The notes under the pieces were generated by a model. The model was not told where the DNA came from and did no database searches. It saw only the letters and a list, made by a program, of their open reading frames with translations. From Verrucomicrobiota bacterium (GTDB lineage: Bacteria; Verrucomicrobiota; Verrucomicrobiia; Verrucomicrobiales; Verrucomicrobiaceae), in NCBI GenBank assembly GCA_009885695.1, contig VFKE01000022.1, positions 1 through 64,000 of the forward strand: a DNA stretch of 64,000 nucleotides, read 5' to 3'. Numbering within the stretch: position 1 is the first letter of the stretch; each line of letters begins with the position of its first letter. Shown piece after piece: positions 1-64,000 of the stretch. The position numbers and the translations under genes are program-made.

Positions 1-97
1 ATTCGGGCTGATAAGTGTCCGCCCATATTCATGAAGCCAGTTCTAAAAGAACGCCACTCCCGAATTTGCAAGCACGACGCGACGATGAAAGTTCGAT

Positions 98-1249
98 ATG
101 AAAGCTGGTCTTGATGCAATCGCATCAATCCCCATGGAAACTCATTCACTTTTTAATTCTTACCCGCTCGAAGACTACCGCGCGCACCGGCAGGAGATCG
201 AGGCGTCGTTGCACGCCATGCTGGAGCGGGGGCATTACATTCTCGGAGGAGAAGTGACGACATTCGAACGCGAGTTTGCCGAATGGGTCGGCGTGCGCCA
301 TGCCATTGGAGTGGCGAACGGCACAGATGCGATCGAGGTGCTGCTGCGCGGACTGGGCATCGGGTGCGGTGATGCAGTGGCGGTGCCTTCGCACACGGCG
401 GTGGCGAGTGTGTCTGCAATTGCGCGATCCGGGGCGACTCCGGTGTTTCTCGATGTGGACGCAGCAACTTACACGATCACGACCGGGTCTTTGGAGGCGG
501 CGTTGCGCGAGGACAACTCTATTAAGGCGGCGCTTGCGGTACATCTCTATGGACATCCGGCGGACGTGGCTGGGTTGCAGGTGCTCTGCGATCAGCGCGG
601 TATCGTTCTTCTGGAAGATTGCGCGCAGGCTCACGGCGCGACCTGGCAGAAACGCAAAGTGGGATCGCTGGCGCGCGGTGCGGCTTTCAGTTTCTACCCG
701 ACGAAAAATCTCGGTGCCATCGGCGATGGCGGTGCCATCACAACGGATGACGATAAACTGGCCGTTCGCATTCGCGAAGTGCGGCAGTATGGCTGGCGCG
801 AGCGTTACATCAGTGCGGTCGAGGGTGTGAACAGCCGTCTCGATGAAATGCAGGCCGCGATTCTCCGGGTGAAACTCCGGACGCTGTATGCGCGGAACGC
901 AGCGCGGCGCAGGCTGGCGGCACTGTATACGGAAGGCTTGCGGGAGCTTTCGTTCGCCGATGCTCCCGTGGTGAAGCCCGGTTGTGAGCATGCCTTCCAT
1001 CTCTACGTGATTCGCTCCAAACATCGCGATGCCTTGATGAAGCATCTCCTCGATGCTGGCGTGCCTGTGGCCTTGCACTATCCGGCAGCTGTGCATCAGC
1101 AGCCCGCGTATGCGGCGGTGAAGCACGGGTCCCTGACGCAGACAGAGGCGCTCGTTCCGGAAATTCTTTCACTGCCGTTGCATCCCTTTCTGAGCGATGA
1201 CGCGGTGCAGTTCACGCTCGATGCCATGCTTAAATTCTCTGCTTCATGA
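98..1249 (+). CDS. DegT/DnrJ/EryC1/StrS-family sugar aminotransferase
   Basis: Probable PLP-dependent aminotransferase that aminates a nucleotide-linked keto-sugar in the cytoplasm. The motif SFYPTKNLGAIGDGGAI carries the predicted Schiff-base lysine K203, and VANGTDAIEVLL near residue 75 is the usual cofactor-pocket segment. The length (383 aa) is normal for the family. An in-frame ATG at 134 would remove 12 poorly conserved residues and is a plausible alternative start. The stop overlaps the next ATG by 4 bases, so it heads an operon with a methyltransferase, a GT2 and an FdtA-like cupin. With an FdtA-type 3,4-ketoisomerase nearby, the likely product is a 3-amino-3,6-dideoxyhexose nucleotide. 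The exact sugar is inference. Confidence 0.9.
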   Translation: MKAGLDAIASIPMETHSLFNSYPLEDYRAHRQEIEASLHAMLERGHYILGGEVTTFEREFAEWVGVRHAIGVANGTDAIEVLLRGLGIGCGDAVAVPSHTAVASVSAIARSGATPVFLDVDAATYTITTGSLEAALREDNSIKAALAVHLYGHPADVAGLQVLCDQRGIVLLEDCAQAHGATWQKRKVGSLARGAAFSFYPTKNLGAIGDGGAITTDDDKLAVRIREVRQYGWRERYISAVEGVNSRLDEMQAAILRVKLRTLYARNAARRRLAALYTEGLRELSFADAPVVKPGCEHAFHLYVIRSKHRDALMKHLLDAGVPVALHYPAAVHQQPAYAAVKHGSLTQTEALVPEILSLPLHPFLSDDAVQFTLDAMLKFSAS

Positions 1250-1995
1250 ATGATCACGAATATGCCCTGATGCGCCGGGTGGAGGATTCCTACTGGTGGT
1301 ATGTGGTGTTGCGCGAATCCGTGGCCGCTGCGGTGGCGACGCAGCTCGCTGGCAAATCTGCGGCGCGCATCCTCGATGCCGGCTGTGGCACTGGCGGGAT
1401 GATGGAGGTGCTGCGGCGCGAGAACAAGGCATGGCAGATCAGCGGGCTGGATTTTTCTCCGCAAGCGATCGAGCACACCCGGCAACGCGGCTTCACGGAT
1501 TTCACGCAGGGCAGTGTGGATGCGCTGCCCTATGCGGATGCGTCGTTCGATATTGTGGTCAGCCTCGACGTGCTTTATTTCGAAGGCGTGGATGAAATTA
1601 CAGCGATGGCCGAGTTCCGACGTGTGTTGAAGCCGGGTGGTGCATTGGTGCTGAACCTGCCAGCCTTCGACATCCTGCGCGGTGAACATGATGTCGCCGT
1701 GAAGGGTGTGCGTCGCTACGCTCCATCGCGGGTGCGGGACTTGGTGACGCAGAGTGGCCTGGAGCCTGTGCGGGTTCATTGCTGGAACCTGTGGCTCTTC
1801 GTCCCCATCCTCTGCTGGCGTCTGCTCAGCCGCCTGCGACAGTCCGACGAGGCCAAGTCTGATCTCTCCATGCCACCCGCCTTTCTGAACTCTATACTCG
1901 TCTCGATAGCTCGTCTGGACATGGCGCTGTGCCGTGCCATTAGTTCGCCCCTTGGCACTTCGGTGCAGGCCGTGGCCCGCCAGCCTTTGGCATAA
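1246..1995 (+). CDS. class I SAM-dependent methyltransferase
   Basis: Methyltransferase of the Methyltransf_11 type. The SAM-binding motif I LDAGCGTGGM lies at about residues 43-52. It is followed by LDFSPQAIE (motif II) and by VVSLDVLYF (motif IV region) near residue 105, as in small-molecule or lipid-linked methyltransferases. The ATG overlaps the preceding aminotransferase stop (ATGA), so the two are translationally coupled. The C-terminal third (about 185-249) has hydrophobic stretches and may associate with membrane or with a lipid-linked acceptor. The cassette context suggests O- or N-methylation of an amino sugar, but the substrate cannot be read from sequence. Confidence 0.85.
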   Translation: MNDHEYALMRRVEDSYWWYVVLRESVAAAVATQLAGKSAARILDAGCGTGGMMEVLRRENKAWQISGLDFSPQAIEHTRQRGFTDFTQGSVDALPYADASFDIVVSLDVLYFEGVDEITAMAEFRRVLKPGGALVLNLPAFDILRGEHDVAVKGVRRYAPSRVRDLVTQSGLEPVRVHCWNLWLFVPILCWRLLSRLRQSDEAKSDLSMPPAFLNSILVSIARLDMALCRAISSPLGTSVQAVARQPLA

Positions 1996-2007
1996 TGCTT
2001 TTCATTT

Positions 2008-2988
2008 ATGAGCAAGACCAGTGAACCGCTTATTAGTTTCGTCGTTCCGCTCTATTTCACGGGTGAGGGCATCGTAAAACTGCTGGATGCGTTTCGAAAT
2101 CTGTCGCCCGGCGGCGATTATGAAATCATTCTCGTGAACGACGGCAGCACGGACACGACCTTGCCGCGCGCGCGCGAAATCATTCCAACCATGCCCGTGA
2201 AGACCACGCTGGTGGACATGGCGCGGAATTTTGGCGAGCACGCTGCCGTGTTGGAAGGTTTCCGCCATGCACGCGGGCGCTATGTGGTGAACCTTGATGA
2301 CGATCTGCAGAATCCCATCAGCGAGGCATTGAAACTCGTGGAGCATCTTCGCCAGACGGATGCGGATGTGGTTTACTCTTATTATGAAGAGAAGAAGCAC
2401 CACTGGTTTCGTAACCTCGGAAGCTGGCTGACAAATCGCATGGCAACATTTCTCCTGGGTAAACCGGAAGACCTTTATCTCTCCAGCTTCCGCGCGATGA
2501 AACGCGAACTGGTGCAGCGCATCATCCGCTACTCCGGTCCATATCCTTATGTGGACGGCCTCGTCCTCGGAGCCAGCAACCGAATTGAACGGCTCCAGGT
2601 GATCCACGAGGAGCGCGCGGACGGTCAGAGCGGCTACACGCTGCGCAAACTGGTGCGGCTGTGGATGAACATGCTTTTCAATTTCAGCGTCATGCCGCTG
2701 CGCGCTGCAAGTGTGCTGGGTGGCATTTTGTGCGGCGTCGGACTCTTGCTGCTACTCGTCGTTCTCGTGGAGTATTTCTTTAAAGGAGTATCCCAGCTTG
2801 GCTGGGGATCGCTCATGGCGACGGTGTCGATATTCTCCGGCAGTCAGCTTCTCATTCTCGGTTTACTGGGTGAGTATGTGGGCCGAGCCTATATGACGGT
2901 GTCAGGAAAACCACAGTCCGTTGTGCGGGAGCTGGTGGTCCATGAGCCATCGCGACCCCTGTTTGCGGAAGGAGGCCCGAAGGCATGA
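2008..2988 (+). CDS. GT2 polyprenyl-phosphate-type glycosyltransferase with C-terminal membrane helices
   Basis: Glycosyltransferase family 2 of the ArnC/DPM1-like group, which moves a sugar from a nucleotide to undecaprenyl phosphate. The N-terminal GT-A fold shows ISFVVPLYF, the nucleotide-binding LVNDGSTD (about 41-48) and the metal-binding NLDDDLQNP (about 95-103). Two long hydrophobic helices follow near residues 228-250 and 263-285, which is the usual arrangement for this group. It lies 12 bases after the methyltransferase and overlaps the next gene by ATGA. Its probable job here is to load the modified amino sugar onto the lipid carrier. Confidence 0.88.
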   Translation: MSKTSEPLISFVVPLYFTGEGIVKLLDAFRNLSPGGDYEIILVNDGSTDTTLPRAREIIPTMPVKTTLVDMARNFGEHAAVLEGFRHARGRYVVNLDDDLQNPISEALKLVEHLRQTDADVVYSYYEEKKHHWFRNLGSWLTNRMATFLLGKPEDLYLSSFRAMKRELVQRIIRYSGPYPYVDGLVLGASNRIERLQVIHEERADGQSGYTLRKLVRLWMNMLFNFSVMPLRAASVLGGILCGVGLLLLLVVLVEYFFKGVSQLGWGSLMATVSIFSGSQLLILGLLGEYVGRAYMTVSGKPQSVVRELVVHEPSRPLFAEGGPKA

Positions 2989-3437
2989 GCGCGCCGGCCA
3001 AGCATCAGGCTGCGATTCAGGAAACCCGCGTGCGCGGGGTGCGGCTCTTCGACCTGCCCTGGATCGAGGATCACAAACGCGGACATCTCACGGTCGGCAA
3101 CTTCGGGCAGGAAATTCCCTTCGTGCCGCTGCGCTACTTCATCACCTTCGGGGTGCCGCTGGAAGAGAACCGCGGGGAGCATGCGCACCGGGTTTGCGCT
3201 CAGTTCCTCATGAGCGTGGGCGGATCTTGCACCGTCATGGTGGACGATGGCGTGACGCGTGAGGAGCATGTGCTCGACCGACCCACCCGCGGGATTCTCG
3301 TGTCGCCCATGGTGTGGGCCTCGGAGTTCAACCACTCTCCGGATTCGCGGCTGCTGGTCTTTGCTTCACATCACTACGATCCGGTCGACTACATCCGGGA
3401 TTACGCGGAGTTTCTTGAGGCAGTTCGGGATCGCTGA
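2985..3437 (+). CDS. FdtA/WxcM-like sugar 3,4-ketoisomerase (cupin)
   Basis: Small cupin related to FdtA/QdtA, enzymes that turn dTDP-4-keto-6-deoxyglucose into the 3-keto form ahead of a DegT-type aminotransferase. The family signature RGEHAHR is present, with H66 and H68 as the predicted catalytic or binding histidines, and LRYFITFGVP and LVFASHHYDPVDYIRDY match the conserved core. The length (150 aa) is typical. The ATG overlaps the GT2 stop. Together with the aminotransferase at 98 it makes up most of a 3-amino-3,6-dideoxyhexose pathway. The nucleotidyltransferase and dehydratase (RmlA/RmlB type) are not in the window. Confidence 0.85.
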   Translation: MSAPAKHQAAIQETRVRGVRLFDLPWIEDHKRGHLTVGNFGQEIPFVPLRYFITFGVPLEENRGEHAHRVCAQFLMSVGGSCTVMVDDGVTREEHVLDRPTRGILVSPMVWASEFNHSPDSRLLVFASHHYDPVDYIRDYAEFLEAVRDR

Positions 3438-3476
3438 AGCGTGAGATCAGTCACAGTCGCACCTGTCATGTGTCCA

Positions 3477-3542
3477 AGTGGGTCGGCAGCCCCATGCCGA
3501 CCTTTGGGTGCAGGGATGTCGGCAGAGGGCTGCCGACCCACT
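3477..3542. repeat. palindromic multi-hairpin repeat (family B)
   Basis: This 66-bp element has inverted ends (AGTGGGTCGGCAGCCC at the left, GGGCTGCCGACCCACT at the right). Each half can fold by itself: GGTCGGC..GCCGACC and GTCGGCAG..CTGCCGAC. It lies between the convergent ends of the cupin gene and proA. Its right end provides the first two bases of the proA stop codon (TAG read on the minus strand, 3543-3541). The architecture is REP/BIME-like. It could also act as a bidirectional terminator, although there is no clear T-run. Confidence 0.8.
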
Positions 3543-4803
3543 ATGCCCGCACCTGACCACTGCCGGTGACGAGATGCTTGTAACTGCACAGCTCCGGCAG
3601 GCCCATTGGCCCCCGCGCGTGGAGTTTGTCGGTGCTGATGCCGATCTCCGCGCCGAAACCGAATTCGCCACCGTCGTTGAAACGGGTGCTGGCGTTCCAA
3701 AGCACGACGGCGCTGTCCACTTCGTGGAAGAATTGTTTCGCCGCAGTATCATCAGCAGTGATGATGGCGTCGGTGTGATGCGAGCTGTAGCCATTGATGT
3801 GCGCGATGGCATCCGTGACGTCGGTGACGGTTTTTACTGACAGAATGAGGTCGAGGTATTCGGTGCGGAAGTCATCCTCAGTCGCGAGCTTGGCACCGGG
3901 CCAGTGTTTCACGATGGCGGCATCGCCGCGGATTTCCACACCGTGAGGTTGAAGCAAGCTGGAGAGCATGACGCAGAAAGTTTCTGCGATCTCCGCATCG
4001 ACCAGCACGCATTCAACGGCATTGCACGCGGCGGGCTTCTGACACTTGCCGTTGATGATAATGTCCGCCGCCATCTTCAAATCGGCATCGCGATGGACAT
4101 AGACGTGGCAGACACCGTCGTAGTGCTTGATGACCGGCATGCGCGCGACACTGACGACGCGTTCAATAAGACTCTTCCCGCCGCGCGGGATGATGAGGTC
4201 GAGATACTGGTCCATCTTCGCGAGATGATCCACGCTCTCGCGGTCGGTGAAGGGAATGAGCTGGATGCTGTCCTGCGGCAGTCCGGCTTTCTCACCGCCG
4301 CGCTGCAAGGCATCAGCGATGGCTCGGTTGCTATCGATGGCTTCGGACCCGCCGCGCAGGATGGTGGCGTTGCCGGTCTTGAAGCAGAGAATGGCGGCGT
4401 CGCTAGTGACGTTGGGCCGGGATTCGTAGATGATGCCGATGACGCCGATGGGCACGCGGACTTTTTGCAAACGCAGTCCATTGGGCCGGGACCAGTCCGC
4501 GAGAACTTCGCCGACCGGATCGGGCAGTTTGGCCACGTCTTCAATGGCGCTGGCAATGGCTTCAACTCCTTTGGCATCGAGGCGGAGACGATCAAGCATG
4601 GGCTTCGCCGTGCCGTTCTTCTCAGCGCGCTGCACGTCTTCCGTGTTTGCGGCGAGAATGGCTTTCTCCGCACCGCGAATTTCCGCAGCCATCGCGATCA
4701 GGATGGCGTTCTTCTGCGCGGTGGTGAGTTTTACAAGCTCACGCGAGGCGACTCTGGCGCGGCGACCGAGGTCGAGGATGCGATCGTGGATGCTGGCAGA
4801 CAT
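3541..4803 (-). CDS. proA: gamma-glutamyl phosphate reductase ProA
   Basis: Second enzyme of proline synthesis: NADPH-dependent reduction of gamma-glutamyl phosphate to glutamate semialdehyde. An aldehyde-dehydrogenase-like fold is recognisable from VRVPIGVIGIIYESRPNVT, ILRGGSEAI, the conserved CQKPAACNAVECVL segment containing the catalytic cysteine, and the C-terminal RGPMGLPELCSYKHLVTG. The ATG at 4803 gives 420 aa, the usual length. A TTG 13 codons upstream adds nothing conserved. It is last in a minus-strand operon after proB and a GT2-GtrA gene. The stop codon abuts a palindromic repeat. Confidence 0.96.
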   Translation of the reverse strand: MSASIHDRILDLGRRARVASRELVKLTTAQKNAILIAMAAEIRGAEKAILAANTEDVQRAEKNGTAKPMLDRLRLDAKGVEAIASAIEDVAKLPDPVGEVLADWSRPNGLRLQKVRVPIGVIGIIYESRPNVTSDAAILCFKTGNATILRGGSEAIDSNRAIADALQRGGEKAGLPQDSIQLIPFTDRESVDHLAKMDQYLDLIIPRGGKSLIERVVSVARMPVIKHYDGVCHVYVHRDADLKMAADIIINGKCQKPAACNAVECVLVDAEIAETFCVMLSSLLQPHGVEIRGDAAIVKHWPGAKLATEDDFRTEYLDLILSVKTVTDVTDAIAHINGYSSHHTDAIITADDTAAKQFFHEVDSAVVLWNASTRFNDGGEFGFGAEIGISTDKLHARGPMGLPELCSYKHLVTGSGQVRA

Positions 4804-4851
4804 GAGGGAGGGGCAATATGCCGGGAGTGCCGGGTTGCACAAGTGCGGCGC

Positions 4852-5895
4852 TCAATCTTCGTCTTCCTGCGTGCGCTCAAAAACGAGCACCCGCTGCACG
4901 GCGAAGCTGCAGATGAAGAGCACGATCTCGACGAGCTGCTTGGCAATGTAGGGGTTCCAATCTGCGTGCTGCATGAGGTTGCGGATGGCGAGCAGCGAGA
5001 TCACGGCCAGCAACGCTTCTTGTGCGGCGAATTTCGTGATGGACCATGCGAGTCTGGATCGGGAACGGAAGACGTATCCCTTGTTCAGTGTAAAATTCAG
5101 AGTGCCGGAAAAAAGGCGCGCGATGCCGATGCTCCATGCGAGGTGCTGCGTCATGCCATAGATGATCGCGAAGATGATGATGTCCATCACGCTGGCCAGG
5201 AGCGAGGTCGAAAGAAAGCGGATGAAAACGAAGTAAATCCGCATGGAATCCTTCAGTGGATTGAAATGCGAGGATGCGTTCTCGTCGATATAGACGGTCT
5301 GGATGGGGACGGCGCTGATGTTGATCTTGTCCTGCGCGGCCATGATGAGCATCTGCAGTTCGAACTCGTAGCCATTAGCTCGCGCACGGAGAAGCTTGGG
5401 CATCAAGGCTCGCGGGATGGCCCGCAGTCCGGTCTGGGTGTCGGTGACTTTGGGACCGACGAGAATGCGAAAGATGCGTCGAGTCACATCGTTGCCGAAA
5501 CGACTGCGCAGCGGCACGTCTCCTGAAAAGGTGCGGGAACCCAGCACCAGATCGGCGCGTGTCAGTTCCGCTTTTTCACCGACGGCGATGATATCTTCCG
5601 CTAGGTGCTGGCCGTCCGCGTCCGCCGTGACCAGCACGGCGTCGGGTTCGTTCAGGCAGAGGAAATAATTCATCCCGGTGCGGAGTGCGGCACCTTTGCC
5701 GAGATTCACTGCGTGACGCAGCACGGTCACTTTCGGGCGTGTGGCTGCTGAATCGAACACACTCTGATGTGCATCACGGCTGCCGTCGTCCACCAGAAGG
5801 ATGTGGTTGATCTTGTCAGAGGCAGCTAACGCACCCACGACATCGAGCAAGTTCTCGACAGGATTCAGTGCGGGAATGAGCACCGTGATGGCCAT
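4852..5895 (-). CDS. GT2 glycosyltransferase fused to a GtrA-like membrane domain
   Basis: The N-terminal half (about 1-220) is a GT2 domain with VLIPALNP, ILLVDDGSRD and the DxD-type VTADADGQH. The C-terminal part (about 222-340) has four hydrophobic helices and the GtrA-like signature FSGTLNFTLNKGYVFRS. GT2 enzymes of this type make polyprenyl-phosphate sugars, and GtrA proteins are thought to flip them; here both are in one chain. It starts 3 bases after the proB stop and ends 48 bases before the proA start, so it sits inside the proline operon. Nothing in the sequence links it to proline. The likely role is envelope glycan modification. Confidence 0.9.
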   Translation of the reverse strand: MAITVLIPALNPVENLLDVVGALAASDKINHILLVDDGSRDAHQSVFDSAATRPKVTVLRHAVNLGKGAALRTGMNYFLCLNEPDAVLVTADADGQHLAEDIIAVGEKAELTRADLVLGSRTFSGDVPLRSRFGNDVTRRIFRILVGPKVTDTQTGLRAIPRALMPKLLRARANGYEFELQMLIMAAQDKINISAVPIQTVYIDENASSHFNPLKDSMRIYFVFIRFLSTSLLASVMDIIIFAIIYGMTQHLAWSIGIARLFSGTLNFTLNKGYVFRSRSRLAWSITKFAAQEALLAVISLLAIRNLMQHADWNPYIAKQLVEIVLFICSFAVQRVLVFERTQEDED

Positions 5896-5898
5896 CGG

Positions 5899-6684
5899 TT
5901 ATTTCGCGGCTGCCCGTGGCAACGGGAAGCGGGTTCCGGAACCTCGGCCTTCGACGATGTCAGCGATCTGCTCGGGATGACGGCCGGAAGCGATGACGCA
6001 TTCGACTCCGCCGTTCACGGCATCGCGCACAGCGCGCAGTTTGCTGGCCATGCCGCCGACGGAGTGCTTGCCCTTTTCATCTTGTACCAGGTGAAGAACG
6101 CTTTCGACATCCGTCACCAGGGGAACAATATCCACGGCACCATCAGCGCGATGCTCCATAAGACCGGGCACGCTGGTGAGAAGCACCAGCAGATCCGCGC
6201 CCCAGAGCACCGCGACGCTGGCGGAGAGCTTGTCGTTGTCCCCGAAGCGGAGTTCCTCGACGGCGACTGAATCGTTTTCATTGATGACCGGCACGGTGTT
6301 CTCGAATTCCAGCAGTCGGAGCAGCGTGGCCTTGAAGCGATCAGCGCGCTCTTTGTTCTCGAGATCCTCATGAGTGAGCAGGAGCTGGGCGACATGCAGG
6401 CCATAGCCGCGCAGGTAGCTTTCGTAGCCGTGCATGAGATGAGTCTGGCCGACGGCGGCACAGGCCTGAAGCGTGGAGATTTCTTCCGGACGCTCTTTGA
6501 AGCCGAGCGGCTTCAGGCCGGATGACACCGCGCCGCTGCTGACGATGACGACGGAGTGCCCGCGGTGTTTGAGTTCCGCGATGGCCTCGACGAGGCGCGC
6601 AAGCTGCACCTGGTCCATCTCCGCGCGATCGGTGCGCGTGAGGATTCCGGAACCGAATTTAAGAATGACGCGTTTGCCGCCCAT
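5899..6684 (-). CDS. proB: glutamate 5-kinase ProB, without PUA domain
   Basis: First step of proline synthesis: phosphorylation of glutamate. The amino-acid-kinase motifs RVILKFGSGIL at the start, VIVSSGAVSSG, NENDSVAVEELRFGDND (17 residues) and GGMASKLRAV are all present. The protein ends after the kinase domain (261 aa), so it lacks the C-terminal PUA domain found in E. coli ProB; many bacteria have this short form. The ATG at 6684 leaves seven residues before the first strand, matching the family. In-frame starts at 6705 (ATG) and 6729 (TTG) are possible. It is divergent from plsY and leads the operon with the GT2-GtrA fusion and proA. Confidence 0.93.
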   Translation of the reverse strand: MGGKRVILKFGSGILTRTDRAEMDQVQLARLVEAIAELKHRGHSVVIVSSGAVSSGLKPLGFKERPEEISTLQACAAVGQTHLMHGYESYLRGYGLHVAQLLLTHEDLENKERADRFKATLLRLLEFENTVPVINENDSVAVEELRFGDNDKLSASVAVLWGADLLVLLTSVPGLMEHRADGAVDIVPLVTDVESVLHLVQDEKGKHSVGGMASKLRAVRDAVNGGVECVIASGRHPEQIADIVEGRGSGTRFPLPRAAAK

Positions 6685-6780
6685 GAGAAAAAGAGTGGGA
6701 ACCATGCGCTCAAGGGCTGCGGTTTGCAAGCACTCGGAAATTCATCTTGCCCGTGGTGCCCGTGTGTGTCTCATGGTGGC

Positions 6781-7428
6781 GTGCATCTGCTGCCCACTGC
6801 CCTGCTTCTCATTTCGTTCGCCTATCTCTGCGGCTCGCTGCCGTTTGGATATTGGGCGGGACGCTATAAGGGCATCGACATCCGCAAGCACGGCAGCGGG
6901 AACATCGGCGCGACCAATGTCATTCGCGTGCTGGGCAAGGGCATCGGGATTCCGATTTTCATTCTCGACATGCTCAAGGGTTTCTTACCCGTGGTCATGG
7001 CGGAGTGGTGGATGAGACACGGTGGCGCGGATCCGAACACCGCTTCGCTGGTGGCCGTGCTCTGCGCGGCGGCTGCGGTTCTCGGTCACATGTTCACCTT
7101 TTGGCTGGGTTTCAAAGGTGGCAAAGGCGTGGCAACTTCTGCGGGCGTGCTGCTGGGACTGGAACCGTTCTCGCTAGCATTCGGCCTGGTCGCCTGGGTC
7201 ATTGTGTTCAAGCTCACACGGTATGTGGCGCTGGCCTCCGTCGCTGTGGCGGTCACGCTGCCGATGGCGATGGCGCTGTTGATGATCGTGCGCGGCACGT
7301 TGAACTGGGTGCTGCTGGGACTGGGCATCGTAATGGGTGTGCTGGTCTTGGTGCGTCACCGTTCCAACATTGTGCGTTTGCTTAGCGGGACGGAAAATCG
7401 CTTTGCTGCGAAGAAAGGAGCGAAATGA
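6781..7428 (+). CDS. plsY: acyl-phosphate:glycerol-3-phosphate acyltransferase PlsY
   Basis: Integral membrane enzyme that adds the first acyl chain to glycerol-3-phosphate using acyl-phosphate. Family motifs are clear: YLCGSLPFGYWAGR, the KHGSGNIGATN motif, GHMFTFWLGFKGGKGVATS, and the C-terminal RHRSNIVRLLSGTENRF. There are about five hydrophobic helices. No ATG fits; a GTG at 6781 gives 215 aa, close to the family norm, and a GTG at 6766 is the alternative. The stop overlaps the gpsA ATG, which pairs the acyltransferase with the enzyme that makes its glycerol-3-phosphate substrate. Confidence 0.93.
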   Translation: MHLLPTALLLISFAYLCGSLPFGYWAGRYKGIDIRKHGSGNIGATNVIRVLGKGIGIPIFILDMLKGFLPVVMAEWWMRHGGADPNTASLVAVLCAAAAVLGHMFTFWLGFKGGKGVATSAGVLLGLEPFSLAFGLVAWVIVFKLTRYVALASVAVAVTLPMAMALLMIVRGTLNWVLLGLGIVMGVLVLVRHRSNIVRLLSGTENRFAAKKGAK

Positions 7429-8423
7429 AAAGTGTCATCGTGCTCGGAGCCGGAAGCTGGGGCACCGCACTGGCCGCAATGCTGGCGGAGCGTGGACTTC
7501 AAGTTCAACTCTGGGGTCGTGATGAAGTGTTGATGCGTGAAATTTCGGAGACGCGGAAAAATTCACGGTATTTACCTATGCTGGAAATTTCTCGTGAGAT
7601 TGAAGTGACGCACCGAATGAAAGATCTCAGAGCTGCTGATCTCGCGGTTTTCGTCATTCCTTCGAAGGGGCTGCGCTCGGTTGCGGGTGAGTTGAAGAAG
7701 GTCAACGTGTTCGGTGGAACGGAAGTGTTGCTCTCATGTACCAAGGGAATTGAACTGGAGACCGGCGAACAGATGTCGGAAATTATCGGGGAAACATTTC
7801 CCAAACATTTGCTGGCCGCGCTTTCGGGACCGAATCATGCGGAAGAAATCGCGCGGCGCCTGCCATCGGCTGCGGTCGTGGCCTCGGCCAGTCCCGAAGT
7901 GGCCGTTCAGCTCCAGAATGTTTTCACGCTGCCGTGGTTTCGTTGTTATACCAGCGATGACATCACGGGCGTGGAGTGGGCCGGGGCGATGAAGAATCCT
8001 TATGCCATCGCTGCGGGCATCGCGCGCGGATTGAACCTGGGCGACAACGCCATCGCGGCGCTGGTGACGCGGGCGCTGGCGGAGATGGTGCGATTCGGTG
8101 TGAAGCAGGGCGGAAGAGTGGAGACATTTTATGGATTGAGCGGAGTGGGCGATCTGGTGACGACGTGTTACTCGGAGCACAGCCGGAACAACCGCGTCGG
8201 GAGGCTGCTCGGGCAGGGGAAGAGTCTCGCCGAGATCATCGCCAGCACGCGCATGGTGGCGGAGGGGGTTCCGAACACGGAAAGCCTGTGGCGTTGCGCG
8301 AGAGAAATCGGAGCGAGCACGCCGCTGCTTGATGAAATTTACGCAGTTCTCTATCAGAACAAACCGCCCAAGGAAGCTTTGCGCGAGCTGCTGGGGCGTG
8401 ATCCGCGGCCGGAGGCGGACTAA
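7425..8423 (+). CDS. gpsA: glycerol-3-phosphate dehydrogenase [NAD(P)+] GpsA
   Basis: Cytoplasmic enzyme that reduces dihydroxyacetone phosphate to sn-glycerol-3-phosphate for phospholipid synthesis. The N-terminal Rossmann motif VLGAGSWGTALAAML (about 5-19), LLSCTKGIE, ALSGPNHAEE, the catalytic-lysine region AGAMKNPYAIAAG and the C-terminal GLSGVGDLVTTCYSEHSRN (19 residues) are all as in GpsA. The length (332 aa) is typical. It is coupled to plsY by an ATGA overlap. Its TAA stop is directly followed by a four-hairpin palindromic repeat. Confidence 0.96.
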   Translation: MKSVIVLGAGSWGTALAAMLAERGLQVQLWGRDEVLMREISETRKNSRYLPMLEISREIEVTHRMKDLRAADLAVFVIPSKGLRSVAGELKKVNVFGGTEVLLSCTKGIELETGEQMSEIIGETFPKHLLAALSGPNHAEEIARRLPSAAVVASASPEVAVQLQNVFTLPWFRCYTSDDITGVEWAGAMKNPYAIAAGIARGLNLGDNAIAALVTRALAEMVRFGVKQGGRVETFYGLSGVGDLVTTCYSEHSRNNRVGRLLGQGKSLAEIIASTRMVAEGVPNTESLWRCAREIGASTPLLDEIYAVLYQNKPPKEALRELLGRDPRPEAD

Positions 8424-8550
8424 GTGGCACCGGCTTGCAGCCGGTGTGTAACCCCGACATTCTGTCGGGGCAGCATTCGATACCAGTATACTCTCGGACA
8501 CGAGCCGGCAGAATGCCCGGCATACACACAGCCTGCAAGGCTGTGCCACT
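8423..8550. repeat. four-hairpin palindromic repeat (family A)
   Basis: The element has inverted ends: GTGGCAC at the left and GTGCCAC at the right. It contains four successive stem-loops: CACCGGCT..AGCCGGTG, CCCCGAC..GTCGGGG, a GCCGGC..GCCCGGC stem, and CACAGCC..GGCTGTG. It starts at the last base of the gpsA stop codon. It is the same family as the copy inside the PBP1C gene at 29722: both begin GTGGCAC, then CGG or AGG, then CTTGCAGCC. The stems differ by paired, compensating changes, which suggests that the folded form is what is conserved. From 8551 to 8632 I see nothing else. Confidence 0.82.
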
Positions 8551-8632
8551 CAAGCGTGTTCCACTCGCACGGCGCAGTGTTCGTAAGATGGTTGCCGGCT
8601 CACTGGATCGAAGGCTGAGTGTGCGACCTGCT

Positions 8633-9481
8633 TCATGTCGCGCGCAGCTTTTTGGAAAACAGTCCGTATTTCGGACTGAAGATATAACTGAGCATAAAGA
8701 TCGCGCCGAGCACCAGGACGATGGTGGAGCTGATGTGCCAGCCTAGGGGATAACTCAGAAAAAAGGCGGTGGTGGCACCGAAGGCGCCGACGAGTCCGCC
8801 TCCGATGAACATAGTGCGCGCGGAATTGGTGAAGAGATAAACGGTGGCTGCGGGCGCGACGAGGAGGCCGACGCTGAGAATGCAGCCGACAGCTTGAAGC
8901 GAGGTGATGAGCACCAGAATGATCATGGCGAAAAGTCCGTAGCTCAGAAGCTGCACGGGCACGCCGAGGCTGGCGGCGACGTTGGGCTCGAAGAGGTAGA
9001 TCAGGATCGGGCGCTGGAGGGCGATCAACGCCAGCACAGCGGCGGCACTGATGCCGAAGGCGAGCCAGAGGTCGGAGTCCGACATGCCGAGGATGCTGCC
9101 GAAGAGCCACTCATCGAGCTTCTGGCGCAGGTTGAGTTTGGAGAGAAGGATGTAGCCGCCGGCGAAGGCGGAGGTGTAGAGGATGCCGAGCGCGGTGTCT
9201 TCATCGATGCGGGAGGTGCGCGCCACGAAAAGCGAGCCAAGGCCGACGAACAGCGCGGCGAAGAGCGCGCCGACGAGCGCGCTCCATTGCGAAAGGCCGA
9301 CCAGCAGCACGGCGAGGGCAATGCCGGGAAACAACGCGTGGGAGAGTGTGTCCACTTTCAGCGCCGCCTTGCGCAGCACGACGAAGGCGCTGACGAAGCC
9401 GTTGCCAAAACCGAACAACACGCAAGCCAGCAGGGCGCGGCGGGCGATGGGCTCGTGGAAAAAGTCGCTGAAGGTGGACAC
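8633..9481 (-). CDS. znuB: zinc ABC transporter permease ZnuB
   Basis: ABC-3-family metal permease with about eight to nine hydrophobic helices. LFGFGNGFVSAFVVLRKAAL and DTLSHALFPGIALAVLL near the N-terminus are characteristic of ZnuB/MntB proteins, and VGCILSVGLLVAPAATVYLF is the usual late segment. The length (282 aa) is normal. It is the last gene of a five-gene minus-strand operon, 6 bases after znuC. The family also includes Mn and Fe permeases; zinc is preferred because of the substrate-binding protein and the His-rich partners. Confidence 0.92.
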   Translation of the reverse strand: MSTFSDFFHEPIARRALLACVLFGFGNGFVSAFVVLRKAALKVDTLSHALFPGIALAVLLVGLSQWSALVGALFAALFVGLGSLFVARTSRIDEDTALGILYTSAFAGGYILLSKLNLRQKLDEWLFGSILGMSDSDLWLAFGISAAAVLALIALQRPILIYLFEPNVAASLGVPVQLLSYGLFAMIILVLITSLQAVGCILSVGLLVAPAATVYLFTNSARTMFIGGGLVGAFGATTAFFLSYPLGWHISSTIVLVLGAIFMLSYIFSPKYGLFSKKLRAT

Positions 9482-9487
9482 TTGAAG

Positions 9488-10281
<794 letters not shown>

Positions 10282-10288
<7 letters not shown>

Positions 10289-10725
10289 TTGAAGTTGAGA
10301 ATTTCTTGCAAGATGGAATTTCCGGACCAGCGGGTTTCACGACGCGTGTCGAGTTCATCGGGCTCGAGTTCTACGGTGATCGCGGTGTCCGGTGTGCCAT
10401 CAGGCCACTGGGCGGCGAGAGCGAGTTCGAGGCTGTTTTGGGTGATCGGTAGTGAAACTTCGATCTCGATGGGGGATGTCAGCGGAACTGAAGTGACGGG
10501 GATGAGTTCCTTGTTGCTTTGTTTGAGCGAGAGCGACTGCGGCAAGTGGGCGAAACGGATGCGAACGAAGGTGTGTCTGGTGCCGGCGGGTTCTGCAACT
10601 TTAACCGATGTTTGGTTCGCTGTTGTTTCATCCGGACGCGCGACGGTGAGTCGCGCCAGCGGAATGGCGAACAACGCAAAGGCAATCGCACCGATCATGC
10701 ATTGAAGAAGAGGGGAGCCGCGCAT
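10282..10725 (-). CDS. small membrane-anchored protein of the zinc operon, unknown function
   Basis: I do not recognise a family. From the ATG at 10725 it is 147 aa, with a hydrophobic N-terminal segment (CMIGAIAFALFAIPLARL, about 9-26). This acts as a signal anchor and is followed by a beta-rich, probably periplasmic domain with VRIRFAHLPQSLSL and IEIEVSLPIT. An earlier in-frame ATG at 10767 adds 14 residues. It lies between znuA and znuC and overlaps znuC by 7 bases, so it is co-translated with the transporter. It has few His or Cys residues, so direct metal binding is not obvious. An accessory role in metal delivery is a guess from position. Confidence 0.7.
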
Positions 10726-10784
10726 TTGAGAAAGGATGAAGGATGAATGTTTCGGCAGGCTCAACACCTGCGGGGATGAAATGA

Positions 10785-11672
10785 TTACGGTTTCAAGGCG
10801 GCGACAATCGCTTTCACGTTGTGCTTGAGCATGGTCTCAAAGGTATGGGCGTCGATGGAAGTGCCGTCGGCGACCAGCGACTGGCCCGCTTTGGCTCCGG
10901 TCTCGCGCGTGATCTCTAGGAGGACTTTGGGGTTGGCTTGATCCTCGGGGAAGACGGCGCGGATTTTGTTGTCGCGGATGATCTTCACGGCATCGGTCAC
11001 ATATTTTGGCGAGGCGGAATCTTCGCGTGAGATGCCGAGGACGGGAATGCTCTTGAAGCCGTATTCCTTGCAGAAGTAGCCGAATGCGGCGTGGCCCGTG
11101 ACTAGCTTGCGGTCGCTCTTGGGGATTTGTGCGATCTGCTGCTGCGCCCAGCTTTTCAGGGCGGCAAACTTCTGCTGTGCGGCTGTGGAGTTGGTCTTGT
11201 AGAATTCCTTGTTGGCGGGGTCGGCAGTGGCGAATTCATCGGCCACGATGCGCGCGGCCCGCTGCATGTTGTCGGCGCTGTGCCACCAGTGAGGATCAAT
11301 CCCGCCTGCGGCGTGTGCGGGGCAGCACATGAAGACTTCGGAGCCTGCGGAGATTTTTAGTGAGGGGATGAGCTTGCCCACCTCTACAATTTTCACGCTG
11401 GGGCCGAGGTTGTCGTGCAACTTTTCGAGGTAGCCTTCCAGATGTTTGCCGGATGCTAGCACGAGCTTCGCGCCCCGGGCCTCACCGAGGGTGCGGGCGC
11501 TGGGCTCGAAATGATGCACGTCCCCCCCGGGACCGAGGAGATCGACGACGCTGACGTTCGCGCCGCCGATCTGACGGGCGAGGTCGCCCAGAATCGGATG
11601 CAGCGTGGCGACCTTGAGTTCTGCATGTGCTAGGCTGGCGCAGGCGAGAGTGAGGAGGGTGGTGAGTTTCAT
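10785..11672 (-). CDS. znuA: zinc-binding periplasmic protein ZnuA
   Basis: Cluster A-I substrate-binding protein that captures zinc in the periplasm and hands it to ZnuB. There is a clear signal peptide (LTTLLTLACASLAHA). Predicted ligands are His in DVHHFEPSARTLGEA, His in IDPHWWHSADN and His in VTGHAAFGYF. Manganese-binding relatives have Glu at the third position, so three histidines favour zinc. The acidic EDQ segment and VADGTSID follow as in the family. The usual long His-rich loop is short here. The length is 295 aa. Upstream lies a palindromic repeat and then the porin-like gene of the same operon. Confidence 0.93.
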   Translation of the reverse strand: MKLTTLLTLACASLAHAELKVATLHPILGDLARQIGGANVSVVDLLGPGGDVHHFEPSARTLGEARGAKLVLASGKHLEGYLEKLHDNLGPSVKIVEVGKLIPSLKISAGSEVFMCCPAHAAGGIDPHWWHSADNMQRAARIVADEFATADPANKEFYKTNSTAAQQKFAALKSWAQQQIAQIPKSDRKLVTGHAAFGYFCKEYGFKSIPVLGISREDSASPKYVTDAVKIIRDNKIRAVFPEDQANPKVLLEITRETGAKAGQSLVADGTSIDAHTFETMLKHNVKAIVAALKP

Positions 11673-11681
11673 GGTTGGGGT

Positions 11682-11769
11682 TTGTAGTCCGGCCTTCAGG
11701 CCGGCAGGTGGAAATGAATGCTGACCGGTGATGTAGATGAAGAACGACGGGCTGAAGCCCGGACTACGA
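11682..11769. repeat. palindromic multi-hairpin repeat (family C)
   Basis: This 88-bp element fills most of the gap between the porin-like gene and znuA. The outer arms match as GTAGTCCGG at the left and CCGGACTAC at the right. Each side also forms its own hairpin: CCGGCCT..AGGCCGG at 11689-11704 and CGGGCT..AGCCCG near 11750-11762. The layout is BIME-like. Within a transcript it could stabilise or attenuate the mRNA between the two cistrons. Confidence 0.78.
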
Positions 11770-11773
11770 ACAG

Positions 11774-13021
11774 TTATCTGACCTCAGCGCCGCCCCAGGC
11801 GAAGCCGACCTGAGTCCAGATGCTGTGCTCGTCGCCGAAGGCGTTGCTGTGGTCGTAATTGTATTGCAGGCGGAGCTTGAGTGTTCGCGATTGGTTCGCA
11901 TACCAGGTCACGCCAGGGCTGACACGGAAGCGTTCATCGAGTCCTGCGGCGGCGATGCCGCTGACGTATTCCCCGCGCAGGCCCAGCTCAAGACCGTTGT
12001 CGAGTCCATAGGCGAGCGACGAGTAGATGCCGAACTCATCGAGGTTGCCGTGGTGCGGCTTCTCATCGTGATGGGCTTCTCCTTCTTCCTCTTCGGGTTC
12101 TTCACCTGGCAGGTGCCCGCTGATGGCATCGAAGTTGCGCAGCATGGCCTCCGTGCGCCAACGCAGGTAGCGGCCTCCAGTTTCGTAGCCGTTCTGCCGC
12201 CACTGATACTCGATGTGCGTGCCGTAAATCTGCGTCGTGCGGCCCCAGAGGTTGTCGCCCCACGCGCCGCTGAGTCCGGCGCGGAACTGGTGGAAGTCGT
12301 TGTAGTCGTAAAGGTTTGTCCAGTTCACGACCGTGATGATATCATTGAAGGTCGCGCCTTCGGCCTCGAACTCCGGCTCGACTGCCGGCTCAGCGTGCTC
12401 CTCTTCTTCGAGTTTCGGTGCGACACCGACGCTCACGTTGATGAGTGAAGTCCAGCTTGCGGGCAGCTTCCACGTCACTTCACCGCCGATGCTCGTTAGG
12501 CCATCTTCGCCGAGGAAGCGCCCATTGACGAGATACTGGTCGGCCCAGTCGAAGCCGTGCGGGTGGAATGTGTTCTGGATGCCGAAGCGGTTGTAGTAAC
12601 GGCCGCCCCGCAGTTCGAAACCGCCGGGCAGGTTCTTGAGCTTGCCGAACCACTCCTCGTATTCGCCTGCCCAGTTGTCATTCAGGTCAATCTTCGCCGC
12701 ATAGGCACCAAAGGCTTCAAAGTATTCGCCAGCACGCAGCGAAGCTCCGAACTCGATGTTGGCGATGGTCCAGCCCTCACGGTCGGGGTCATGATGGCCC
12801 ACCACCAGCGAAGTGGGGTCGGCGGTGGAGCCGCCATATATGGCATCGAAGTGGACATGCGGGAACAGCACACCGCCCAGCGCAACACCTTCGCCCGTGA
12901 GCCAGTTCGCTTTCGCGGCGGCAGGGGTGTCAGCCGTCGTCAGTGGTGCCAGGAAGAGGGTCAAGGTGGCTGCGGTAGAAGCCAGGTGAAGAGTCAAAGT
13001 GGGGAAGATGGAAAGGTTCAT
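11774..13021 (-). CDS. porin-like outer-membrane protein of the zinc operon
   Basis: Predicted secreted beta-barrel of 415 aa from the ATG at 13021. The N-terminal signal segment is about residues 1-30, followed by alternating aromatic/polar strands (for example FGASLRAGEYFEAFGAYAAK, ELGLRGEYVSGIAAAG) and ending in an amphipathic strand with VGFAWGGAEVR. Two loops are rich in His, Glu and Asp: KLEEEEHAEPAVEPEFEAEG (about 230-250) and GEEPEEEEGEAHHDEKPHHG (about 320-340). Such loops fit metal capture. It is first in the operon with znuA, the small protein, znuC and znuB, and has a 25-bp palindrome 46 bases upstream. I infer a zinc-uptake porin; no named family is certain. Confidence 0.72.
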   Translation of the reverse strand: MNLSIFPTLTLHLASTAATLTLFLAPLTTADTPAAAKANWLTGEGVALGGVLFPHVHFDAIYGGSTADPTSLVVGHHDPDREGWTIANIEFGASLRAGEYFEAFGAYAAKIDLNDNWAGEYEEWFGKLKNLPGGFELRGGRYYNRFGIQNTFHPHGFDWADQYLVNGRFLGEDGLTSIGGEVTWKLPASWTSLINVSVGVAPKLEEEEHAEPAVEPEFEAEGATFNDIITVVNWTNLYDYNDFHQFRAGLSGAWGDNLWGRTTQIYGTHIEYQWRQNGYETGGRYLRWRTEAMLRNFDAISGHLPGEEPEEEEGEAHHDEKPHHGNLDEFGIYSSLAYGLDNGLELGLRGEYVSGIAAAGLDERFRVSPGVTWYANQSRTLKLRLQYNYDHSNAFGDEHSIWTQVGFAWGGAEVR

Positions 13022-13066
13022 GCAAGTTTGCTGAAGGGTGGATGGCGGATCGTAGCACGCCGGAAA

Positions 13067-13091
13067 GTTAATGCAAGTATTTTGCGTTAAC
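13067..13091. promoter_or_regulatory. candidate Zur-type operator (25-bp palindrome)
   Basis: GTTAATGCAA (13067-13076), a 5-base spacer, then TTGCGTTAAC (13082-13091). The two 10-base arms are inverted repeats with one mismatch. The site lies in the 259-base divergent region between the zinc operon (start 13021, minus) and the DksA-like gene (start 13281, plus). Position and symmetry fit a Fur-family (Zur) repressor site. The identity of the regulator is inference, and no regulator gene is in the window. Confidence 0.5.
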
Positions 13092-13114
13092 AGATTCACC
13101 CGGGGGGCGGGAAG

Positions 13115-13151
13115 GGAATTCTTTTGTTGTGTCGTGGAATTCTTTTGTTGT
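13115..13151. repeat. pair of 16-bp direct repeats at 21-bp spacing
   Basis: GGAATTCTTTTGTTGT occurs at 13115-13130 and again at 13136-13151. The 21-base repeat distance is two turns of the helix, so paired sites would lie on the same DNA face. They are in the divergent promoter region between the porin-like gene and the DksA-like gene. They could be binding sites or a simple tandem duplication. Confidence 0.6.
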
Positions 13152-13280
13152 TGCGAATTCAGCGCTCCGGGCTAGCATCGGTGCTCGTTTTTTGGGTCGG
13201 CGCGCATCTTCTTCAAGTCGGTGTTCAGCCGTTCCGCCGGTTTCACAACATCCCTGTCCCCCTGACCCCCCCTGCCCATC

Positions 13281-14198
13281 ATGGCCAACAAACCCAAGAA
13301 AAAGTCCGTTAAACCCGCAGCCAAGAAAAAGGTTGCTCCAAAGAAGTCTGCTCCGAAAAAGGTTGCTCCAAAGAAGTCCGCTCCGAAGAAGCCTGTCCCA
13401 AAATCCAAGGCAGTGAAGCCGAAAAAGAAGGCCAAGCCCGCGCCCAAGAAGCCGAAGGCTAAAGCCGCCAACAAGCCGAAGGCCAAGGCGGCCAAGAAGA
13501 GTGCGCCCGCACCAAAGCCGGCCGTCAAACTGGTCAAGGCTGCTCCTGCTCCCGTCGCCAAAGGCAAGGCAGTCGCTCTCCAGAAGAACGGGCGTCCGCC
13601 TGTTTCCTATCCCGTCCGGCCGCCGACGCCGCCGCCCAAGCCAATCCGTGGCATTAGTATGGACGATCTTCCGGCGATTCCCGAAGGCAAGCGTCCGCCA
13701 TTGCCTGCTGTGTTCTTGAAAAAGCAGAAGCAGCGACTGCTTGATCTGCGCACTCATTTGCTTGAGGCCATCGAAGGTGTCGCCAATGAAAGCATCCGCA
13801 CGCGGCCGGAAGGCAGTGATGCCTCCGTGGGCGGAATGCACATGGGTGATGCGGGCAGCGACGCCTATGACCGCGATTTTGCGCTCAGTCTTTTGAGCAA
13901 GGAGCAGGATGCGCTGAATGAAATCCAGGACGCCCTGAGGCGCATTGACCAGCGCAGCTACGGCTACTGTGAGATGACTGGAAAGCGCATTCATGAGGAG
14001 CGTCTTGAGGCGCTGCCATTCACCCGGTTCACCCGTGAAGCGCAGGAGCAGATTGAGCGCAACCAGTTCGCCGGCGGACCCCGCCGCGTGGCCCCGCGCT
14101 CCGTCTTCAAGCTTGATGACGAAAGCGACTCGGAGGATGATGAAGAGGGTGAAGATGAAGCGCCCACGCCCGTGGCCAGTGAATCAACCGAATTGTGA
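13281..14198 (+). CDS. DksA/TraR-like regulator with lysine-rich histone-like N-terminal region, Cys-poor finger
   Basis: RNA-polymerase secondary-channel-type regulator of 305 aa. Residues 1 to about 100 are a low-complexity K/A/P tail of KKVAPKKSAPKK-type repeats, like bacterial histone-H1-like proteins. Residues about 140-225 form the DksA coiled coil with KEQDALNEIQDALRRID, and YGYCEMTGKRIHEERLEALP starts the finger. Of the four zinc cysteines only C230 remains: the second is T233 and the last pair is replaced by polar residues (FTRFTREAQEQ). This matches known zinc-independent DksA variants. It is divergent from the zinc-uptake operon and upstream of L33 and S18. The DNA encoding the tail contains 36-bp direct repeats near 13325-13396. 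Function in stringent or zinc stress is inferred. Confidence 0.85.
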   Translation: MANKPKKKSVKPAAKKKVAPKKSAPKKVAPKKSAPKKPVPKSKAVKPKKKAKPAPKKPKAKAANKPKAKAAKKSAPAPKPAVKLVKAAPAPVAKGKAVALQKNGRPPVSYPVRPPTPPPKPIRGISMDDLPAIPEGKRPPLPAVFLKKQKQRLLDLRTHLLEAIEGVANESIRTRPEGSDASVGGMHMGDAGSDAYDRDFALSLLSKEQDALNEIQDALRRIDQRSYGYCEMTGKRIHEERLEALPFTRFTREAQEQIERNQFAGGPRRVAPRSVFKLDDESDSEDDEEGEDEAPTPVASESTEL

Positions 14199-14210
14199 AT
14201 CAACCGAATT
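14179..14210. repeat. perfect 16-bp tandem duplication over the dksA-like stop codon
   Basis: GTGAATCAACCGAATT is present twice back to back (14179-14194 and 14195-14210). The first copy encodes the last residues of the DksA-like protein. Its end together with the start of the second copy forms the TGA stop. It looks like a recent slippage or duplication event. Confidence 0.85.
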
Positions 14211-14275
14211 CGCCGAACAATGAATCGCCGCTTGACTTCATGAAGGAGTGAACCAATCTAACTGCCCTTTTACAC

Positions 14276-14449
14276 ATGGCCCAGGAAATCATCATACTCG
14301 AATGCACTGAAGCGCGACCCGAAGGCAAGGCGCCTTCGCGCTACGTCACCACACGCAACAAGAAAAGTCCGCGCACGCCGAACCGGCTTGAGAAGAAAAA
14401 ATTCAATCCCTTCCTCAACCGCCGCACGCTCCATCGCGAAACCCGCTAG
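14276..14449 (+). CDS. rpmG: ribosomal protein bL33, Cys-poor form
   Basis: Large-subunit ribosomal protein of 57 aa. It begins [20 protein letters not shown], then [20 protein letters not shown] and ends with [10 protein letters not shown]. The RY.TT.NKK and TLHRE motifs are diagnostic for L33. Only one cysteine remains (C10), so the two CxxC pairs of the zinc-binding form are lost. It lies between the Cys-poor DksA-like gene and rpsR, and ends 17 bases before rpsR. It may be the only L33 of the organism or a zinc-independent paralogue; the window cannot tell. Confidence 0.93.
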
Positions 14450-14466
14450 GCCAACTCCTTCATCTC

Positions 14467-14706
14467 ATGCAGCCCAAGACCCAGCAACGCCTCATTAATT
14501 TTCGCAAGTCGAACCGCCGCATGCCGCGGCGCCGGCTTGACATTCAAATCGACAAGGTGACCTACAAGCACCCCGAGATTCTGAGCAAGTTCACCACCGA
14601 AACCGGCAAGATTCTCCCGCGTCGCATCACGGGCGTTCCCGCCTGGATGCACCGCAAGATCACCAAGGAGATTCGCCGCGCCCGCGCGGTGAACCTGATG
14701 CCTTGA
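14467..14706 (+). CDS. rpsR: ribosomal protein bS18
   Basis: Small-subunit protein of 79 aa. VTYKHPEILSKFTTETGKIL followed by PRRITGVPAWMHRKITKEI and RRARAVNLMP is the standard S18 core. It contains no cysteine. The position after rpmG, and not in the usual rpsF-ssb-rpsR-rplI order, resembles the rpmG-rpsR pairing of alternative zinc-free ribosomal protein clusters, although S18 location also varies between phyla. It is followed 34 bases later by a clear intrinsic terminator. Confidence 0.94.
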   Translation: MQPKTQQRLINFRKSNRRMPRRRLDIQIDKVTYKHPEILSKFTTETGKILPRRITGVPAWMHRKITKEIRRARAVNLMP

Positions 14707-14739
14707 CCCGAGGCATCCCGCACTCCTGAAACCTTCACG

Positions 14740-14771
14740 ACGTTCCAGTTTCCGGACTGGGACGTTTTTTG
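14740..14771 (+). terminator. intrinsic terminator after rpsR
   Basis: The stem ACGTTCCAGT (14740-14749) pairs with ACTGGGACGT (14756-14765) around a 6-base loop, with one G-T pair, followed by a run of six T. It ends the DksA-like gene/rpmG/rpsR transcript and leaves folE2 with its own promoter. Confidence 0.85.
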
Positions 14772-14817
14772 TTCAAAGGTTATCTGTTATTCCGCAACGG
14801 CTCGCAGTGATTAAATC

Positions 14818-15600
14818 ATGCTTCACGACACCCAGAGCCAGCGCGATGCCCGCGGCATACCGATCGACCGTGTGGGTGTGAAAAACCTGCGCTTTCCCCT
14901 GCGCATTCGAGACCGCGATCAAGTTGAGCAATCCACCGTGGCCACGGTTTCACTGGCCGTGGATTTGCCGCATCAGTTCAAAGGCACGCACATGAGCCGT
15001 TTTGTGGAAGTGCTCCACGCGCATGGCCATGAGCTTACCGTGGCCAGCATCGCAGGCATGCCGCTCGCGCTCATGAAAAAGCTCAACTCGGAGAAGGCTC
15101 ATGTTGAATTTCGCTTTCCCTATTTCCGCACCAAGAAAGCGCCCGTCAGCGGTGCCGAAGGACTCCTCGACTACGGCATTGTTTTTGCGGTCGATGCCGA
15201 GGCGGACAGGGTGGATTTCGTGGTTACGGTCGAAGTTCCCGTGACCACTCTCTGCCCCTGCTCCAAGGCCATCAGCGCTCGCGGCGCGCACAATCAGCGC
15301 GGCGTCGTCACACTCTCCGTCCGCTTTCGCGAACCCGTCTGGATCGAGGACCTTGTTGAACTCGTCGAGGCCAGTGCCAGCTCCGGGCTGTATAGTTTGC
15401 TGAAACGACCTGACGAAAAATTCGTCACTGAACAAGCTTATGATAATCCCGTCTTCGTGGAGGATCTGGTGCGCAATGTGGCGCTTCGCGCCCGGGCGCA
15501 CCCGCAGGTGACATGGTTCCGGGTGGAGGCGGAAAATTTTGAATCCATCCACAATCACAACGCCTACGCGGTCATCGAGGAGCGATTGGGCGGTGAATAG
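14818..15600 (+). CDS. folE2: GTP cyclohydrolase FolE2 (type IB)
   Basis: Converts GTP to dihydroneopterin triphosphate for folate and related pathways. The protein shows the FolE2 hallmarks: VGVKNLRFPLRIRDR near residue 20, VSLAVDLPHQFKGTHMSRFV (20 residues), and VTTLCPCSKAISARGAHNQR with C146 as the predicted metal/catalytic cysteine. IHNHNAYAVIE near the end is also conserved. The length (260 aa) is typical. FolE2 works with metals other than zinc and is often induced by zinc limitation, which fits the neighbouring zinc genes. It follows the rpsR terminator, and I see no convincing Zur palindrome directly upstream. Confidence 0.94.
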   Translation: MLHDTQSQRDARGIPIDRVGVKNLRFPLRIRDRDQVEQSTVATVSLAVDLPHQFKGTHMSRFVEVLHAHGHELTVASIAGMPLALMKKLNSEKAHVEFRFPYFRTKKAPVSGAEGLLDYGIVFAVDAEADRVDFVVTVEVPVTTLCPCSKAISARGAHNQRGVVTLSVRFREPVWIEDLVELVEASASSGLYSLLKRPDEKFVTEQAYDNPVFVEDLVRNVALRARAHPQVTWFRVEAENFESIHNHNAYAVIEERLGGE

Positions 15601-15736
15601 GTGCGGGTGCGGGCCGTGGTCAGCCCTCTTGTTGTTGTGAAGTTGGCTGCCTCGCCAGCATGAGTCCCGAACTCGAATGAACTCGGTGCTTTTGCCAGAT
15701 CTGAAGCTATATTCGTCGCCGAGCAGTTCCTCCTTC

Positions 15737-17038
15737 ATGAAGCCCGCCCGCCCATCAGTTCCCAGAGTCGCGATCAGTAGCGTGATTTGCCTGGTGATTG
15801 TCGGTGTGGCCGCAGTGAATTATTTTCAGAGTCCTGCAACCGATCCGATGGCAGTTCCGGTGACTTCGGCTGTTATAAGTCCGCATTGTCAGGCGGATGT
15901 TTCCCAGCCGGTCATTTCGGACGGCAAGACGATGAATGTTTCCGCAGTCGCAAAGTTGACTGAGGATCTGGCGCAGCGAGTGCAGCCGAAGGGTGCCATT
16001 CCGAATGAAGCCGTGCTTACCTTCGTATCGTGGGCGGCCATGTCCGATTTTTTGAATCGAGCCACCGCCCAAGGACTGGTGGTGAAGGGACGCCTGGATT
16101 CGCTGCGGAGTGTGCGCGTCGCCTTCGACTCACTCGAAAAGCTCCGTCGCGAACTGCTGGATCACGGCGCGGATTACGAAGGCATTGGAGCGAATTTTCC
16201 AGTGCTGGCTCCAGGACTGCCACCGAGGGAGCAGCGCAACGGCGGCGGTGACTTGCAGTTCGGCGATGCCTTGCTCTTTGCGATAGGAGCTGGTCCGGAG
16301 GTCAATCGCTCGCTCTGGGGTAAAGGGGTCACGGTGGCGGTACTGGACTCGGGAGTCGCGGCGCATCCCGCCTTCAGTGAGGGACAGGTCACACATGTTG
16401 ATCTGGTGAACGACGGTCAGCCGTTTGAAGGGCATGGCACCGCGATTGCTTCGTTGATTGTCGGCAGTGTGGACGGCGCGCAGGGCGTGTCACCCGCCGC
16501 TAAAATTCTTGATGTGCGTATTGCCGGCGCGGGTGGCAGTGACAGCTTCCTTCTCGCGCGCGGAATTGAGATGGCCTTGGCGCGCGGGGCGCAGATCATC
16601 AACATCAGCATGGGGTCCTACGGTGATTCGCCGGTTGTGGCGCAGGCCATCAATCACGCGTTGGAGCGTGGCGTTGTCGTGGTGGCTTCAGCTGGCAATG
16701 ACAGTGCCGCCGTCAAGGACTGGCCTGCGGCTTATGCGGGCGTCATCTCGGTCAGCGGGGTCGATGCCGCTGGGCGTCTCGCGTATTATTCCAATTCTGG
16801 CGATCCGACGCTGGCTGCGCCGGGGGTGGGAATTCCGTCGGCCTATGCGCAGTGGAACAAGCCATACCTGGCCATCGGCGACGGCACATCGCAAGCCGCC
16901 GCACTGGTGAGCGGAGCCGCCGCCGCCATCTTGAGTCAGGGCGGCAATGTGCTCACCACACTATCGAAGAGCGCACTGAGCATCCCGGCCAACAAGCAGC
17001 AGGCTGGCGCCGGCATGTTGCACTTGCCCAAGCGCTGA
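15737..17038 (+). CDS. membrane-anchored subtilisin-like serine protease (S8)
   Basis: The complete catalytic triad is visible: D204 in VAVLDSGVAAHPAF, H233 in FEGHGTAIASLIVGS and S385 in IGDGTSQAAALVSGAAAA. The oxyanion Asn is in VVVASAGNDSA. The ATG at 15737 gives 433 aa with a hydrophobic N-terminal helix (VAISSVICLVIVGVAAVNYF) that anchors or exports the enzyme. An in-frame ATG at 15677 adds 20 residues and is less likely. Between anchor and protease lies about 160 residues without a recognised domain, perhaps a propeptide. The gene stands alone; the substrate is unknown. Confidence 0.9.
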   Translation: MKPARPSVPRVAISSVICLVIVGVAAVNYFQSPATDPMAVPVTSAVISPHCQADVSQPVISDGKTMNVSAVAKLTEDLAQRVQPKGAIPNEAVLTFVSWAAMSDFLNRATAQGLVVKGRLDSLRSVRVAFDSLEKLRRELLDHGADYEGIGANFPVLAPGLPPREQRNGGGDLQFGDALLFAIGAGPEVNRSLWGKGVTVAVLDSGVAAHPAFSEGQVTHVDLVNDGQPFEGHGTAIASLIVGSVDGAQGVSPAAKILDVRIAGAGGSDSFLLARGIEMALARGAQIINISMGSYGDSPVVAQAINHALERGVVVVASAGNDSAAVKDWPAAYAGVISVSGVDAAGRLAYYSNSGDPTLAAPGVGIPSAYAQWNKPYLAIGDGTSQAAALVSGAAAAILSQGGNVLTTLSKSALSIPANKQQAGAGMLHLPKR

Positions 17039-17082
17039 ACTGTTGTCACATGACCTGATCGCGTTGAGAATATCGCTCACTC

Positions 17083-17478
17083 ATGAATGTTGAAATTTTC
17101 ACCCTCTGCGACGCAGCCACGGTATCCGGGGGAAAGCTCAACATCCTCGGTTCATTTGACACTATCGCTGCGGTGGCATTTCCCTGTCAGCACCCGCTGT
17201 GCGCCATCGCCATCCGGATTCGTTTCGATCTTGGCGAGGAAGGAGATCATAAGTTTCAGGTGCATTTCTGTGATCCAGACATGCGCGCCGTGATGAAGCC
17301 GATGATCCAACAGGCATCAGTCCAGATTCCCAACGAACGGTCCCAGACGGTGACGCATATCTGGAACCTTTTGGGATTCGAACTCAAAGGTGCCGGCGAA
17401 TATTATTTTGAACTCAAAGTGGACAGGGAAACCCCGTGCCGGCTTCCGCTCTATGTGCTTCAGGCGGGGCAGCAGTAA
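17083..17478 (+). CDS. small conserved protein, DUF6941-like, unknown function
   Basis: 131 aa, no signal peptide and no membrane segment. It starts MNVEIFTLCDAATVSGGKLN followed by ILGSFDTI, a pattern I associate with a family of uncharacterised proteins (DUF6941-like). The rest is mixed strands with a C-terminal LKVDRETPCRLPLYVLQ. Function is unknown. It is followed 73 bases later by a toxin-antitoxin pair on the same strand, without clear coupling. Confidence 0.75.
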   Translation: MNVEIFTLCDAATVSGGKLNILGSFDTIAAVAFPCQHPLCAIAIRIRFDLGEEGDHKFQVHFCDPDMRAVMKPMIQQASVQIPNERSQTVTHIWNLLGFELKGAGEYYFELKVDRETPCRLPLYVLQAGQQ

Positions 17479-17512
17479 CAGCCGGAAATAGCGAAGGTGT
17501 CAATTGAAGTGA

Positions 17513-17518
17513 TTGACA
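17513..17518 (+). promoter_or_regulatory. candidate -35 hexamer of the mazEF-like promoter
   Basis: A consensus TTGACA at 17513-17518 lies 33 bases before the antitoxin ATG. A -10 element at 16-18 bases spacing would fall inside the palindrome at 17531-17549 (TAACAG or ATAACA, both weak), so a repressor bound there would block RNA polymerase. Confidence 0.45.
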
Positions 17519-17530
17519 ATCAGCCTGCCA

Positions 17531-17549
17531 TGTAATAACAGTTATTACA
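17531..17549. promoter_or_regulatory. 19-bp perfect palindrome, probable antitoxin operator
   Basis: TGTAATAAC-A-GTTATTACA is a perfect 9+1+9 palindrome ending two bases before the antitoxin ATG at 17552. Its place over the expected promoter fits autoregulation by an AbrB/MazE-type DNA-binding antitoxin. Confidence 0.7.
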
Positions 17550-17551
17550 TC

Positions 17552-17824
17552 ATGAGTACTGCCACTGTCAAGCTGACGCGGATCGGAAACTCTCGCGGAG
17601 TGCGGCTCCCCGCCGCAGTCATTCGTCGCTACGGTTTTCGAGGTAACATCAAGCTCGAAGAAAGGGACGAGGGGCTCCTTCTCCTTCTACCCAAGAAAGC
17701 CGGCAAACTCTCGTGGGAAGGCACTGCGGAGGAAATGGCGGCGTCTGGGGAGAATTGGAATCAATGGCAGGGGAGTGAGGCGGACGGACTTTCTTCTATT
17801 CCATGGGAGTCTGGAAAACGGTGA
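17552..17824 (+). CDS. AbrB/MazE-family antitoxin
   Basis: 90 aa from the ATG at 17552; a TTG at 17513 in the same frame is part of the promoter. The N-terminal SpoVT-AbrB fold shows VKLTRIGNSRGVRLPAAVIR (20 residues), the MazE-like swapped-hairpin DNA-binding motif. The C-terminal tail with LSWEGTAEEMAASGENWNQW is acidic and would wrap the toxin. A MazF-like gene follows after 11 bases. A perfect palindrome just upstream suggests autorepression. Confidence 0.88.
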   Translation: MSTATVKLTRIGNSRGVRLPAAVIRRYGFRGNIKLEERDEGLLLLLPKKAGKLSWEGTAEEMAASGENWNQWQGSEADGLSSIPWESGKR

Positions 17825-17835
17825 CTCTGTGCCCA

Positions 17836-18159
17836 ATGAAACGTTTCGAAATCTGGTGGGCGCGTCTCGATCCCATTGAGGGTTCTGAAATCGGGAAAAC
17901 GAGGCCGGTTGTTGTGGTCAGCCTTGATGCATTGAATGCAGCTTTGCAGACAATCACGGTGTGCCCGCTTACCTCCAGTCTTCATCCGCAGTGGCGCACG
18001 CGCATTCAAGTCAACTGCGCCGGCCGGCCGGCTGAGATCGCGGTCGATCAAATTCGCACTATCAGTAGAACGAGGCTCACCCGACGAATTGGCGCGTTGA
18101 AAGCTGCGGAAACCGCTGCTTTGCGCAGGCTGATCTCAGAAATGTATGGCGACGGCTGA
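17836..18159 (+). CDS. MazF/PemK-family endoribonuclease toxin
   Basis: 107 aa from the ATG at 17836. FEIWWARLDPIEGSEIGKTR followed by PVVVVS is the family start, with the typical GxExxKTRPVVV segment. VCPLTSSLHPQWRTRIQV and AVDQIRTISRTRL contain the conserved Arg/Ser-Thr positions of MazF active sites. It presumably cuts mRNA when freed from the MazE-like protein encoded just upstream. It is convergent with potD and only 8 bases from its end. Confidence 0.9.
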   Translation: MKRFEIWWARLDPIEGSEIGKTRPVVVVSLDALNAALQTITVCPLTSSLHPQWRTRIQVNCAGRPAEIAVDQIRTISRTRLTRRIGALKAAETAALRRLISEMYGDG

Positions 18160-18161
18160 TT

Positions 18162-18177
18162 GGCGGGTTACCCCGCC
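18162..18177. terminator. short GC hairpin between convergent genes
   Basis: GGCGGG (18162-18167), loop TTAC, CCCGCC (18172-18177). It covers the potD stop codon and follows the toxin stop by two bases. There is no T-run, so it is at best a weak, bidirectional transcription pause or end. Confidence 0.3.
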
Positions 18178-19181
18178 TTCACCTCGTCCCAGACCTTGGT
18201 GTATTTTTTGAGATCATCGCCGAGATCCTGGATGACTTCACTTTTCGCTTTCACGTCCGCGGGGATGGTGACGGCGGGATTGTTCAGGAATTCTTTCTCA
18301 ACCAGCTTCAGGCCCGCGCTGTTCGGGCAGAGGTAGCCGATATTCTGCATGTTCTCAGCTGACGCTTTTCCGTCGAGCAGAAAATTGATCAACTGATGGG
18401 CCAGCGCGGGATTGGGCGCGCCTTTGGGGATCACCATCTCGTCGCAGGAGGCGCTGACGCCTTCGTTGGGAATGATGACACCGACTTTCTTGTTGGTCTG
18501 CATCACCTGCCAGAGGTCACCGCTGTAACCGTGGACGAGGTTGAACTCGCCGCTATCTACGCCGGCTTTGTAACCTTCGTTGTCGAACTTGGCGATGTTC
18601 TTTTTCCACGCGATCAAGACATCACGCGCTGCGGCGAGTTGTTTGTCATCGCGCGTGTTCAGGCTGTAGCCCAGCGACTTGAGCGCCGCGCCGATGGTCT
18701 CGCGCATGTCATTGAGCAAGGTGACTCGTTTCTTCAAATCCGTTCTGGCAAATGTCTTCCAGCTAGGCTCGATGTCTTTTACCTTGTCCTTGCGATAGGC
18801 GATTACTGCATAACCAAAGGTGTAGGGGACGCTGTGTTTCATCGCGCTGTCGGCGAGCTTGCCGAGCACCTCAAACTCCACGTTCTTCAAGTTGGACAGT
18901 TGCGCGTGATCGAGCGGCTGAAGCATGTCCTGCTGCACCATGAGAGTGATGATGTAGCTCGACGGAAAGATCAGGTCATAGCCGGAGGCGCCGGCCTTGA
19001 GTCGGGCATACATGGCTTCGTTGGAATCAAAGGTGTCGATGGCCACCTTGCACTGGTGCTTCTTTTCAAACTGTTTCACGAGATCCGGGTTGATGTAATC
19101 GGCCCAGGTGAAGACGTGCAGCGTGTCCGCGGCAAATGCACCGGTGGTAAAAAGGGTCAAGAGGACGAGGAGTTGTTTCAT
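18168..19181 (-). CDS. potD: spermidine/putrescine-binding periplasmic protein PotD
   Basis: Solute-binding protein of a polyamine ABC importer. The signal peptide is MKQLLVLLTLFTTGAFA, followed by DTLHVFTWADYINPDLVKQF, a hallmark of PotD/PotF. YDLIFPSSYIITLMVQQDML and VPYTFGYAVIAYRKDKV are further family segments. The length is 337 aa. It is the last gene of a potABCD operon in which every junction is a 4-base overlap. It may bind spermidine, putrescine or both. Confidence 0.93.
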   Translation of the reverse strand: MKQLLVLLTLFTTGAFAADTLHVFTWADYINPDLVKQFEKKHQCKVAIDTFDSNEAMYARLKAGASGYDLIFPSSYIITLMVQQDMLQPLDHAQLSNLKNVEFEVLGKLADSAMKHSVPYTFGYAVIAYRKDKVKDIEPSWKTFARTDLKKRVTLLNDMRETIGAALKSLGYSLNTRDDKQLAAARDVLIAWKKNIAKFDNEGYKAGVDSGEFNLVHGYSGDLWQVMQTNKKVGVIIPNEGVSASCDEMVIPKGAPNPALAHQLINFLLDGKASAENMQNIGYLCPNSAGLKLVEKEFLNNPAVTIPADVKAKSEVIQDLGDDLKKYTKVWDEVKAG

Positions 19182-19957
19182 GGGGCTGTCTGTTTGCGGG
19201 TGAGTTTGAAGCTGAGGGTGACCACTGCAAAGGTCAGTGCCAGCAGGATGGTGGCCAGGGCATTGATGACGGGCATGTTCTGGCTGACTTTCATCATGCT
19301 GTAAACCCGGAGCGTCAGCGTGGTGGTGCCCGGGCCTTGCACAAAAAACGTGATGACGAAATCGTCAATCGAAAGCGTGAAGGCCAGCAGTCCGCCAGCG
19401 ATGATGCCCGGCGCCAGCAGTGGCAGCACTACGCGCCGCAGCGTCTGCCAGCGGCCCGCGCCGAGATCGCGAGCGGCATCCACCAGGGTAAAATCAAAAT
19501 CTTGCAACCGGCCCAGCACGACCATGGTGACATAGCTCAGGCAGAACGTCACATGGGCGATCCAGATGGTGGTGAAGCCGGTGGGCACGCCCAGAGCCAC
19601 AAAAAAGAGCAGCAGTGAGATGCCCATCAGGATGTCCGGCATCACAAGAGGAACCGTGAGCGTGCCCAGATGGATCTTTTGCAGGCGCGACTGAAAACGA
19701 TGCAGGGCAAAGGCCGCGAGCGTCCCCAGAACCATTGCCGTCAGAGAAGCCAGCGTCGCCAGCCCCAGAGAAGTCCAGAGGGCGGACCAGATGTCGTCGT
19801 TGTTCCAGAGTTTCTCATACCATTTGAGCGTGAAACCCTCCCAGCTGCCGCCGAAGCGGGAGGCATTGAAAGAGTTGATGACCAGCACCACGATGGGTGC
19901 GTAAAAGAACAGCAGGACTGCGGCGGTCACTAAAACTGGAAATCGCGAGCGCTTCAT
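19178..19957 (-). CDS. potC: polyamine ABC transporter permease PotC
   Basis: Inner-membrane permease with about six helices. It has the binding-protein-dependent transport motif around DAARDLGAGRWQTLRRVVLP (20 residues, the EAA loop that contacts the ATPase). VLVINSFNASRFGGSWEGF after the first helix and LLAFTLSIDDFVITFFVQGP are characteristic of PotC. It is 259 aa and overlaps potD and potB by 4 bases each. Confidence 0.93.
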   Translation of the reverse strand: MKRSRFPVLVTAAVLLFFYAPIVVLVINSFNASRFGGSWEGFTLKWYEKLWNNDDIWSALWTSLGLATLASLTAMVLGTLAAFALHRFQSRLQKIHLGTLTVPLVMPDILMGISLLLFFVALGVPTGFTTIWIAHVTFCLSYVTMVVLGRLQDFDFTLVDAARDLGAGRWQTLRRVVLPLLAPGIIAGGLLAFTLSIDDFVITFFVQGPGTTTLTLRVYSMMKVSQNMPVINALATILLALTFAVVTLSFKLTRKQTAP

Positions 19958-20868
19958 GCTTGCAGTTCGCCTTTCAGGGCGTTGTCGAGTTTTTCAGACC
20001 GCCTGAAGGCAGAACTGCACAAGATGAGAAGCAGCAGCACGCAGAAGAGCAATGCTGCCGCCAGCGCACTCGCAAGCGGCAGATTGCGATCACCCTGCGC
20101 GCGTTGGGCAATCTTGTTTCCGATCATCTCGCTGTCGGTGCCGCCCACGATGTCCGGCACCACATACATCCCGATGGTGGCCACGAATACGATCAGTGCG
20201 GCTGCGCCGAGTCCGCGGCTGATTCCAGGGATGAAGACAGAACGGAATGCGCGAAAGCCCGAAGCACCCAGATCGCGCGCCGCATCCATCAGCGTGAAGT
20301 CAAATCGCTCCGCCGCAGCGTAGAGCGGCAGAATCGCGAAGGGAAGCTGCGTATAGACCATGATGAGCAGCACCGCGCCGCTGTTGTAAAGCAGGGTGGG
20401 AGATTCGTCGAACAGGCGTGTTGCATCAAGCAACTGGCTGACCAGTCCGTCGGATTGAAGCAGCGTCTTCCAGGCGAACACCCGGATCAGGAAATTTGTC
20501 CAGAACGGAATGATGATCAGCAGTAGGAGAAAGTTTCTCCAGCGCGGGGCTGCCCGGGCCATGGCGAAACTTACCGGCAAGGCGATCACCAGACAGATCA
20601 GCGTCGTGGTCCCGCTGATCCAGAAGGTGCGCCATAAAATCGGACGATACTGCGGATCCGCCAGCGCGCGGAGGTTGTCGAGCGTCCAGCCCGCCGACAC
20701 GCCGCCGGTGGCGTCTGCCGTTTTGAATGCCAGCAGAAATACGATCAACGCCGGAGCGACGAAAAAGACTGCAAGCCATCCCAGCGAAGGAAGCGTTAGG
20801 AGCCATTCGGCGCGGCGTGACGGAATGTTTTTGGCGGCAGACATCGCAGGACTGAGCGGCTGATTCAA
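19954..20868 (-). CDS. potB: polyamine ABC transporter permease PotB
   Basis: Permease partner of PotC, 304 aa with about six helices. The EAA loop DAARDLGASGFRAFRSVFIP is clear, as are FWTNFLIRVFAWKTLLQSDG and YTQLPFAILPLYAAAERF. About 25 hydrophilic residues precede the first helix, so a slightly later start is possible. Overlaps with potC and potA are 4 bases each. Confidence 0.92.
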   Translation of the reverse strand: MNQPLSPAMSAAKNIPSRRAEWLLTLPSLGWLAVFFVAPALIVFLLAFKTADATGGVSAGWTLDNLRALADPQYRPILWRTFWISGTTTLICLVIALPVSFAMARAAPRWRNFLLLLIIIPFWTNFLIRVFAWKTLLQSDGLVSQLLDATRLFDESPTLLYNSGAVLLIMVYTQLPFAILPLYAAAERFDFTLMDAARDLGASGFRAFRSVFIPGISRGLGAAALIVFVATIGMYVVPDIVGGTDSEMIGNKIAQRAQGDRNLPLASALAAALLFCVLLLLILCSSAFRRSEKLDNALKGELQA

Positions 20869-22013
20869 GGGATGACGACACTCTTGTCGTCATCAAGACA
20901 ATGATTTCCGGCGGCAGGAGTGCCGTCGTTCCGTGGCATGATGAGGACGCTGGCGGAATCTAGCCGGACGAGAACTCTGCTCCCCTTGGCGACACCGGCT
21001 GGCAGCATCTTTCGCGGCAGTTCTGCAGTCAGACTAATTCCGTTCATCCGCACGATGCACCGGGTGAGTGTTCCGAGCGGGATGATGTCATCGATCACGG
21101 CATCGCAGGTGTTGGTGCTGGTGGAAACGTCTGGTGACGGCTGCAGCAACTGAATGGCTTCGGGGCGGATGATGGCTTCGACGCAAGTCCCCACCGGGAG
21201 GTTCATCTGCTCAGCGGAAAACACTTTGCCGAAATCCGGCACGTCAATTTCACAGCCAGACCGCGAGCTGATGGCGGAGATTGTGCCCTGCAGAAAATTG
21301 GCATCACCTATGAAGCCGGCGACGAAGTGGCTGCGCGGCCGGTCATAAATCTCTGCGGGCGGACCGAGTTGCTCGATGTGACCGGCATTCATCACGGCGA
21401 TGCGGTCGCTCAAGCCCATGGCCTCGGTTTGATCGTGAGTCACATAGATGAACGTGATCCCCGCCGCCTCATGGATGGCGCGCAGTTCCGCGAGCATGTG
21501 CTGGCGGAGTTTGAGATCGAGCGCGGCCAGTGGTTCATCGAGTAGCAGCACCTGGGGTTTGTTGACGAGCGCTCGCGCAATGGCCACGCGCTGTTTTTGT
21601 CCACCGCTGAGCTGCGCGGGTTTCCTTTGCGCTTCACTGCGCAACCGGACCAGGTCGAGCATAGCGTCCACTTCGCGGGCGATGTCTTTTTTGTTCCGTC
21701 CGGCAACGCGCAGCCCGAAGGCGATGTTGTCCGCGACACTGAGATGAGGGAAGAGCGCGTAGTTTTGAAACACCGTGTTCACCGGGCGTGTCTCCGGCGG
21801 CAGATGGGTGATGTCATGGCCATCGAGGAGGATGCGTCCGCTGTCCGGCATTTCGAAACCGGCTGCAAGACGGAGCAAGGTGGTCTTGCCGCAGCCGCTG
21901 GGACCGAGCAACGAAAAGACTTCACCGCGCGCGATGTCGAGTGACACGTCATCCACGGCGCGCACGGCGCCGAAGGATTTGGTGACATTTTCGAAACTGA
22001 GAAAGCCTGGCAC
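20865..22013 (-). CDS. potA: polyamine ABC transporter ATPase PotA
   Basis: ATP-binding subunit that drives the polyamine importer. Walker A GPSGCGKTT, signature LSGGQKQR, Walker B LLLDEPLAALD and the H-loop YVTHDQTEAM are all present. The C-terminal third (about 245-360) is the TOBE-type regulatory domain found in PotA. It begins with GTG at 22013; no nearby ATG fits better. First gene of the operon. Confidence 0.94.
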   Translation of the reverse strand: MPGFLSFENVTKSFGAVRAVDDVSLDIARGEVFSLLGPSGCGKTTLLRLAAGFEMPDSGRILLDGHDITHLPPETRPVNTVFQNYALFPHLSVADNIAFGLRVAGRNKKDIAREVDAMLDLVRLRSEAQRKPAQLSGGQKQRVAIARALVNKPQVLLLDEPLAALDLKLRQHMLAELRAIHEAAGITFIYVTHDQTEAMGLSDRIAVMNAGHIEQLGPPAEIYDRPRSHFVAGFIGDANFLQGTISAISSRSGCEIDVPDFGKVFSAEQMNLPVGTCVEAIIRPEAIQLLQPSPDVSTSTNTCDAVIDDIIPLGTLTRCIVRMNGISLTAELPRKMLPAGVAKGSRVLVRLDSASVLIMPRNDGTPAAGNHCLDDDKSVVIP

Positions 22014-22108
22014 ACGCGGAGTTGAACACGCCTAAAGCCTCCGTTCAAGAGGCACATCATGCCGGTTGCAACAAAGCGTGTCGCAGGCTGGAAGCCAAAT
22101 CGTCAACC

Positions 22109-22198
22109 GTAGCCGCGTCTCGTGAGAGCGCGGGAAGAATCTCGTTCTTGCAATGGCGTGTCCTCCATTGTCATGCACTCTCACGAGATGCGGTCACC
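22109..22198. repeat. palindromic repeat (family D)
   Basis: The left arm GTAGCCGCGTCTCGTGAGAG (22109-22128) is repeated inverted, with a few mismatches, at 22175-22198, whose reverse complement reads GTGACCGCATCTCGTGAGAG. The inner TCTC..GAGA segments also fold locally. The left end matches the copy at 60413 over about 33 bases. It occupies most of the gap between potA and the LOG-family gene; nothing else is seen between 22014 and 22221. Confidence 0.75.
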
Positions 22199-22221
22199 AA
22201 GTTCTTGGATGGCTCCTACAG

Positions 22222-22782
22222 TCATTTTTCTGCGTTCGGTGCCACGAAGGACTCCATGCGTGCCACGAGCTTTTTAAGGTCGGTGTCCACGAGGAGCATC
22301 TTGTGATGTTGCGGTTTGAGGAGGCCACTTTGTTCCATTGATTCCATTAAAGTGATCAGGGCATCGTAGTATCCATCGACATTTAGCAGAGCGACAGGCT
22401 TCTGATGATAGCCCAACTGCAACCACGCCATCGCTTCGAACAACTCCTCGAGCGTGCCGTAACCGCCGGGCAACGCGAGAAAGCCGTCGGCGTGATCCAT
22501 CATGAGTTTCTTGCGCTCATGCATGGTCTCGACCTCGAATAATTGCGTGAGCCCGCGATGCTCCTTTTCCAGTGTGACGAGGTTTTTCGGAATCACTCCG
22601 ATGACTTCGCCTCCGCCTGCCAAGGCTGCGTCCGCGACCATGCCCATGAGCCCGACGCTTCCGCCGCCGTAAACAATTCCGATGCCGCGTTGTGCGCAGA
22701 GATTTCCAACGGACTCCGCTGCGTCATGAAACGCGGGATTGTTGCCTGAACTGGAGCCGCAGTAGATGCAAATGTGTCGCAT
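22222..22782 (-). CDS. LOG-family nucleotide phosphoribohydrolase (TIGR00730-type)
   Basis: 186 aa from the ATG at 22782. The family signatures GIVYGGGSVGLMGMVADAAL and ALPGGYGTLEELFE (PGGxGTxxE) are intact; these build the active site that splits a nucleoside 5'-monophosphate into base and ribose phosphate. MHERKKLMMDHADGFLALPG is also standard. In plants LOG makes free cytokinin; in bacteria the substrate is usually unknown and the name is by homology. Divergent from the alpha-2-macroglobulin gene. Confidence 0.92.
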   Translation of the reverse strand: MRHICIYCGSSSGNNPAFHDAAESVGNLCAQRGIGIVYGGGSVGLMGMVADAALAGGGEVIGVIPKNLVTLEKEHRGLTQLFEVETMHERKKLMMDHADGFLALPGGYGTLEELFEAMAWLQLGYHQKPVALLNVDGYYDALITLMESMEQSGLLKPQHHKMLLVDTDLKKLVARMESFVAPNAEK

Positions 22783-22871
22783 AAATTCAAGTGGCGGTGT
22801 CAATGCAATTTCACAAGAAAAATCTTAGAGTACTGGAGACTCACTTTTTCATGTTTTTTCCCTAGATTTCA

Positions 22872-22883
22872 AGTCACGTGACT
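22872..22883. promoter_or_regulatory. 12-bp perfect palindrome upstream of the alpha-2-macroglobulin gene
   Basis: AGTCACGTGACT lies 89 bases before the ATG at 22973, in the 190-base divergent region shared with the LOG-family gene. Symmetry and place would suit a dimeric regulator, but no family is indicated and a chance palindrome is possible. Confidence 0.3.
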
Positions 22884-22972
22884 CGCATCATCCACATGAG
22901 TATTCTGATGCCGCGAGCTATTCGGGCCGAACCGGAAAGCGGGGCATCAGTGCCATCTGCCATCGTCTTCCC

Positions 22973-25900
22973 ATGAAAAAGTCATCGCTTCTAGCTGTCC
23001 TGAGCCTCCTCCTTGCGAGCCGCGTGCCCGCTGCCGAACTGATCATCACCCCGGAAACCATCACTCCTTCCTCGACCCTCGAACTCCGGTTTGAGACTCC
23101 CATGATCGACAAGGACCGGGTCGGGTCGGTGGAGAAGGAGTCGCCGCTGGTTGGCGATCCAGCCATTACCGGCGAGTTCAAGTGGACCAGCACCCGGAGC
23201 GGTCAGTTCCGTTTCACCCAGCCCCCTGCCTTTGCCACGACCTATAAGTTCCAGCTTCGCGCGGGCTTGAAAGACGCGTCGGGCAAGGAGGTCGAGGCCG
23301 AGAAGTTTGACAAATCCAAAACGGAAGGGTTCCGCATGGTTACCCAGTCGCGCGACTATCCCTATTCTCATTCTTACGGGCAGGCTGGCATCCAGCAGCG
23401 GGTGCCTCGCTATCTACTTCAGTTTTCGGATGCTGTGGATGCTTCGGCTGCTGCCGATCAGATGAGTTTTGTCAGCAAGGCTGGCACCCGGGTGGCGGCG
23501 AAGGCGCGGCTGGCGACAGGCAAGGACTTTCGCCGTCGTTATGTGCAGTATGCTCCGACCTGGGACGAGCTGGCCACTGGTGGCAAAATCCAGCCCAAAC
23601 CTGAAGACATGCGGCCCAACGCTTTGATCGTTGAGAGCCAGGAGCCGCTAACAGTTGGCGAGAGTTGGACACTCCTGGTGCCGAAGTCATTTACCAATCT
23701 GGCCAAGAAGGCTACGATGGACGAGGAAAAGCTTCTGGTGTGGGGCAACGTCGTCAAATTGGAAGTCAAGCACGCGGTTGAAGCGACACATTTTGATCGG
23801 CCGCATTCCATCGAGGTTCATTTTAACAAGTCTGTCGTCTGTGCGCCAGAGGCCGCCGGGGATGACGCGCATTTCCGCCCCTTCATCAAGGTGGAACCCG
23901 CGCCACCGGGGTTGAAAATCATCTCAGCTTACGGCGGAAACACGATTCAAGACGAAAAGGGCGGCGAGCACCGTTACTCGAACTCGGTCAGGCTCGAAGG
24001 CAAGTTCGCGTTGGAAACCGAATACACCGTCACCGTCTCTCATGAAATTCCGGCTGCTGATGAAATCGGGATGGTAGCAGGCTTCTCCAAAGCACACGTG
24101 TTCCACGCCAGCAACGCCTACGTCTCGACTTCCGCTTTCCAAAACACCCAGCTTTCGAGCGGGAGCGGCCTCTTCGACATCTATGCTGCCAACTATAAGA
24201 ATCTGCGTGTTCGAGTGAAGCAGCTCAACGACGGCGACCTGATCCAGGCGCGGATGCTCTATCAGAAAACTTACAATACTTGGGATGACGGCAAGGGGAA
24301 GAACATAACAAAGTTTGAGTCCGCACCCTTCGAAGATTTCCCCGGCAAAGTCGTTTTTGACAAGACCTACGCCAATCAAAAGCCGCTGGAAAAGGCTACG
24401 CTGATCAATCTCAAATGGAGCGAGGTGCTCGGCCAGACTCCGGCCGCGCCTGTGTTCGTCGAGATCGAAGGCTCGCCGCAGGAAGGCGCGCCCAGCGGCA
24501 TCATCTTCAACCGGTCGATTGTCGAGTTCACTGACATTGGCCTCATGGTGAAAAATTCGGGTGTGGAGACCATGGCTTATGCCTTCTCCCTGCGCACGGG
24601 TGCGCCGCTGCCGGATACGCAGGTCACTTTTACGGACAACGAACGCGGCTATCTCGGCTCAGTTCCCACCAACGACAAGGGCATCGCCACCCTGAGTGCG
24701 AAAGGCTCGAAGGGCTGGGCGCTGGCGAAGCGCGGCGCGGATTGTGCGGCGCTGGATTTTGGTGACGGTTACGGCGGCATTTCGCTCTGGCGTCATGGCG
24801 TGCAAAATTATGCGTATGACTCGCCGTGGAAACGGCAGACGCAGACTTTCATCTTCTCCGATCGCCCCGTCTATAAGCCGGGCGACACGGCGCACGTTAA
24901 GGCCATCGCCCGCCTGCGGAGCGGCGATGATTTTTCTCTCGGCATGAGACCGCTCAAGGCGAAGCTGATCGTGAGCGATCCGCGTGGTCGCAACATTCTG
25001 ACGAAGCCGATCACGTTTTCCGCGAACGGAACCTGGAACGATGACGTTAGATTCCCCGAGACCTTGACCGGCTGGTATTCCCTGCAAATTGCATATCCAA
25101 AAAAGGAGTCAGATGGCGCTGAGGAAACCGATGGTGCGGAGGAGTCCGATGAATACAACCGCTACGGCGGGGCCAGTCTCAGTCTCCGGGTGGACGACTA
25201 CAAGCCGAACACGTTTGAGGTCGCGCTCGACGGTGCGAAGCACAAGTTGGAGCGTGATCGCATCACGGTGCCGCTGCGCGCACGTTATTATATGGGCAAG
25301 GCACTGTCACAGGCGAAGACAACATGGAGTGCCAGCCTTCAGCAGAACTTCCAGGCGCCAGCGGACTTCGCGGAGTTTTCATTTGGCGATGTCGAGAGCA
25401 GGTGGCACTACGGGGAGGATCGCGACGAGGAGACAGCCGCTGAAGAAGAGCCCGAGAAGCAGTGGGGGGCCAATGGCATCATGGAACTTGCTGAAGACGG
25501 CACAGCGAGCATCGAACTGCCGCTTCCACCGCCCCACAAGGAAGCGCTGCCGCAGACGATCATGGTGTATGCCGACGTGACCGACGTGAACCAGCAGACG
25601 ATTTCCGCCAGCACTGAATTTCAAATACCTGGCGCTGACTTCCTCGTCGGAGTGAAGAAGAACAAATGGTATGGCAATGTTGGGAAGGTGTTCGACTTTG
25701 ATTTCACTTCCATCACGCCCGAAGGAAAACCCTTCCAGGCACCGGTGCCGGTCGATGTGAAGATCGAGCGCCAGGAATGGAACACCGTGCGTGTGCAGGC
25801 TGCAGGCGGCGATGTCACCACGAAGAATCAGGTGACGATGACCCAGGAATTGAAGACCACGCTTCAAGTCGAGGGCGCAAAAGGCGTGACCAAGGCGCTG

Positions 25901-28831
25901 ACGGTGTTTCAGTTCACGCCGAAAAAAGGTGGTACTTATTTCCTCACCGCGACGGCGAAGGATGCCAAGGGGTTGAACGTCATCACGCGGGTGCCATTTT
26001 ACGTCCTCGGCGGCGACGGCTATCCGTGGTCTTGGGAAGATGGAGAAAAAATCACGCTCCAGCCGGACAAGACAACCGCCAAACCCGGCGAGGAAGTCAC
26101 GATCGTGGTGAAGTCCCCGATCTCAGGCACCGCGCTGGTCACCGTGGAACGCAACCGCGTGCATCGCTCATTCCTCGCAACCATCACGCCGGAGAATCCC
26201 GTGGTGAAAGTCCCCATCACCGATGAAGATTCGCCCAACGCCTTCATCTCAGTCATGGTCATCCGTGGCGCGGCGGACAGCCCGCAGGCTGAGAAGATGC
26301 CTGAATACAAGCTGGGTTACTGCGAGATCATCGTGCCCTCCGTGGCGAAGAAACTCTTCGTGGAGGCCAAACCGACCCAGTCAATTGTGCGGCCCGGCGA
26401 GGAACTCACCGTGAATGCGACTGTAAAAGACAACAAGGGAACCCCGGTCGCCGGCAGCGAAGTCACGCTCTATGCCGTGGATGAAGGTGTGCTCAGCCTG
26501 ATGTCTTACGAGACGCCGATGCCCTTCGCCTTTTTCCATGCCTCTATGGGGCTGGCTGTCAGAACGTTCACCACGCTCAGTAGTCTCCTGGCCGAGGACA
26601 TGGACAAGCGCGACCGCGGCAACAAAGGCATCATCGTCGGCGGCGGCGGGGAGGAAGGCGGCGCGGATGCAGCCATGCGGAAAAACTTTGTCGCCACGGC
26701 AACATGGAACGCATCGCTCATCACCGACAAGGATGGCCGCGTCAGCACCACATTCAAGGTGCCCGACAGCCTGACGCGCTACCGCATCATGGCCATCGCC
26801 GTGAAGGATGCCGACCGCTTCGGTACTGGTGAATCTTCTTTCACCGTGAACAAGCCGCTGATGGTGGAACCCGTCGTGCCGCGTTTCGCCCACGTCGGTG
26901 ATGAAATCCTCATCAAGGCCGTGCTCCATAACACCACCGCGTTCAGCGGCGAAGTCGAAGTCGAACTGAAGCTGGACGACACCGCGACACTCATCAGTGA
27001 GGAGCGACCTTATGCCCTGGTCGCGATGCTGAAGAACCGCACCATGACCAACGACGGCAAGCTCGACCGCCGCAGCATCACGCTCAAGGCTGGTGAGACC
27101 ACGGCGCTGGCGTTCCCGGTGAAGTTCGTCAAAGCTGGCACCTGCGCCTGGCAGTGGCGCGCGCGCACCGTGAAGTGGAGCGATGCCAAAGAGCTGGCCG
27201 ACGCGGTAGAGAGCAAGTTCGAAGTCACCCAGTCCGCGCCTGCATTGCGTGAAGTGCATTACTTTGAACTCACCAGTGCCAAGTCGAATGAAAGCCTCCT
27301 CAAAGGCATCAATCCTCAACTCCTCGAAAGCGACGGCACACTGCGGCTCGATTTCAACCGCAGCCGGCTCGGTGAAGCGCGCGATGCCCTGGAGCATTTG
27401 CTGCATTACCCTTATGGCTGTGTCGAACAAACCACCAGCAGCACATTGCCCTGGCTCGCGCTGGCGAAATATGAACCGATGTTCCCCGACCTCCTGCAGC
27501 AGGACAAGGTGCGCAACGCCATCACTCGCGGGGCTGACCGCCTGCTCACGATGCAGACCGACGAAGGCGGCCTTTCCTACTGGCCGGACGGCGAGAAGCC
27601 CTTGCTCTGGGCTTCTGCCTATGGCGGCTATGGCTTGATCAAGGCGAAGGAATGGGGCGCATCGGTGCCGCAGGAAGCGGTGGATAAACTCACCACCTGG
27701 ATATCGAGACAACTGCGCGAATTGAAGCTTGCGGATACCAAGGAGACCTCCAATCTCTGTGACTCCGCGCTCGCGCTTTACATGCTGGCGAAGGCGGGCA
27801 AGCCGGAACCTTCCTATCAGACAGTGCTCTATCAGCGCCGGGATGATCTTCCGGAAATGTCCCGCCTCTTCCTCGCGATGGCCATGTGCCTGACGAATAC
27901 GCCGGAGAAGCAGATCACTGAACTGCTCAAACCAGCAAAAGGCACCAGGCAATGGGATCAATACTGGCTGGGCGACAAGACCGCTGCCGGCTTGCGCATG
28001 ATCGTCTGCGCGCATCTCGGTCTGACGGATGAAGGAAATAAATACGCCAGTGAAGTGCTCGCGCGTCGCAATGGCCAGGGACACTGGGGCACGACGTTTT
28101 CAAACTCCTGGTTGCTGCTTGGCCTTGCCGCCGGTGAGAAAGCGCCGAAGGATGCCAAGCCGATCAGCTTCGAAGTCGCCTGGGGCGACAAGAAGAGCGA
28201 CCTCACGCTGGCTGACACGATGAGCACCACCAGTTCGATCTATGAGTTCGATAGCAAGCTGGGTGCGAAGACTCTGCGTGCCACCGTGCCCGCCGGCCAG
28301 ACGGTGCGGGGACGCGTCGAACTGAAAGCCTGGCCGGATCTCAAGACATTCCAGTCTGTGCAGAAGGGTTTTGGCATCAAGCGCCGCTATGAGCGTCTCA
28401 CTCCGACGGGCGCGCTGGAGGAGTCGAAGAACCTCCGCGTTGGCGATCTCATTGTGGTCACGCTCGACATCAAGGTGCTCAAGGGCAACCGCTACCTTGC
28501 CGTCGAAGATCCGCTACCCAGTGTGTTCGAGCCGGTAAATCCGGAGTTCGCCACGCAGAACCAGCGCCAGGATGCCAAGGCTCAGGACAACGCCTGGTAT
28601 TGCGACTATCGCGAACTGCGCAATGACAAGGCCTTGTTCTTCACGGATGACTGGAGCCAGCTTGGAACCTTCGAGTTGAAATACCTCGCCCGCGTCATCG
28701 CCGAGGGCGATGTCATCGCGCCGCCCGCGCGCATCGAAGCCATGTATCAGCCCGATCAATACGGTCTCAGCGACATCACCCGCGTGCAGACCCTGCCGAT
28801 GACCAATGGCGGAAACGTGGCGGAGAAGTAA
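22973..28831 (+). CDS. large bacterial alpha-2-macroglobulin (thioester type)
   Basis: Envelope protease-trap protein of 1952 aa, larger than E. coli YfhM (about 1650). It begins with a signal peptide (LLAVLSLLLASRVPAAE) without a lipobox cysteine. Many MG (beta) domains lead to a Gly-rich, bait-like stretch with IIVGGGGEEGGADAAMRK near residues 1220-1236. Next is the A2M signature NFVATATWNASLITDKDG, then PDSLTRYRIMAIAV. The thioester motif is GCVEQTTSST with C1483 and EQ at 1485-1486, inside the alpha/alpha-barrel TED domain. Two acidic linkers (near 708-722 and 818-832) are unusual. It is followed by pbpC, the classic pairing in which A2M blocks host proteases and PBP1C repairs wall damage. 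Confidence 0.95.
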   Translation: MKKSSLLAVLSLLLASRVPAAELIITPETITPSSTLELRFETPMIDKDRVGSVEKESPLVGDPAITGEFKWTSTRSGQFRFTQPPAFATTYKFQLRAGLKDASGKEVEAEKFDKSKTEGFRMVTQSRDYPYSHSYGQAGIQQRVPRYLLQFSDAVDASAAADQMSFVSKAGTRVAAKARLATGKDFRRRYVQYAPTWDELATGGKIQPKPEDMRPNALIVESQEPLTVGESWTLLVPKSFTNLAKKATMDEEKLLVWGNVVKLEVKHAVEATHFDRPHSIEVHFNKSVVCAPEAAGDDAHFRPFIKVEPAPPGLKIISAYGGNTIQDEKGGEHRYSNSVRLEGKFALETEYTVTVSHEIPAADEIGMVAGFSKAHVFHASNAYVSTSAFQNTQLSSGSGLFDIYAANYKNLRVRVKQLNDGDLIQARMLYQKTYNTWDDGKGKNITKFESAPFEDFPGKVVFDKTYANQKPLEKATLINLKWSEVLGQTPAAPVFVEIEGSPQEGAPSGIIFNRSIVEFTDIGLMVKNSGVETMAYAFSLRTGAPLPDTQVTFTDNERGYLGSVPTNDKGIATLSAKGSKGWALAKRGADCAALDFGDGYGGISLWRHGVQNYAYDSPWKRQTQTFIFSDRPVYKPGDTAHVKAIARLRSGDDFSLGMRPLKAKLIVSDPRGRNILTKPITFSANGTWNDDVRFPETLTGWYSLQIAYPKKESDGAEETDGAEESDEYNRYGGASLSLRVDDYKPNTFEVALDGAKHKLERDRITVPLRARYYMGKALSQAKTTWSASLQQNFQAPADFAEFSFGDVESRWHYGEDRDEETAAEEEPEKQWGANGIMELAEDGTASIELPLPPPHKEALPQTIMVYADVTDVNQQTISASTEFQIPGADFLVGVKKNKWYGNVGKVFDFDFTSITPEGKPFQAPVPVDVKIERQEWNTVRVQAAGGDVTTKNQVTMTQELKTTLQVEGAKGVTKALTVFQFTPKKGGTYFLTATAKDAKGLNVITRVPFYVLGGDGYPWSWEDGEKITLQPDKTTAKPGEEVTIVVKSPISGTALVTVERNRVHRSFLATITPENPVVKVPITDEDSPNAFISVMVIRGAADSPQAEKMPEYKLGYCEIIVPSVAKKLFVEAKPTQSIVRPGEELTVNATVKDNKGTPVAGSEVTLYAVDEGVLSLMSYETPMPFAFFHASMGLAVRTFTTLSSLLAEDMDKRDRGNKGIIVGGGGEEGGADAAMRKNFVATATWNASLITDKDGRVSTTFKVPDSLTRYRIMAIAVKDADRFGTGESSFTVNKPLMVEPVVPRFAHVGDEILIKAVLHNTTAFSGEVEVELKLDDTATLISEERPYALVAMLKNRTMTNDGKLDRRSITLKAGETTALAFPVKFVKAGTCAWQWRARTVKWSDAKELADAVESKFEVTQSAPALREVHYFELTSAKSNESLLKGINPQLLESDGTLRLDFNRSRLGEARDALEHLLHYPYGCVEQTTSSTLPWLALAKYEPMFPDLLQQDKVRNAITRGADRLLTMQTDEGGLSYWPDGEKPLLWASAYGGYGLIKAKEWGASVPQEAVDKLTTWISRQLRELKLADTKETSNLCDSALALYMLAKAGKPEPSYQTVLYQRRDDLPEMSRLFLAMAMCLTNTPEKQITELLKPAKGTRQWDQYWLGDKTAAGLRMIVCAHLGLTDEGNKYASEVLARRNGQGHWGTTFSNSWLLLGLAAGEKAPKDAKPISFEVAWGDKKSDLTLADTMSTTSSIYEFDSKLGAKTLRATVPAGQTVRGRVELKAWPDLKTFQSVQKGFGIKRRYERLTPTGALEESKNLRVGDLIVVTLDIKVLKGNRYLAVEDPLPSVFEPVNPEFATQNQRQDAKAQDNAWYCDYRELRNDKALFFTDDWSQLGTFELKYLARVIAEGDVIAPPARIEAMYQPDQYGLSDITRVQTLPMTNGGNVAEK

Positions 28832-28840
28832 CCCTCGAAT

Positions 28841-28927
28841 GTAGCAGCCGACGTGAGGAGGCTCTAATAATGTTTGCCTGCGCAATGATAAACTTCCAGA
28901 TATGAGCTTTTTCACGTCGGCTGCTAC
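28841..28927. repeat. palindromic repeat (family E) overlapping the pbpC start
   Basis: GTAGCAGCCGACGTGA at 28841-28856 is matched by a perfect 16-base inverted copy at 28912-28927. The element fills the gap between the alpha-2-macroglobulin stop (28831) and pbpC. It includes the pbpC ATG (28902), so its right arm encodes residues 4-9 of PBP1C and it must form part of the ribosome-binding region. Confidence 0.85.
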
Positions 28928-31319
28928 GAAGAAATTGAGATGGCTTTGGAAGCTGGGCCTGGGGTCGATCATCATGGCTGCGTGCGCATGGTGGGCGCTT
29001 CCCTGGGCTGTCCCGTTGCCGGAGAAACTGCTCCAGCCGCTTCAGGCATCGCCCACTTTTCTTGCCACCGATGGAACACCGCTGCGCCAGATGCTCAGTG
29101 CTGATGGTCAGCGCGTGGCATCTCTGGTGAGTTTGGAGGATATTCCCTATGACCTTATTCACGCCACGCTCGCAGCTGAGGACCGGCGGTACTTTTCGCA
29201 TGGCGGCGTGGATCTTGCCGCCATCGCCCGCGCGACGTGGGACAACCTGATGGCGCGTCGTGTCGTGTCCGGCGCCTCGACCATCACCCAGCAACTGGCG
29301 AAAATTTCCGCCGGTGGTCCCAGGCCGCGCCGCTTGTGGACAAAGGTGATCGAAGCTCTTCAGGCCCGACGCCTTGAAATGACCTGGAGCAAGGATCGCA
29401 TCCTCACAGAATATTTGAATCGCGTTGGCTACGGCAATCTGCTGACCGGCTGTGCCAGCGCGGCCCAAGGGTATTTGGACAAGCCGTTGCACGATCTTTC
29501 TCCAGCCGAATGCGCCTTCCTCGCTTCGCTGCCGCAGGCTCCGTCGCGGCTCAACCCCTTCAAAAATTTCAAGGCGGCGCAGACGCGGCAGAAGTTCGTT
29601 CTCGATGGCATGGTCGAGCGTGGCTGGCTCACTGCTGAGAAACGGTTGCTCGCGAGTGAAGAGAAAATTGTGTTGCAGCGTTTCAACGGCGGCTTCGAAG
29701 CACCGCACGCCATTGAGCTGGCTTGTGGCACAGGCTTGCAGCCTGTGTGTGGAACCGGCATTCTGCCGGCTGAAACGCAAGCGGGCAAAATGCCCGCTTT
29801 ACACACAGGTTCAAAACCTGTGCCACAAGTTGTACGCACCACGATCCTGCCAAATCTGCAGATGCGCGTGGAATCGATCATCGCCCGCCGGCTGGCCACG
29901 CTGCGAGATCGTCATGTGACACAAGCCGCTGCGGTGGTCATTGAGAATAAAACGGGCCGAGTGCTGGCGCTGGCCGGCTCCCGTGATTTTTTTTCCAATG
30001 AAGGCGGACAGATCAACGGCGCGTGGGCGCCTCATTCCGCAGGTTCGGCGGTGAAGCCCTTCACTTACCTGCTGGCGTTGCAGCGCGGGTTCACTCCCGC
30101 TTCGATCATCCCCGACCTGCCCATCGAATTCAGCACGCCCGGCGGCATTTACCGGCCGGAGAATTACGATCATCGCCACTACGGCCCGGTGACGTTGCGC
30201 GCGGCGCTGGGTGCTTCGTTGAACATTCCCGCCGTGCGAGTGTTGAAACAGATCGGCGGCGAGAAGGCATTGTATGACACGCTGCAAAACCTCGGCATCA
30301 CCTCGCTCACGGAGCCGCCGGATCATTACGGTCTGGGTCTAACCATTGGCAATGCGCCCATGCGACTTCTGGAACTGACTAACGCCTATGCCTGTCTCGC
30401 GCGCCTTGGTGAATACAAACCGTGGATCCTGCTGGCCGATGCGCCGGAAGCGGCGAACAGACGCGTGTTTCCACGCGAGGTGTGTTATCAGATTGCGGAC
30501 ATCCTTGGAGACAATCAGGCGCGCGTTCCAACCTTCGGTCCCTGGTCGGTCATCCGGCTGCCCTTCAAGGTCGCAGTGAAGACCGGCACCAGCCGGAACT
30601 ATCGCGACAACTGGACGCTCGGCTATTCGCCGGAGTTCACGGTGGGAGTGTGGGCGGGCAACTTCGATCATACGCCGATGGAAAACGTATCTGGCGTCAC
30701 GGGTGCGGGGCCGATCTTCCGTGACATTTTTCTGCGCCTGCGGGAATCGTCCGGTACCAGCTGGTTTGACGCACCGGCCGGGATCGTTCATGCAAAGATT
30801 GATCCGCGCACGGGACGTCGGGTGCCGGAAACCGGGATGGTGGTTCGCATGAGCCGGCCTGAGGTTTTTGTCAGCGGCTCGCTGCCCGACGAAGCAACGA
30901 TGAAGGATTACGAAGCGGAGTCGGGTCGTGCGTATCTGTCGGACGATTATGCAAAATGGATTTCCCAAGGAGATCAATGGCTGACGGGGCTTGTTTGCCT
31001 GAGGCCGACGACGGTGGCGTTACTGCCGCCGCGCATTCTTTCGCCCACGGATGGGAGCGTCTTGTTTCTGGATCCTGATCTGCCAGAAGAAGGTCGAAGG
31101 CTGTTGTTGCGGGCGCAGGAGAGTGAGTCGGTAAACTGGGATTCGCCGACGTTGCGCATCGACGGGAACGATGGTGCTCCGGTGGCATGGCTGATTCCGG
31201 GTCGTCATGAGATCACAGCGTTCCACCGGAAATCCGGCTTGCAGACGACGGTGTCGGTCGAGGTGCGGGATGCGTCGGAGCTCGCGGCACAGCGAAGGAG
31301 CAAGTTGCTGGTCAGGTGA
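28902..31319 (+). CDS. pbpC: penicillin-binding protein 1C
   Basis: Bifunctional peptidoglycan glycosyltransferase/transpeptidase, 805 aa. The N-terminal anchor helix is about residues 17-36. The GT51 domain shows E93 in AAEDRRYFSHGGVD and GASTITQQLAK. The transpeptidase has S382 (SAVK), S439-L-N441 and K560-T-G (VKTGTSRNYRDNW). A C-terminal PBP1C-type domain follows from about residue 690. Between the two catalytic domains, residues about 274-309 are encoded by an in-frame palindromic repeat (CGTGLQPVCGTGILPA and onward), not by conserved protein sequence. The start codon and first nine residues lie in a second repeat. It is paired with the upstream alpha-2-macroglobulin. Both catalytic centres look intact. 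Confidence 0.95.
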   Translation: MSFFTSAATKKLRWLWKLGLGSIIMAACAWWALPWAVPLPEKLLQPLQASPTFLATDGTPLRQMLSADGQRVASLVSLEDIPYDLIHATLAAEDRRYFSHGGVDLAAIARATWDNLMARRVVSGASTITQQLAKISAGGPRPRRLWTKVIEALQARRLEMTWSKDRILTEYLNRVGYGNLLTGCASAAQGYLDKPLHDLSPAECAFLASLPQAPSRLNPFKNFKAAQTRQKFVLDGMVERGWLTAEKRLLASEEKIVLQRFNGGFEAPHAIELACGTGLQPVCGTGILPAETQAGKMPALHTGSKPVPQVVRTTILPNLQMRVESIIARRLATLRDRHVTQAAAVVIENKTGRVLALAGSRDFFSNEGGQINGAWAPHSAGSAVKPFTYLLALQRGFTPASIIPDLPIEFSTPGGIYRPENYDHRHYGPVTLRAALGASLNIPAVRVLKQIGGEKALYDTLQNLGITSLTEPPDHYGLGLTIGNAPMRLLELTNAYACLARLGEYKPWILLADAPEAANRRVFPREVCYQIADILGDNQARVPTFGPWSVIRLPFKVAVKTGTSRNYRDNWTLGYSPEFTVGVWAGNFDHTPMENVSGVTGAGPIFRDIFLRLRESSGTSWFDAPAGIVHAKIDPRTGRRVPETGMVVRMSRPEVFVSGSLPDEATMKDYEAESGRAYLSDDYAKWISQGDQWLTGLVCLRPTTVALLPPRILSPTDGSVLFLDPDLPEEGRRLLLRAQESESVNWDSPTLRIDGNDGAPVAWLIPGRHEITAFHRKSGLQTTVSVEVRDASELAAQRRSKLLVR
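29722..29829. repeat. four-hairpin palindromic repeat (family A) in frame inside pbpC
   Basis: A 108-base element, exactly 36 codons, with 13-base perfect inverted ends (CTTGTGGCACAGG at the left). Four successive hairpins are visible: CACAGGCT..AGCCTGTG, CCGGCA..TGCCGG, GCGGGCA..TGCCCGC and CACAGGTT..AACCTGTG. It is related to the copy at 8423. Translation stays open through it, giving the phrase CGTGLQPVCGTGILPA and PALHTGSKPVPQ. Confidence 0.9.
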
Positions 31320-31546
31320 GGCCCGTCCGCATCATCATATGAAAGACCGGAAATTCTCGTGTCGCTTTTTCTTCAAGCTGGAGCCTCCTATTGCTTCCTC
31401 GAATTTTCCCCAAGGAGCGGCGCATTTTATACCGCCGCCGAAGCCACCTCTGCCCACGCAGACACATAGTGGGTTTATTATCCCAAATCTGCGTGAATCA
31501 GCGTAATCAGCGAATAAATTTTTCTCGCTAAACTTTCAAATTTCGT
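31320..31546. other. intergenic region without recognised gene
   Basis: 227 bases between the convergent pbpC and toxin genes. No gene-like reading frame, strong hairpin or RNA gene is seen. It has a short near-duplication (AATCTGCGTGAATCAGCGT and AATCAGCGAATAAAT) close to 31488-31518. Confidence 0.6.
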
Positions 31547-31870
31547 TCAGTCCGAAAGATATTCCGTAACGGCACGCTCCAGCTTTTGCAGGTCGGCTGG
31601 CGATAAGAACGTGATCGCATTCAAGAGCCTGGATTTCGCCGCCTGCCGGATGCCAGGAATGACGGCGAAGCTGGGTTTCCTTCCGCCTGCGGACAATCTG
31701 ACGCGCAGTGGCCAGATTTCACCGGCTTGGGTGGAAAGCGGAATCACGGCGACCGTGTCCAATCGGGCATTGAGTGTGCTGTTGGAGAGCACAACAGCAG
31801 GGCGCACCTTGCCCAACTCCGGTGGATGAGCGTCGCTTAAATTGACCCAAACCACCGTCCCGCGTTTCAT
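31547..31870 (-). CDS. PemK/MazF-family toxin
   Basis: 107 aa from the ATG at 31870. MKRGTVVWVNLSDAHPPELG followed by KVRPAVVLS is the MazF/PemK N-terminus (KxRPxxVLS). VAVIPLSTQAGEIWPLRVRL and PSFAVIPGIRQAAKSRLL hold the conserved Thr/Arg-like active-site positions. Its ATG overlaps the stop of the upstream antitoxin (ATGA). This is a second toxin pair, distinct in its antitoxin type from the one at 17.5 kb. Confidence 0.9.
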   Translation of the reverse strand: MKRGTVVWVNLSDAHPPELGKVRPAVVLSNSTLNARLDTVAVIPLSTQAGEIWPLRVRLSAGGRKPSFAVIPGIRQAAKSRLLNAITFLSPADLQKLERAVTEYLSD

Positions 31871-32112
31871 GGTTTGCGGCGTTTTGGAGAACTGGCCAGC
31901 GGCGCGGACTCCCATGATGACAGCCACGCGGCTTCGTTTTTGTTTCCTTTCAGCAGCGTGCCATAAGCATCCGCGGCGGACTCCAGTGCGCGGTGTTTTT
32001 CCTCGCGTGCGACCAGCTCGCGCACGAACCCGGTCAGCGACTGCGCGCCCGGCTTCATCCGCTTGATGGCCGAGTGCAGTACGGGATCAAGTTTGATGGT
32101 TGTCGCCTGCAT
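31867..32112 (-). CDS. ribbon-helix-helix-like antitoxin
   Basis: 81 aa from the ATG at 32112. MQATTIKLDPVLHSAIKRMK resembles the N-terminal strand and first helix of RHH antitoxins, and SLTGFVRELVAREEKHRALE gives the second helix. The C-terminal tail (about 45-81) should neutralise the toxin. An in-frame upstream ATG at 32148 adds 12 residues. A palindrome at 32111-32129 overlaps the start and is a candidate operator. Coupled to the toxin by 4 bases. Confidence 0.82.
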   Translation of the reverse strand: MQATTIKLDPVLHSAIKRMKPGAQSLTGFVRELVAREEKHRALESAADAYGTLLKGNKNEAAWLSSWESAPLASSPKRRKP

Positions 32113-32129
32113 ATACTCGAAAGGTATAT
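32111..32129. promoter_or_regulatory. palindrome at the antitoxin start, candidate operator
   Basis: ATATAC, seven bases, GTATAT: perfect 6-base inverted arms that overlap the antitoxin start codon by two bases. Short spaced palindromes of this sort are typical targets of RHH antitoxins. Confidence 0.5.
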
Positions 32130-32213
32130 TTCCATCGTAATTTGTCAACTATTGGCGTCCGTTGTCGCCGCATTATTCATGCGGATTGATTTCATTGCTG
32201 TTCATATCAAAGA

Positions 32214-33101
32214 TTAGCGGCGTTGCGCGCGATATTTTTCGATCTCAGCCCTGATGTGTTCCGCCCGGTTTCCCGGATCCGGATGGGTACTCATGATTTC
32301 GAGCCGATTGGAGCCGCCCGATGCTTTCTTGAGGACGGCCATGACCCTGATGAGGGCTTCGGGGTCGTAGCCAGATTCGATGAGGAAGCGCACCCCGAGC
32401 GTGTCGGACTCAATCTCATCGTCGCGTCCATACTTCAATGTCACCAGTTGGTTCACCATCTGAGCCATGCGCGCCGCATCGTAGCCGCCCTCACTGCCTG
32501 TGGCTCCTATGACGATGGCAGTGGTGATGCCGTTGAAAAGGTTGTTCTTGGCGATCTGCTCCGAAGAATGCCGGCCCACGACATGCCCGATCTCATGCCC
32601 GAGCACGCCGGCGATTTCGTCCTCGCTGCCGAGCATCCGGTAAAGCGCCTCGGTCATGAATATTTGTCCGCCGGGCAGCGCGAAGGCATTCACCACCTGG
32701 CGGTCGGCCAGAAGATGAAACTCAAACTGATAAGGAGTGCGGCCCGCATCGGTTGAGCGGACGATCTTCTGACCAATGCGGTTCACATGACTGCGCGCGG
32801 AGGCGTCAGGCGACAGTCCTCCGTGCTGCGCTGCCATCTCGGCACGGGAGGCGAGTCCCATCTGGATTTCGGCATGGTGATCAAGATCGAGGTGCTGCTT
32901 TCGGCCGGTGAAGTGGTTGACCTCGGCGGGCGTGCTAAAATAGCGGATCACAGCAAACGCAGCGATCAGCAGGATGATGACCAGCCGCCCGCTGCATCCT
33001 GACAGCGGCGAGCGCCGGGACCCGAAGCCCTGGCTGCTTCCGTCGCCAAAAGCTGGTTGGATGTGGAAAAGTTTGCGATACACGGCGGATGTTCGTTGCA
33101 T
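32214..33101 (-). CDS. M48-family zinc metalloprotease
   Basis: Ste24/HtpX-related protease of 295 aa. An N-terminal membrane anchor (RLVIILLIAAFAVIRYF, about 39-55) precedes an extracytoplasmic protease domain. The zinc motif is HEIGH (H169, E170, H173), with the third ligand probably E229 in DDEIESDTLG. NAFALPGGQIFMTEALYRML is the strand and helix before the active site. The C-terminal MSTHPDPGNRAEHIRAEIEK is the family's usual THPxxxxR ending. It likely degrades or processes envelope proteins. Confidence 0.92.
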   Translation of the reverse strand: MQRTSAVYRKLFHIQPAFGDGSSQGFGSRRSPLSGCSGRLVIILLIAAFAVIRYFSTPAEVNHFTGRKQHLDLDHHAEIQMGLASRAEMAAQHGGLSPDASARSHVNRIGQKIVRSTDAGRTPYQFEFHLLADRQVVNAFALPGGQIFMTEALYRMLGSEDEIAGVLGHEIGHVVGRHSSEQIAKNNLFNGITTAIVIGATGSEGGYDAARMAQMVNQLVTLKYGRDDEIESDTLGVRFLIESGYDPEALIRVMAVLKKASGGSNRLEIMSTHPDPGNRAEHIRAEIEKYRAQRR

Positions 33102-33209
33102 TCAGTTTAGCGGAAAAGTCCGGCGCTGAAAGTCCCGGTTTATGAAAAGTGTCGCGGCTTGGGCTGGTTGTCTTTGCAATTGCGTGTCCCTGCCTATGAT
33201 ACACAGCTC

Positions 33210-34574
33210 ATGATTTCACCAGACATTCGTAATCTGCTTGCCAGAACTTCGCCTGAGGGGGGTGTCACTGCGCAGGGTTGGGTTCGCACCCGGCGCGATT
33301 CCAAAGCTTGCACGTTCATTGAGATTAACGACGGCTCCTGCCTGCGCGGACTTCAAGTCGTGGCCGACAACAGCTTGTCCTGCGCCGGACTTTATCCAAA
33401 GATCCTCACCGGCGCATCCATCCGTGTGATGGGTGATCTCGTGGCGTCTCCCGGCGGGAAACAGGCATTTGAACTGCTGGCGAAGGACTTGGAAATCATC
33501 GGAGAGGCGGACCCGGCGTATCCGCTGCAAAAGAAGGGGCACACGACGGAGTTTCTGCGCGAGATCGCGCATCTTCGTCCGCGCACCAATTTGCTGGGGA
33601 GCGTGTTCCGGGTGCGCAGCCGGATGGCCCATGCTGTTAACACTTTCTTCCAGGAGCGCGGTTTCTTCTACATTCACACGCCGATCATCACTTCCAGCGA
33701 TTGCGAGGGGGCAGGGGAGATGTTTCGCGTCACGACCTTGCCCCAAGGTTCGACAGCCAAGCCGGAGGCGGATTTTTTTGGCAAGCCGGCCTATCTCACG
33801 GTCAGTGGTCAGTTGCAGGGGGAGGTCTTCGCCTGCGCCATGGGAAAAATTTACACGTTCGGCCCCACCTTCCGTGCGGAGAACTCCAATACGGCGCGTC
33901 ATGCAGCGGAGTTCTGGATGATCGAGCCGGAGATGGCCTTCTATGATCTGGAGGCGGACATGACGCTGGCCGAGGAACACATCAAATACCTCCTGCGCGT
34001 GCTTTTCGAAACCTGCGGCGAGGAACTGGAGTTCTTCAACAAGTTCGTCGACAAGGAGCTGATCGCACGGCTGCAACACACGCTCGACAGTCCGTTCCAG
34101 CGCGTGACTTACACGGAGGCTGTGGATTTGCTTCTGAAGTCAGGGCGCAAGTTCGAGTATCCGGTGGAGTGGGGACAGAATCTACAGAGCGAGCATGAAC
34201 GGTTTCTCGCGGAGGAGCACTTTAAAAGCCCCGTCACTGTTTATAACTATCCACGGAGTCTGAAGCCGTTTTACATGCGGCAGAATGACGATGGCCGGAC
34301 GGTGGCCGCAATGGATGTGCTGGTGCCGGGCATCGGTGAGATCATTGGCGGGAGCCAGCGCGAGGAGCGACTGGAACTTCTTGAAGCGGCGATGATCGCC
34401 CAGGGTCTCAATCCTGAAACTTATCGCTGGTATTCCGACTTGCGGCGCTACGGCACGGTGCCGCACAGCGGTTATGGACTCGGCTTCGAACGGTTTCTCA
34501 TGTTTGCCACCGGCGTGGGCAACATCCGCGATGTGATTCCATTTGCCCGAACGCCGGGTCACGCGGACTTTTGA
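33210..34574 (+). CDS. asnS: asparagine--tRNA ligase AsnS
   Basis: Class II aminoacyl-tRNA synthetase, 454 aa from the ATG at 33210 (an earlier in-frame ATG at 33159 is not supported by the family). The N-terminal OB-fold has [20 protein letters not shown]. Motif 2 [20 protein letters not shown] and motif 3 [20 protein letters not shown] are specific for AsnRS, in contrast with AspRS. It charges tRNA-Asn directly. Monocistronic or weakly linked to the next gene. Confidence 0.96.
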
Positions 34575-34608
34575 TGGCGTCGAGTGCCACCGGCAGCAGA
34601 TATTCTTT

Positions 34609-35454
34609 ATGATACGATGGGTCATATTCTTTCATTTGTTGGTTTTACAAGCGGTGTCTGTTTGTGAGGAAACAAATCCGTTGCGCGTCTCCCTCGTGAC
34701 TGAGGCGTCTGCCATTGTTCCCGGCGAGTCGTTTTATGTCGGGCTGGATTTGCAACATCGGGAAGGTGACCACACTTACTGGAAATTTCCGGGCATTGTT
34801 GGCGTGCCGACCGGGATGGAGTGGAAGCTGCCGGAGGGATTTGAAGCCGGACCGATTGAGTGGACTGAGCCGCATCGCGTCCTGATGTATCAGATCAAGG
34901 CCCAAGGCTACGAAGGCAGCACGCTGCTGCCCATCAAGATCACAGCGCCCAAGACTTTGCAGCCAGGAACCACGGTGGTCTTGGCGGGGCAGGCCTCGTG
35001 GATGTGCTGTGGCCGGGTGTGCAACCCGGGGGTAAGGGATTTGTCGCTCGAGATGAAGGTCGCTCCCGAAAGTGAACTGGATGGGAAATGGCATGCTAAA
35101 TTCAATGCCGCCCGCGCTGCGGCACCGCGTCCGCTGGCTGGTTGGAATGCGGAGGCGAAACGTGCGGGCGCTGAGGTGCATCTCAAGCTGTCGGCCCAAA
35201 CCGATGAGGCGAAGCAACGGGCTGCTGCGATCAAAGAGATGATTTTCTTCACAGATGACGGATTGATCAATGCCGACAAGCCGCAGACTTTTTCCAGCCC
35301 GGAACCTGGAGTGCTGGTGATGAAACTGATCATTTCCGAATACGCGAGCGATCCCAAGGCCAAGGAGCTGAGCGGCATCTTGCAGACGCCGCAGGGATGG
35401 TCGGCGGATGGAACTGTGAAATCCGTTATCTTGCGGGTAAAGCTTGCCGAATGA
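34609..35454 (+). CDS. DsbD alpha-like periplasmic domain protein
   Basis: 281 aa from the ATG at 34609 with a signal peptide (VIFFHLLVLQAVSVCEE). The body resembles the N-terminal periplasmic domain of thiol:disulfide interchange protein DsbD: IKAQGYEGSTLLPIKITAPK, then AGQASWMCCGRVCNPGVRDL, which places cysteines where DsbD has its WLxCxxxCxPG motif. The transmembrane and thioredoxin-like domains of DsbD are absent, so this is the alpha domain alone. It may accept electrons from a separate DsbD/CcdA or handle metal or thiol stress. Its stop overlaps the next ATG. Confidence 0.8.
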   Translation: MIRWVIFFHLLVLQAVSVCEETNPLRVSLVTEASAIVPGESFYVGLDLQHREGDHTYWKFPGIVGVPTGMEWKLPEGFEAGPIEWTEPHRVLMYQIKAQGYEGSTLLPIKITAPKTLQPGTTVVLAGQASWMCCGRVCNPGVRDLSLEMKVAPESELDGKWHAKFNAARAAAPRPLAGWNAEAKRAGAEVHLKLSAQTDEAKQRAAAIKEMIFFTDDGLINADKPQTFSSPEPGVLVMKLIISEYASDPKAKELSGILQTPQGWSADGTVKSVILRVKLAE

Positions 35455-36695
35455 ATCCAGTGACCAGTTCCGAACCACGAAGGCAGCCCAGAGGATTCAT
35501 GGAACAGCCTTTTGCGTATCATCATGAGCTGGAACTGCGCATCGAAACGCTGACGAACCTCGGCCAGGGGCTTGGTAGAATCGATGGCTGGGTGGTGATG
35601 GTGCCCTTTGCGCTGCCCGGCGAACTCGTGGTCGCTCGCATTCACCGAAATCATAAGAACTACAGCGAAGCGGACTTGATGCGCATCATTGAGCATTCGC
35701 CGTCGCGCGTCGAACCGCGTTGCCCGCTATTTTCAAAGTGCGGTGGCTGCCAGTATCAGAATCTGGGTTATGAAGCGCAACTGGTGTGGAAGCGTCAGCA
35801 GCTGGCGGAACTGCTGAAACACATGGCGCGCATCGAGTTTCCCGTTGAGGAAGTCATTGCTTCGCCGCGCGACTTTGGCTATCGCTCGAAGATCACGCCG
35901 CATTTTCCCGTGCCCCACGATGGCAAGATCAGCGCGATCGGCTTCCTCGAAGCTGGCAGCCGGACTCGCATCCGGGACGTGCCACGCTGCGAGATCGCCA
36001 TGCCGGAGATTAACGAGCGATTGTCATCGCTGCGGGAGGAAATTTTTCGCACCGGTCCAGCCCGCTACAAAAAAGGCGCGACCCTTCTGCTGCGGGCCGC
36101 AGGCGGTCGCATTCTTACGGACAACAAGGACATCGCCATCGAAGAAGTTGATGGCATCCGCTTTGAGTTTCAGGCGGGAGACTTCTTTCAGAACAATCCC
36201 TTTATCCTGCCTGCGTTTGTCCGCCATGTCGCGGCTGAGGCTTCGCAGCACGGAGCCTCGCATCTGATCGATGCCTACTGCGGAAGCGGGCTTTTTGCCC
36301 TGGGCTGCGCGAAGCATTTCAAGCATGTTACGGGCATCGAGATTTCCGCCGCCGCCGTGGCCAAGGCGGCTCACAATGCGGCCCTCAATGGGCTGACGCA
36401 CTGCAAGTTTGTTTCCGGCAGTGCCGAGCACATCTTCGAGGGCATTGAATATCCTCCGGACGATTCCGCGGTGATTATTGATCCTCCGCGCGCCGGGTGC
36501 AGTGAGGATTTTCTCAAGCAGCTTTTCCAGTTCGGCCCAGCGACCGTGGTTTATGTTTCCTGCAATCCCGCCACCCAGATGCGCGATCTTGCTAAATTTA
36601 GCGAAGCCGGTTACGCGCTGAGCAAAGTGCAGCCTTTTGACCTCTTTCCACAGACGAAGCATCTTGAGTGTGTCATGACGCTGACCAGAAAGTAA
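35451..36695 (+). CDS. 23S rRNA (uracil-5-)-methyltransferase, RlmD/RumA-like
   Basis: RNA m5U methyltransferase, 414 aa from the ATG at 35451, which overlaps the preceding stop. The N-terminal TRAM domain (about 20-80) has LTNLGQGLGRIDGWVVMVPF. Four cysteines for a 4Fe-4S cluster are in place: C91, C97, C100 and C180. The SAM motif is LIDAYCGSGLFALG. The catalytic cysteine is C371 in VVYVSCNPATQMRDL, and the C-terminal VQPFDLFPQTKHLECVMTL is diagnostic. The exact uridine is not determined. Confidence 0.93.
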   Translation: MNPVTSSEPRRQPRGFMEQPFAYHHELELRIETLTNLGQGLGRIDGWVVMVPFALPGELVVARIHRNHKNYSEADLMRIIEHSPSRVEPRCPLFSKCGGCQYQNLGYEAQLVWKRQQLAELLKHMARIEFPVEEVIASPRDFGYRSKITPHFPVPHDGKISAIGFLEAGSRTRIRDVPRCEIAMPEINERLSSLREEIFRTGPARYKKGATLLLRAAGGRILTDNKDIAIEEVDGIRFEFQAGDFFQNNPFILPAFVRHVAAEASQHGASHLIDAYCGSGLFALGCAKHFKHVTGIEISAAAVAKAAHNAALNGLTHCKFVSGSAEHIFEGIEYPPDDSAVIIDPPRAGCSEDFLKQLFQFGPATVVYVSCNPATQMRDLAKFSEAGYALSKVQPFDLFPQTKHLECVMTLTRK

Positions 36696-36732
36696 AAGAC
36701 CTTTGTAAAACAACAAGGGCTGGCTCTGGATT

Positions 36733-37422
36733 TTATTTCGTGTCACCTTCGGCTGCGATGCTGTTCAGCCATCCAGCCTCCATAAGGGTGTCGAGATAGA
36801 CCACGTTATCCTGTGGCTTGAATATCTTACCGGCTTTAGAGACCCATTTTTTTGCTTCCTCAGCGTCAGTTAATTGAAATGCAAAGGCGGATTTAATGTA
36901 ATAGTAGGCTGGAGTGTCGCCCATGAAGGTGAATCCGGTGGACGTTTTTTCTGCCTCTGCGACTTTCCCCTGTTTCAACTGGCAGATGACGATTTTGAAC
37001 TGAACCAGATGGCGGACGTCCTCCCGGAGTTTTATGAAATCAACGAGCAGTTTGGTGAAACCTGCCTCTGCCTCGGCGTATTTGTGCTCGACATAAAGCA
37101 ACTCCGTCTTGTTAAACTTAGGTTCGAATGCCGCTGGCATCAGCTTCTCCGCAAATTCGAAGCATTCCCGCGCCTTGACATAGTCGCGCAGGGGAGGCGC
37201 CGTATAAACGCTGCCGCGCACATTCGCGATGTAGGCGTTTCCGGGGGAAATGGCATCGGCTTCATCAAGTTTTTTCAGCGCCTCGTAGCTCTGCTGTTTC
37301 TGCTGCAACTGGCGGACTTCTTCGATTATGGCTTTGACGCGCGGATCAATCGGCGACGTGGTCTGAGCCTGAAGCAAAGTGGCACCAGCAAGCAATACGA
37401 GCAGGATACGAGAGTATAGCAT
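36733..37422 (-). CDS. secreted TPR-like protein, unknown function
   Basis: 229 aa from the ATG at 37422, with a signal peptide (RILLVLLAGATLLQAQ). The mature part is helical with TPR-like pairs, for example YEALKKLDEADAISPGNAYI, YVKARECFEFAEKLMPAAFE and YAEAEAGFTKLLVDFIKL. Such proteins usually mediate protein contacts in the periplasm. No partner is obvious: neighbours are an RNA methyltransferase and a reductase. An ATG at 37455 would add 11 residues ahead of the signal peptide. Confidence 0.75.
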   Translation of the reverse strand: MLYSRILLVLLAGATLLQAQTTSPIDPRVKAIIEEVRQLQQKQQSYEALKKLDEADAISPGNAYIANVRGSVYTAPPLRDYVKARECFEFAEKLMPAAFEPKFNKTELLYVEHKYAEAEAGFTKLLVDFIKLREDVRHLVQFKIVICQLKQGKVAEAEKTSTGFTFMGDTPAYYYIKSAFAFQLTDAEEAKKWVSKAGKIFKPQDNVVYLDTLMEAGWLNSIAAEGDTK

Positions 37423-37471
37423 GGGGTAAAGTAAGAGACTATCCGCGTCCGACAAACGAAATATATGTCGC

Positions 37472-38629
37472 TCAGTAAACGTCGCGCCGGTATCGTTTGG
37501 CTGCTTTCATGGTCTCGAGGTATTCCAGCGCTTGCTCTGACGTTTTTCCACCTTCCTTGGCGATGATTTCTTGCAAGGCCTTGTCGACGTCGGCAGCCAT
37601 GCGCGAGGCATCGCCGCACACATAAAATATCGCGCCGTGTTCCAGCCAGTCGAAAAGCAGTCGCCCATGTTCCAGCATCTTGTGTTGCACATAAAGCTTC
37701 TGCGCCTGATCGCGCGAGAATGCAGTGTCCATCCGGCGCAGGGTCCCGTCGGCGAGATAACTCTGCCATTCGTCCTCGTAGAAAAAGCAGGTCGCACGAT
37801 TGATCTCGCCAAAGAAAAGCCAGGCATCACCACGGGCACCGGTGGCGCGTCGTTCCTGGCAGAAGGCGCGGAACGGGGCGATGCCGGTGCCGGGTCCGCA
37901 CATGATGATAGGTGAGTCGTCGTTCGGTTCGGGAAGACGGAATCCCGCGCCCGATTTGATGAAGGTGGGCAGCGGAGAACCTAGGGTCACACGATCTGCG
38001 AAGAAGGTGGAGCACACGCCGTTGCGTTGGCGGCCGCGGCTCTCGTAGCGGACGGTGGCGATGGTAAGATGCACCTGGTCAGGAAATGCCTTCAGACTGG
38101 ATGAAATCGAGTAAAGCCGGACATTGAGACGGCGAAGAAGCCCGATAAATTCTGCGGGTTCAAACTTTGCCGCCGGGTTCTCATTGAGGACGTCGAGCAC
38201 ATCGCGGCCCAAATTGTATTTTTTCAATTCATCCTTCTTCTCCAGCGTAGTGAGATCAAGCAGTGCGTTGTCACCCGTCTTGGCCGCGACCGCCTTGAGC
38301 AGCTTGCCGTCGAATTCAGTGATGGCCGAGACTGCTGTCAGGACATCCCTTATTGTTCCTTCACCTCCTTTGGGGTTGGGCACGGTTTCGGTGCCGGAGA
38401 AGCCGAGTGCCGTGATGATGGAGCCGACAAGCTCAGGGTCGTTTTGCGGCTGCACAGCAAGCGAGTCGCCCGGAGTGAATTCCATGCCACTGCCAGAAAG
38501 ATCAATCTCGTAGTGCCAGGTGCTCTTGGTCGCACCGGGTCGGGTCAGTTCATGCGCGACTTTCAGGCGAGCAATGCAGGGATTCTTGACTCCGTAGGGA
38601 GATTTTGCTGATGCGGTTTCGGAACTCAT
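37472..38629 (-). CDS. CysJ-type flavoprotein reductase lacking the flavodoxin domain
   Basis: 385 aa, homologous to the FAD and NADPH part of sulfite reductase alpha subunit. FAD-binding RLYSISSSLKAFPDQVHLTI, NGVCSTFFADR and the NADPH motif CGPGTGIAPFRAFCQERRAT are clear. It ends RYRRDVY, the classic C-terminus of CysJ and cytochrome P450 reductases. The N-terminal FMN (flavodoxin) domain of full-length CysJ is absent, so it needs a separate flavodoxin, ferredoxin or hemoprotein partner. No sulfite reductase beta subunit is nearby. Confidence 0.9.
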   Translation of the reverse strand: MSSETASAKSPYGVKNPCIARLKVAHELTRPGATKSTWHYEIDLSGSGMEFTPGDSLAVQPQNDPELVGSIITALGFSGTETVPNPKGGEGTIRDVLTAVSAITEFDGKLLKAVAAKTGDNALLDLTTLEKKDELKKYNLGRDVLDVLNENPAAKFEPAEFIGLLRRLNVRLYSISSSLKAFPDQVHLTIATVRYESRGRQRNGVCSTFFADRVTLGSPLPTFIKSGAGFRLPEPNDDSPIIMCGPGTGIAPFRAFCQERRATGARGDAWLFFGEINRATCFFYEDEWQSYLADGTLRRMDTAFSRDQAQKLYVQHKMLEHGRLLFDWLEHGAIFYVCGDASRMAADVDKALQEIIAKEGGKTSEQALEYLETMKAAKRYRRDVY

Positions 38630-38845
38630 GAGAATGGCGGAAAACGTAGGGATGCGACATGGGAAGTCAAGATGCCTCCGTGGGATGTCGCCTTGGGGTC
38701 ATTCCACCTCCGACTCGAAACTCTTCTCCTCCTAAATGATGAATTTTTTGTGTCCGGGTGGCATCCGGCCGAGGGCGCAACTTCGATTTGACCGGTGCCC
38801 CCCAGTGAAGCAAGGGCCATAAATTCTCGAACCGTTGCCCGGACT

Positions 38846-39580
38846 ATGAAAATCCCGTTATCATCACATTTATTTTCCGGGGTGTCTTGGCGAGCGCTCG
38901 CGTGCGTTGGCCTGCTTGTCACAACCACCGTTGCTGACGATCGCGACCGACAGGTGCGAGAAGAACCCAGGCCGAAGTTTCTGTCACGAGTCGGCAATTT
39001 TTTCTACAACTTCTCACATGGCATCGAGCGTTCGGAGGTGACAGTATATTCGATTCGTTATGAGTCGGATGTGAACTTCTCACGAGTTCCGGCTTCCCAA
39101 CGTTCTGCCAGAGGGGAGGGGCAGCCAGACCTCGGCGGCCCGCGCTACATCGCCCCGGTGAATCCCGACCCACGCCTCTTGCATCCGCGCGAGCCAGTTC
39201 CGACGCGCTCCGTCGTCGTCGTTCCCCGCCAAGAAGCCCCCGGCATTTATTATCGCCCCACCCCGCCGCCGGATTCACTTAAGCCGGTTGATGCTCTCTC
39301 GGTGCGAACGGTGCCCTTGCCGGAGCCAAGAGTGCCGGACAAGAAAAAAATCCCGGCAGAGTCTTACACGTCAGATGTCGATTTAAAACCGAAGATAAAC
39401 GCGGAGAATCCCGCGCCCGAGAAATCCACGGAGAGCGCTTATCCTGTGGGAACGTCCATCAACCGGTTGGGGCGCGTTAAGAGCCCTTATCCGCCCTATC
39501 GTGAACTGGACGTGACCGGCCTTCCATCGGGCTCGTTGGCAAAGGATCCTCAGACCGGAAAAATTTTCCGTGTGCCCTGA
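38846..39580 (+). CDS. secreted Pro-rich protein, unknown function
   Basis: 244 aa from the ATG at 38846. The N-terminal segment (WRALACVGLLVTTTVAD) is a signal peptide. The mature protein has FLSRVGNFFYNFSHGIERSE and then a long, probably disordered region rich in Pro, Arg and Glu. The C-terminus contains SPYPPYRELDVTGLPSGSLA and ends GKIFRVP, a short motif also seen near the ends of some secreted proteins of related bacteria. No family recognised. It stands alone between two minus-strand genes. Confidence 0.65.
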   Translation: MKIPLSSHLFSGVSWRALACVGLLVTTTVADDRDRQVREEPRPKFLSRVGNFFYNFSHGIERSEVTVYSIRYESDVNFSRVPASQRSARGEGQPDLGGPRYIAPVNPDPRLLHPREPVPTRSVVVVPRQEAPGIYYRPTPPPDSLKPVDALSVRTVPLPEPRVPDKKKIPAESYTSDVDLKPKINAENPAPEKSTESAYPVGTSINRLGRVKSPYPPYRELDVTGLPSGSLAKDPQTGKIFRVP

Positions 39581-39623
39581 GGCTCCCGTGAGGCCCGGAG
39601 AACATTGGCCTGCAGCAGCCTGT

Positions 39624-41480
39624 TCATTCGGACTTGTTGATCTCAACTTTTTTCGTGCTGATATCGACGCTGAGACTGGTTTTTAATCTGGCAATTTGCA
39701 TTTTTGTCACATTCAGCGCCCAAGCTTCGAGGGTTGATGCGCTGCCAGGGAGTGATGCGGCGTGGATGACAGTTTTCCATGGATACATGGTGGACACGGG
39801 CACATCGTCGATGTTGGAAAATTCGTAGTCGAGTCCATAGATGCGGAGCATGTTGAGTGGTGCTGGCTGGCCAAGTGCGATAACTTGATCACCCAGAGTG
39901 ATGAGCAGGGCATCTGCGGGTTCGTTGGTGCCGAATCTGGCGTGCCCGGAAAGTTCGAGCGCGCCGTCCTCGCGGAACTCCGCCACTTCGATGGACGCCT
40001 TCTCGGTGCCGAGCGGCCTGGTCTGGCGGCTGAACCATTTGAGATCGGGCGACTTTAGCGGCTTGAACTTGAGGAGGTTCAAGCCGTTGAGCGTGTTGAC
40101 CGCGTTGATGCAATGCCAGTTCTTCGAATGCTTGTCGAGCACCTTCAGGCTTTCCAGTTTGATGTGCGGCAGGAAAAGAACCAAGGCCTGCGCCTGTCTG
40201 CGCGCATGATGCCAGACATGGGTCAGATGCAGGCCGTATTGCCAGACGGGAATCTGCGCCATGATGAACGCCGTGAACAAGGCCGCGGCGACCACTCCGG
40301 ATGGCGATGATTCATGGTGATTGGATTCTTCGGAGCGACGACGACCGAGGATGAGGGGAAGCGCGAGCATGGAAACCAGCAGATACTGGCTGATGGCGAG
40401 ATAACGTGGTGTCACGGCGCGGTGTTCCCCGATGTCGGCCCCCCGTTTGCTGACCATGAGTCCCACGCCGACGACGTAAGCCGCGAGCGCCAGCCACGGG
40501 ATGGCTGCGCGCCATTGGGAGCGCGGCTGTTTGCGGGAGATGAAAATGAGCAATGCGACGGCAAAGATCAAAAGTGTCGCGATGCCAAGGAAGATCGCCT
40601 TATCCAGCGGATGATCCACGAAGGGCGAACGCGCGAACCAGGTGCCGAAAAACGCGAAGAAGAATCGGACTGCCTGCATGAGGTGATCGCCTTCGAGCAG
40701 GCTGCTTGCCCCTTTCATTGCGTGGTCGCCGGGCTTCAGGTCATAGGCATGGTGCGCCACATTGATAAAGTTGTGGAAGTAACAGGCGATCGTGATCCCG
40801 GCGACTGCGAGAACCCCCGCGGCGGCCGCGACGCGCTTCTTGAGCGACGCGGAATCGAACAGAAGAACCAGCACCAGTAGCACCGGCCAGATCGCCAGCC
40901 CGTGGGCGAAGCTGTGGGTCGCGATCTCCGCCAGAAGAACCGAGAGCGCGACGCGCCACCAGAATTTCTCATTGCGTGGTGCGCCCAGCAGGAGCAGCAC
41001 GCCCAGCAGGCAGGCGATCGGGATCGCCGTCCACAGGCAACTGCCCCAGAAGATGATTTGATAATGGATCGGTGAGAAGATCAGCAGATTGATCGCGAAC
41101 ATCAGGGGCCAGCGCCAGCATGAGCCGCCCAGTGTGCGTTTGACCAGCAGCCAGAGCAGCCAGGAGTCGAGCAGGAAAATTAGGAAGATGAAATATTGTT
41201 CCCAGCGAAAATCCCCGCCGCTCAGATTCGTGAGGCCGATGATGAGCAGTCGAGGCACCACGATGCGGTGCTGGATCTGGGCAGAGTAGAGATGATGGCC
41301 GAGTTCGCTCCATGACATCTTGCCCGCACGGAAGTCGTGCCATTTTTGCAGCAGGGGCGCATTTTCCCACATGTCCCAGCACCCCGCGTCCACGGCCTTT
41401 TCCCGCACCAGGTTGGCGGTGAAAATCGCGGGCGAGAAGACCAGCAGGATCAGCAGCAGGTGTTTGAAGGCGGCGGGCAT
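39624..41480 (-). CDS. large polytopic membrane protein, GT-C-like, unknown function
   Basis: 618 aa from the ATG at 41480, with about eleven or twelve hydrophobic helices between residues 1 and 440 and a soluble C-terminal domain of about 180 residues. The first loop has AVDAGCWDMWENAPLLQKWH, and RIVVPRLLIIGLTNLSGGDF follows; conserved acidic residues in the first loop are typical of GT-C lipid-linked sugar transferases. No catalytic motif is certain. The C-terminal domain may be periplasmic and bind substrate. Standing alone, its pathway is unknown. Confidence 0.75.
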   Translation of the reverse strand: MPAAFKHLLLILLVFSPAIFTANLVREKAVDAGCWDMWENAPLLQKWHDFRAGKMSWSELGHHLYSAQIQHRIVVPRLLIIGLTNLSGGDFRWEQYFIFLIFLLDSWLLWLLVKRTLGGSCWRWPLMFAINLLIFSPIHYQIIFWGSCLWTAIPIACLLGVLLLLGAPRNEKFWWRVALSVLLAEIATHSFAHGLAIWPVLLVLVLLFDSASLKKRVAAAAGVLAVAGITIACYFHNFINVAHHAYDLKPGDHAMKGASSLLEGDHLMQAVRFFFAFFGTWFARSPFVDHPLDKAIFLGIATLLIFAVALLIFISRKQPRSQWRAAIPWLALAAYVVGVGLMVSKRGADIGEHRAVTPRYLAISQYLLVSMLALPLILGRRRSEESNHHESSPSGVVAAALFTAFIMAQIPVWQYGLHLTHVWHHARRQAQALVLFLPHIKLESLKVLDKHSKNWHCINAVNTLNGLNLLKFKPLKSPDLKWFSRQTRPLGTEKASIEVAEFREDGALELSGHARFGTNEPADALLITLGDQVIALGQPAPLNMLRIYGLDYEFSNIDDVPVSTMYPWKTVIHAASLPGSASTLEAWALNVTKMQIARLKTSLSVDISTKKVEINKSE

Positions 41481-41611
41481 CAACAAAGATGAAAGGCAAA
41501 GGCCGGCAGGCAACTGGCATTCGCTAACGGCGAGCAGTGAGAGATATCACTTTTTTTGAGTCTGTCGTGTGCAAGTTTACGGTTCCATCCGCGTTTACTT
41601 CTCCAACCAAT

Positions 41612-43027
41612 ATGAAACCGCATCCAACTTCCCGCCGCCGCTTTATCGCGCAATCCGCCGCCGCCATTGGATTTCCCATGATTATTCCTGCAAGTGCGAT
41701 CGGTCGCGGCCGGCCTGCGCCATCATCGCGCATTAATGTGGCAGTATTAGGCTGGGGCACGATCGCGTCAGACTGGACGCCGTCGTTTCTAAACAATGAC
41801 AAGTGCCAGGTGGTGGCGGTGGCTGATCCGATGAAGGAGGGCACGAACTACGGCTATAGTGGCGAGAAACGCGGCGGACGCGAAGTTGGCAGGGAGACGA
41901 TCAACAAATTTTACGGCGAGGCCGCGAACAAGCCGGTGCGCATTTGCACGGCGTATGCCGATTTTCGGGAGTTGCTCGACAAGGAGGACATCGATGCCGT
42001 CCAGATCTGTGTGCCGGATCACTGGCACTGCTACATGGCTGTGCTCGCCGCCCGGAAAGGCCTGCATCTCTATGGGCAGAAGCCGCTCGCGCTGACCATC
42101 GGTGAGGGGCGCCGCATTGTGGACGAGATAGCGAAGGCCGGGGTCACCTGGCAGACCGGCAGTCAGCAGCGCAGCGACATTAATTTTCGTCTGGTCAGTG
42201 AGCTTGCGCGGAACGGACGCATTGGCAAGGTGAAGCAGGTGCGCATCGGCCTGCCTGGCGGCCACAGTAATTGGAGCCAGCTGGCCGACCGGACCGCGCC
42301 CGAGCCGGTGCCGAAGGATTTCGATTACGACATGTGGCTGGGGCCAGCCTCTCAAATGGAATACCGCCCGGCGCTGCTGCCGCTCAACTGGCGGCACAAC
42401 TTCAACTTCTCCGGCGGCATGATCACTGACTTCGGTGCGCATCACATCGATATTGCGATGTGGGCCATGGGAAAGAACAACACCGGCCCCGTTGAATTTA
42501 ATAATATCCGCGGCACCATGCCGGCGAAGACGGAACTCTACAACACCGCCGCTGCGTTTCACTTTGAGTGCAGGTTTGCCGACGGTCTGAAATTTGTCAT
42601 TGCTGACGCCTCGGAAAAGATCATGCCCGAGCTTGATGCGGTGAACAAGAATCCGAACAAACCCGCCGACCACACTGGCATTTTCTTTGAGGGAGAGAAT
42701 GGCAAATGGCTCTGGGTTGACCGCGGCAGGAAACTCGCCAGCGACATCAACATCTTTCGCGAGAAGGTCGGACCGGAGGAAATCCACCTCTGCGAGAGCA
42801 AGGACCACACCGACAACTTCCTCACGCATGTTTACGACGGAAAACCGGTCGTCGCGCCCGTGGAAGACGCGCACCGCACCATCAGCATCGCGCACATTGG
42901 GAATATTGGCCTGCGCCTTGGCCGCTCGAAGTTCAAGTGGGATCCGGTGGCGGAGAAGTTCGCGGATGACCCGGAGGCGAATGCGATGCTCAACCGTGAG
43001 TGGCGGAAGCCGTGGGTGCTCGAATAA
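41612..43027 (+). CDS. Gfo/Idh/MocA-family oxidoreductase with TAT signal
   Basis: 471 aa from the ATG at 41612. The twin-arginine signal is SRRRFIAQSAAAIGFPMIIP. The Rossmann fold follows with INVAVLGWGTIASDW, and IDAVQICVPDHWHCYMAVLA and KPLALTIGEGRRIVDEI hold the family's conserved Lys/His region. NFSGGMITDFGAHHIDIAMW is the usual C-terminal-domain segment. These exported NAD(P)-dependent enzymes are abundant in Verrucomicrobiota and Planctomycetota and act on sugars or glycan fragments. The substrate is unknown. It ends 4 bases before the next gene. Confidence 0.93.
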   Translation: MKPHPTSRRRFIAQSAAAIGFPMIIPASAIGRGRPAPSSRINVAVLGWGTIASDWTPSFLNNDKCQVVAVADPMKEGTNYGYSGEKRGGREVGRETINKFYGEAANKPVRICTAYADFRELLDKEDIDAVQICVPDHWHCYMAVLAARKGLHLYGQKPLALTIGEGRRIVDEIAKAGVTWQTGSQQRSDINFRLVSELARNGRIGKVKQVRIGLPGGHSNWSQLADRTAPEPVPKDFDYDMWLGPASQMEYRPALLPLNWRHNFNFSGGMITDFGAHHIDIAMWAMGKNNTGPVEFNNIRGTMPAKTELYNTAAAFHFECRFADGLKFVIADASEKIMPELDAVNKNPNKPADHTGIFFEGENGKWLWVDRGRKLASDINIFREKVGPEEIHLCESKDHTDNFLTHVYDGKPVVAPVEDAHRTISIAHIGNIGLRLGRSKFKWDPVAEKFADDPEANAMLNREWRKPWVLE

Positions 43028-43031
43028 AGAA

Positions 43032-44318
43032 ATGACGAATGACGAATGCCGCGAGACGGGCTGGCATCTGACCAATAATGCCGCCAGGACGAGCCGGCGC
43101 CGTTGCTTGCGCCTGTTTCTGTTCTTCGGCATTCTTTTTCTGTCCCTGGCAGACACCGCGCATTCTTCCGAACGCGGATCTGCCCGCGCTTACTTTTACA
43201 TCGAGCCCAACTCCGCCCGCTTCGAATGTCTGGTGCCATTGCCGGAGATGATGATTTTGCTGGGGCAGTCGCCTGAGAGTTTGCTTGCGGTTGAGGCGCA
43301 GCAGATATTACGCGACGCAGCGCGGGAGAGGGTTGCCGACTGGCTGCGCGTGAAAGTGGACGGGATTGATTCGCCGAGCAGCGAAACTTTTCGTGTCATG
43401 ATTGTAAAGGGTGTGCCCGGCCGAACTGATGTGTTGAAGGCAAACGAGACTGTTTCCTCCGCGGAGGCCATGCTGGGGCTGGTCTGGGAATTTGATCTGG
43501 CGGCCGTTCCTGAGAAGATCGAGGTCGCTTGGACTGGATTCGGTGAGAACATACCGTCGCTTGTCACCAGCATTATCACTGGTTCTCAGAGCGAGGAACA
43601 CGAACTCACGGCGGGCGCGCCGTCGTGCGAGTGGATCAACCGGGGACGGTTGACGATGCAATCGCCACTGGCCCTGGTGCCGCCTCTGCCACCGATGGAA
43701 ACGATCCGGATTCCAGTGGTCAGCCTGCTTTGGGTGATTTTCGGCCTGGTTATTTTCAGCCTTGAGTTTCGGAAGGGTCAAAAAGCTTCGGGCAAGCTTA
43801 TGATGTTGATGATAGGCATCCTCCTGGGCGCTGTCATCTTGTGGCCAGTCGCTTCCGCGAACATCACGCCGCCATGGCATGCCGTTGCGGCTGTGTCGAC
43901 AGACCAGGCGGAGCGCATCCTGTCTCCACTGCTGCGGAATGTTTACCGCGCGTTCGATCAACGACAGGAGAGCGCTATCTATGATGTTCTCGCCCGCAGC
44001 ATCGAGGGTGATTTATTGCCGCGAATTTACCTGCAGACTATTAACGCTCTTACGCTCGATGCGCAGGACGCCACTCGCGCTCGCGTCACGGATCTGGATG
44101 TACAGGTCGAATCCGTGCGCATGACACCGGGGTCGCATGGCTTTATCGCGGATGTGCAATGGACCGCGCTCGGCACAGTTGGCCATTGGGGCCATCAACA
44201 CCAGCGCATCAATCGCTATACGGCAAAGGTCACTGTCGGAGCCGTGCCGGTCGGGAACGGCAAGTCATCAGAATGGAAGGTCGGCGCGCTGGATGTGGAG
44301 CAGGAGACGAGGATGTGA
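43032..44318 (+). CDS. membrane protein of unknown function
   Basis: 428 aa from the ATG at 43032, four bases after the oxidoreductase stop. A signal-like helix (LRLFLFFGILFLSLADTAHS) is followed by a roughly 190-residue extracytoplasmic domain with WEFDLAAVPEKIEVAWTGFG. Two membrane helices follow (about 226-245 and 256-278), then a C-terminal domain starting near LLRNVYRAFDQRQESAIYDV, which probably lies outside the inner membrane. I do not recognise a family. Tight spacing suggests co-expression with the TAT oxidoreductase. The frame stays open further upstream but without coding character. Confidence 0.72.
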   Translation: MTNDECRETGWHLTNNAARTSRRRCLRLFLFFGILFLSLADTAHSSERGSARAYFYIEPNSARFECLVPLPEMMILLGQSPESLLAVEAQQILRDAARERVADWLRVKVDGIDSPSSETFRVMIVKGVPGRTDVLKANETVSSAEAMLGLVWEFDLAAVPEKIEVAWTGFGENIPSLVTSIITGSQSEEHELTAGAPSCEWINRGRLTMQSPLALVPPLPPMETIRIPVVSLLWVIFGLVIFSLEFRKGQKASGKLMMLMIGILLGAVILWPVASANITPPWHAVAAVSTDQAERILSPLLRNVYRAFDQRQESAIYDVLARSIEGDLLPRIYLQTINALTLDAQDATRARVTDLDVQVESVRMTPGSHGFIADVQWTALGTVGHWGHQHQRINRYTAKVTVGAVPVGNGKSSEWKVGALDVEQETRM

Positions 44319-44321
44319 CCG

Positions 44322-46574
44322 TCACATCGACGATGCGCGATTTACCACGACACCACAGAAGGTTCTTTCCGCAAGACGAGGGCGCAGAAGGTTGAGGGCG
44401 GCGGTGGATTTCTCCTGAGCGCCGCGTGATTCGTCGTGGACGAGGAGGACATCGGTGGCGAGGGGGAGCAAGGGAGCAATGTCAGTGAAGTTACGCATCA
44501 CGCTTGAGCCATCGAGGATGATCCAGTCCATTTGCGGGCCAGCTTTTTCAATCCAGCCGCGATAAGTCTCGAGCAGGTCGCCCTGTTCGTAACGCGGGAT
44601 GTCGATGGTGGGCAGTAGATAGAGATTACTGGTGCCGTAACGGAGGGATTCGAGTCCGCCGGTGGTTTTGGTCTCGTGAGAGACGGAGTGAGGGAAGAGA
44701 AGATTGAAGGTGGGGGACTCTGGGTTGCACTCGATCATGAAGACGCGGCGTCCCTGGCTGCACAAGCCGGCGGCGAGGGCGGAGGACACTGCAGTTTTGC
44801 CTTCACCGGGTTCCGCGCTGGCGATGAGGATGACGCCGGGACCTTGGCGAAAGGTGGCGCGCTGTTCGAGGGCGCTGACGAGGTCGCGCATCGAGTTCGA
44901 GGAACTCGATCCAGGACGGAGCATTTCACCAAGGAGCGTGGCAGGAGTTGCGTTTCGGATCTCAGGCAGACGGGCGAGAACAGTGGTTCGTTCGGAGGTC
45001 GTCGAAAGCATGCTGTTAGCGGCAGGGTCGCCTTCAATGGTGGTTTTTATTGCAGGTAAACCACGCAACATGGGAAGCACTTGCTGCTCGCAGAAACCAA
45101 AGCCAACTGGCACGCCAAGCAAGCAGAAGCCGAACACGAGCATGGAAGCCAGGAGCGCGATGGGTTTGCTGGGCTTGAGCGGCCTCTCGGGTGCGACGGC
45201 GACGTCCGCGATCCGGAGTAGTCCGCTTTCCTTGAACTGGCCGGTGAGGTCAGCCTGGTTCATGCGCACCGTGATTTTTTGGTAGAGTTCGCGGTCAGTC
45301 GCAACTTTGTCGCGCAAGAGGTTGCCCTGGACGTTCTTGCCGCCTTGGGCGAGCACATCCTGGCGCGATTCATCGAACTGCCGTTCGAGGTCTTCAATTT
45401 GTTTGCCGAGGGTGGCGGCGTCGGTCTGCACCATGGTGATGACGGCGGAGATATTGCGCTTCAGTGTTTCGCGGTAGGTTTCGATCTCCTGATTGATGGC
45501 GACCATCTTCGGATGATTTTTTGCAGCCCAGGTTTCAAGCGGAGCGCGATCGGCAATTTTCGCCTCCAGAAGTTTTCGCGTGGCGGCCACATCGGGGTTT
45601 TCCGCGATGAGTTTAAGGTCGAGCGGTTCGCGTCCGGCTGACTGGGCGGACTGGATGGTGCGGAAGTCCTGGCGTGCCTTGGTGAGCCTGACCATGGCGT
45701 CGGCGATGGAGGTGGTGAGCAATTTTACTTTGTCACTGGACACGTCCTTTACTTCATTGTCCTGCATCAGTCCCTGCGACTGACGGTAGGCGGTGAGTTC
45801 CTGCTCGCTCTTCTGTAGACGCTGACGGATTTCGGTGATCTTCTTATCGAGGAAATCCGAAGAAGCCCTGGTGGTGGTGAGTTCCTGCTCGGTGACGTAG
45901 TGGATGTAGTCTTCGACATAGCGATTCGCGATGCGAGCCGAAAGCTTGGCGTCGCTGGTGCGCACCTGCACGCGCAAGATGTGTGAGTCCTTGAGCGGTT
46001 CGACTCTCGTCGCGAGGTCGAGTTTCCGCGCGAAGAGTTCCTGATTGCTCAGCGGCGCGGCGGGTTTTGGTGTGATGAACCAGCCTTTCACCGTGGCGAG
46101 CCATGACTTTCCCGTTTTGCCATCGGCGATGAGCGCGTCGCGATCCGCTGGCGCGATGGAATCGCTGAGATAATCCGCGAATCGGCGCGCTTTCAATTCG
46201 GACCGATGGTTGTTTACGAGCATGGGGGCGCTGAGTTCCGTGACGCTGGCGCGGCTCATTTCATTGAAGCTGAAAACATTTGGATCCTGCAGCCGGAGAA
46301 GGATTCGGGATTCCGCTTCGTAAACTTTTGGTCCCATGCCGAGGCCATAGAAGGTCAGTGCCGCGAGCGGCAGTGCGATCAGCAGGCCTAGTTTCCAGTG
46401 CTTGCGTAGGTAGCCGAAGAGGTCGGTGAGGCTGACCACGGTTGTGTTGTCGGCAACTGGAGCAGATTGTTGCAGGATGAAGACGGGCTGCGATACGGGC
46501 CGTGATGCTTCGAGTTCAAGTTGCTTGCTGCCGATGAGTCCGGCATTGGTGGGGAATGTGATCACGTGTTGCAT
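44322..46574 (-). CDS. Wzc/GumC-type EPS chain-length protein with degenerate kinase domain
   Basis: 750 aa. The Wzz-like N-terminal half has a first membrane helix near 55-75 and a second near 468-490, with a long periplasmic coiled coil between (for example SASDFLDKKITEIRQRLQKS-like sequence). The cytoplasmic domain is BY-kinase-like: Walker A ASAEPGEGKTAVSSALAAGL with K593, then Walker B DWIILDGSS. The Walker A' site reads FMIECNPESPT, where active enzymes have D-x-D-x-R, and there is no C-terminal tyrosine cluster (it ends VNRASSM). It should control length and export of the EPS chain. Kinase activity is doubtful. It is convergent with the preceding plus-strand gene, 3 bases apart. Confidence 0.9.
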   Translation of the reverse strand: MQHVITFPTNAGLIGSKQLELEASRPVSQPVFILQQSAPVADNTTVVSLTDLFGYLRKHWKLGLLIALPLAALTFYGLGMGPKVYEAESRILLRLQDPNVFSFNEMSRASVTELSAPMLVNNHRSELKARRFADYLSDSIAPADRDALIADGKTGKSWLATVKGWFITPKPAAPLSNQELFARKLDLATRVEPLKDSHILRVQVRTSDAKLSARIANRYVEDYIHYVTEQELTTTRASSDFLDKKITEIRQRLQKSEQELTAYRQSQGLMQDNEVKDVSSDKVKLLTTSIADAMVRLTKARQDFRTIQSAQSAGREPLDLKLIAENPDVAATRKLLEAKIADRAPLETWAAKNHPKMVAINQEIETYRETLKRNISAVITMVQTDAATLGKQIEDLERQFDESRQDVLAQGGKNVQGNLLRDKVATDRELYQKITVRMNQADLTGQFKESGLLRIADVAVAPERPLKPSKPIALLASMLVFGFCLLGVPVGFGFCEQQVLPMLRGLPAIKTTIEGDPAANSMLSTTSERTTVLARLPEIRNATPATLLGEMLRPGSSSSNSMRDLVSALEQRATFRQGPGVILIASAEPGEGKTAVSSALAAGLCSQGRRVFMIECNPESPTFNLLFPHSVSHETKTTGGLESLRYGTSNLYLLPTIDIPRYEQGDLLETYRGWIEKAGPQMDWIILDGSSVMRNFTDIAPLLPLATDVLLVHDESRGAQEKSTAALNLLRPRLAERTFCGVVVNRASSM

Positions 46575-46628
46575 GTTGGTCTTGATGTTTGAACGGTTAA
46601 TGAACGGAAGGCGTGGGGCTTTGGGATG

Positions 46629-47852
46629 TTATCCGCGGGGTTCGTCGTCCGGCTTTATGGCGGTATCGGTTGACACGGTGCGGGTCGTTTTGCGCTTGCA
46701 GTAGCGAAGGAGTTTGAAGACAGCGGCGCGCGGGCTTAGACGGTTGAAGGTTTCGATATCCACGACGCTGCGCCGGGCGTCGCTCCATTCCTGCTTATAA
46801 GGCAGGTCGCCGGGGAGGAAGTCGAACTCGCGCAAGCCGCGCTGGATGGCGCACTGCACCGCCCAGGCAATGGCCATCTTTCCGATGGAGAGGTCGCTGT
46901 AGTCGGCGTTCCATCCCGCCTGGTAAAACCAGGATCGGCCATCGTGATGAAAACAATAGGTCGCCGCACCAGGTGCGCCGTCGAGTTCGAGAATGTTGAT
47001 GGAGAGACGGTCAGCCGGGAGCCAGCGCTGCACGAGTTTACGGTGGAAGTTTAAGACGTTTTCACGGAGGAAATTACTTTCACTCACGCACCAGCGGCGT
47101 GAGTGGAGTCTGATGAGCACGTCGAGTGATTCGGATGGCGTAAGATGAGTGCTTCCCTGCAATGGACGACCGGTGTGCTGGCTGAGCATTTTCTTCCACT
47201 TGCGGCGGTGATTGCTCCGCCAATTCTGGCCATGTGACATTTCGATGTCATCCCATGAGTTTGGAAGTGAGATGAAATGAGAACGATACCGATCGACGAT
47301 TTGCGTGCCGGAACCGAAGCGGCGGAGTGCGTCGAGGATGTGGGGGAGGTTCGGCGATGCCTCGTCTATCATCGGCAGGAACGTCGTCTCCCACTGGCTG
47401 CGCAGTCTCATGAAGACCTGGCAGAGAAGCGGGGTCAAGGATGCCTCCATTCCGCGGGGCACGATGAAGTCGAGTCCTTCGGAAGTGATGTCACCGATGC
47501 CGCCAAGGAATGTGAGGTGTCTCAGGTGGCGGCGGGCGCCCGCGACCGGATGGCCGATCATGAGAGGGGCGATTGCAAGCGCCGTGCCGGACGCGTCGCG
47601 CACGACGCCGATGGTCAGTTGGAAATTACCGCGACCTTCCTCCCACCACAGGCTGACCCAATCCCAAGTCATGAAGGGTGTGCGGATGGCGGAACGCGAG
47701 AGCAGTTCGTCCCAGACGGGCTCGAGCGCGAGAAACTCATCCTCATCGCTCACGATTTCCAGGTGGAAGGTCTGCGATGTCTGCGCGTCATTCCGCGCTG
47801 ACACCCTTGAAGGTGCAGTGAGCGAGGTGAGTCTGGCTGCGGCAGAATTCAT
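46629..47852 (-). CDS. FemAB/CelD-like GNAT acyltransferase of the EPS locus
   Basis: 407 aa from the ATG at 47852; an ATG at 47897 would overlap the upstream gene by 29 bases and is the alternative. It has two GNAT-like halves. The first holds RTPFMTWDWVSLWWEEGRGN, a signature of CelD/BcsL acetyltransferases. The second has AATYCFHHDGRSWFYQAGWN and IAWAVQCAIQRGLREFDFLP. Such proteins acylate sugars of exopolysaccharides, often before export. It lies between the chain-length gene and a GT4, on the same strand. Confidence 0.85.
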   Translation of the reverse strand: MNSAAARLTSLTAPSRVSARNDAQTSQTFHLEIVSDEDEFLALEPVWDELLSRSAIRTPFMTWDWVSLWWEEGRGNFQLTIGVVRDASGTALAIAPLMIGHPVAGARRHLRHLTFLGGIGDITSEGLDFIVPRGMEASLTPLLCQVFMRLRSQWETTFLPMIDEASPNLPHILDALRRFGSGTQIVDRYRSHFISLPNSWDDIEMSHGQNWRSNHRRKWKKMLSQHTGRPLQGSTHLTPSESLDVLIRLHSRRWCVSESNFLRENVLNFHRKLVQRWLPADRLSINILELDGAPGAATYCFHHDGRSWFYQAGWNADYSDLSIGKMAIAWAVQCAIQRGLREFDFLPGDLPYKQEWSDARRSVVDIETFNRLSPRAAVFKLLRYCKRKTTRTVSTDTAIKPDDEPRG

Positions 47853-47868
47853 GGGTGCGACAAAGGAG

Positions 47869-49113
47869 TCAGAGGGGTTGAGCAACGAGATCGGCATAAA
47901 CGGATTCGTATCCGTATGCGGTGCGGGTGATGGTATGGTTTTTCTCGACTCGGGCTCTCACCTCGCGGCTGAGCCTGTTACGGGACGTGTTATCCAGTGT
48001 GAGGATGTTCCTCCAAACTGAGGCCAGCCTGGCAGCATCACCTGCGGGAGCGACAAATGAGGAGTCGCCGATGAGTGCGGCGCAGTCTCCCACATCCGTC
48101 GCGGCGCAGGGCACGCCACTGGCCATCGCTTCCAGCAGAGTCATCGGGCAAGCCTCGGTTCGTGAAGAAAGTGAGAATAACGACAGCGCTGGATAGAAGC
48201 TCTCCATGTCCGGACGGAATGGCATGAAATGCACGTGGTCCTGCAATGGAAGCTGCATCCAAGCAGCGCGGGAGCTGGCGTCGAGATCTTCCGGGGTGCC
48301 ACCACAGAGAATGAAGCGGGTTTGTGGCAGAGCCTGCTGCACGAGCGCCGCTGCCCGGAAGAAAGTTTCGAGCTGCTTCATCTCGTGGAAACGTCCCGCG
48401 TAGCCGACGACGGGCGCGTCTGGGGGAATGCTGAGATTGTTCCGCAGTGCGGAACCGGCATCGGAGCACGGGGCAAATCTTTGGGTGCAGATACCATTGG
48501 GAATCCACTGCATTTTTTCCCGGGGATAGCCCAGGGCGGCGTGATCATCGATCGCGGCCGCAGAGCACGAGATGATGCGGCGCGGGATGAACTTCGAGAT
48601 CGCGGTGAGCGCAGCACGGAAGAGTTTCATCTTGGCGTCGCTGTCACCTGGATTGCGGTGAATTTCCCGGCAGTGGATGCTCCAGGTGATATTGCGCACA
48701 CCGGCGAGTCGTGCGCTCAGGCCACCGATGAGGTCGGCGTGATGCATCCACGTTTGCACGACATCCGGCTTCTCAGCGCGGATGATCCCATGGAGTCGGC
48801 GCAGGACGGAACCCCGGAGGAATGCGGGCGATTCAAGATCGTGGAAAGCATGGGTGTGCTGCCGCAGGCGTGCCTTTTGGGCCGGCCACTCGCGTCCGTC
48901 CACGGCGATGACGACCGTGCGCCATGCGCTGTCATGCATCGATTCGACGAGGTTGACCAGCATGGCTTCCGCTCCGCCACCACCGATGCTGGGTGTGATG
49001 TGCAGCACGGTGGGCCGCGTGTCTCCGGCACGATTCATGATCGCAGTCTCCCCGGCCGCGCGCGGGGGTGCGGTGGTGATCGTTCCGGTAAAGCTGGCGG
49101 AGTTGGCGTGCAT
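47869..49113 (-). CDS. GT4 glycosyltransferase
   Basis: 414 aa from the ATG at 49113, which overlaps the deacetylase stop (TAATG). N-terminal HITPSIGGGGAEAMLVNLVE, QWIPNGICTQRF in the linker, VVGYAGRFHEMKQLETF and the nucleotide-sugar site EACPMTLLEAMASGVPCAA (EX7E-like) place it in family GT4. It retains its product inverting/retaining fold as GT-B. It adds a sugar to the growing lipid-linked EPS repeat; donor and acceptor are unknown. Confidence 0.9.
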   Translation of the reverse strand: MHANSASFTGTITTAPPRAAGETAIMNRAGDTRPTVLHITPSIGGGGAEAMLVNLVESMHDSAWRTVVIAVDGREWPAQKARLRQHTHAFHDLESPAFLRGSVLRRLHGIIRAEKPDVVQTWMHHADLIGGLSARLAGVRNITWSIHCREIHRNPGDSDAKMKLFRAALTAISKFIPRRIISCSAAAIDDHAALGYPREKMQWIPNGICTQRFAPCSDAGSALRNNLSIPPDAPVVGYAGRFHEMKQLETFFRAAALVQQALPQTRFILCGGTPEDLDASSRAAWMQLPLQDHVHFMPFRPDMESFYPALSLFSLSSRTEACPMTLLEAMASGVPCAATDVGDCAALIGDSSFVAPAGDAARLASVWRNILTLDNTSRNRLSREVRARVEKNHTITRTAYGYESVYADLVAQPL

Positions 49114-50174
49114 TACATCCAGATGGCAAAGGCCCGGCGCATTTTTTGCCGCCAATTCTTGAAGGTTTCAAATGCGCCTGAAAGCGTGGCCTCGGCCTGT
49201 TGGAGTGATTCTGGTGAGCCGTAGCGCGGGAGTTGGTAGGTGCCTTTTCCCGGCTGGGCAAAACCAGGCGTCATGGTGAATGCCGCGCGGAACCCGGCTT
49301 CGTGCAACAGCCCCATGGTGTCGGCGGTGTAGTCGTCGTCGTGTCCGTTTGGATAGGCGAACATCGAAGGTGTGACCCCCAGTTCTTCGGTAATGCGGTC
49401 GCGTGAGGTGATGATTTCTTCGCGTGCAGCCTCAGTTGTGCAGCGTCCGAGAATCGGATGCGTGTGCGTGTGGGCGCCGAAATTAATCAAGCCGCCGTCG
49501 CGCAGCTCGCGCGCCTGCGTCCATGTCACGGCGCGGAGCGGAACGGGGATATCGCCGTCTTCAGGCTGGAGTGCGTCGATGAGGCGGTTGAGATTTTCTT
49601 CCACCGCAGAGTGCTGGAGATGTTTAAAGGCACGCAGCACCATCGGGAGTGCGGCGCCCCGCGCGGCCGGTGACCCGGATTTAAAACGAAGGGTCACTGC
49701 GCCCACGCGGATGTCGACCAGGCGGGCGGTGGCCCGCGCCATGGCGAGTTCAAGGCGGTGGAACCAGGGCTGGATCGTGCCGTCAATAAAACCCGTGCAG
49801 AGAAAAATGGTAGCCGGCAGTCCGAACTCGCGCAGGGTGGGGTAGGCTAGCAGGTAATTCGACTCGTAGCCGTCGTCGAACGTGAGCGCCACAGCACGGT
49901 CCGGCAATGCTTCGCCGCGCATCAGCGTCGCCGAGATCTCATGGAGCGGTAGCACGTTATAGTTTGCCGCAAGATGGGCGCACAGATCACGAAACAGATT
50001 CTGGGGCGTATGCAGGCTTTCATCGAGCAAGCCCGAGGATTCTCCGGGTGCGCGAACACCGTGAAAAGTAAGGACGCAAGCTTCGCCTGAGCGCCAGTGG
50101 CGCGAGAGTCTAGCAAGCCCAGATCCAATGAGGGCAGAAGCTGCAATTTGCTGGCGGGTGAACATTTTAGTCAT
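49113..50174 (-). CDS. NodB-type polysaccharide deacetylase
   Basis: 353 aa from the ATG at 50174 (ATG at 50165 also possible). The catalytic motif ALTFDDGYESNYLLAYPTL carries the Asp pair, and GAHTHTHPILGRC supplies the two zinc histidines (HxxxH). VLTFHGVRAPGES and FAYPNGHDDDYTADTMGLL are further family motifs. It probably removes N-acetyl groups from the EPS or its precursor. It overlaps the GT4 that follows. Upstream, 50175-50291 is AT-rich, with no gene. Confidence 0.9.
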   Translation of the reverse strand: MTKMFTRQQIAASALIGSGLARLSRHWRSGEACVLTFHGVRAPGESSGLLDESLHTPQNLFRDLCAHLAANYNVLPLHEISATLMRGEALPDRAVALTFDDGYESNYLLAYPTLREFGLPATIFLCTGFIDGTIQPWFHRLELAMARATARLVDIRVGAVTLRFKSGSPAARGAALPMVLRAFKHLQHSAVEENLNRLIDALQPEDGDIPVPLRAVTWTQARELRDGGLINFGAHTHTHPILGRCTTEAAREEIITSRDRITEELGVTPSMFAYPNGHDDDYTADTMGLLHEAGFRAAFTMTPGFAQPGKGTYQLPRYGSPESLQQAEATLSGAFETFKNWRQKMRRAFAIWM

Positions 50175-50291
50175 TGTTGAGAAGCAAGATTGAGAGTAAT
50201 CTTGCAGATGAACCATAAAAATCAATAGTAAAAGTCATAATTTTAATGATTAATCTATAATTTTAGAAAATTTTTCTGTTAAACATCAGCC

Positions 50292-52355
50292 TCATATGGC
50301 TTTTGCGCTGCTTATGTTTGATGTGCACAAGAACGGGGTGGATTTTGCCGGGCTTGGGGCGGAGTAGGCTGGAGCGTTGGTGGTATCGGCCGGTGCGGAT
50401 GCACCCGACTGCTGTTCTGCCAGCCATGCTTGGAACATGAGCACGTCCCAGAGGTAGAAGTGCCAGTTCCGAGTGCCGGAAAGATGTTCCTTCCATTTTT
50501 TTTGCACGGGTTCTGGATGGAAAAATCCCTCACGACGGAGCCGGGATTCATCGAGCAAGTCTGCCGCCCAGTCGCGCAGCGGTCCGCGAAGCCAGCTTTC
50601 CATCGGCACGCCAAACCCACGCTTGGGACGGTCAATCAGATGTCGGGGCACATGGCGGTCAAGCACGCGGCGCAGGAGCCATTTGCCCTTTCCGTTCTGC
50701 ACCTTCATGGAATACGGCAGTCGCCATGCGAACTCCATCACCTGGGTATCGAGCAGTGGAATCCGGCCTTCCAGACTCACGCCCATCGCGGCCCGGTCCA
50801 CTTTGGTGAGGATGTCGCCCGGCAGGTAGGTTTCCATGTCGAGCTGCATCATCCGGTGCGTGAAGTCGGAGATGCGCGGCCAGCCGTTTTGGTTGGTGAT
50901 GGATGTCTCCGCTTCCGCTCCTCCGATGACGACGTCTGCAGGCGACTTCCAGTGCGAGATCAGATTCAGATACAAACTGTCCATGCCGGGTGCGGCGATG
51001 ACCTCGGCGAGTTTGTGAAGTTTGTCGCCGAATGGGATTTTGCGATAGCGCGCCGGCAAGAGGGGGCCAGCAGTGCGGGCGAGCGAGTTCCAGGCGCCGG
51101 CAGGTATGGCGGTCAATGCCCCTGCCCCAAGTCTGCGTAGTGCGGGCGGCATCCAGGCGAACTGGTTCCAAATGCTGCGGCCCATGGCATAACGCTGGTA
51201 ACCTCCGAAGAGTTCATCGCCCGCATCGCCGGACAGCGCGACCGTCACATGTTGCCGCGCCAGAGCGCAAACGAGGTAGGTGGGGATTTGTGACTGGTCG
51301 GCGAACGGCTCGTCATAGAGCGCGGGCAACTTGGGGATGACATCGAGCGCATCCTGGCCGGTGACATAAAACTCCGTGTGATCGGTGCCGAGGTGCCGGG
51401 CAACTTCCTTCGCGTGCTGCGCCTCATTGTATGCCTTCTCGTTGAAACCGATCGTGAAGGTGCGAACCGGGCGACTGCTCTGCGCCTGCATCAATGACAC
51501 AATGAGTGAGGAATCAATTCCGCCGGATAAGAACGCGCCCAGCGGCACATCGGAAATCATCCGCTTGCCGACTGCGCTTTTGAGCAGCGCCTCCATTTCG
51601 TCTGTGGCTTCGTCCTCACTGCCGGTGAAGGGATGATAGAGTCCGCGCTCGATTACCTCGCGCAGGTTCCAGTAGAGCTGCGGCGTGGGTCGTGCCGAAC
51701 TGCCGTCCCAGGTTAGCAGAGATGCGGGCGGCAGTTTATGAATGCCCTGGTAAATGGAATACGGTTCCGGAATGTAGGAGTAGCGCAGCAATCCTGTCAG
51801 TGCGCGTCGATCAATGTTCGCGGAGAACTGCGGGTGCCGCTTCAGCGCTTTAAGTTCGGAGGCGAACACCAGTGTGTTGCCGAGCCATCCGTAATAGAGC
51901 GGCTTCTCGCCCATGCGGTCGCGTCCGAGATGGATCACGCGGTCCTGACGATCCCACAAGGCGAACGCAAACATGCCGTTGAACTTCTTCGTGGATTCGA
52001 CCACGCCCCATTCGAGGAAGGCGGCCAGCATGACTTCGGTGTCGGAGTGGCCGCGGAACGTGTGGCCTTTCGTCAGCAGTTCGGCGCGCAAATCCTGGAA
52101 GTTGTAAACTTCGCCGTTGAAGACCATGACGTAGCGGCCGTCCGCCGAGTGCATCGGCTGGTGTCCTTCTGGAGAAAGATCAAGAATCGAGAGTCGGCGA
52201 TGGCCCAGCGCAAGGCCACAGGCGTCGTCCACCCAGAGTCCGCCGTCGTCCGGGCCGCGATGGACAATCGCGTCCGTCATCGCGCGCACGGTGGCGGCCA
52301 GAGCGTTGGCTGCCCGCGCTCCGGGTGATCCGAAAAATCCTGCTATGCCGCACAT
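50292..52355 (-). CDS. asnB: asparagine synthase (glutamine-hydrolysing), EPS-locus type
   Basis: 687 aa. Cys2 in MCGIAGFFG is the glutaminase nucleophile, with HRGPDDGG and GHRRLSILDLSPEGHQPM (18 residues) in the N-terminal domain. The synthetase domain has the PPi loop GAFLSGGIDSSLIVSLM. The C-terminus extends about 50 Ser/Pro-rich residues. EPS and exosortase-linked loci often carry such an AsnB, where it is thought to amidate a sugar acid or peptide rather than to make asparagine. Overlaps the next GT4 by 13 bases. Confidence 0.92.
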   Translation of the reverse strand: MCGIAGFFGSPGARAANALAATVRAMTDAIVHRGPDDGGLWVDDACGLALGHRRLSILDLSPEGHQPMHSADGRYVMVFNGEVYNFQDLRAELLTKGHTFRGHSDTEVMLAAFLEWGVVESTKKFNGMFAFALWDRQDRVIHLGRDRMGEKPLYYGWLGNTLVFASELKALKRHPQFSANIDRRALTGLLRYSYIPEPYSIYQGIHKLPPASLLTWDGSSARPTPQLYWNLREVIERGLYHPFTGSEDEATDEMEALLKSAVGKRMISDVPLGAFLSGGIDSSLIVSLMQAQSSRPVRTFTIGFNEKAYNEAQHAKEVARHLGTDHTEFYVTGQDALDVIPKLPALYDEPFADQSQIPTYLVCALARQHVTVALSGDAGDELFGGYQRYAMGRSIWNQFAWMPPALRRLGAGALTAIPAGAWNSLARTAGPLLPARYRKIPFGDKLHKLAEVIAAPGMDSLYLNLISHWKSPADVVIGGAEAETSITNQNGWPRISDFTHRMMQLDMETYLPGDILTKVDRAAMGVSLEGRIPLLDTQVMEFAWRLPYSMKVQNGKGKWLLRRVLDRHVPRHLIDRPKRGFGVPMESWLRGPLRDWAADLLDESRLRREGFFHPEPVQKKWKEHLSGTRNWHFYLWDVLMFQAWLAEQQSGASAPADTTNAPAYSAPSPAKSTPFLCTSNISSAKAI

Positions 52356-53530
52356 GGTTTCGTGGTGGTGTGGGGGTTGGCCGGGCCGGTGTGGCTCGTG
52401 AGAAGTTGCGTGAAGCGGTCAATTACTGAATCGAGTGAAAAATTTTGAGCGATGTGCTGGCGTGAAGCCATGCCGAGTTCGTGGCGCGCAATCTCCGGCA
52501 TCCGCAGCAGGTTGTGGATGGCATGTGCAAGCGCGGTGGAATCGCGGGCTGGCACCACCCGGCCGCAATCACCCGCGAGCCATGCGGAATCGCCCACGTC
52601 CGTGACTGCGCACGGCACTCCGCAGGCCATGGCTTCGCCAACGACATTGGGGCAGCCTTCGCCGAATGCCGAGGATGAGCAGGCCACATCGAGCCCTGCG
52701 GTGAGCTGAGGTATATCCTGCCGCTCGCCGAGCAGATGAATGCGCTGCTGGAGATTGAGCGAGGAGATTTGCGCGGATAATTCCTTATTTTCCCCGTCGA
52801 TGCCCGTGCCCACCATGATGAAATGGGTTTTGGGAGATGCTTCGCTCACGATGGCAGCGGCGCGGATGAAGTTCGCGTGGTCCTTCATCGGTGCGAATCG
52901 TCCGAAGCGACCGACCAGCGTAGTTTCGGGCGGAAGACCGAGTTCGGCGCGCAGAGCGATGCGTGCTTCAGAAGCCGGCACGAATTTTGCGAGATCAAAT
53001 CCATTCGGGATCAGCACCGTTTTTTCCTTGCGGTAGCCTGCGATCTCGTGGTGCCGTGCGCTGGCCCGAGAATTGTAGGATATGGCGCTGGCGAAAGGCG
53101 AGAGGCGGGCGCAGAGCCGGATTACGGCGGCGGAACCTGGCTTTTCATTCTTGAGCGAGTCGAGCGACTGGCGCACGTTCCAGATGAGCGGGGCGCGCTG
53201 GAAAGCGAGCCATTTTCCGAGGAGTGCGGCCAGATTGCCGTGATACATCCATCCGGCGATCACGTCGGGCTTGGTGGTGCGCATGGCGCGCGCGAGTTGG
53301 AACAGTGCGCTTAAACTGGGGCGGCCGGGCGTCATGCCGAGCGAGCAGACATTCACGCCCAGGCCTGCGAGTGGCGCGACGTACTTGCCGCCCGCAGTCA
53401 GCGAGATCACGGAATGCCGGAAGCGCGAAGCATGGCTGGCTGCGATGAAGGCGCACAACATCATTTCCGCGCCGCCGGTGCCGAGACCGGTGGTGACCCA
53501 GGTGACGTTGATTTTGTCTTTGTGGTTCAT
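52343..53530 (-). CDS. GT4 glycosyltransferase
   Basis: 395 aa. N-terminal WVTTGLGTGGAEMMLCAFIA, then VLIPNGFDLAKFVPASEARI, TLVGRFGRFAPMKDHANFIR and SAFGEGCPNVVGEAMACGVP with the donor-binding glutamates: a standard GT4 (GT-B fold). It overlaps asnB at one end and the following GT4 by ATGA at the other, so it is translated with them. Donor unknown. Confidence 0.92.
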   Translation of the reverse strand: MNHKDKINVTWVTTGLGTGGAEMMLCAFIAASHASRFRHSVISLTAGGKYVAPLAGLGVNVCSLGMTPGRPSLSALFQLARAMRTTKPDVIAGWMYHGNLAALLGKWLAFQRAPLIWNVRQSLDSLKNEKPGSAAVIRLCARLSPFASAISYNSRASARHHEIAGYRKEKTVLIPNGFDLAKFVPASEARIALRAELGLPPETTLVGRFGRFAPMKDHANFIRAAAIVSEASPKTHFIMVGTGIDGENKELSAQISSLNLQQRIHLLGERQDIPQLTAGLDVACSSSAFGEGCPNVVGEAMACGVPCAVTDVGDSAWLAGDCGRVVPARDSTALAHAIHNLLRMPEIARHELGMASRQHIAQNFSLDSVIDRFTQLLTSHTGPANPHTTTKPCAA

Positions 53531-54708
53531 GCGTTTGAGTTCAGATATTCGTGGAGCGGGGCGGACACTTCAGCACCGGTGAGCTGCGACAGCGCATCGC
53601 GTGTGCGGCGGACAAGCTGTGGCATGGCGAAATTTTCGACGATGTGTGCGCGAACGCGCATCTTGAGTTCCGTCATCGTGGTGCCGTCAGCCTCGATGAG
53701 GCGGCACATCGCTCCTGCCAGCGCTTCGGGTTGCGACGGAGGAACGGTGTACCTGGAATTGGCGATGATGTGCGCGGAATCGCCGACATCCGTGACGACG
53801 CAAGGCACTCCACAGGACATCGCTTCGGCGACTACGTTGGAGAATCCCTCGCCAAAGGACGAGGAAGAGACCAATGCATTGATCGCGCTGTAAACCGCCG
53901 CCATGTTCTGGCGTGGCTGGTGCCAGAGAATTTTTTCAGTGATGCCCAGCTCGGCGGCGAGCTGTCTCATTTTTTTCGCATAATTCTCGTTGCCGCCGCC
54001 GATGCAGACGAGGCGGGCATTGGGATGCATTTTGCAAACGACCGCGGTGGCGCGGAGCAGCGTGGCATGATCCTTCATGGCGTTGAGACGCCCGACATGA
54101 CCGAAAAGGAAGTTTTCCTTCACGATCTGCCATTCTTCGCGGAGTCGGAAACCGGCAGCGCTGTCCGGTGAGAATCGATCAACGGCGATGCCGTTAGGAA
54201 TGACACTGATCTTCCCCGCCGGAAATCCCTGTGAAATGTAGTAGCTGCGACCCGCGGCGGAGTTGGCGATGATCTGGTCCGCTTTATGGGAGAGCAGACA
54301 ACTTAGGCGGAAGCTGAGCCGCCCAAGAACGCCCCAGAGCCCGGCGTCGGTCTGCGAATCGCGCAGACCCCAGACGATGCGCGCGCCATTGAGGAAGGGC
54401 TTGAGCAGCACACTCATTACATTCGATTCCGTGAGATAACCGTGCAAAATGTCCGGACGCTCCGCTCGCGCAGCACGCACCAGGCGAATGAAAAACCCGA
54501 TGAGATCCCAGCGGCCATTCTTACAAACCTTGACGGTTTTGATTCCCGCAGTGCGCAGCTCTTTTTCGAGCGGGCCGGTATAGAAATGCAGGACGCTGAC
54601 TTCGAACTCATCGCGCGGCAGTCCGGTTGCGAGCGCGACGAGCTGGCGCTGGGCTCCACCGTAGCCCAGGTCGCGGATAAGAAAAGTGAGGCGGGTGGGC
54701 GTGTTCAT
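53527..54708 (-). CDS. GT4 glycosyltransferase
   Basis: 393 aa from the ATG at 54708, which overlaps the polymerase stop (ATGA); the frame is open further upstream but that part is not conserved. FLIRDLGYGGAQRQLVALAT is the N-terminal GT4 motif. KISVIPNGIAVDRFSPDSAA, FGHVGRLNAMKDHATLLRAT and SFGEGFSNVVAEAMSCGVPC follow in order. It is closely related in layout to the GT4 at 52343. It probably adds a further sugar to the repeat unit. Confidence 0.92.
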   Translation of the reverse strand: MNTPTRLTFLIRDLGYGGAQRQLVALATGLPRDEFEVSVLHFYTGPLEKELRTAGIKTVKVCKNGRWDLIGFFIRLVRAARAERPDILHGYLTESNVMSVLLKPFLNGARIVWGLRDSQTDAGLWGVLGRLSFRLSCLLSHKADQIIANSAAGRSYYISQGFPAGKISVIPNGIAVDRFSPDSAAGFRLREEWQIVKENFLFGHVGRLNAMKDHATLLRATAVVCKMHPNARLVCIGGGNENYAKKMRQLAAELGITEKILWHQPRQNMAAVYSAINALVSSSSFGEGFSNVVAEAMSCGVPCVVTDVGDSAHIIANSRYTVPPSQPEALAGAMCRLIEADGTTMTELKMRVRAHIVENFAMPQLVRRTRDALSQLTGAEVSAPLHEYLNSNA

Positions 54709-55988
54709 GCGGAAATTTTCTGTGGCGCGGAAAACAGTGCATCGGTTGCATTCGCTTTTGTTGCTGCAAAAAGCTGGAACACGATGCGCTGTGGGAAAAG
54801 GACGTGGCAGGTCACCGCAATGGTGAACCAGTAAACCGGCATCTCGATCAGCACCTGGCTGCATGGGATGAAAAGCAGAACGGGCAGCAGGCAGAAAAAT
54901 CCTCGGAAACGCTGCCGCATGGACACGAATGCAAGGGTGAAGACCAGCCCGGCAAAAAACAGCACGCCGAAGATTCCCATGTCCAGCCAGACGGAGATAA
55001 TCTGGTTGTGCGGCTGCCAATGATTGGTGCCGGCCCCGATGCCGTGTCCGAAAATGGTGGCGCGGCTTACCGCCTCCCAGCCATCCTGCAAGTCCTTCAC
55101 GCGCTCAGGCGATTTGATTTTTTCAAAATCGAGATCGTAGATCGCCTGCAAGCGGCCACCGACGTCTTCATTCGAGATAATGCCGCTGCGCGAGGATTGC
55201 GCGAGCATCGTCAAGCCCATGCCGCCGAGGGGAACGCTGAGCACGGCGATGATCAGCAGCCCGCGCATGCGCTCGCGAAAATGAATGGCAATGTAGGGTA
55301 GCACCATTACGGCAAAGACAGCCATGCCGCTGCGGCTGAGCGTGACGGCGATGGCGACGGTGGACACGCCGACCACGGCCATGTTCCACCAGAAATTCGG
55401 ATTTACTGTGAAGAGCACTCCAAGCAGGAGACAAATAAGAATTGGCGAGTGATTTGGGTCCTCCAGAAATCCTGACATTCTTCCCGAAATGCGTGTGAAA
55501 CTGCCATAGCCGAGCCATTCGTAAAAATTGGCGGCGGCGCATCCGATGATGATCGCGGTGGCGAGCCAGCGCACGGTCTCCATGCCGCGCTCTGTCGAGG
55601 GAATAAGCATCAGCAGAAGCGTGATGAGAAAATTCGCCAACATGATCATGATGAAAAATTGATGGGTTCCGAGAGAAACCACGGAGTAACGTTCCAGCGC
55701 CACGCAGTCGAAGATGCGCCACAAAAGAAAAACGAGCGGCAGGAGCGCGGGCCAGCAGAACTTGGGGCGGTTGCTGGCAATGATGACCAACAGCAGCGCG
55801 CCCATGCCCAATGTGAAATCACGCGGCTTGATGGGGAAGCCGGCATTTTCGTAATGCCAGGAAAGCCAGCAAGTGGTCAGGGGCGCCAGCATGGCGATGG
55901 CGGCAAGAGTCAGTGCTCGCTGTGGGAAAGTCCGTCGAGGGCACGCCGCCTCACTTAAATCATGAGCGGCCAGAGCCGGGATCATCAT
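54705..55988 (-). CDS. O-antigen polymerase/ligase-like membrane protein, copy 2
   Basis: 427 aa from the ATG at 55988, chosen because AGGGG lies 5 bases upstream and because the related copy starts at the same point of the alignment. The frame stays open 62 codons further upstream (to 56174), and an N-terminal extension cannot be excluded. It has about ten to twelve helices and the Wzy_C-like large loop, containing LQAIYDLDFEKIKSPERVKD and IFGHGIGAGTNHWQPHNQII, a WaaL/Wzy-like arrangement. About four in five residues match copy 1 by eye. It polymerises or ligates EPS repeat units. Confidence 0.87.
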   Translation of the reverse strand: MMIPALAAHDLSEAACPRRTFPQRALTLAAIAMLAPLTTCWLSWHYENAGFPIKPRDFTLGMGALLLVIIASNRPKFCWPALLPLVFLLWRIFDCVALERYSVVSLGTHQFFIMIMLANFLITLLLMLIPSTERGMETVRWLATAIIIGCAAANFYEWLGYGSFTRISGRMSGFLEDPNHSPILICLLLGVLFTVNPNFWWNMAVVGVSTVAIAVTLSRSGMAVFAVMVLPYIAIHFRERMRGLLIIAVLSVPLGGMGLTMLAQSSRSGIISNEDVGGRLQAIYDLDFEKIKSPERVKDLQDGWEAVSRATIFGHGIGAGTNHWQPHNQIISVWLDMGIFGVLFFAGLVFTLAFVSMRQRFRGFFCLLPVLLFIPCSQVLIEMPVYWFTIAVTCHVLFPQRIVFQLFAATKANATDALFSAPQKISA

Positions 55989-56170
55989 TGTTACCCCTGG
56001 CTGATGCGGTGTCTGCTGCGCTTGGGTGCGAACGCGCGGAAGGTCGCCGCGTCGCAAGGGTTTGCGATGAGCGCTGGGAGCGAGACGCGCGAGCATGCAC
56101 CTGGCCCGGAAGCGGAGCCTGCCGAGGAGTCGGATAAAGTTGGTGAGGTGAGGGCGCATTTTTTTAGAGA

Positions 56171-57448
56171 TCAATTGGCGGCGAAAGAAACGGACTCGCT
56201 AGAGGCCGGTGCCTGACTGCGGGCTGGTGCGATGAGCCGGAACACGATGCGCTGCGGAAAAAGGACGTGGCAGGCCACCGCGATGGTGAACCAGTAAACT
56301 GGAATCTCGATGAGCACCTGGCTGCATGGGATGAAAAGCAGCACGGGCAGCAGGCAGAAAAATCCGCGGAAACGCTGCCGCATGGAAAAGAAAACGAGGG
56401 TGAAAATTAAGCCAAAAAAAAACAGAACGCCCAAGATTCCAGTGTCCAGCCAGAGGGCGACGATCTGGTTATGCGGCCGCCATTTATTGGCACCGGTGCC
56501 GGTGCCGTGCCCAAACAGGATGGCGCGTCTCACGGCCTCCCAGCCGTCCTGCAAGTCCTTCGCGCGCTCAGGCGATTTGATTTTTTCAAAATCGAGATCG
56601 TAGATCGCCTGGAGGCGGCTGTCCACGTCCGCGTTGGCGACGATGCCACTGCGCGAGGTTTGCGCGAGCATGGTCAACCCCACACCGGCGAGGGGAATCG
56701 CGAGCGCGGCGATGAGCAGCAGGCCGCGCGCACGCTCGCGGAAATGAAGCGCGATGTAAGGCAGAACCATCACGGCGAAGACGGCCATGCCGCTGCGGCT
56801 GAGCGTTAGGGCGATTGCCAGAGCTGCGACGCCGCTGGCGGCCATGTTCCACCAGAAATTCGGATTCACCGTGAAGAGCACGCCCAGCAGCAGGCAGGAG
56901 AGGATTGGCGAGGTGTTCGGGTCTTCCAGGAAGCCGGACATGCGCCCGGGAATCAGAGTGAAACTGGCAGCGCCGAGCCATTCATAAAAATTGGCCGCGG
57001 CGCATCCGATGATGATCGCGGTCGCGAGCCAGCGCGCCGTTTCCATGCCGCGCTCCGCGCAGAGAATGAGAATAAACAAACCCGTGACGAGGAAGTTCGC
57101 CAGCATGATCATGACGTAAATTGCTTGAGTGCCGAACGACACCACGGAATAGCGCTCGAGAACCGCGGCGTCGAAAATGCGCGTCATCAGAAAGAGCAAC
57201 GGCAGCAGCGCCGGCCAGCAGAACCTGGGGCGGTTGCAGGCGATGACCAGCAGGAGCAGCGTGCCCATGCCCAGCGTGAAGTCGCGCGGCTTGACGGGAA
57301 AGCCTGCTTTCTCGTAGTGCCACGTGAGCCAGCAGGTGGTGATCGGCACCAGCATGGCGATGGCGAAGAGCGTTAGTGCCCGCGAACGGAAAGTCCAGCG
57401 GGGGATCGTCGCGGCGCCGAAACCGGAAACTGCCAGCTCCGCGATCAT
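56171..57448 (-). CDS. O-antigen polymerase/ligase-like membrane protein, copy 1
   Basis: 425 aa from the ATG at 57448, supported by a strong AGGAGG 7 bases upstream and by an ATGA overlap with the flippase stop. The helix pattern matches copy 2, and the loop has LQAIYDLDFEKIKSPERAKD and LFGHGTGTGANKWRPHNQIV, with the HNQ motif typical of WaaL/Wzy. The last 16 residues differ completely from copy 2. It is likely the polymerase for the lipid-linked repeat exported by the MurJ-like flippase upstream. Confidence 0.89.
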   Translation of the reverse strand: MIAELAVSGFGAATIPRWTFRSRALTLFAIAMLVPITTCWLTWHYEKAGFPVKPRDFTLGMGTLLLLVIACNRPRFCWPALLPLLFLMTRIFDAAVLERYSVVSFGTQAIYVMIMLANFLVTGLFILILCAERGMETARWLATAIIIGCAAANFYEWLGAASFTLIPGRMSGFLEDPNTSPILSCLLLGVLFTVNPNFWWNMAASGVAALAIALTLSRSGMAVFAVMVLPYIALHFRERARGLLLIAALAIPLAGVGLTMLAQTSRSGIVANADVDSRLQAIYDLDFEKIKSPERAKDLQDGWEAVRRAILFGHGTGTGANKWRPHNQIVALWLDTGILGVLFFFGLIFTLVFFSMRQRFRGFFCLLPVLLFIPCSQVLIEIPVYWFTIAVACHVLFPQRIVFRLIAPARSQAPASSESVSFAAN

Positions 57449-58875
57449 AATTTTTCCTCCTCGCTGATGCGCTGCCTGATGTGGGCGAGCGCGAACGTAT
57501 AAAAAGCTGCTGCCGCGCAAAAGTGAACGATGACCGTGGAAAGCGCGATGCCTGCCACGCCCAGCGGGCGCATGAGCAGCGCGTTGGAGACGACATTGAT
57601 GAACAGCGCAAACGCGGCCATGCCGAGCATGAAACGCGAGGCCTGCATGGACACTACGAGACGCGCGGCCAGACTGCTGGCGATGTAAAACGGCACCTGG
57701 AACACGCTGAATCGCAGCACCAGAGTCACGCGCTCCGTGTCCTGCGCGGTGAAAGCGCCGCGTTCGAAAAGAATGCGCACGACGGACGGCGCGAACCAGC
57801 ACATCAGCAGCGTCGCTGGAATCACGATCACTAGGATGGTTCCTGTTACCTGAAGAAGGTGACGCCGGAGTTCCTTCCACTCACGCCGAGCCACCGCATC
57901 CGCAAAATATGGAAACAATGCCTCGCCCGCCGGTGCCGCAGTGAGAGCGAGGAGGATGCTGGTAATTTTTTCCGAATAGCCAAGCACGGCCACGCTGCCG
58001 GGCTGGAGCCACGACGCCATGACCTGGTCAATTACCGGGGCGCTGCCAATGACGATGCCCGCGAAGAGAAACGGCACTGTGTTGCGCAGCACCTCGGCAC
58101 AGTCCGGTTCCCAGTGACGCAGGCAGCCTGCGGACCAGCCGCGATCCTGTGGCAGTGTTCTTCGCACGGCCAGCGCGACGAGCATCAGTTGCAGCAGCAC
58201 GCCGAGATTGGTGGCATGCACCAGCACTTCAATCGGCGCGGTGTGACCGGCGGCGATCAAGGCGGTGATGATCACTGCAGGGGCGGCGGCGGGGGCAATG
58301 GCGGCGAGCACAAAATTTTTCTGCGCCCGAAGCCAGGCAGCCAGATGGAATATCATGCCTGAACCGATAAAAAACGGCAGCATATTGCGGAGCATCCGTG
58401 CAGCCTGCGCCTGCTTTTCCGGACTGAATCCGCGGCCCATCAGTCGCACGATGGGATCGGCGGCGATGGCCAGAAGGGCGCTGACGAGCACGAACGTCAC
58501 CAGGTTGCACAAGGCCATTTGCAAGCCCAGCCGGTGGGCGCTCTCGCGGCCCCGACGGTGCAGCAGGCGGGTGAACACCGGCAAAAATGAATCCGGCATC
58601 CCGCCGCCCAGCATCGCGGCCAGGAACGAAAGCAGCGTGAAGGAAAGCACAAACGCATCCAGCTCGTCCGCGATGCCGAAATGCCGCGCAACCGCTGCCT
58701 CTTTCAAGAACGAAACTGACTTGGCCACCAGGGTCAGTGAAGCCACGGTCATGAATCCTTGGAACATCCGGAAGAGCACCCCTCCCGTGGTGGGTCCCCC
58801 GATCGGTCCCGTCCAGCGAGCGACGGTGGAATTATCGCTTAGAGCCGCGCTGGCAGGTGGCTTTTGAATCGACAT
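57445..58875 (-). CDS. MurJ/MviN-type lipid-linked oligosaccharide flippase
   Basis: 476 aa from the ATG at 58875. VSFLKEAAVARHFGIADELD (20 residues) is the signature start of MurJ proteins. GGGMPDSFLPVFTRLLHRRG and APAGEALFPYFADAVARREW match the MviN core, with about 13-14 helices. Within this locus it is best read as a Wzx-like flippase for EPS repeat units rather than the essential lipid II flippase. It is the first minus-strand gene after a plus-strand GT4, with AT-rich DNA between (58930-59089). Confidence 0.9.
   Translation of the reverse strand: MSIQKPPASAALSDNSTVARWTGPIGGPTTGGVLFRMFQGFMTVASLTLVAKSVSFLKEAAVARHFGIADELDAFVLSFTLLSFLAAMLGGGMPDSFLPVFTRLLHRRGRESAHRLGLQMALCNLVTFVLVSALLAIAADPIVRLMGRGFSPEKQAQAARMLRNMLPFFIGSGMIFHLAAWLRAQKNFVLAAIAPAAAPAVIITALIAAGHTAPIEVLVHATNLGVLLQLMLVALAVRRTLPQDRGWSAGCLRHWEPDCAEVLRNTVPFLFAGIVIGSAPVIDQVMASWLQPGSVAVLGYSEKITSILLALTAAPAGEALFPYFADAVARREWKELRRHLLQVTGTILVIVIPATLLMCWFAPSVVRILFERGAFTAQDTERVTLVLRFSVFQVPFYIASSLAARLVVSMQASRFMLGMAAFALFINVVSNALLMRPLGVAGIALSTVIVHFCAAAAFYTFALAHIRQRISEEEKL
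57456..57461 (-). promoter_or_regulatory. strong ribosome-binding site deciding the polymerase start
   Basis: AGGAGG on the minus strand (57461-57456), 7 bases before the ATG at 57448. It lies inside the end of the flippase gene and fixes the start of polymerase copy 1. Confidence 0.8.
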
Positions 58876-59068
58876 TTTATGCAAAAAATAGAGTGCTGCT
58901 GGCTGCGCGGCTTCAGGTGCGGGCAAATTTTGTGGAGAAAAATGGTGCTTATCTGAAATTCCAAATGGTAGTGACCAACCGTCGCGATTTTGTAAATTAC
59001 CATAAATAAGATTGATTACAATGCTTTCAATGTATATATTTCATTTTCAATACAATCAGTATATTTAG

Positions 59069-59074
59069 TATAGT
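59069..59074 (+). promoter_or_regulatory. possible -10 box in AT-rich divergent region
   Basis: TATAGT lies 16 bases before the GT4 ATG, with a weak TTCAAT 17 bases further upstream. The divergent region 58930-59089 is much richer in A and T than the surrounding genes, as expected for a shared promoter of the flippase operon and the GT4. Confidence 0.35.
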
Positions 59075-59089
59075 TAAATATTTTAGTGT

Positions 59090-60364
59090 ATGAGTCCGCT
59101 TGAGCATCCCTTGACGGAAATCGATAACCCGGTTGGGATGGCGCGTAGGCTCCTTCGCACGGCGGGAGAATCTGATATTGAACAAGCTGGCAGGCAGGAT
59201 TGCCGATCCGCGACCGCTGGAGCCTTATCATTGCGGGTCATGCTCGTCACGGAGCCGGGTGTGGATGGTGTGTTTCGCCATGTTGAGGCTCTGGCGCACT
59301 ATCTTTTGGCGCAGGGGCATCGGGTGGATCTTGTGTATTCGGGTGTGCGCGGTTCCGACCGGCTGGGGGAATTGGTTGATCGGGTCGCGGCCGCAGGGGG
59401 CCGGATTTTGAATCTCTCAGTGAGTAATGTTCCTGGCCCGCGTGATCTGCCGGCATTGCTCAGCCTGCGCCGCCTCGTGGCGGATGCTGATCCGGATGTC
59501 ATTCATGCCCACAGTTCCAAGGCTGGTGCCTTGGTCCGCGCTCTGCGAGCGATGGGAGTCCGGCAGCCCTTGTTCTACACACCACATGCCTATTACGGCA
59601 TGTGCGAGCCCTCCGGTTTGAAGGCGCATATCTTCAGCGGCATCGAGCGCATGCTGGGCAGGGTGGGCACCACATTCAACCTTTCCGGATGTGAACTGGC
59701 CTTTGCAGAGCGCACCCTTCGCTTGCCGCGGAAGCAATTGCGATTGATTCCGAACCCCGTGGATACGCATCGATTTGCGCCGGCGCTGCCGGATGAAAAG
59801 CAACGATTACGGAAAGAGTTGGGATTGCCGGACGAGGCGCTGCTACTGGGCTGCGTCGGCAGACTCGCGTTTCAAAAGGATCCCATCACGCTGTATCGCA
59901 GCCTGGCTGTGGCGTCGCAGCAGGTGAAGAATTTGTGGCTGTATCACTTGGGCACGGGTGAACTTGCTGACGACTGTGCCAGGCTGGCCGCTGAACTTGG
60001 CATAAAGAATCGCATCATTCGCCGAGATTATTTGAGCGATCCGCTGCCATTTTACCAGGCGATTGACGCTGCGATCCTTACGTCACGCTACGAGGGCCTG
60101 TCTTTCGCCGTGCTCGAAGCGCTGGCGTGTGATCTCCCCGTGATTCTCAGCGAGTCGCCCGGAAATCTCGATTTTCTAGATATAGGCCTCTCGCACTGCT
60201 GGTCAGCCCCGAAGGAGAACTCTGAGCTGATGGGCGAGGCTATTGTGAAATGGGTGACGGAGCAGCCCCGTCCATCGAATCATCGTGCAACGGCGGAGAA
60301 TCGCTTCAGCCAGGAAACCTGTTTTGGGACTGTGGTCGTCGAGTATCAAAGCCGAGTGCGCTGA
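59090..60364 (+). CDS. GT4 glycosyltransferase
   Basis: 424 aa, the only plus-strand gene in the EPS locus. The GT-B fold shows VMLVTEPGVDGVFRHVEALA, DVIHAHSSKAGALVRALRAM, LRLIPNPVDTHRFAPALPDE, GCVGRLAFQKDPITLYRSLA and SRYEGLSFAVLEALACDLPV. About 48 residues before the first strand are not conserved, so a later start is possible. Its upstream DNA is AT-rich and it is followed by a family-D palindromic repeat, which could mean separate acquisition or control. Confidence 0.9.
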   Translation: MSPLEHPLTEIDNPVGMARRLLRTAGESDIEQAGRQDCRSATAGALSLRVMLVTEPGVDGVFRHVEALAHYLLAQGHRVDLVYSGVRGSDRLGELVDRVAAAGGRILNLSVSNVPGPRDLPALLSLRRLVADADPDVIHAHSSKAGALVRALRAMGVRQPLFYTPHAYYGMCEPSGLKAHIFSGIERMLGRVGTTFNLSGCELAFAERTLRLPRKQLRLIPNPVDTHRFAPALPDEKQRLRKELGLPDEALLLGCVGRLAFQKDPITLYRSLAVASQQVKNLWLYHLGTGELADDCARLAAELGIKNRIIRRDYLSDPLPFYQAIDAAILTSRYEGLSFAVLEALACDLPVILSESPGNLDFLDIGLSHCWSAPKENSELMGEAIVKWVTEQPRPSNHRATAENRFSQETCFGTVVVEYQSRVR

Positions 60365-60410
60365 TAAGGCGACCAAGCACAGCCGACTGGCCTGGAGCAT
60401 TTTTAAAAAG

Positions 60411-60499
60411 ACGTAGCCGCATCTCGTCCGAGTGCGGGAAGAAGCCACGGCAGCCAACGAAGCATGCCTATTTCCTGCGTTTTCGCTTCGCGGCTACGA
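60411..60499. repeat. palindromic repeat (family D)
   Basis: The left end GTAGCCGCATCTCGTCCGAG (60413-60432) is nearly identical to the copy at 22109, and the right end CGCTTCGCGGCTAC (60485-60498) is its imperfect inverse. CTCG..CGAG folds locally; the same place in the other copy reads CTC..GAG with different bases, so pairing is kept. It lies between the convergent GT4 and GT-C-like genes. Confidence 0.72.
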
Positions 60500-60524
60500 A
60501 ATTATTTAAACCGCTCTCGTTTAT

Positions 60525-61880
60525 TCAAGATGGTATTGGTTCACACCCGCCTTGTGGAGCATCCGACTGAACCATTGCGCATGGGGCTGACGGCATCAAA
60601 CGCAGCAGCAGCGGTTCCACGATGAGACGACTTGCAGCAACTGCGTAAAGTGGCGCCATCATGAACACCCAGGGCATGATGTAGCGGGGTTCTCCATACA
60701 CCAGGCCATAAAAAAAGAGGCTGGTGGCGAACATGAGCAGCGTGCCTTCCACATAAAAATCTTTTCGGCTTTCGCGGAGAAGAGTCGGAAGATAGAGCCC
60801 GAGCATGAGCATGGCCATGAACTGAGTGTTTTTGAAAAGGAGCAGCGCGCGCCATGCAGGCAGGTTGGCCACGTCGTAGTTGGTCACCATGTAAACAACA
60901 CGATTGAGACATTGCAGAGAGTAGCGAACCGGATCCTTGTGAATGATTTCCAGCGCATGTTTTTTATACCACAGGTATCTTTCCACATCGGATTTCATGG
61001 CTGGAAGAGCGAGTTTGGCTTCTTCCGGCATCTCCGGTTTGTCGGGACTTGGAATTTGAGTGAAGGGCAGCACGTTACCGCGATACATCGAACTGACGCC
61101 ATCGATCGAACCCATGATAGGCAGTCCGAAAATTTGGTAGTTTCTCGCCGTCCAGGACAGCGGCATCACCAACACCACCGCTGCGAAGACCCCGCTCCTG
61201 AGCGCGGGCACCCGGCCGCGCCACCACATGAAGGTCACGAATAGTGGCACGGCCATGACAAAAATGGATTTTGTCAGGCAGGCGTATCCCAGCAGCGCAG
61301 CCGAACCCAGCAGGGCGGGCCAGGAGCGCTTGATCCGGTCCCAATCGCCCAGCACCAGCCAGGCACCAGCCAGCGCCGGGATGGTAGTGCCCTCGCTTCC
61401 CAACAAATGCTGATAGATGAACAACGTCCAGTATCCCTGCACGAATAGAAGGCTGAGCAGGCCGGCGAGCGGTCCATGTTTTCGCGCAGTAAATCGCGCT
61501 AAACCCCATGCCGCCACTCCGTAAAGCAGAATCTGGGCGACATAAACAGGCCACAGGTTGGTAAACACCAGGTCATGTGGCCTGACAAATCCCAGTGCCA
61601 TGAACAACGCGATAAATGCGACATAGCCGGGTTCCCGGCGCGCGGACGGCGTTTTTCCGTCCAGTGTAAATTGCCCGTCCGTCGCGACATGGCTGGCAAG
61701 GGTCATGTATTCGAGGGCATCCGGGTTGGCTGAGTGGATTTTGTCCGCAGGGCGAAGGCCCGTGTAGCATGTGATCACCAGATGGCAGATCACGAAAAAC
61801 ACCGCCACCAACCCAATCGGGGGCCTGCAGAGCAATCGTTCCAATGCTGGTTTATGCAGACGATGCCTGGCAGACTTCAT
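60525..61880 (-). CDS. polytopic membrane protein, GT-C (GT39-like) glycosyltransferase
   Basis: 451 aa with about ten helices. The first loop has SANPDALEYMTLASHVATDG, where acidic residues after the first helix (here D and E near residues 53-57) are typical of GT-C enzymes that use polyprenyl-phosphate sugars. RREPGYVAFIALFMALGFVR and VFAAVVLVMPLSWTARNYQI are further family-like segments. It overlaps the following GT2 gene in the operon by ATGA, fitting a donor-maker/transferase pair. It may add side sugars on the periplasmic face. Confidence 0.82.
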   Translation of the reverse strand: MKSARHRLHKPALERLLCRPPIGLVAVFFVICHLVITCYTGLRPADKIHSANPDALEYMTLASHVATDGQFTLDGKTPSARREPGYVAFIALFMALGFVRPHDLVFTNLWPVYVAQILLYGVAAWGLARFTARKHGPLAGLLSLLFVQGYWTLFIYQHLLGSEGTTIPALAGAWLVLGDWDRIKRSWPALLGSAALLGYACLTKSIFVMAVPLFVTFMWWRGRVPALRSGVFAAVVLVMPLSWTARNYQIFGLPIMGSIDGVSSMYRGNVLPFTQIPSPDKPEMPEEAKLALPAMKSDVERYLWYKKHALEIIHKDPVRYSLQCLNRVVYMVTNYDVANLPAWRALLLFKNTQFMAMLMLGLYLPTLLRESRKDFYVEGTLLMFATSLFFYGLVYGEPRYIMPWVFMMAPLYAVAASRLIVEPLLLRLMPSAPCAMVQSDAPQGGCEPIPS

Positions 61881-62944
61881 ACTGTGGAAAATGAGGGCTG
61901 ACGGGCTTTCGTGGTTTTTTTCGCCTGCGCGTCCTTGCCGAGTTTACGCATCAGCAGCGGTGCCGCGTTCCCAGAACGTCTGCTCATCATCGTGATCTCG
62001 AACAACGCCATGAAGTGATTGTTCACATTCGACAAAATCAACGCGATGCCGCTGAAGAGCACCGAGAGAACCATCAGTCCCATCGAGAGAATCGCCGTCG
62101 GGACGCGATAGACATAGCGATGCTGGATGTATTCCATGACGGGGAGCAATCCGAGCGCCAGGCCGGTTCCCGCGCATAAAAATGCGATCGTTCCGAAAAA
62201 GAACATCGGCCTATAATTCATTAGAATGCCAAAGATTGTCATGCAGACGCGGATGCCATCACGAACGGTGTTGAGCTTTGACGTGCTGCCAGCTGGCCGG
62301 TCCGTGTAGTGGATGGGAACTTCGACTATTCGAAAACGGTTGCTCAGGGCGAAGATGGTGGACTCAGTCTCAAGTTCGAAACCGCCACGAAGAATCGGCG
62401 TGTGCTCCACGAAGCGGTGTGTCATGACACGATAGCCTGACATGATGTCTTTCAAGTCGGAGTGGAAAAGCCAGTTCACCAGATTGATCACCAACCGGTT
62501 GCCGAACACGTGCAAGGGTCGCTTGTTCTCCTGAAGGTAGTGGCCCGTGGATTGACGATCCCCGATGACCAAGTCGGCACGTTTTTCCAGCACTGGTGCG
62601 AGCATTTTTGGCAGATCTTCCGGGTGGTAGGTCATGTCTGCATCCACCATCACATAGACGCTGGCTTGAACCTCATGAAAAGCCAATCGCACAGCATTGG
62701 CCTTGCCTGGACGACCTTCGTAAAGAACCATGCCGCTGGCTCCGCAGTCATTGAGCGCCCGACGAGCAATTTCCGCCGTGCCATCCGTGGATCGGTTGTC
62801 CACGATCACATAAGTGGCCTCCGGCATGGCCGCATGAAACCGGCAGATAACCTCGCGAATGGTCACCGCCTCGTTGTATGCCGGTATGATGATGGCAACA
62901 TCCAGAATATCTATTCTACCACTCGCGTTATAATTCATGGTCAT
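61877..62944 (-). CDS. GT2 polyprenyl-phosphate glycosyltransferase with C-terminal helices
   Basis: 355 aa. DVAIIIPAYNEAVTIREVIC, VIVDNRSTDGTAEIAR and YVMVDADMTYHPEDLPKMLA give the GT2 fold with its metal-binding DAD. IMSGYRVMTHRFVEHTPIL is the acceptor-side motif. Two C-terminal hydrophobic helices (about 247-270 and 283-306) anchor it, as in dolichol/undecaprenyl-phosphate sugar synthases. It likely charges the lipid carrier for the GT-C protein that follows and overlaps it. Confidence 0.9.
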   Translation of the reverse strand: MTMNYNASGRIDILDVAIIIPAYNEAVTIREVICRFHAAMPEATYVIVDNRSTDGTAEIARRALNDCGASGMVLYEGRPGKANAVRLAFHEVQASVYVMVDADMTYHPEDLPKMLAPVLEKRADLVIGDRQSTGHYLQENKRPLHVFGNRLVINLVNWLFHSDLKDIMSGYRVMTHRFVEHTPILRGGFELETESTIFALSNRFRIVEVPIHYTDRPAGSTSKLNTVRDGIRVCMTIFGILMNYRPMFFFGTIAFLCAGTGLALGLLPVMEYIQHRYVYRVPTAILSMGLMVLSVLFSGIALILSNVNNHFMALFEITMMSRRSGNAAPLLMRKLGKDAQAKKTTKARQPSFSTV

Positions 62945-63110
62945 AATCGGCTCTGTTTCAATTTGTAACTAATTCAGTGTTTACTAAAGTTGCTGGCTTC
63001 CAGCTTGAATTCATTGTCCTGTCTCGCCCTTAAGAATTTGAAGAAGTTGGGCTGGATCAGTCGCGCTGCGCGTTACAGGGTGGGGGATTTTGTGTTGCAC
63101 ATCATGTGCC

Positions 63111-64000
63111 TCAGCAGGCGTTCTCGCGCTTGAAGAATGTCATGACCATGATCTGCACGTCGAGCAAAAGGTTCCAGTTTTCCAGATACCAGAGGTCGCA
63201 CTTGATGCGCTCGGTCAGGTCGGTGTCGCCGCGCAAGCCCTTGATTTGTGCCCAGCCGGTGATGCCGGGTTTGGCGTTGTGGCGTGCGTTATAGTGAGGG
63301 ATAATGTGCTTGAAGTTAAGGATCAGTTCCGGGCGCTCGGGTCGTGGACCCACGAGACTCATCTCGCCTTTCAGCACGTTCCAAAACTGCGGGATTTCAT
63401 CGATGTTCCATTTGCGCATGAATGAGCCTATGCGGAGGCGGCGCGGGTCTTCCTTCGTGCTCCAGCCGACTTCGCCGTTGGTCTCGGCATTGAGTTTCAT
63501 GGAGCGGATTTTGAGGATGTCGAACGAGCGTCCATTCACACCCGTGCGGCGCTGGCGGTAGAAAATCGCGCCGGGCGACTCAAGGTAAACCAGTGCGCCG
63601 AAGATGGCCATGATTGGGGCTGACATGACCAGACCGATAAGCGCTCCGATGATGTCGAGGCCGCGTTTCAGCAACACGTTGAAGGTGTTGTCGAGTGGCA
63701 GACGGTCCACGCCAAGGATCGGGGTGCCGGCCAGCGTTTCAAGGTGCAGTCCGCTCTGGAAGATGCGGAAGCACGAGGGAATCATCTTGAAGGAAATCAT
63801 CTCGCGTTCGCAGAGATTCGCCAGTTCCATGAGTTGATCGCGCGAGGTGCCGAGGTCTGCGGTCACGACCATTTCCACGCGATGTTCGGCCATGATAGAC
63901 TCCATCTTCGTGATGAACCCAAGGCAAGGCACGTCCGGCTTGAGCAGCGTATTGATCTCGTCACCCGTCTTAACATAACCGAGAACTTGGATGGCCGAAA
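63111..64000 (-). CDS. initiating sugar phosphotransferase (WcaJ/PssY type), cut by the window edge
   Basis: The reading frame stays open through the right edge (upstream residues read QVLGYVKTGDEINTLLKPDV), so the true start lies outside. The visible part has the end of a Rossmann-like CoA-binding-type domain. It then has the catalytic core: KRGLDIIGALIGLVMSAPIM, SPGAIFYRQRRTGVNGRSFD, LKIRSMKLNAE, RKWNIDEIPQFWNVLKGEMS, LVGPRPERPELI and AKPGITGWAQIKGLRGDTDL. It transfers a sugar-phosphate to undecaprenyl phosphate, the first step of EPS repeat synthesis. 62945-63110 upstream of the GT2 holds no gene. Confidence 0.94.
   Translation of the reverse strand, partial: SAIQVLGYVKTGDEINTLLKPDVPCLGFITKMESIMAEHRVEMVVTADLGTSRDQLMELANLCEREMISFKMIPSCFRIFQSGLHLETLAGTPILGVDRLPLDNTFNVLLKRGLDIIGALIGLVMSAPIMAIFGALVYLESPGAIFYRQRRTGVNGRSFDILKIRSMKLNAETNGEVGWSTKEDPRRLRIGSFMRKWNIDEIPQFWNVLKGEMSLVGPRPERPELILNFKHIIPHYNARHNAKPGITGWAQIKGLRGDTDLTERIKCDLWYLENWNLLLDVQIMVMTFFKRENAC

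Follow-up and report, generated by a model that had tools for sequence, protein, structure and literature searches.

Probable REPINs after gpsA and inside pbpC in a Verrucomicrobiaceae genome, their candidate RAYT partner and related transposases embedded in host genes

The window analysed here, a stretch of 64,000 nucleotides (contig VFKE01000022.1 of assembly GCA_009885695.1, Verrucomicrobiaceae), carries two copies of an inverted repeat, hereafter referred to as family A. The first is placed between the 3' ends of gpsA and a gene for an ABC-3 family permease and the second lies inside pbpC. The features of the two loci are as follows.

7425..8423, forward strand: gpsA (open reading frame, Pfam), stopping 1 base ahead of the first element
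8424..8470, forward strand: REP unit 1 after gpsA; GTGG tag, hairpin 1 at 8428-8446, hairpin 2 at 8452-8470; covariance model R1 71.6 bits, E 4.9e-16
8471..8502, no strand: spacer between the gpsA-side units, without a match to the unit model
8503..8549, reverse strand: REP unit 2 after gpsA, inverted; hairpin 2 at 8503-8521, hairpin 1 at 8527-8545, CCAC end; R1 65.2 bits, E 1.8e-14
8633..9481, reverse strand: ABC-3 family permease (open reading frame, Pfam PF00950), convergent with gpsA
28902..31319, forward strand: pbpC open reading frame of 805 aa, open across the second element
29725..29771, forward strand: REP unit 1 inside pbpC; hairpins at 29729-29747 and 29753-29771; R1 71.2 bits
29780..29826, reverse strand: REP unit 2 inside pbpC, inverted; hairpins at 29780-29798 and 29804-29822; R1 65.4 bits

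The exact limits of the two elements are 8424-8549 and 29725-29826; the original prediction had located the former correctly, at 8423-8550, but with a surplus base at either end. Both are composed of a 47-nt unit present twice in opposite orientations, and each unit comprises a GTGG tag, a first hairpin (8 bp, 3-nt loop), TGTAG or a similar sequence, and a second hairpin (8 bp, 3-nt loop). The two copies had been described as having the same number of hairpins, and either was found to hold four, arranged as two inverted units; the reported differences between their stems, CACCGGCTTGCAGCCGGTG against CACAGGCTTGCAGCCTGTG and CCCCGACATTCTGTCGGGG against CCGGCATTCTGCCGG, were present exactly as claimed. 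In the second hairpin of the pbpC copy an A-C mismatch takes the place of one outer pair (unit positions 30/46). Folding as single-stranded DNA gave z = -6.2 for the gpsA copy and -9.0 for the pbpC copy, and within the window the covariance model detected no units beyond these four (E 5e-16 to 2e-14), the best of the other matches having E = 2.6. The window also holds a 300-bp direct repeat, 84% identical (54762-55061 and 56225-56524), and a short tandem repeat with a 15-bp step (13325-13399).

Ten places identified with a strict pattern served as the seed for a genome-wide collection; a 16-unit alignment was converted into the covariance model R1, and a sequence-only model, R2, was used as the control. 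At E <= 0.1, at least 119 (R1) and at least 95 (R2) family-A units were identified in the 3.47-Mb assembly, both values being lower bounds since 150 of the 2716 candidates were scored. The repeat is thus dispersed and multi-copy, as REPs are, and GTGG opens most of the units as a GTAG-like tag at one end of the hairpin. Among the units, 25 inverted doublets of 97-126 bp with sharp GTGG/CCAC ends and unrelated flanks were listed, and a heterodimer type combining GGCTTTCAGAGCC with GGTTTGCAACC was found repeatedly at unrelated sites; therefore the doublet and not the single unit appears to spread, as in REPINs, where two inverted REPs spread as one. For the gpsA copy, a clean empty site was looked for without success; the same-genus genome G001 has gpsA without the element, but synteny is broken downstream.

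Covariation was examined in 82 units gathered by the structure-blind, sequence-only model, and the paired stem changes expected from the original prediction hold genome-wide, with 95.4% of the stem cells paired as against 86.3% after shuffling. Independent variation of the stem positions, which would have contradicted that prediction, was not seen: cells with double-sided changes number 85 against 16.2 +/- 3.2 in the shuffled sets, the independent events being fewer than these cells because shuffling keeps the relatedness of the copies and because subfamilies exist. The covariation score is 0.212, compared with 0.084 +/- 0.006 for shuffled sets and at most 0.046 for slid partners, and 9 of the 15 stem pairs are altered on both sides. 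At several stem positions the standard pairs come in three or four types (GC 47, CG 9, UA 5 and AU 2 at columns 41/50, for instance), which takes more than a single double change. Along with the pairing, the letters of the tag and the loop (GTGG, CATTCTG) are conserved. Watson-Crick pairs account for 1027 of the 1094 stem cells, G-T for 17 (1.6%) and A-C for 5. A constraint on RNA would permit G-U on one strand, and the near symmetry of the strands indicates hairpins of DNA, or else hairpin-templated repair; the low level of wobble pairs favours a DNA hairpin over RNA.

Paired change had been taken as a sign of selection on structure. The restoration of pairing stands, with the caution that hairpin-templated repair without functional selection could be an alternative route to it. 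The repeats would then be mobile, with the paired changes a by-product of hairpin-templated correction (quasi-palindrome mutagenesis in replication) and not of selection for a recognised structure, an explanation which the near strand symmetry and the scarcity of G-T pairs fit equally well. However, the conserved GTGG and CATTCTG and the recurring subfamily doublets are not predicted by repair alone, and this explanation is regarded as unlikely.

By a codon-usage scan of 55 sites, at least 12 copies lie in frames that are open and coding, the others being without a clear coding frame, so that the copies are mostly extragenic, as is usual for REPs. Ten of the host proteins were confirmed by Pfam (UvrA, Mfd, TsaD, PbpC, MutS, an FtsX/MacB-type permease, a U32 peptidase, HemC, an AcrB-type transporter and SufD) and two further hosts, a second UvrA and a heparinase-like protein, were named by reading. 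Contig C216 of the same genome carries a single frame of 1952 aa with two tandem UvrA-like halves and REP-encoded inserts (L137:2054-7909). The reading frame GTGLQPV is used by 9 of the 12 intragenic copies, though the consensus can also be read through in other frames. Lengths divisible by three were considered for the intragenic doublets and rejected: from GTGG to CCAC the lengths are 0, 1 or 2 modulo 3, and junction bases must therefore complete the frame. The pbpC insert, translated in silico as CGTGLQPVCGTGILPAETQAGKMPALHTGSKPVP, has the Transgly and Transpeptidase domains on its opposite sides (Pfam). It is missing from the relatives, and a short remnant resembling a decayed single hairpin is present in G001 (L142, G001:C347), consistent with an in-frame loss of the interior of the element; in view of this remnant, the insertion probably predates the split of the two same-genus species. 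Intragenic REPs, above all in repair genes, were reported in 2013 for Opitutus terrae (PMC3733652), and the copies in uvrA, mfd and mutS repeat that pattern.

Searches of the same genome yielded 17 Y1_Tnp and 16 REP_Tyr_transpos matches. The RAYT/Y1-transposase gene anticipated elsewhere in the genome was located on contig C151 (8950-9534), after argH, bracketed by two inverted family-A units. Its product carries the HUH motif VMPNHVH and the Tyr motif EYIAQNP, and belongs to Pfam Y1_Tnp (PF01797). A profile of 37 sequences matched TnpA-REP 4er8 in the PDB (E 2e-7) and the fold match was to the same entry; a phmmer search of one RAYT against the PDB was not significant (E 0.11), and the score against NCBIfam NF047646 was 75.3 bits (cut-off 80). 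RAYT relatives are mostly from Verrucomicrobiota. The closest homologues of the C151 RAYT, in the genomes G006, G012, G002 and G018 (51-59% identity), have family-A units on both sides in each case, so that a RAYT flanked by REPs, the arrangement of a REPtron, is present in five genomes; in all five the RAYT frame continues into a Nudix-type protein (translations read; Pfam also for the own genome). Among the 34 stretches searched, units were detected at the homologues of the C151 RAYT, in L307 and L308, which had been chosen for the search on account of holding copies, and weakly at one RAYT locus of G005 (L201).

At E <= 1e-6 the copy numbers are 76 in the own genome (G000), 83 in G005, 70 in G006, 19 in G018, 15 in G002 and 6 in G012, with 2 copies in the same-genus G001 and none in the remaining 22 genomes. 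Such patchiness within the family and even the genus agrees with recent expansion and loss. The link with the RAYT does not hold in G005, whose 83 copies occur without a close full-length homologue of the C151 RAYT (best match 48%; a truncated match 56%). The association in five genomes supports this RAYT as the putative mobiliser of the family-A doublets.

The original prediction had offered mobile REPs recognised by RAYT-type transposases or a structured RNA; the former part is sustained by the GTGG hairpins, the dispersed doublets and the flanked RAYT, and the latter is disfavoured (17 G-T among 1094 cells, and no match at gathering score in an Rfam search of the window). A structured RNA, or a bidirectional terminator or mRNA stabiliser acting post-transcription and retained because it affects the genes nearby, would suit the gpsA-side copy, which sits between convergent 3' ends and folds strongly, and such roles of REPs have been proposed earlier (PMC3733652). 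Nevertheless, besides the lack of an Rfam match and the near absence of G-U from the stems, many copies lie within coding sequence and the copy number is patchy even inside one genus, which makes this reading very improbable; a structured RNA as the main reading of the repeats was rejected on the first two of these points. It is scarcely credible that the doublets are miniature elements moved by a short IS200-type TnpA of the same genome instead of the RAYT: the top PF01797 scores belong to five short Y1 transposase genes and one of them, on C130, has a family-A copy some 1 kb away, but that copy belongs to a separate gene, tsaD. At the other four, no more than a weak unit match was seen in the stretch retrieved, in contrast to the units on both sides of the C151 RAYT and of its homologues.

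The gpsA and pbpC elements are thus very probably REPINs, i.e. miniature non-autonomous mobile elements in which two REP units of two hairpins each stand inverted to one another, with the HUH/Y1 RAYT of C151 as their mobiliser. The evidence for mobile family-A REPINs comes from sequence comparison, in which no movement was seen, and recognition, cleavage and transposition by the RAYT are proposed as follows. The RAYT would recognise the GTGG-tagged hairpin on single-stranded DNA and cut at the edge of the unit, and the doublet would be copied or moved in one piece. Mobility would be kept only by stems that pair, so that drift would proceed by paired changes, and new copies would persist between genes, or inside genes if the frame is kept.

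Whole RAYT genes were also observed embedded in the frames of host genes, in many assemblies that are mostly MAGs. A RAYT is in frame in leucyl-tRNA synthetase (LeuRS) in 12 genomes, in the large subunit of carbamoyl-phosphate synthase (CarB) in 12 and in HsdR in 7, and in other hosts too, with host domains on either side. The loci, together with examples of a second REPIN family discussed below, are as follows.

C121 of the own genome, L081:45-3353: LeuRS-embedded RAYT, frame of 1102 aa
L297 (G011), L235, L238, L239, L240, L251, L260, L265, L266, L275, L286: other LeuRS-embedded RAYTs
L213, L214, L215, L217, L218, L219, L221, L223, L224, L227, L229, L231: CarB-embedded RAYTs
C176 of the own genome, L080:505-4386: HsdR-embedded RAYT, frame of 1293 aa
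L220, L222, L228, L232, L254, L256: other HsdR-embedded RAYTs
L236, L295 (deaminase-like); L301, L302 (glycosyltransferase-like); L247, L255, L268, L285, L296: other host frames, named by reading only
C44:15513-15581, C55:17294-17352, C99:2425-2486, C106:1253-1314: second REPIN family of the own genome, examples

Frames extending at least 100 aa both ways were found at 35 of 80 named RAYT loci (CarB 12, LeuRS 10, HsdR 6, plus single cases), which is not an unbiased rate because two of the three query sequences were embedded RAYTs. The insertion point is constant within each host gene. REP-like inverted repeats clearly bound 27 of the 31 embedded RAYTs tested (scores 15-52; shuffles at most 9-12), three being marginal and one negative. 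The LeuRS-embedded RAYT of the own genome has perfect 28-bp inverted ends, the core of which has 25 occurrences in the genome, several of them as inverted pairs, against 0 in the reversed control; a second REPIN family, GGGAGCGCGGGCGTCTCGCCCGTG, found at 25 places with at most 3 mismatches, is identical to these ends. No second leucyl-tRNA synthetase was found in this assembly, which is 92% complete. Phylogenetic analysis placed the CarB residents and the Nudix-joined RAYTs, including the family-A partner, in one group (SH-aLRT 99), and host labels change 4 (CarB), 4 (LeuRS) and 3 (HsdR) times on the tree as against 11.6, 11.6 and 6.9 after shuffling, by a quick method on a tree with many weak branches. 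Among the relatives of the window, alignment across the LeuRS insert was obtained in G000 and G011 only; for the CarB insert no alignment spans the RAYT part of the query plus CarB, and two genomes are without a match at the threshold. The AlphaFold model of the LeuRS-RAYT fusion was poor (mean pLDDT 49). The catalytic motifs are largely kept (HUH in 47 of 48 embedded RAYTs, YxxxNP in 46 of 48), and the embedded RAYTs may be translated as fusions, catalytically active and favoured in their persistence.

It is an evenly balanced proposition that REP/RAYT elements live in essential genes of Verrucomicrobiota and some neighbours as translated in-frame domains, resembling inteins without splicing, and that in many genomes a RAYT bounded by REPs of its own occupies one and the same permissive stretch of LeuRS, CarB or HsdR, being expressed within the host protein, hard to lose and a seed of REPIN families like that of the window. 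No earlier report of whole RAYT genes embedded in host genes was found in the open-access full-text literature. A survey of the TnpA-Y1 family in 2018 left out proteins that were longer than expected, regarding them as fused genes or faulty annotations (PMC6006769), and the embedded RAYTs may have escaped notice for this reason. Two-hairpin units, the GTGG tag and intragenic copies characterise this REPIN family; the embedded transposases, seen in many assemblies, are the unexpected part. There is no evidence for mobility of RAYT genes according to PMC8266576. If true, transposases in leucyl-tRNA synthetase and carbamoyl-phosphate synthase would represent a new route of persistence for a transposase gene and would reveal the tolerance of essential enzymes to insertions. 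The spread of REPs, an unsolved question, becomes testable with a matched transposase in the same surroundings in several genera, clean covariation and in-frame copies in core genes.

Of the known systems closest to family A, the REPINs of Pseudomonas fluorescens SBW25 (PMC3116915) are likewise inverted REP doublets forming a hairpin, in which compensatory changes were called common, and the group I REP shares the likeness of a GTGG start, with CTTGC in the loop; unlike SBW25, the units described here have two tandem hairpins, many copies are intragenic and the doublets measure 97-126 bp, against 71 bp between the 16-mers. The GTAG repeats of Opitutus terrae (PMC3733652) are also verrucomicrobial REPs, and some of their copies are intragenic, with both uvrA genes among the hosts. 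The nearest is the GTAG-20 family, which resembles family A in its tag: most members have it mutated to GTGG, a variant that is accepted for the GTAG tag (PMC3733652). TnpA-REP of E. coli (4er8; PMC8266576) shares the HUH and Tyr motifs with the C151 RAYT and is its nearest solved structure by profile and fold, but the identity is about 17% and several relatives sit inside host proteins. Rickettsia palindromic elements (PMC3733652) are similarly short, palindromic and translated in frame within unrelated proteins; such CGTC repeats are without a transposase partner, whereas family A is set apart from them by its GTGG tag and its associated RAYT.
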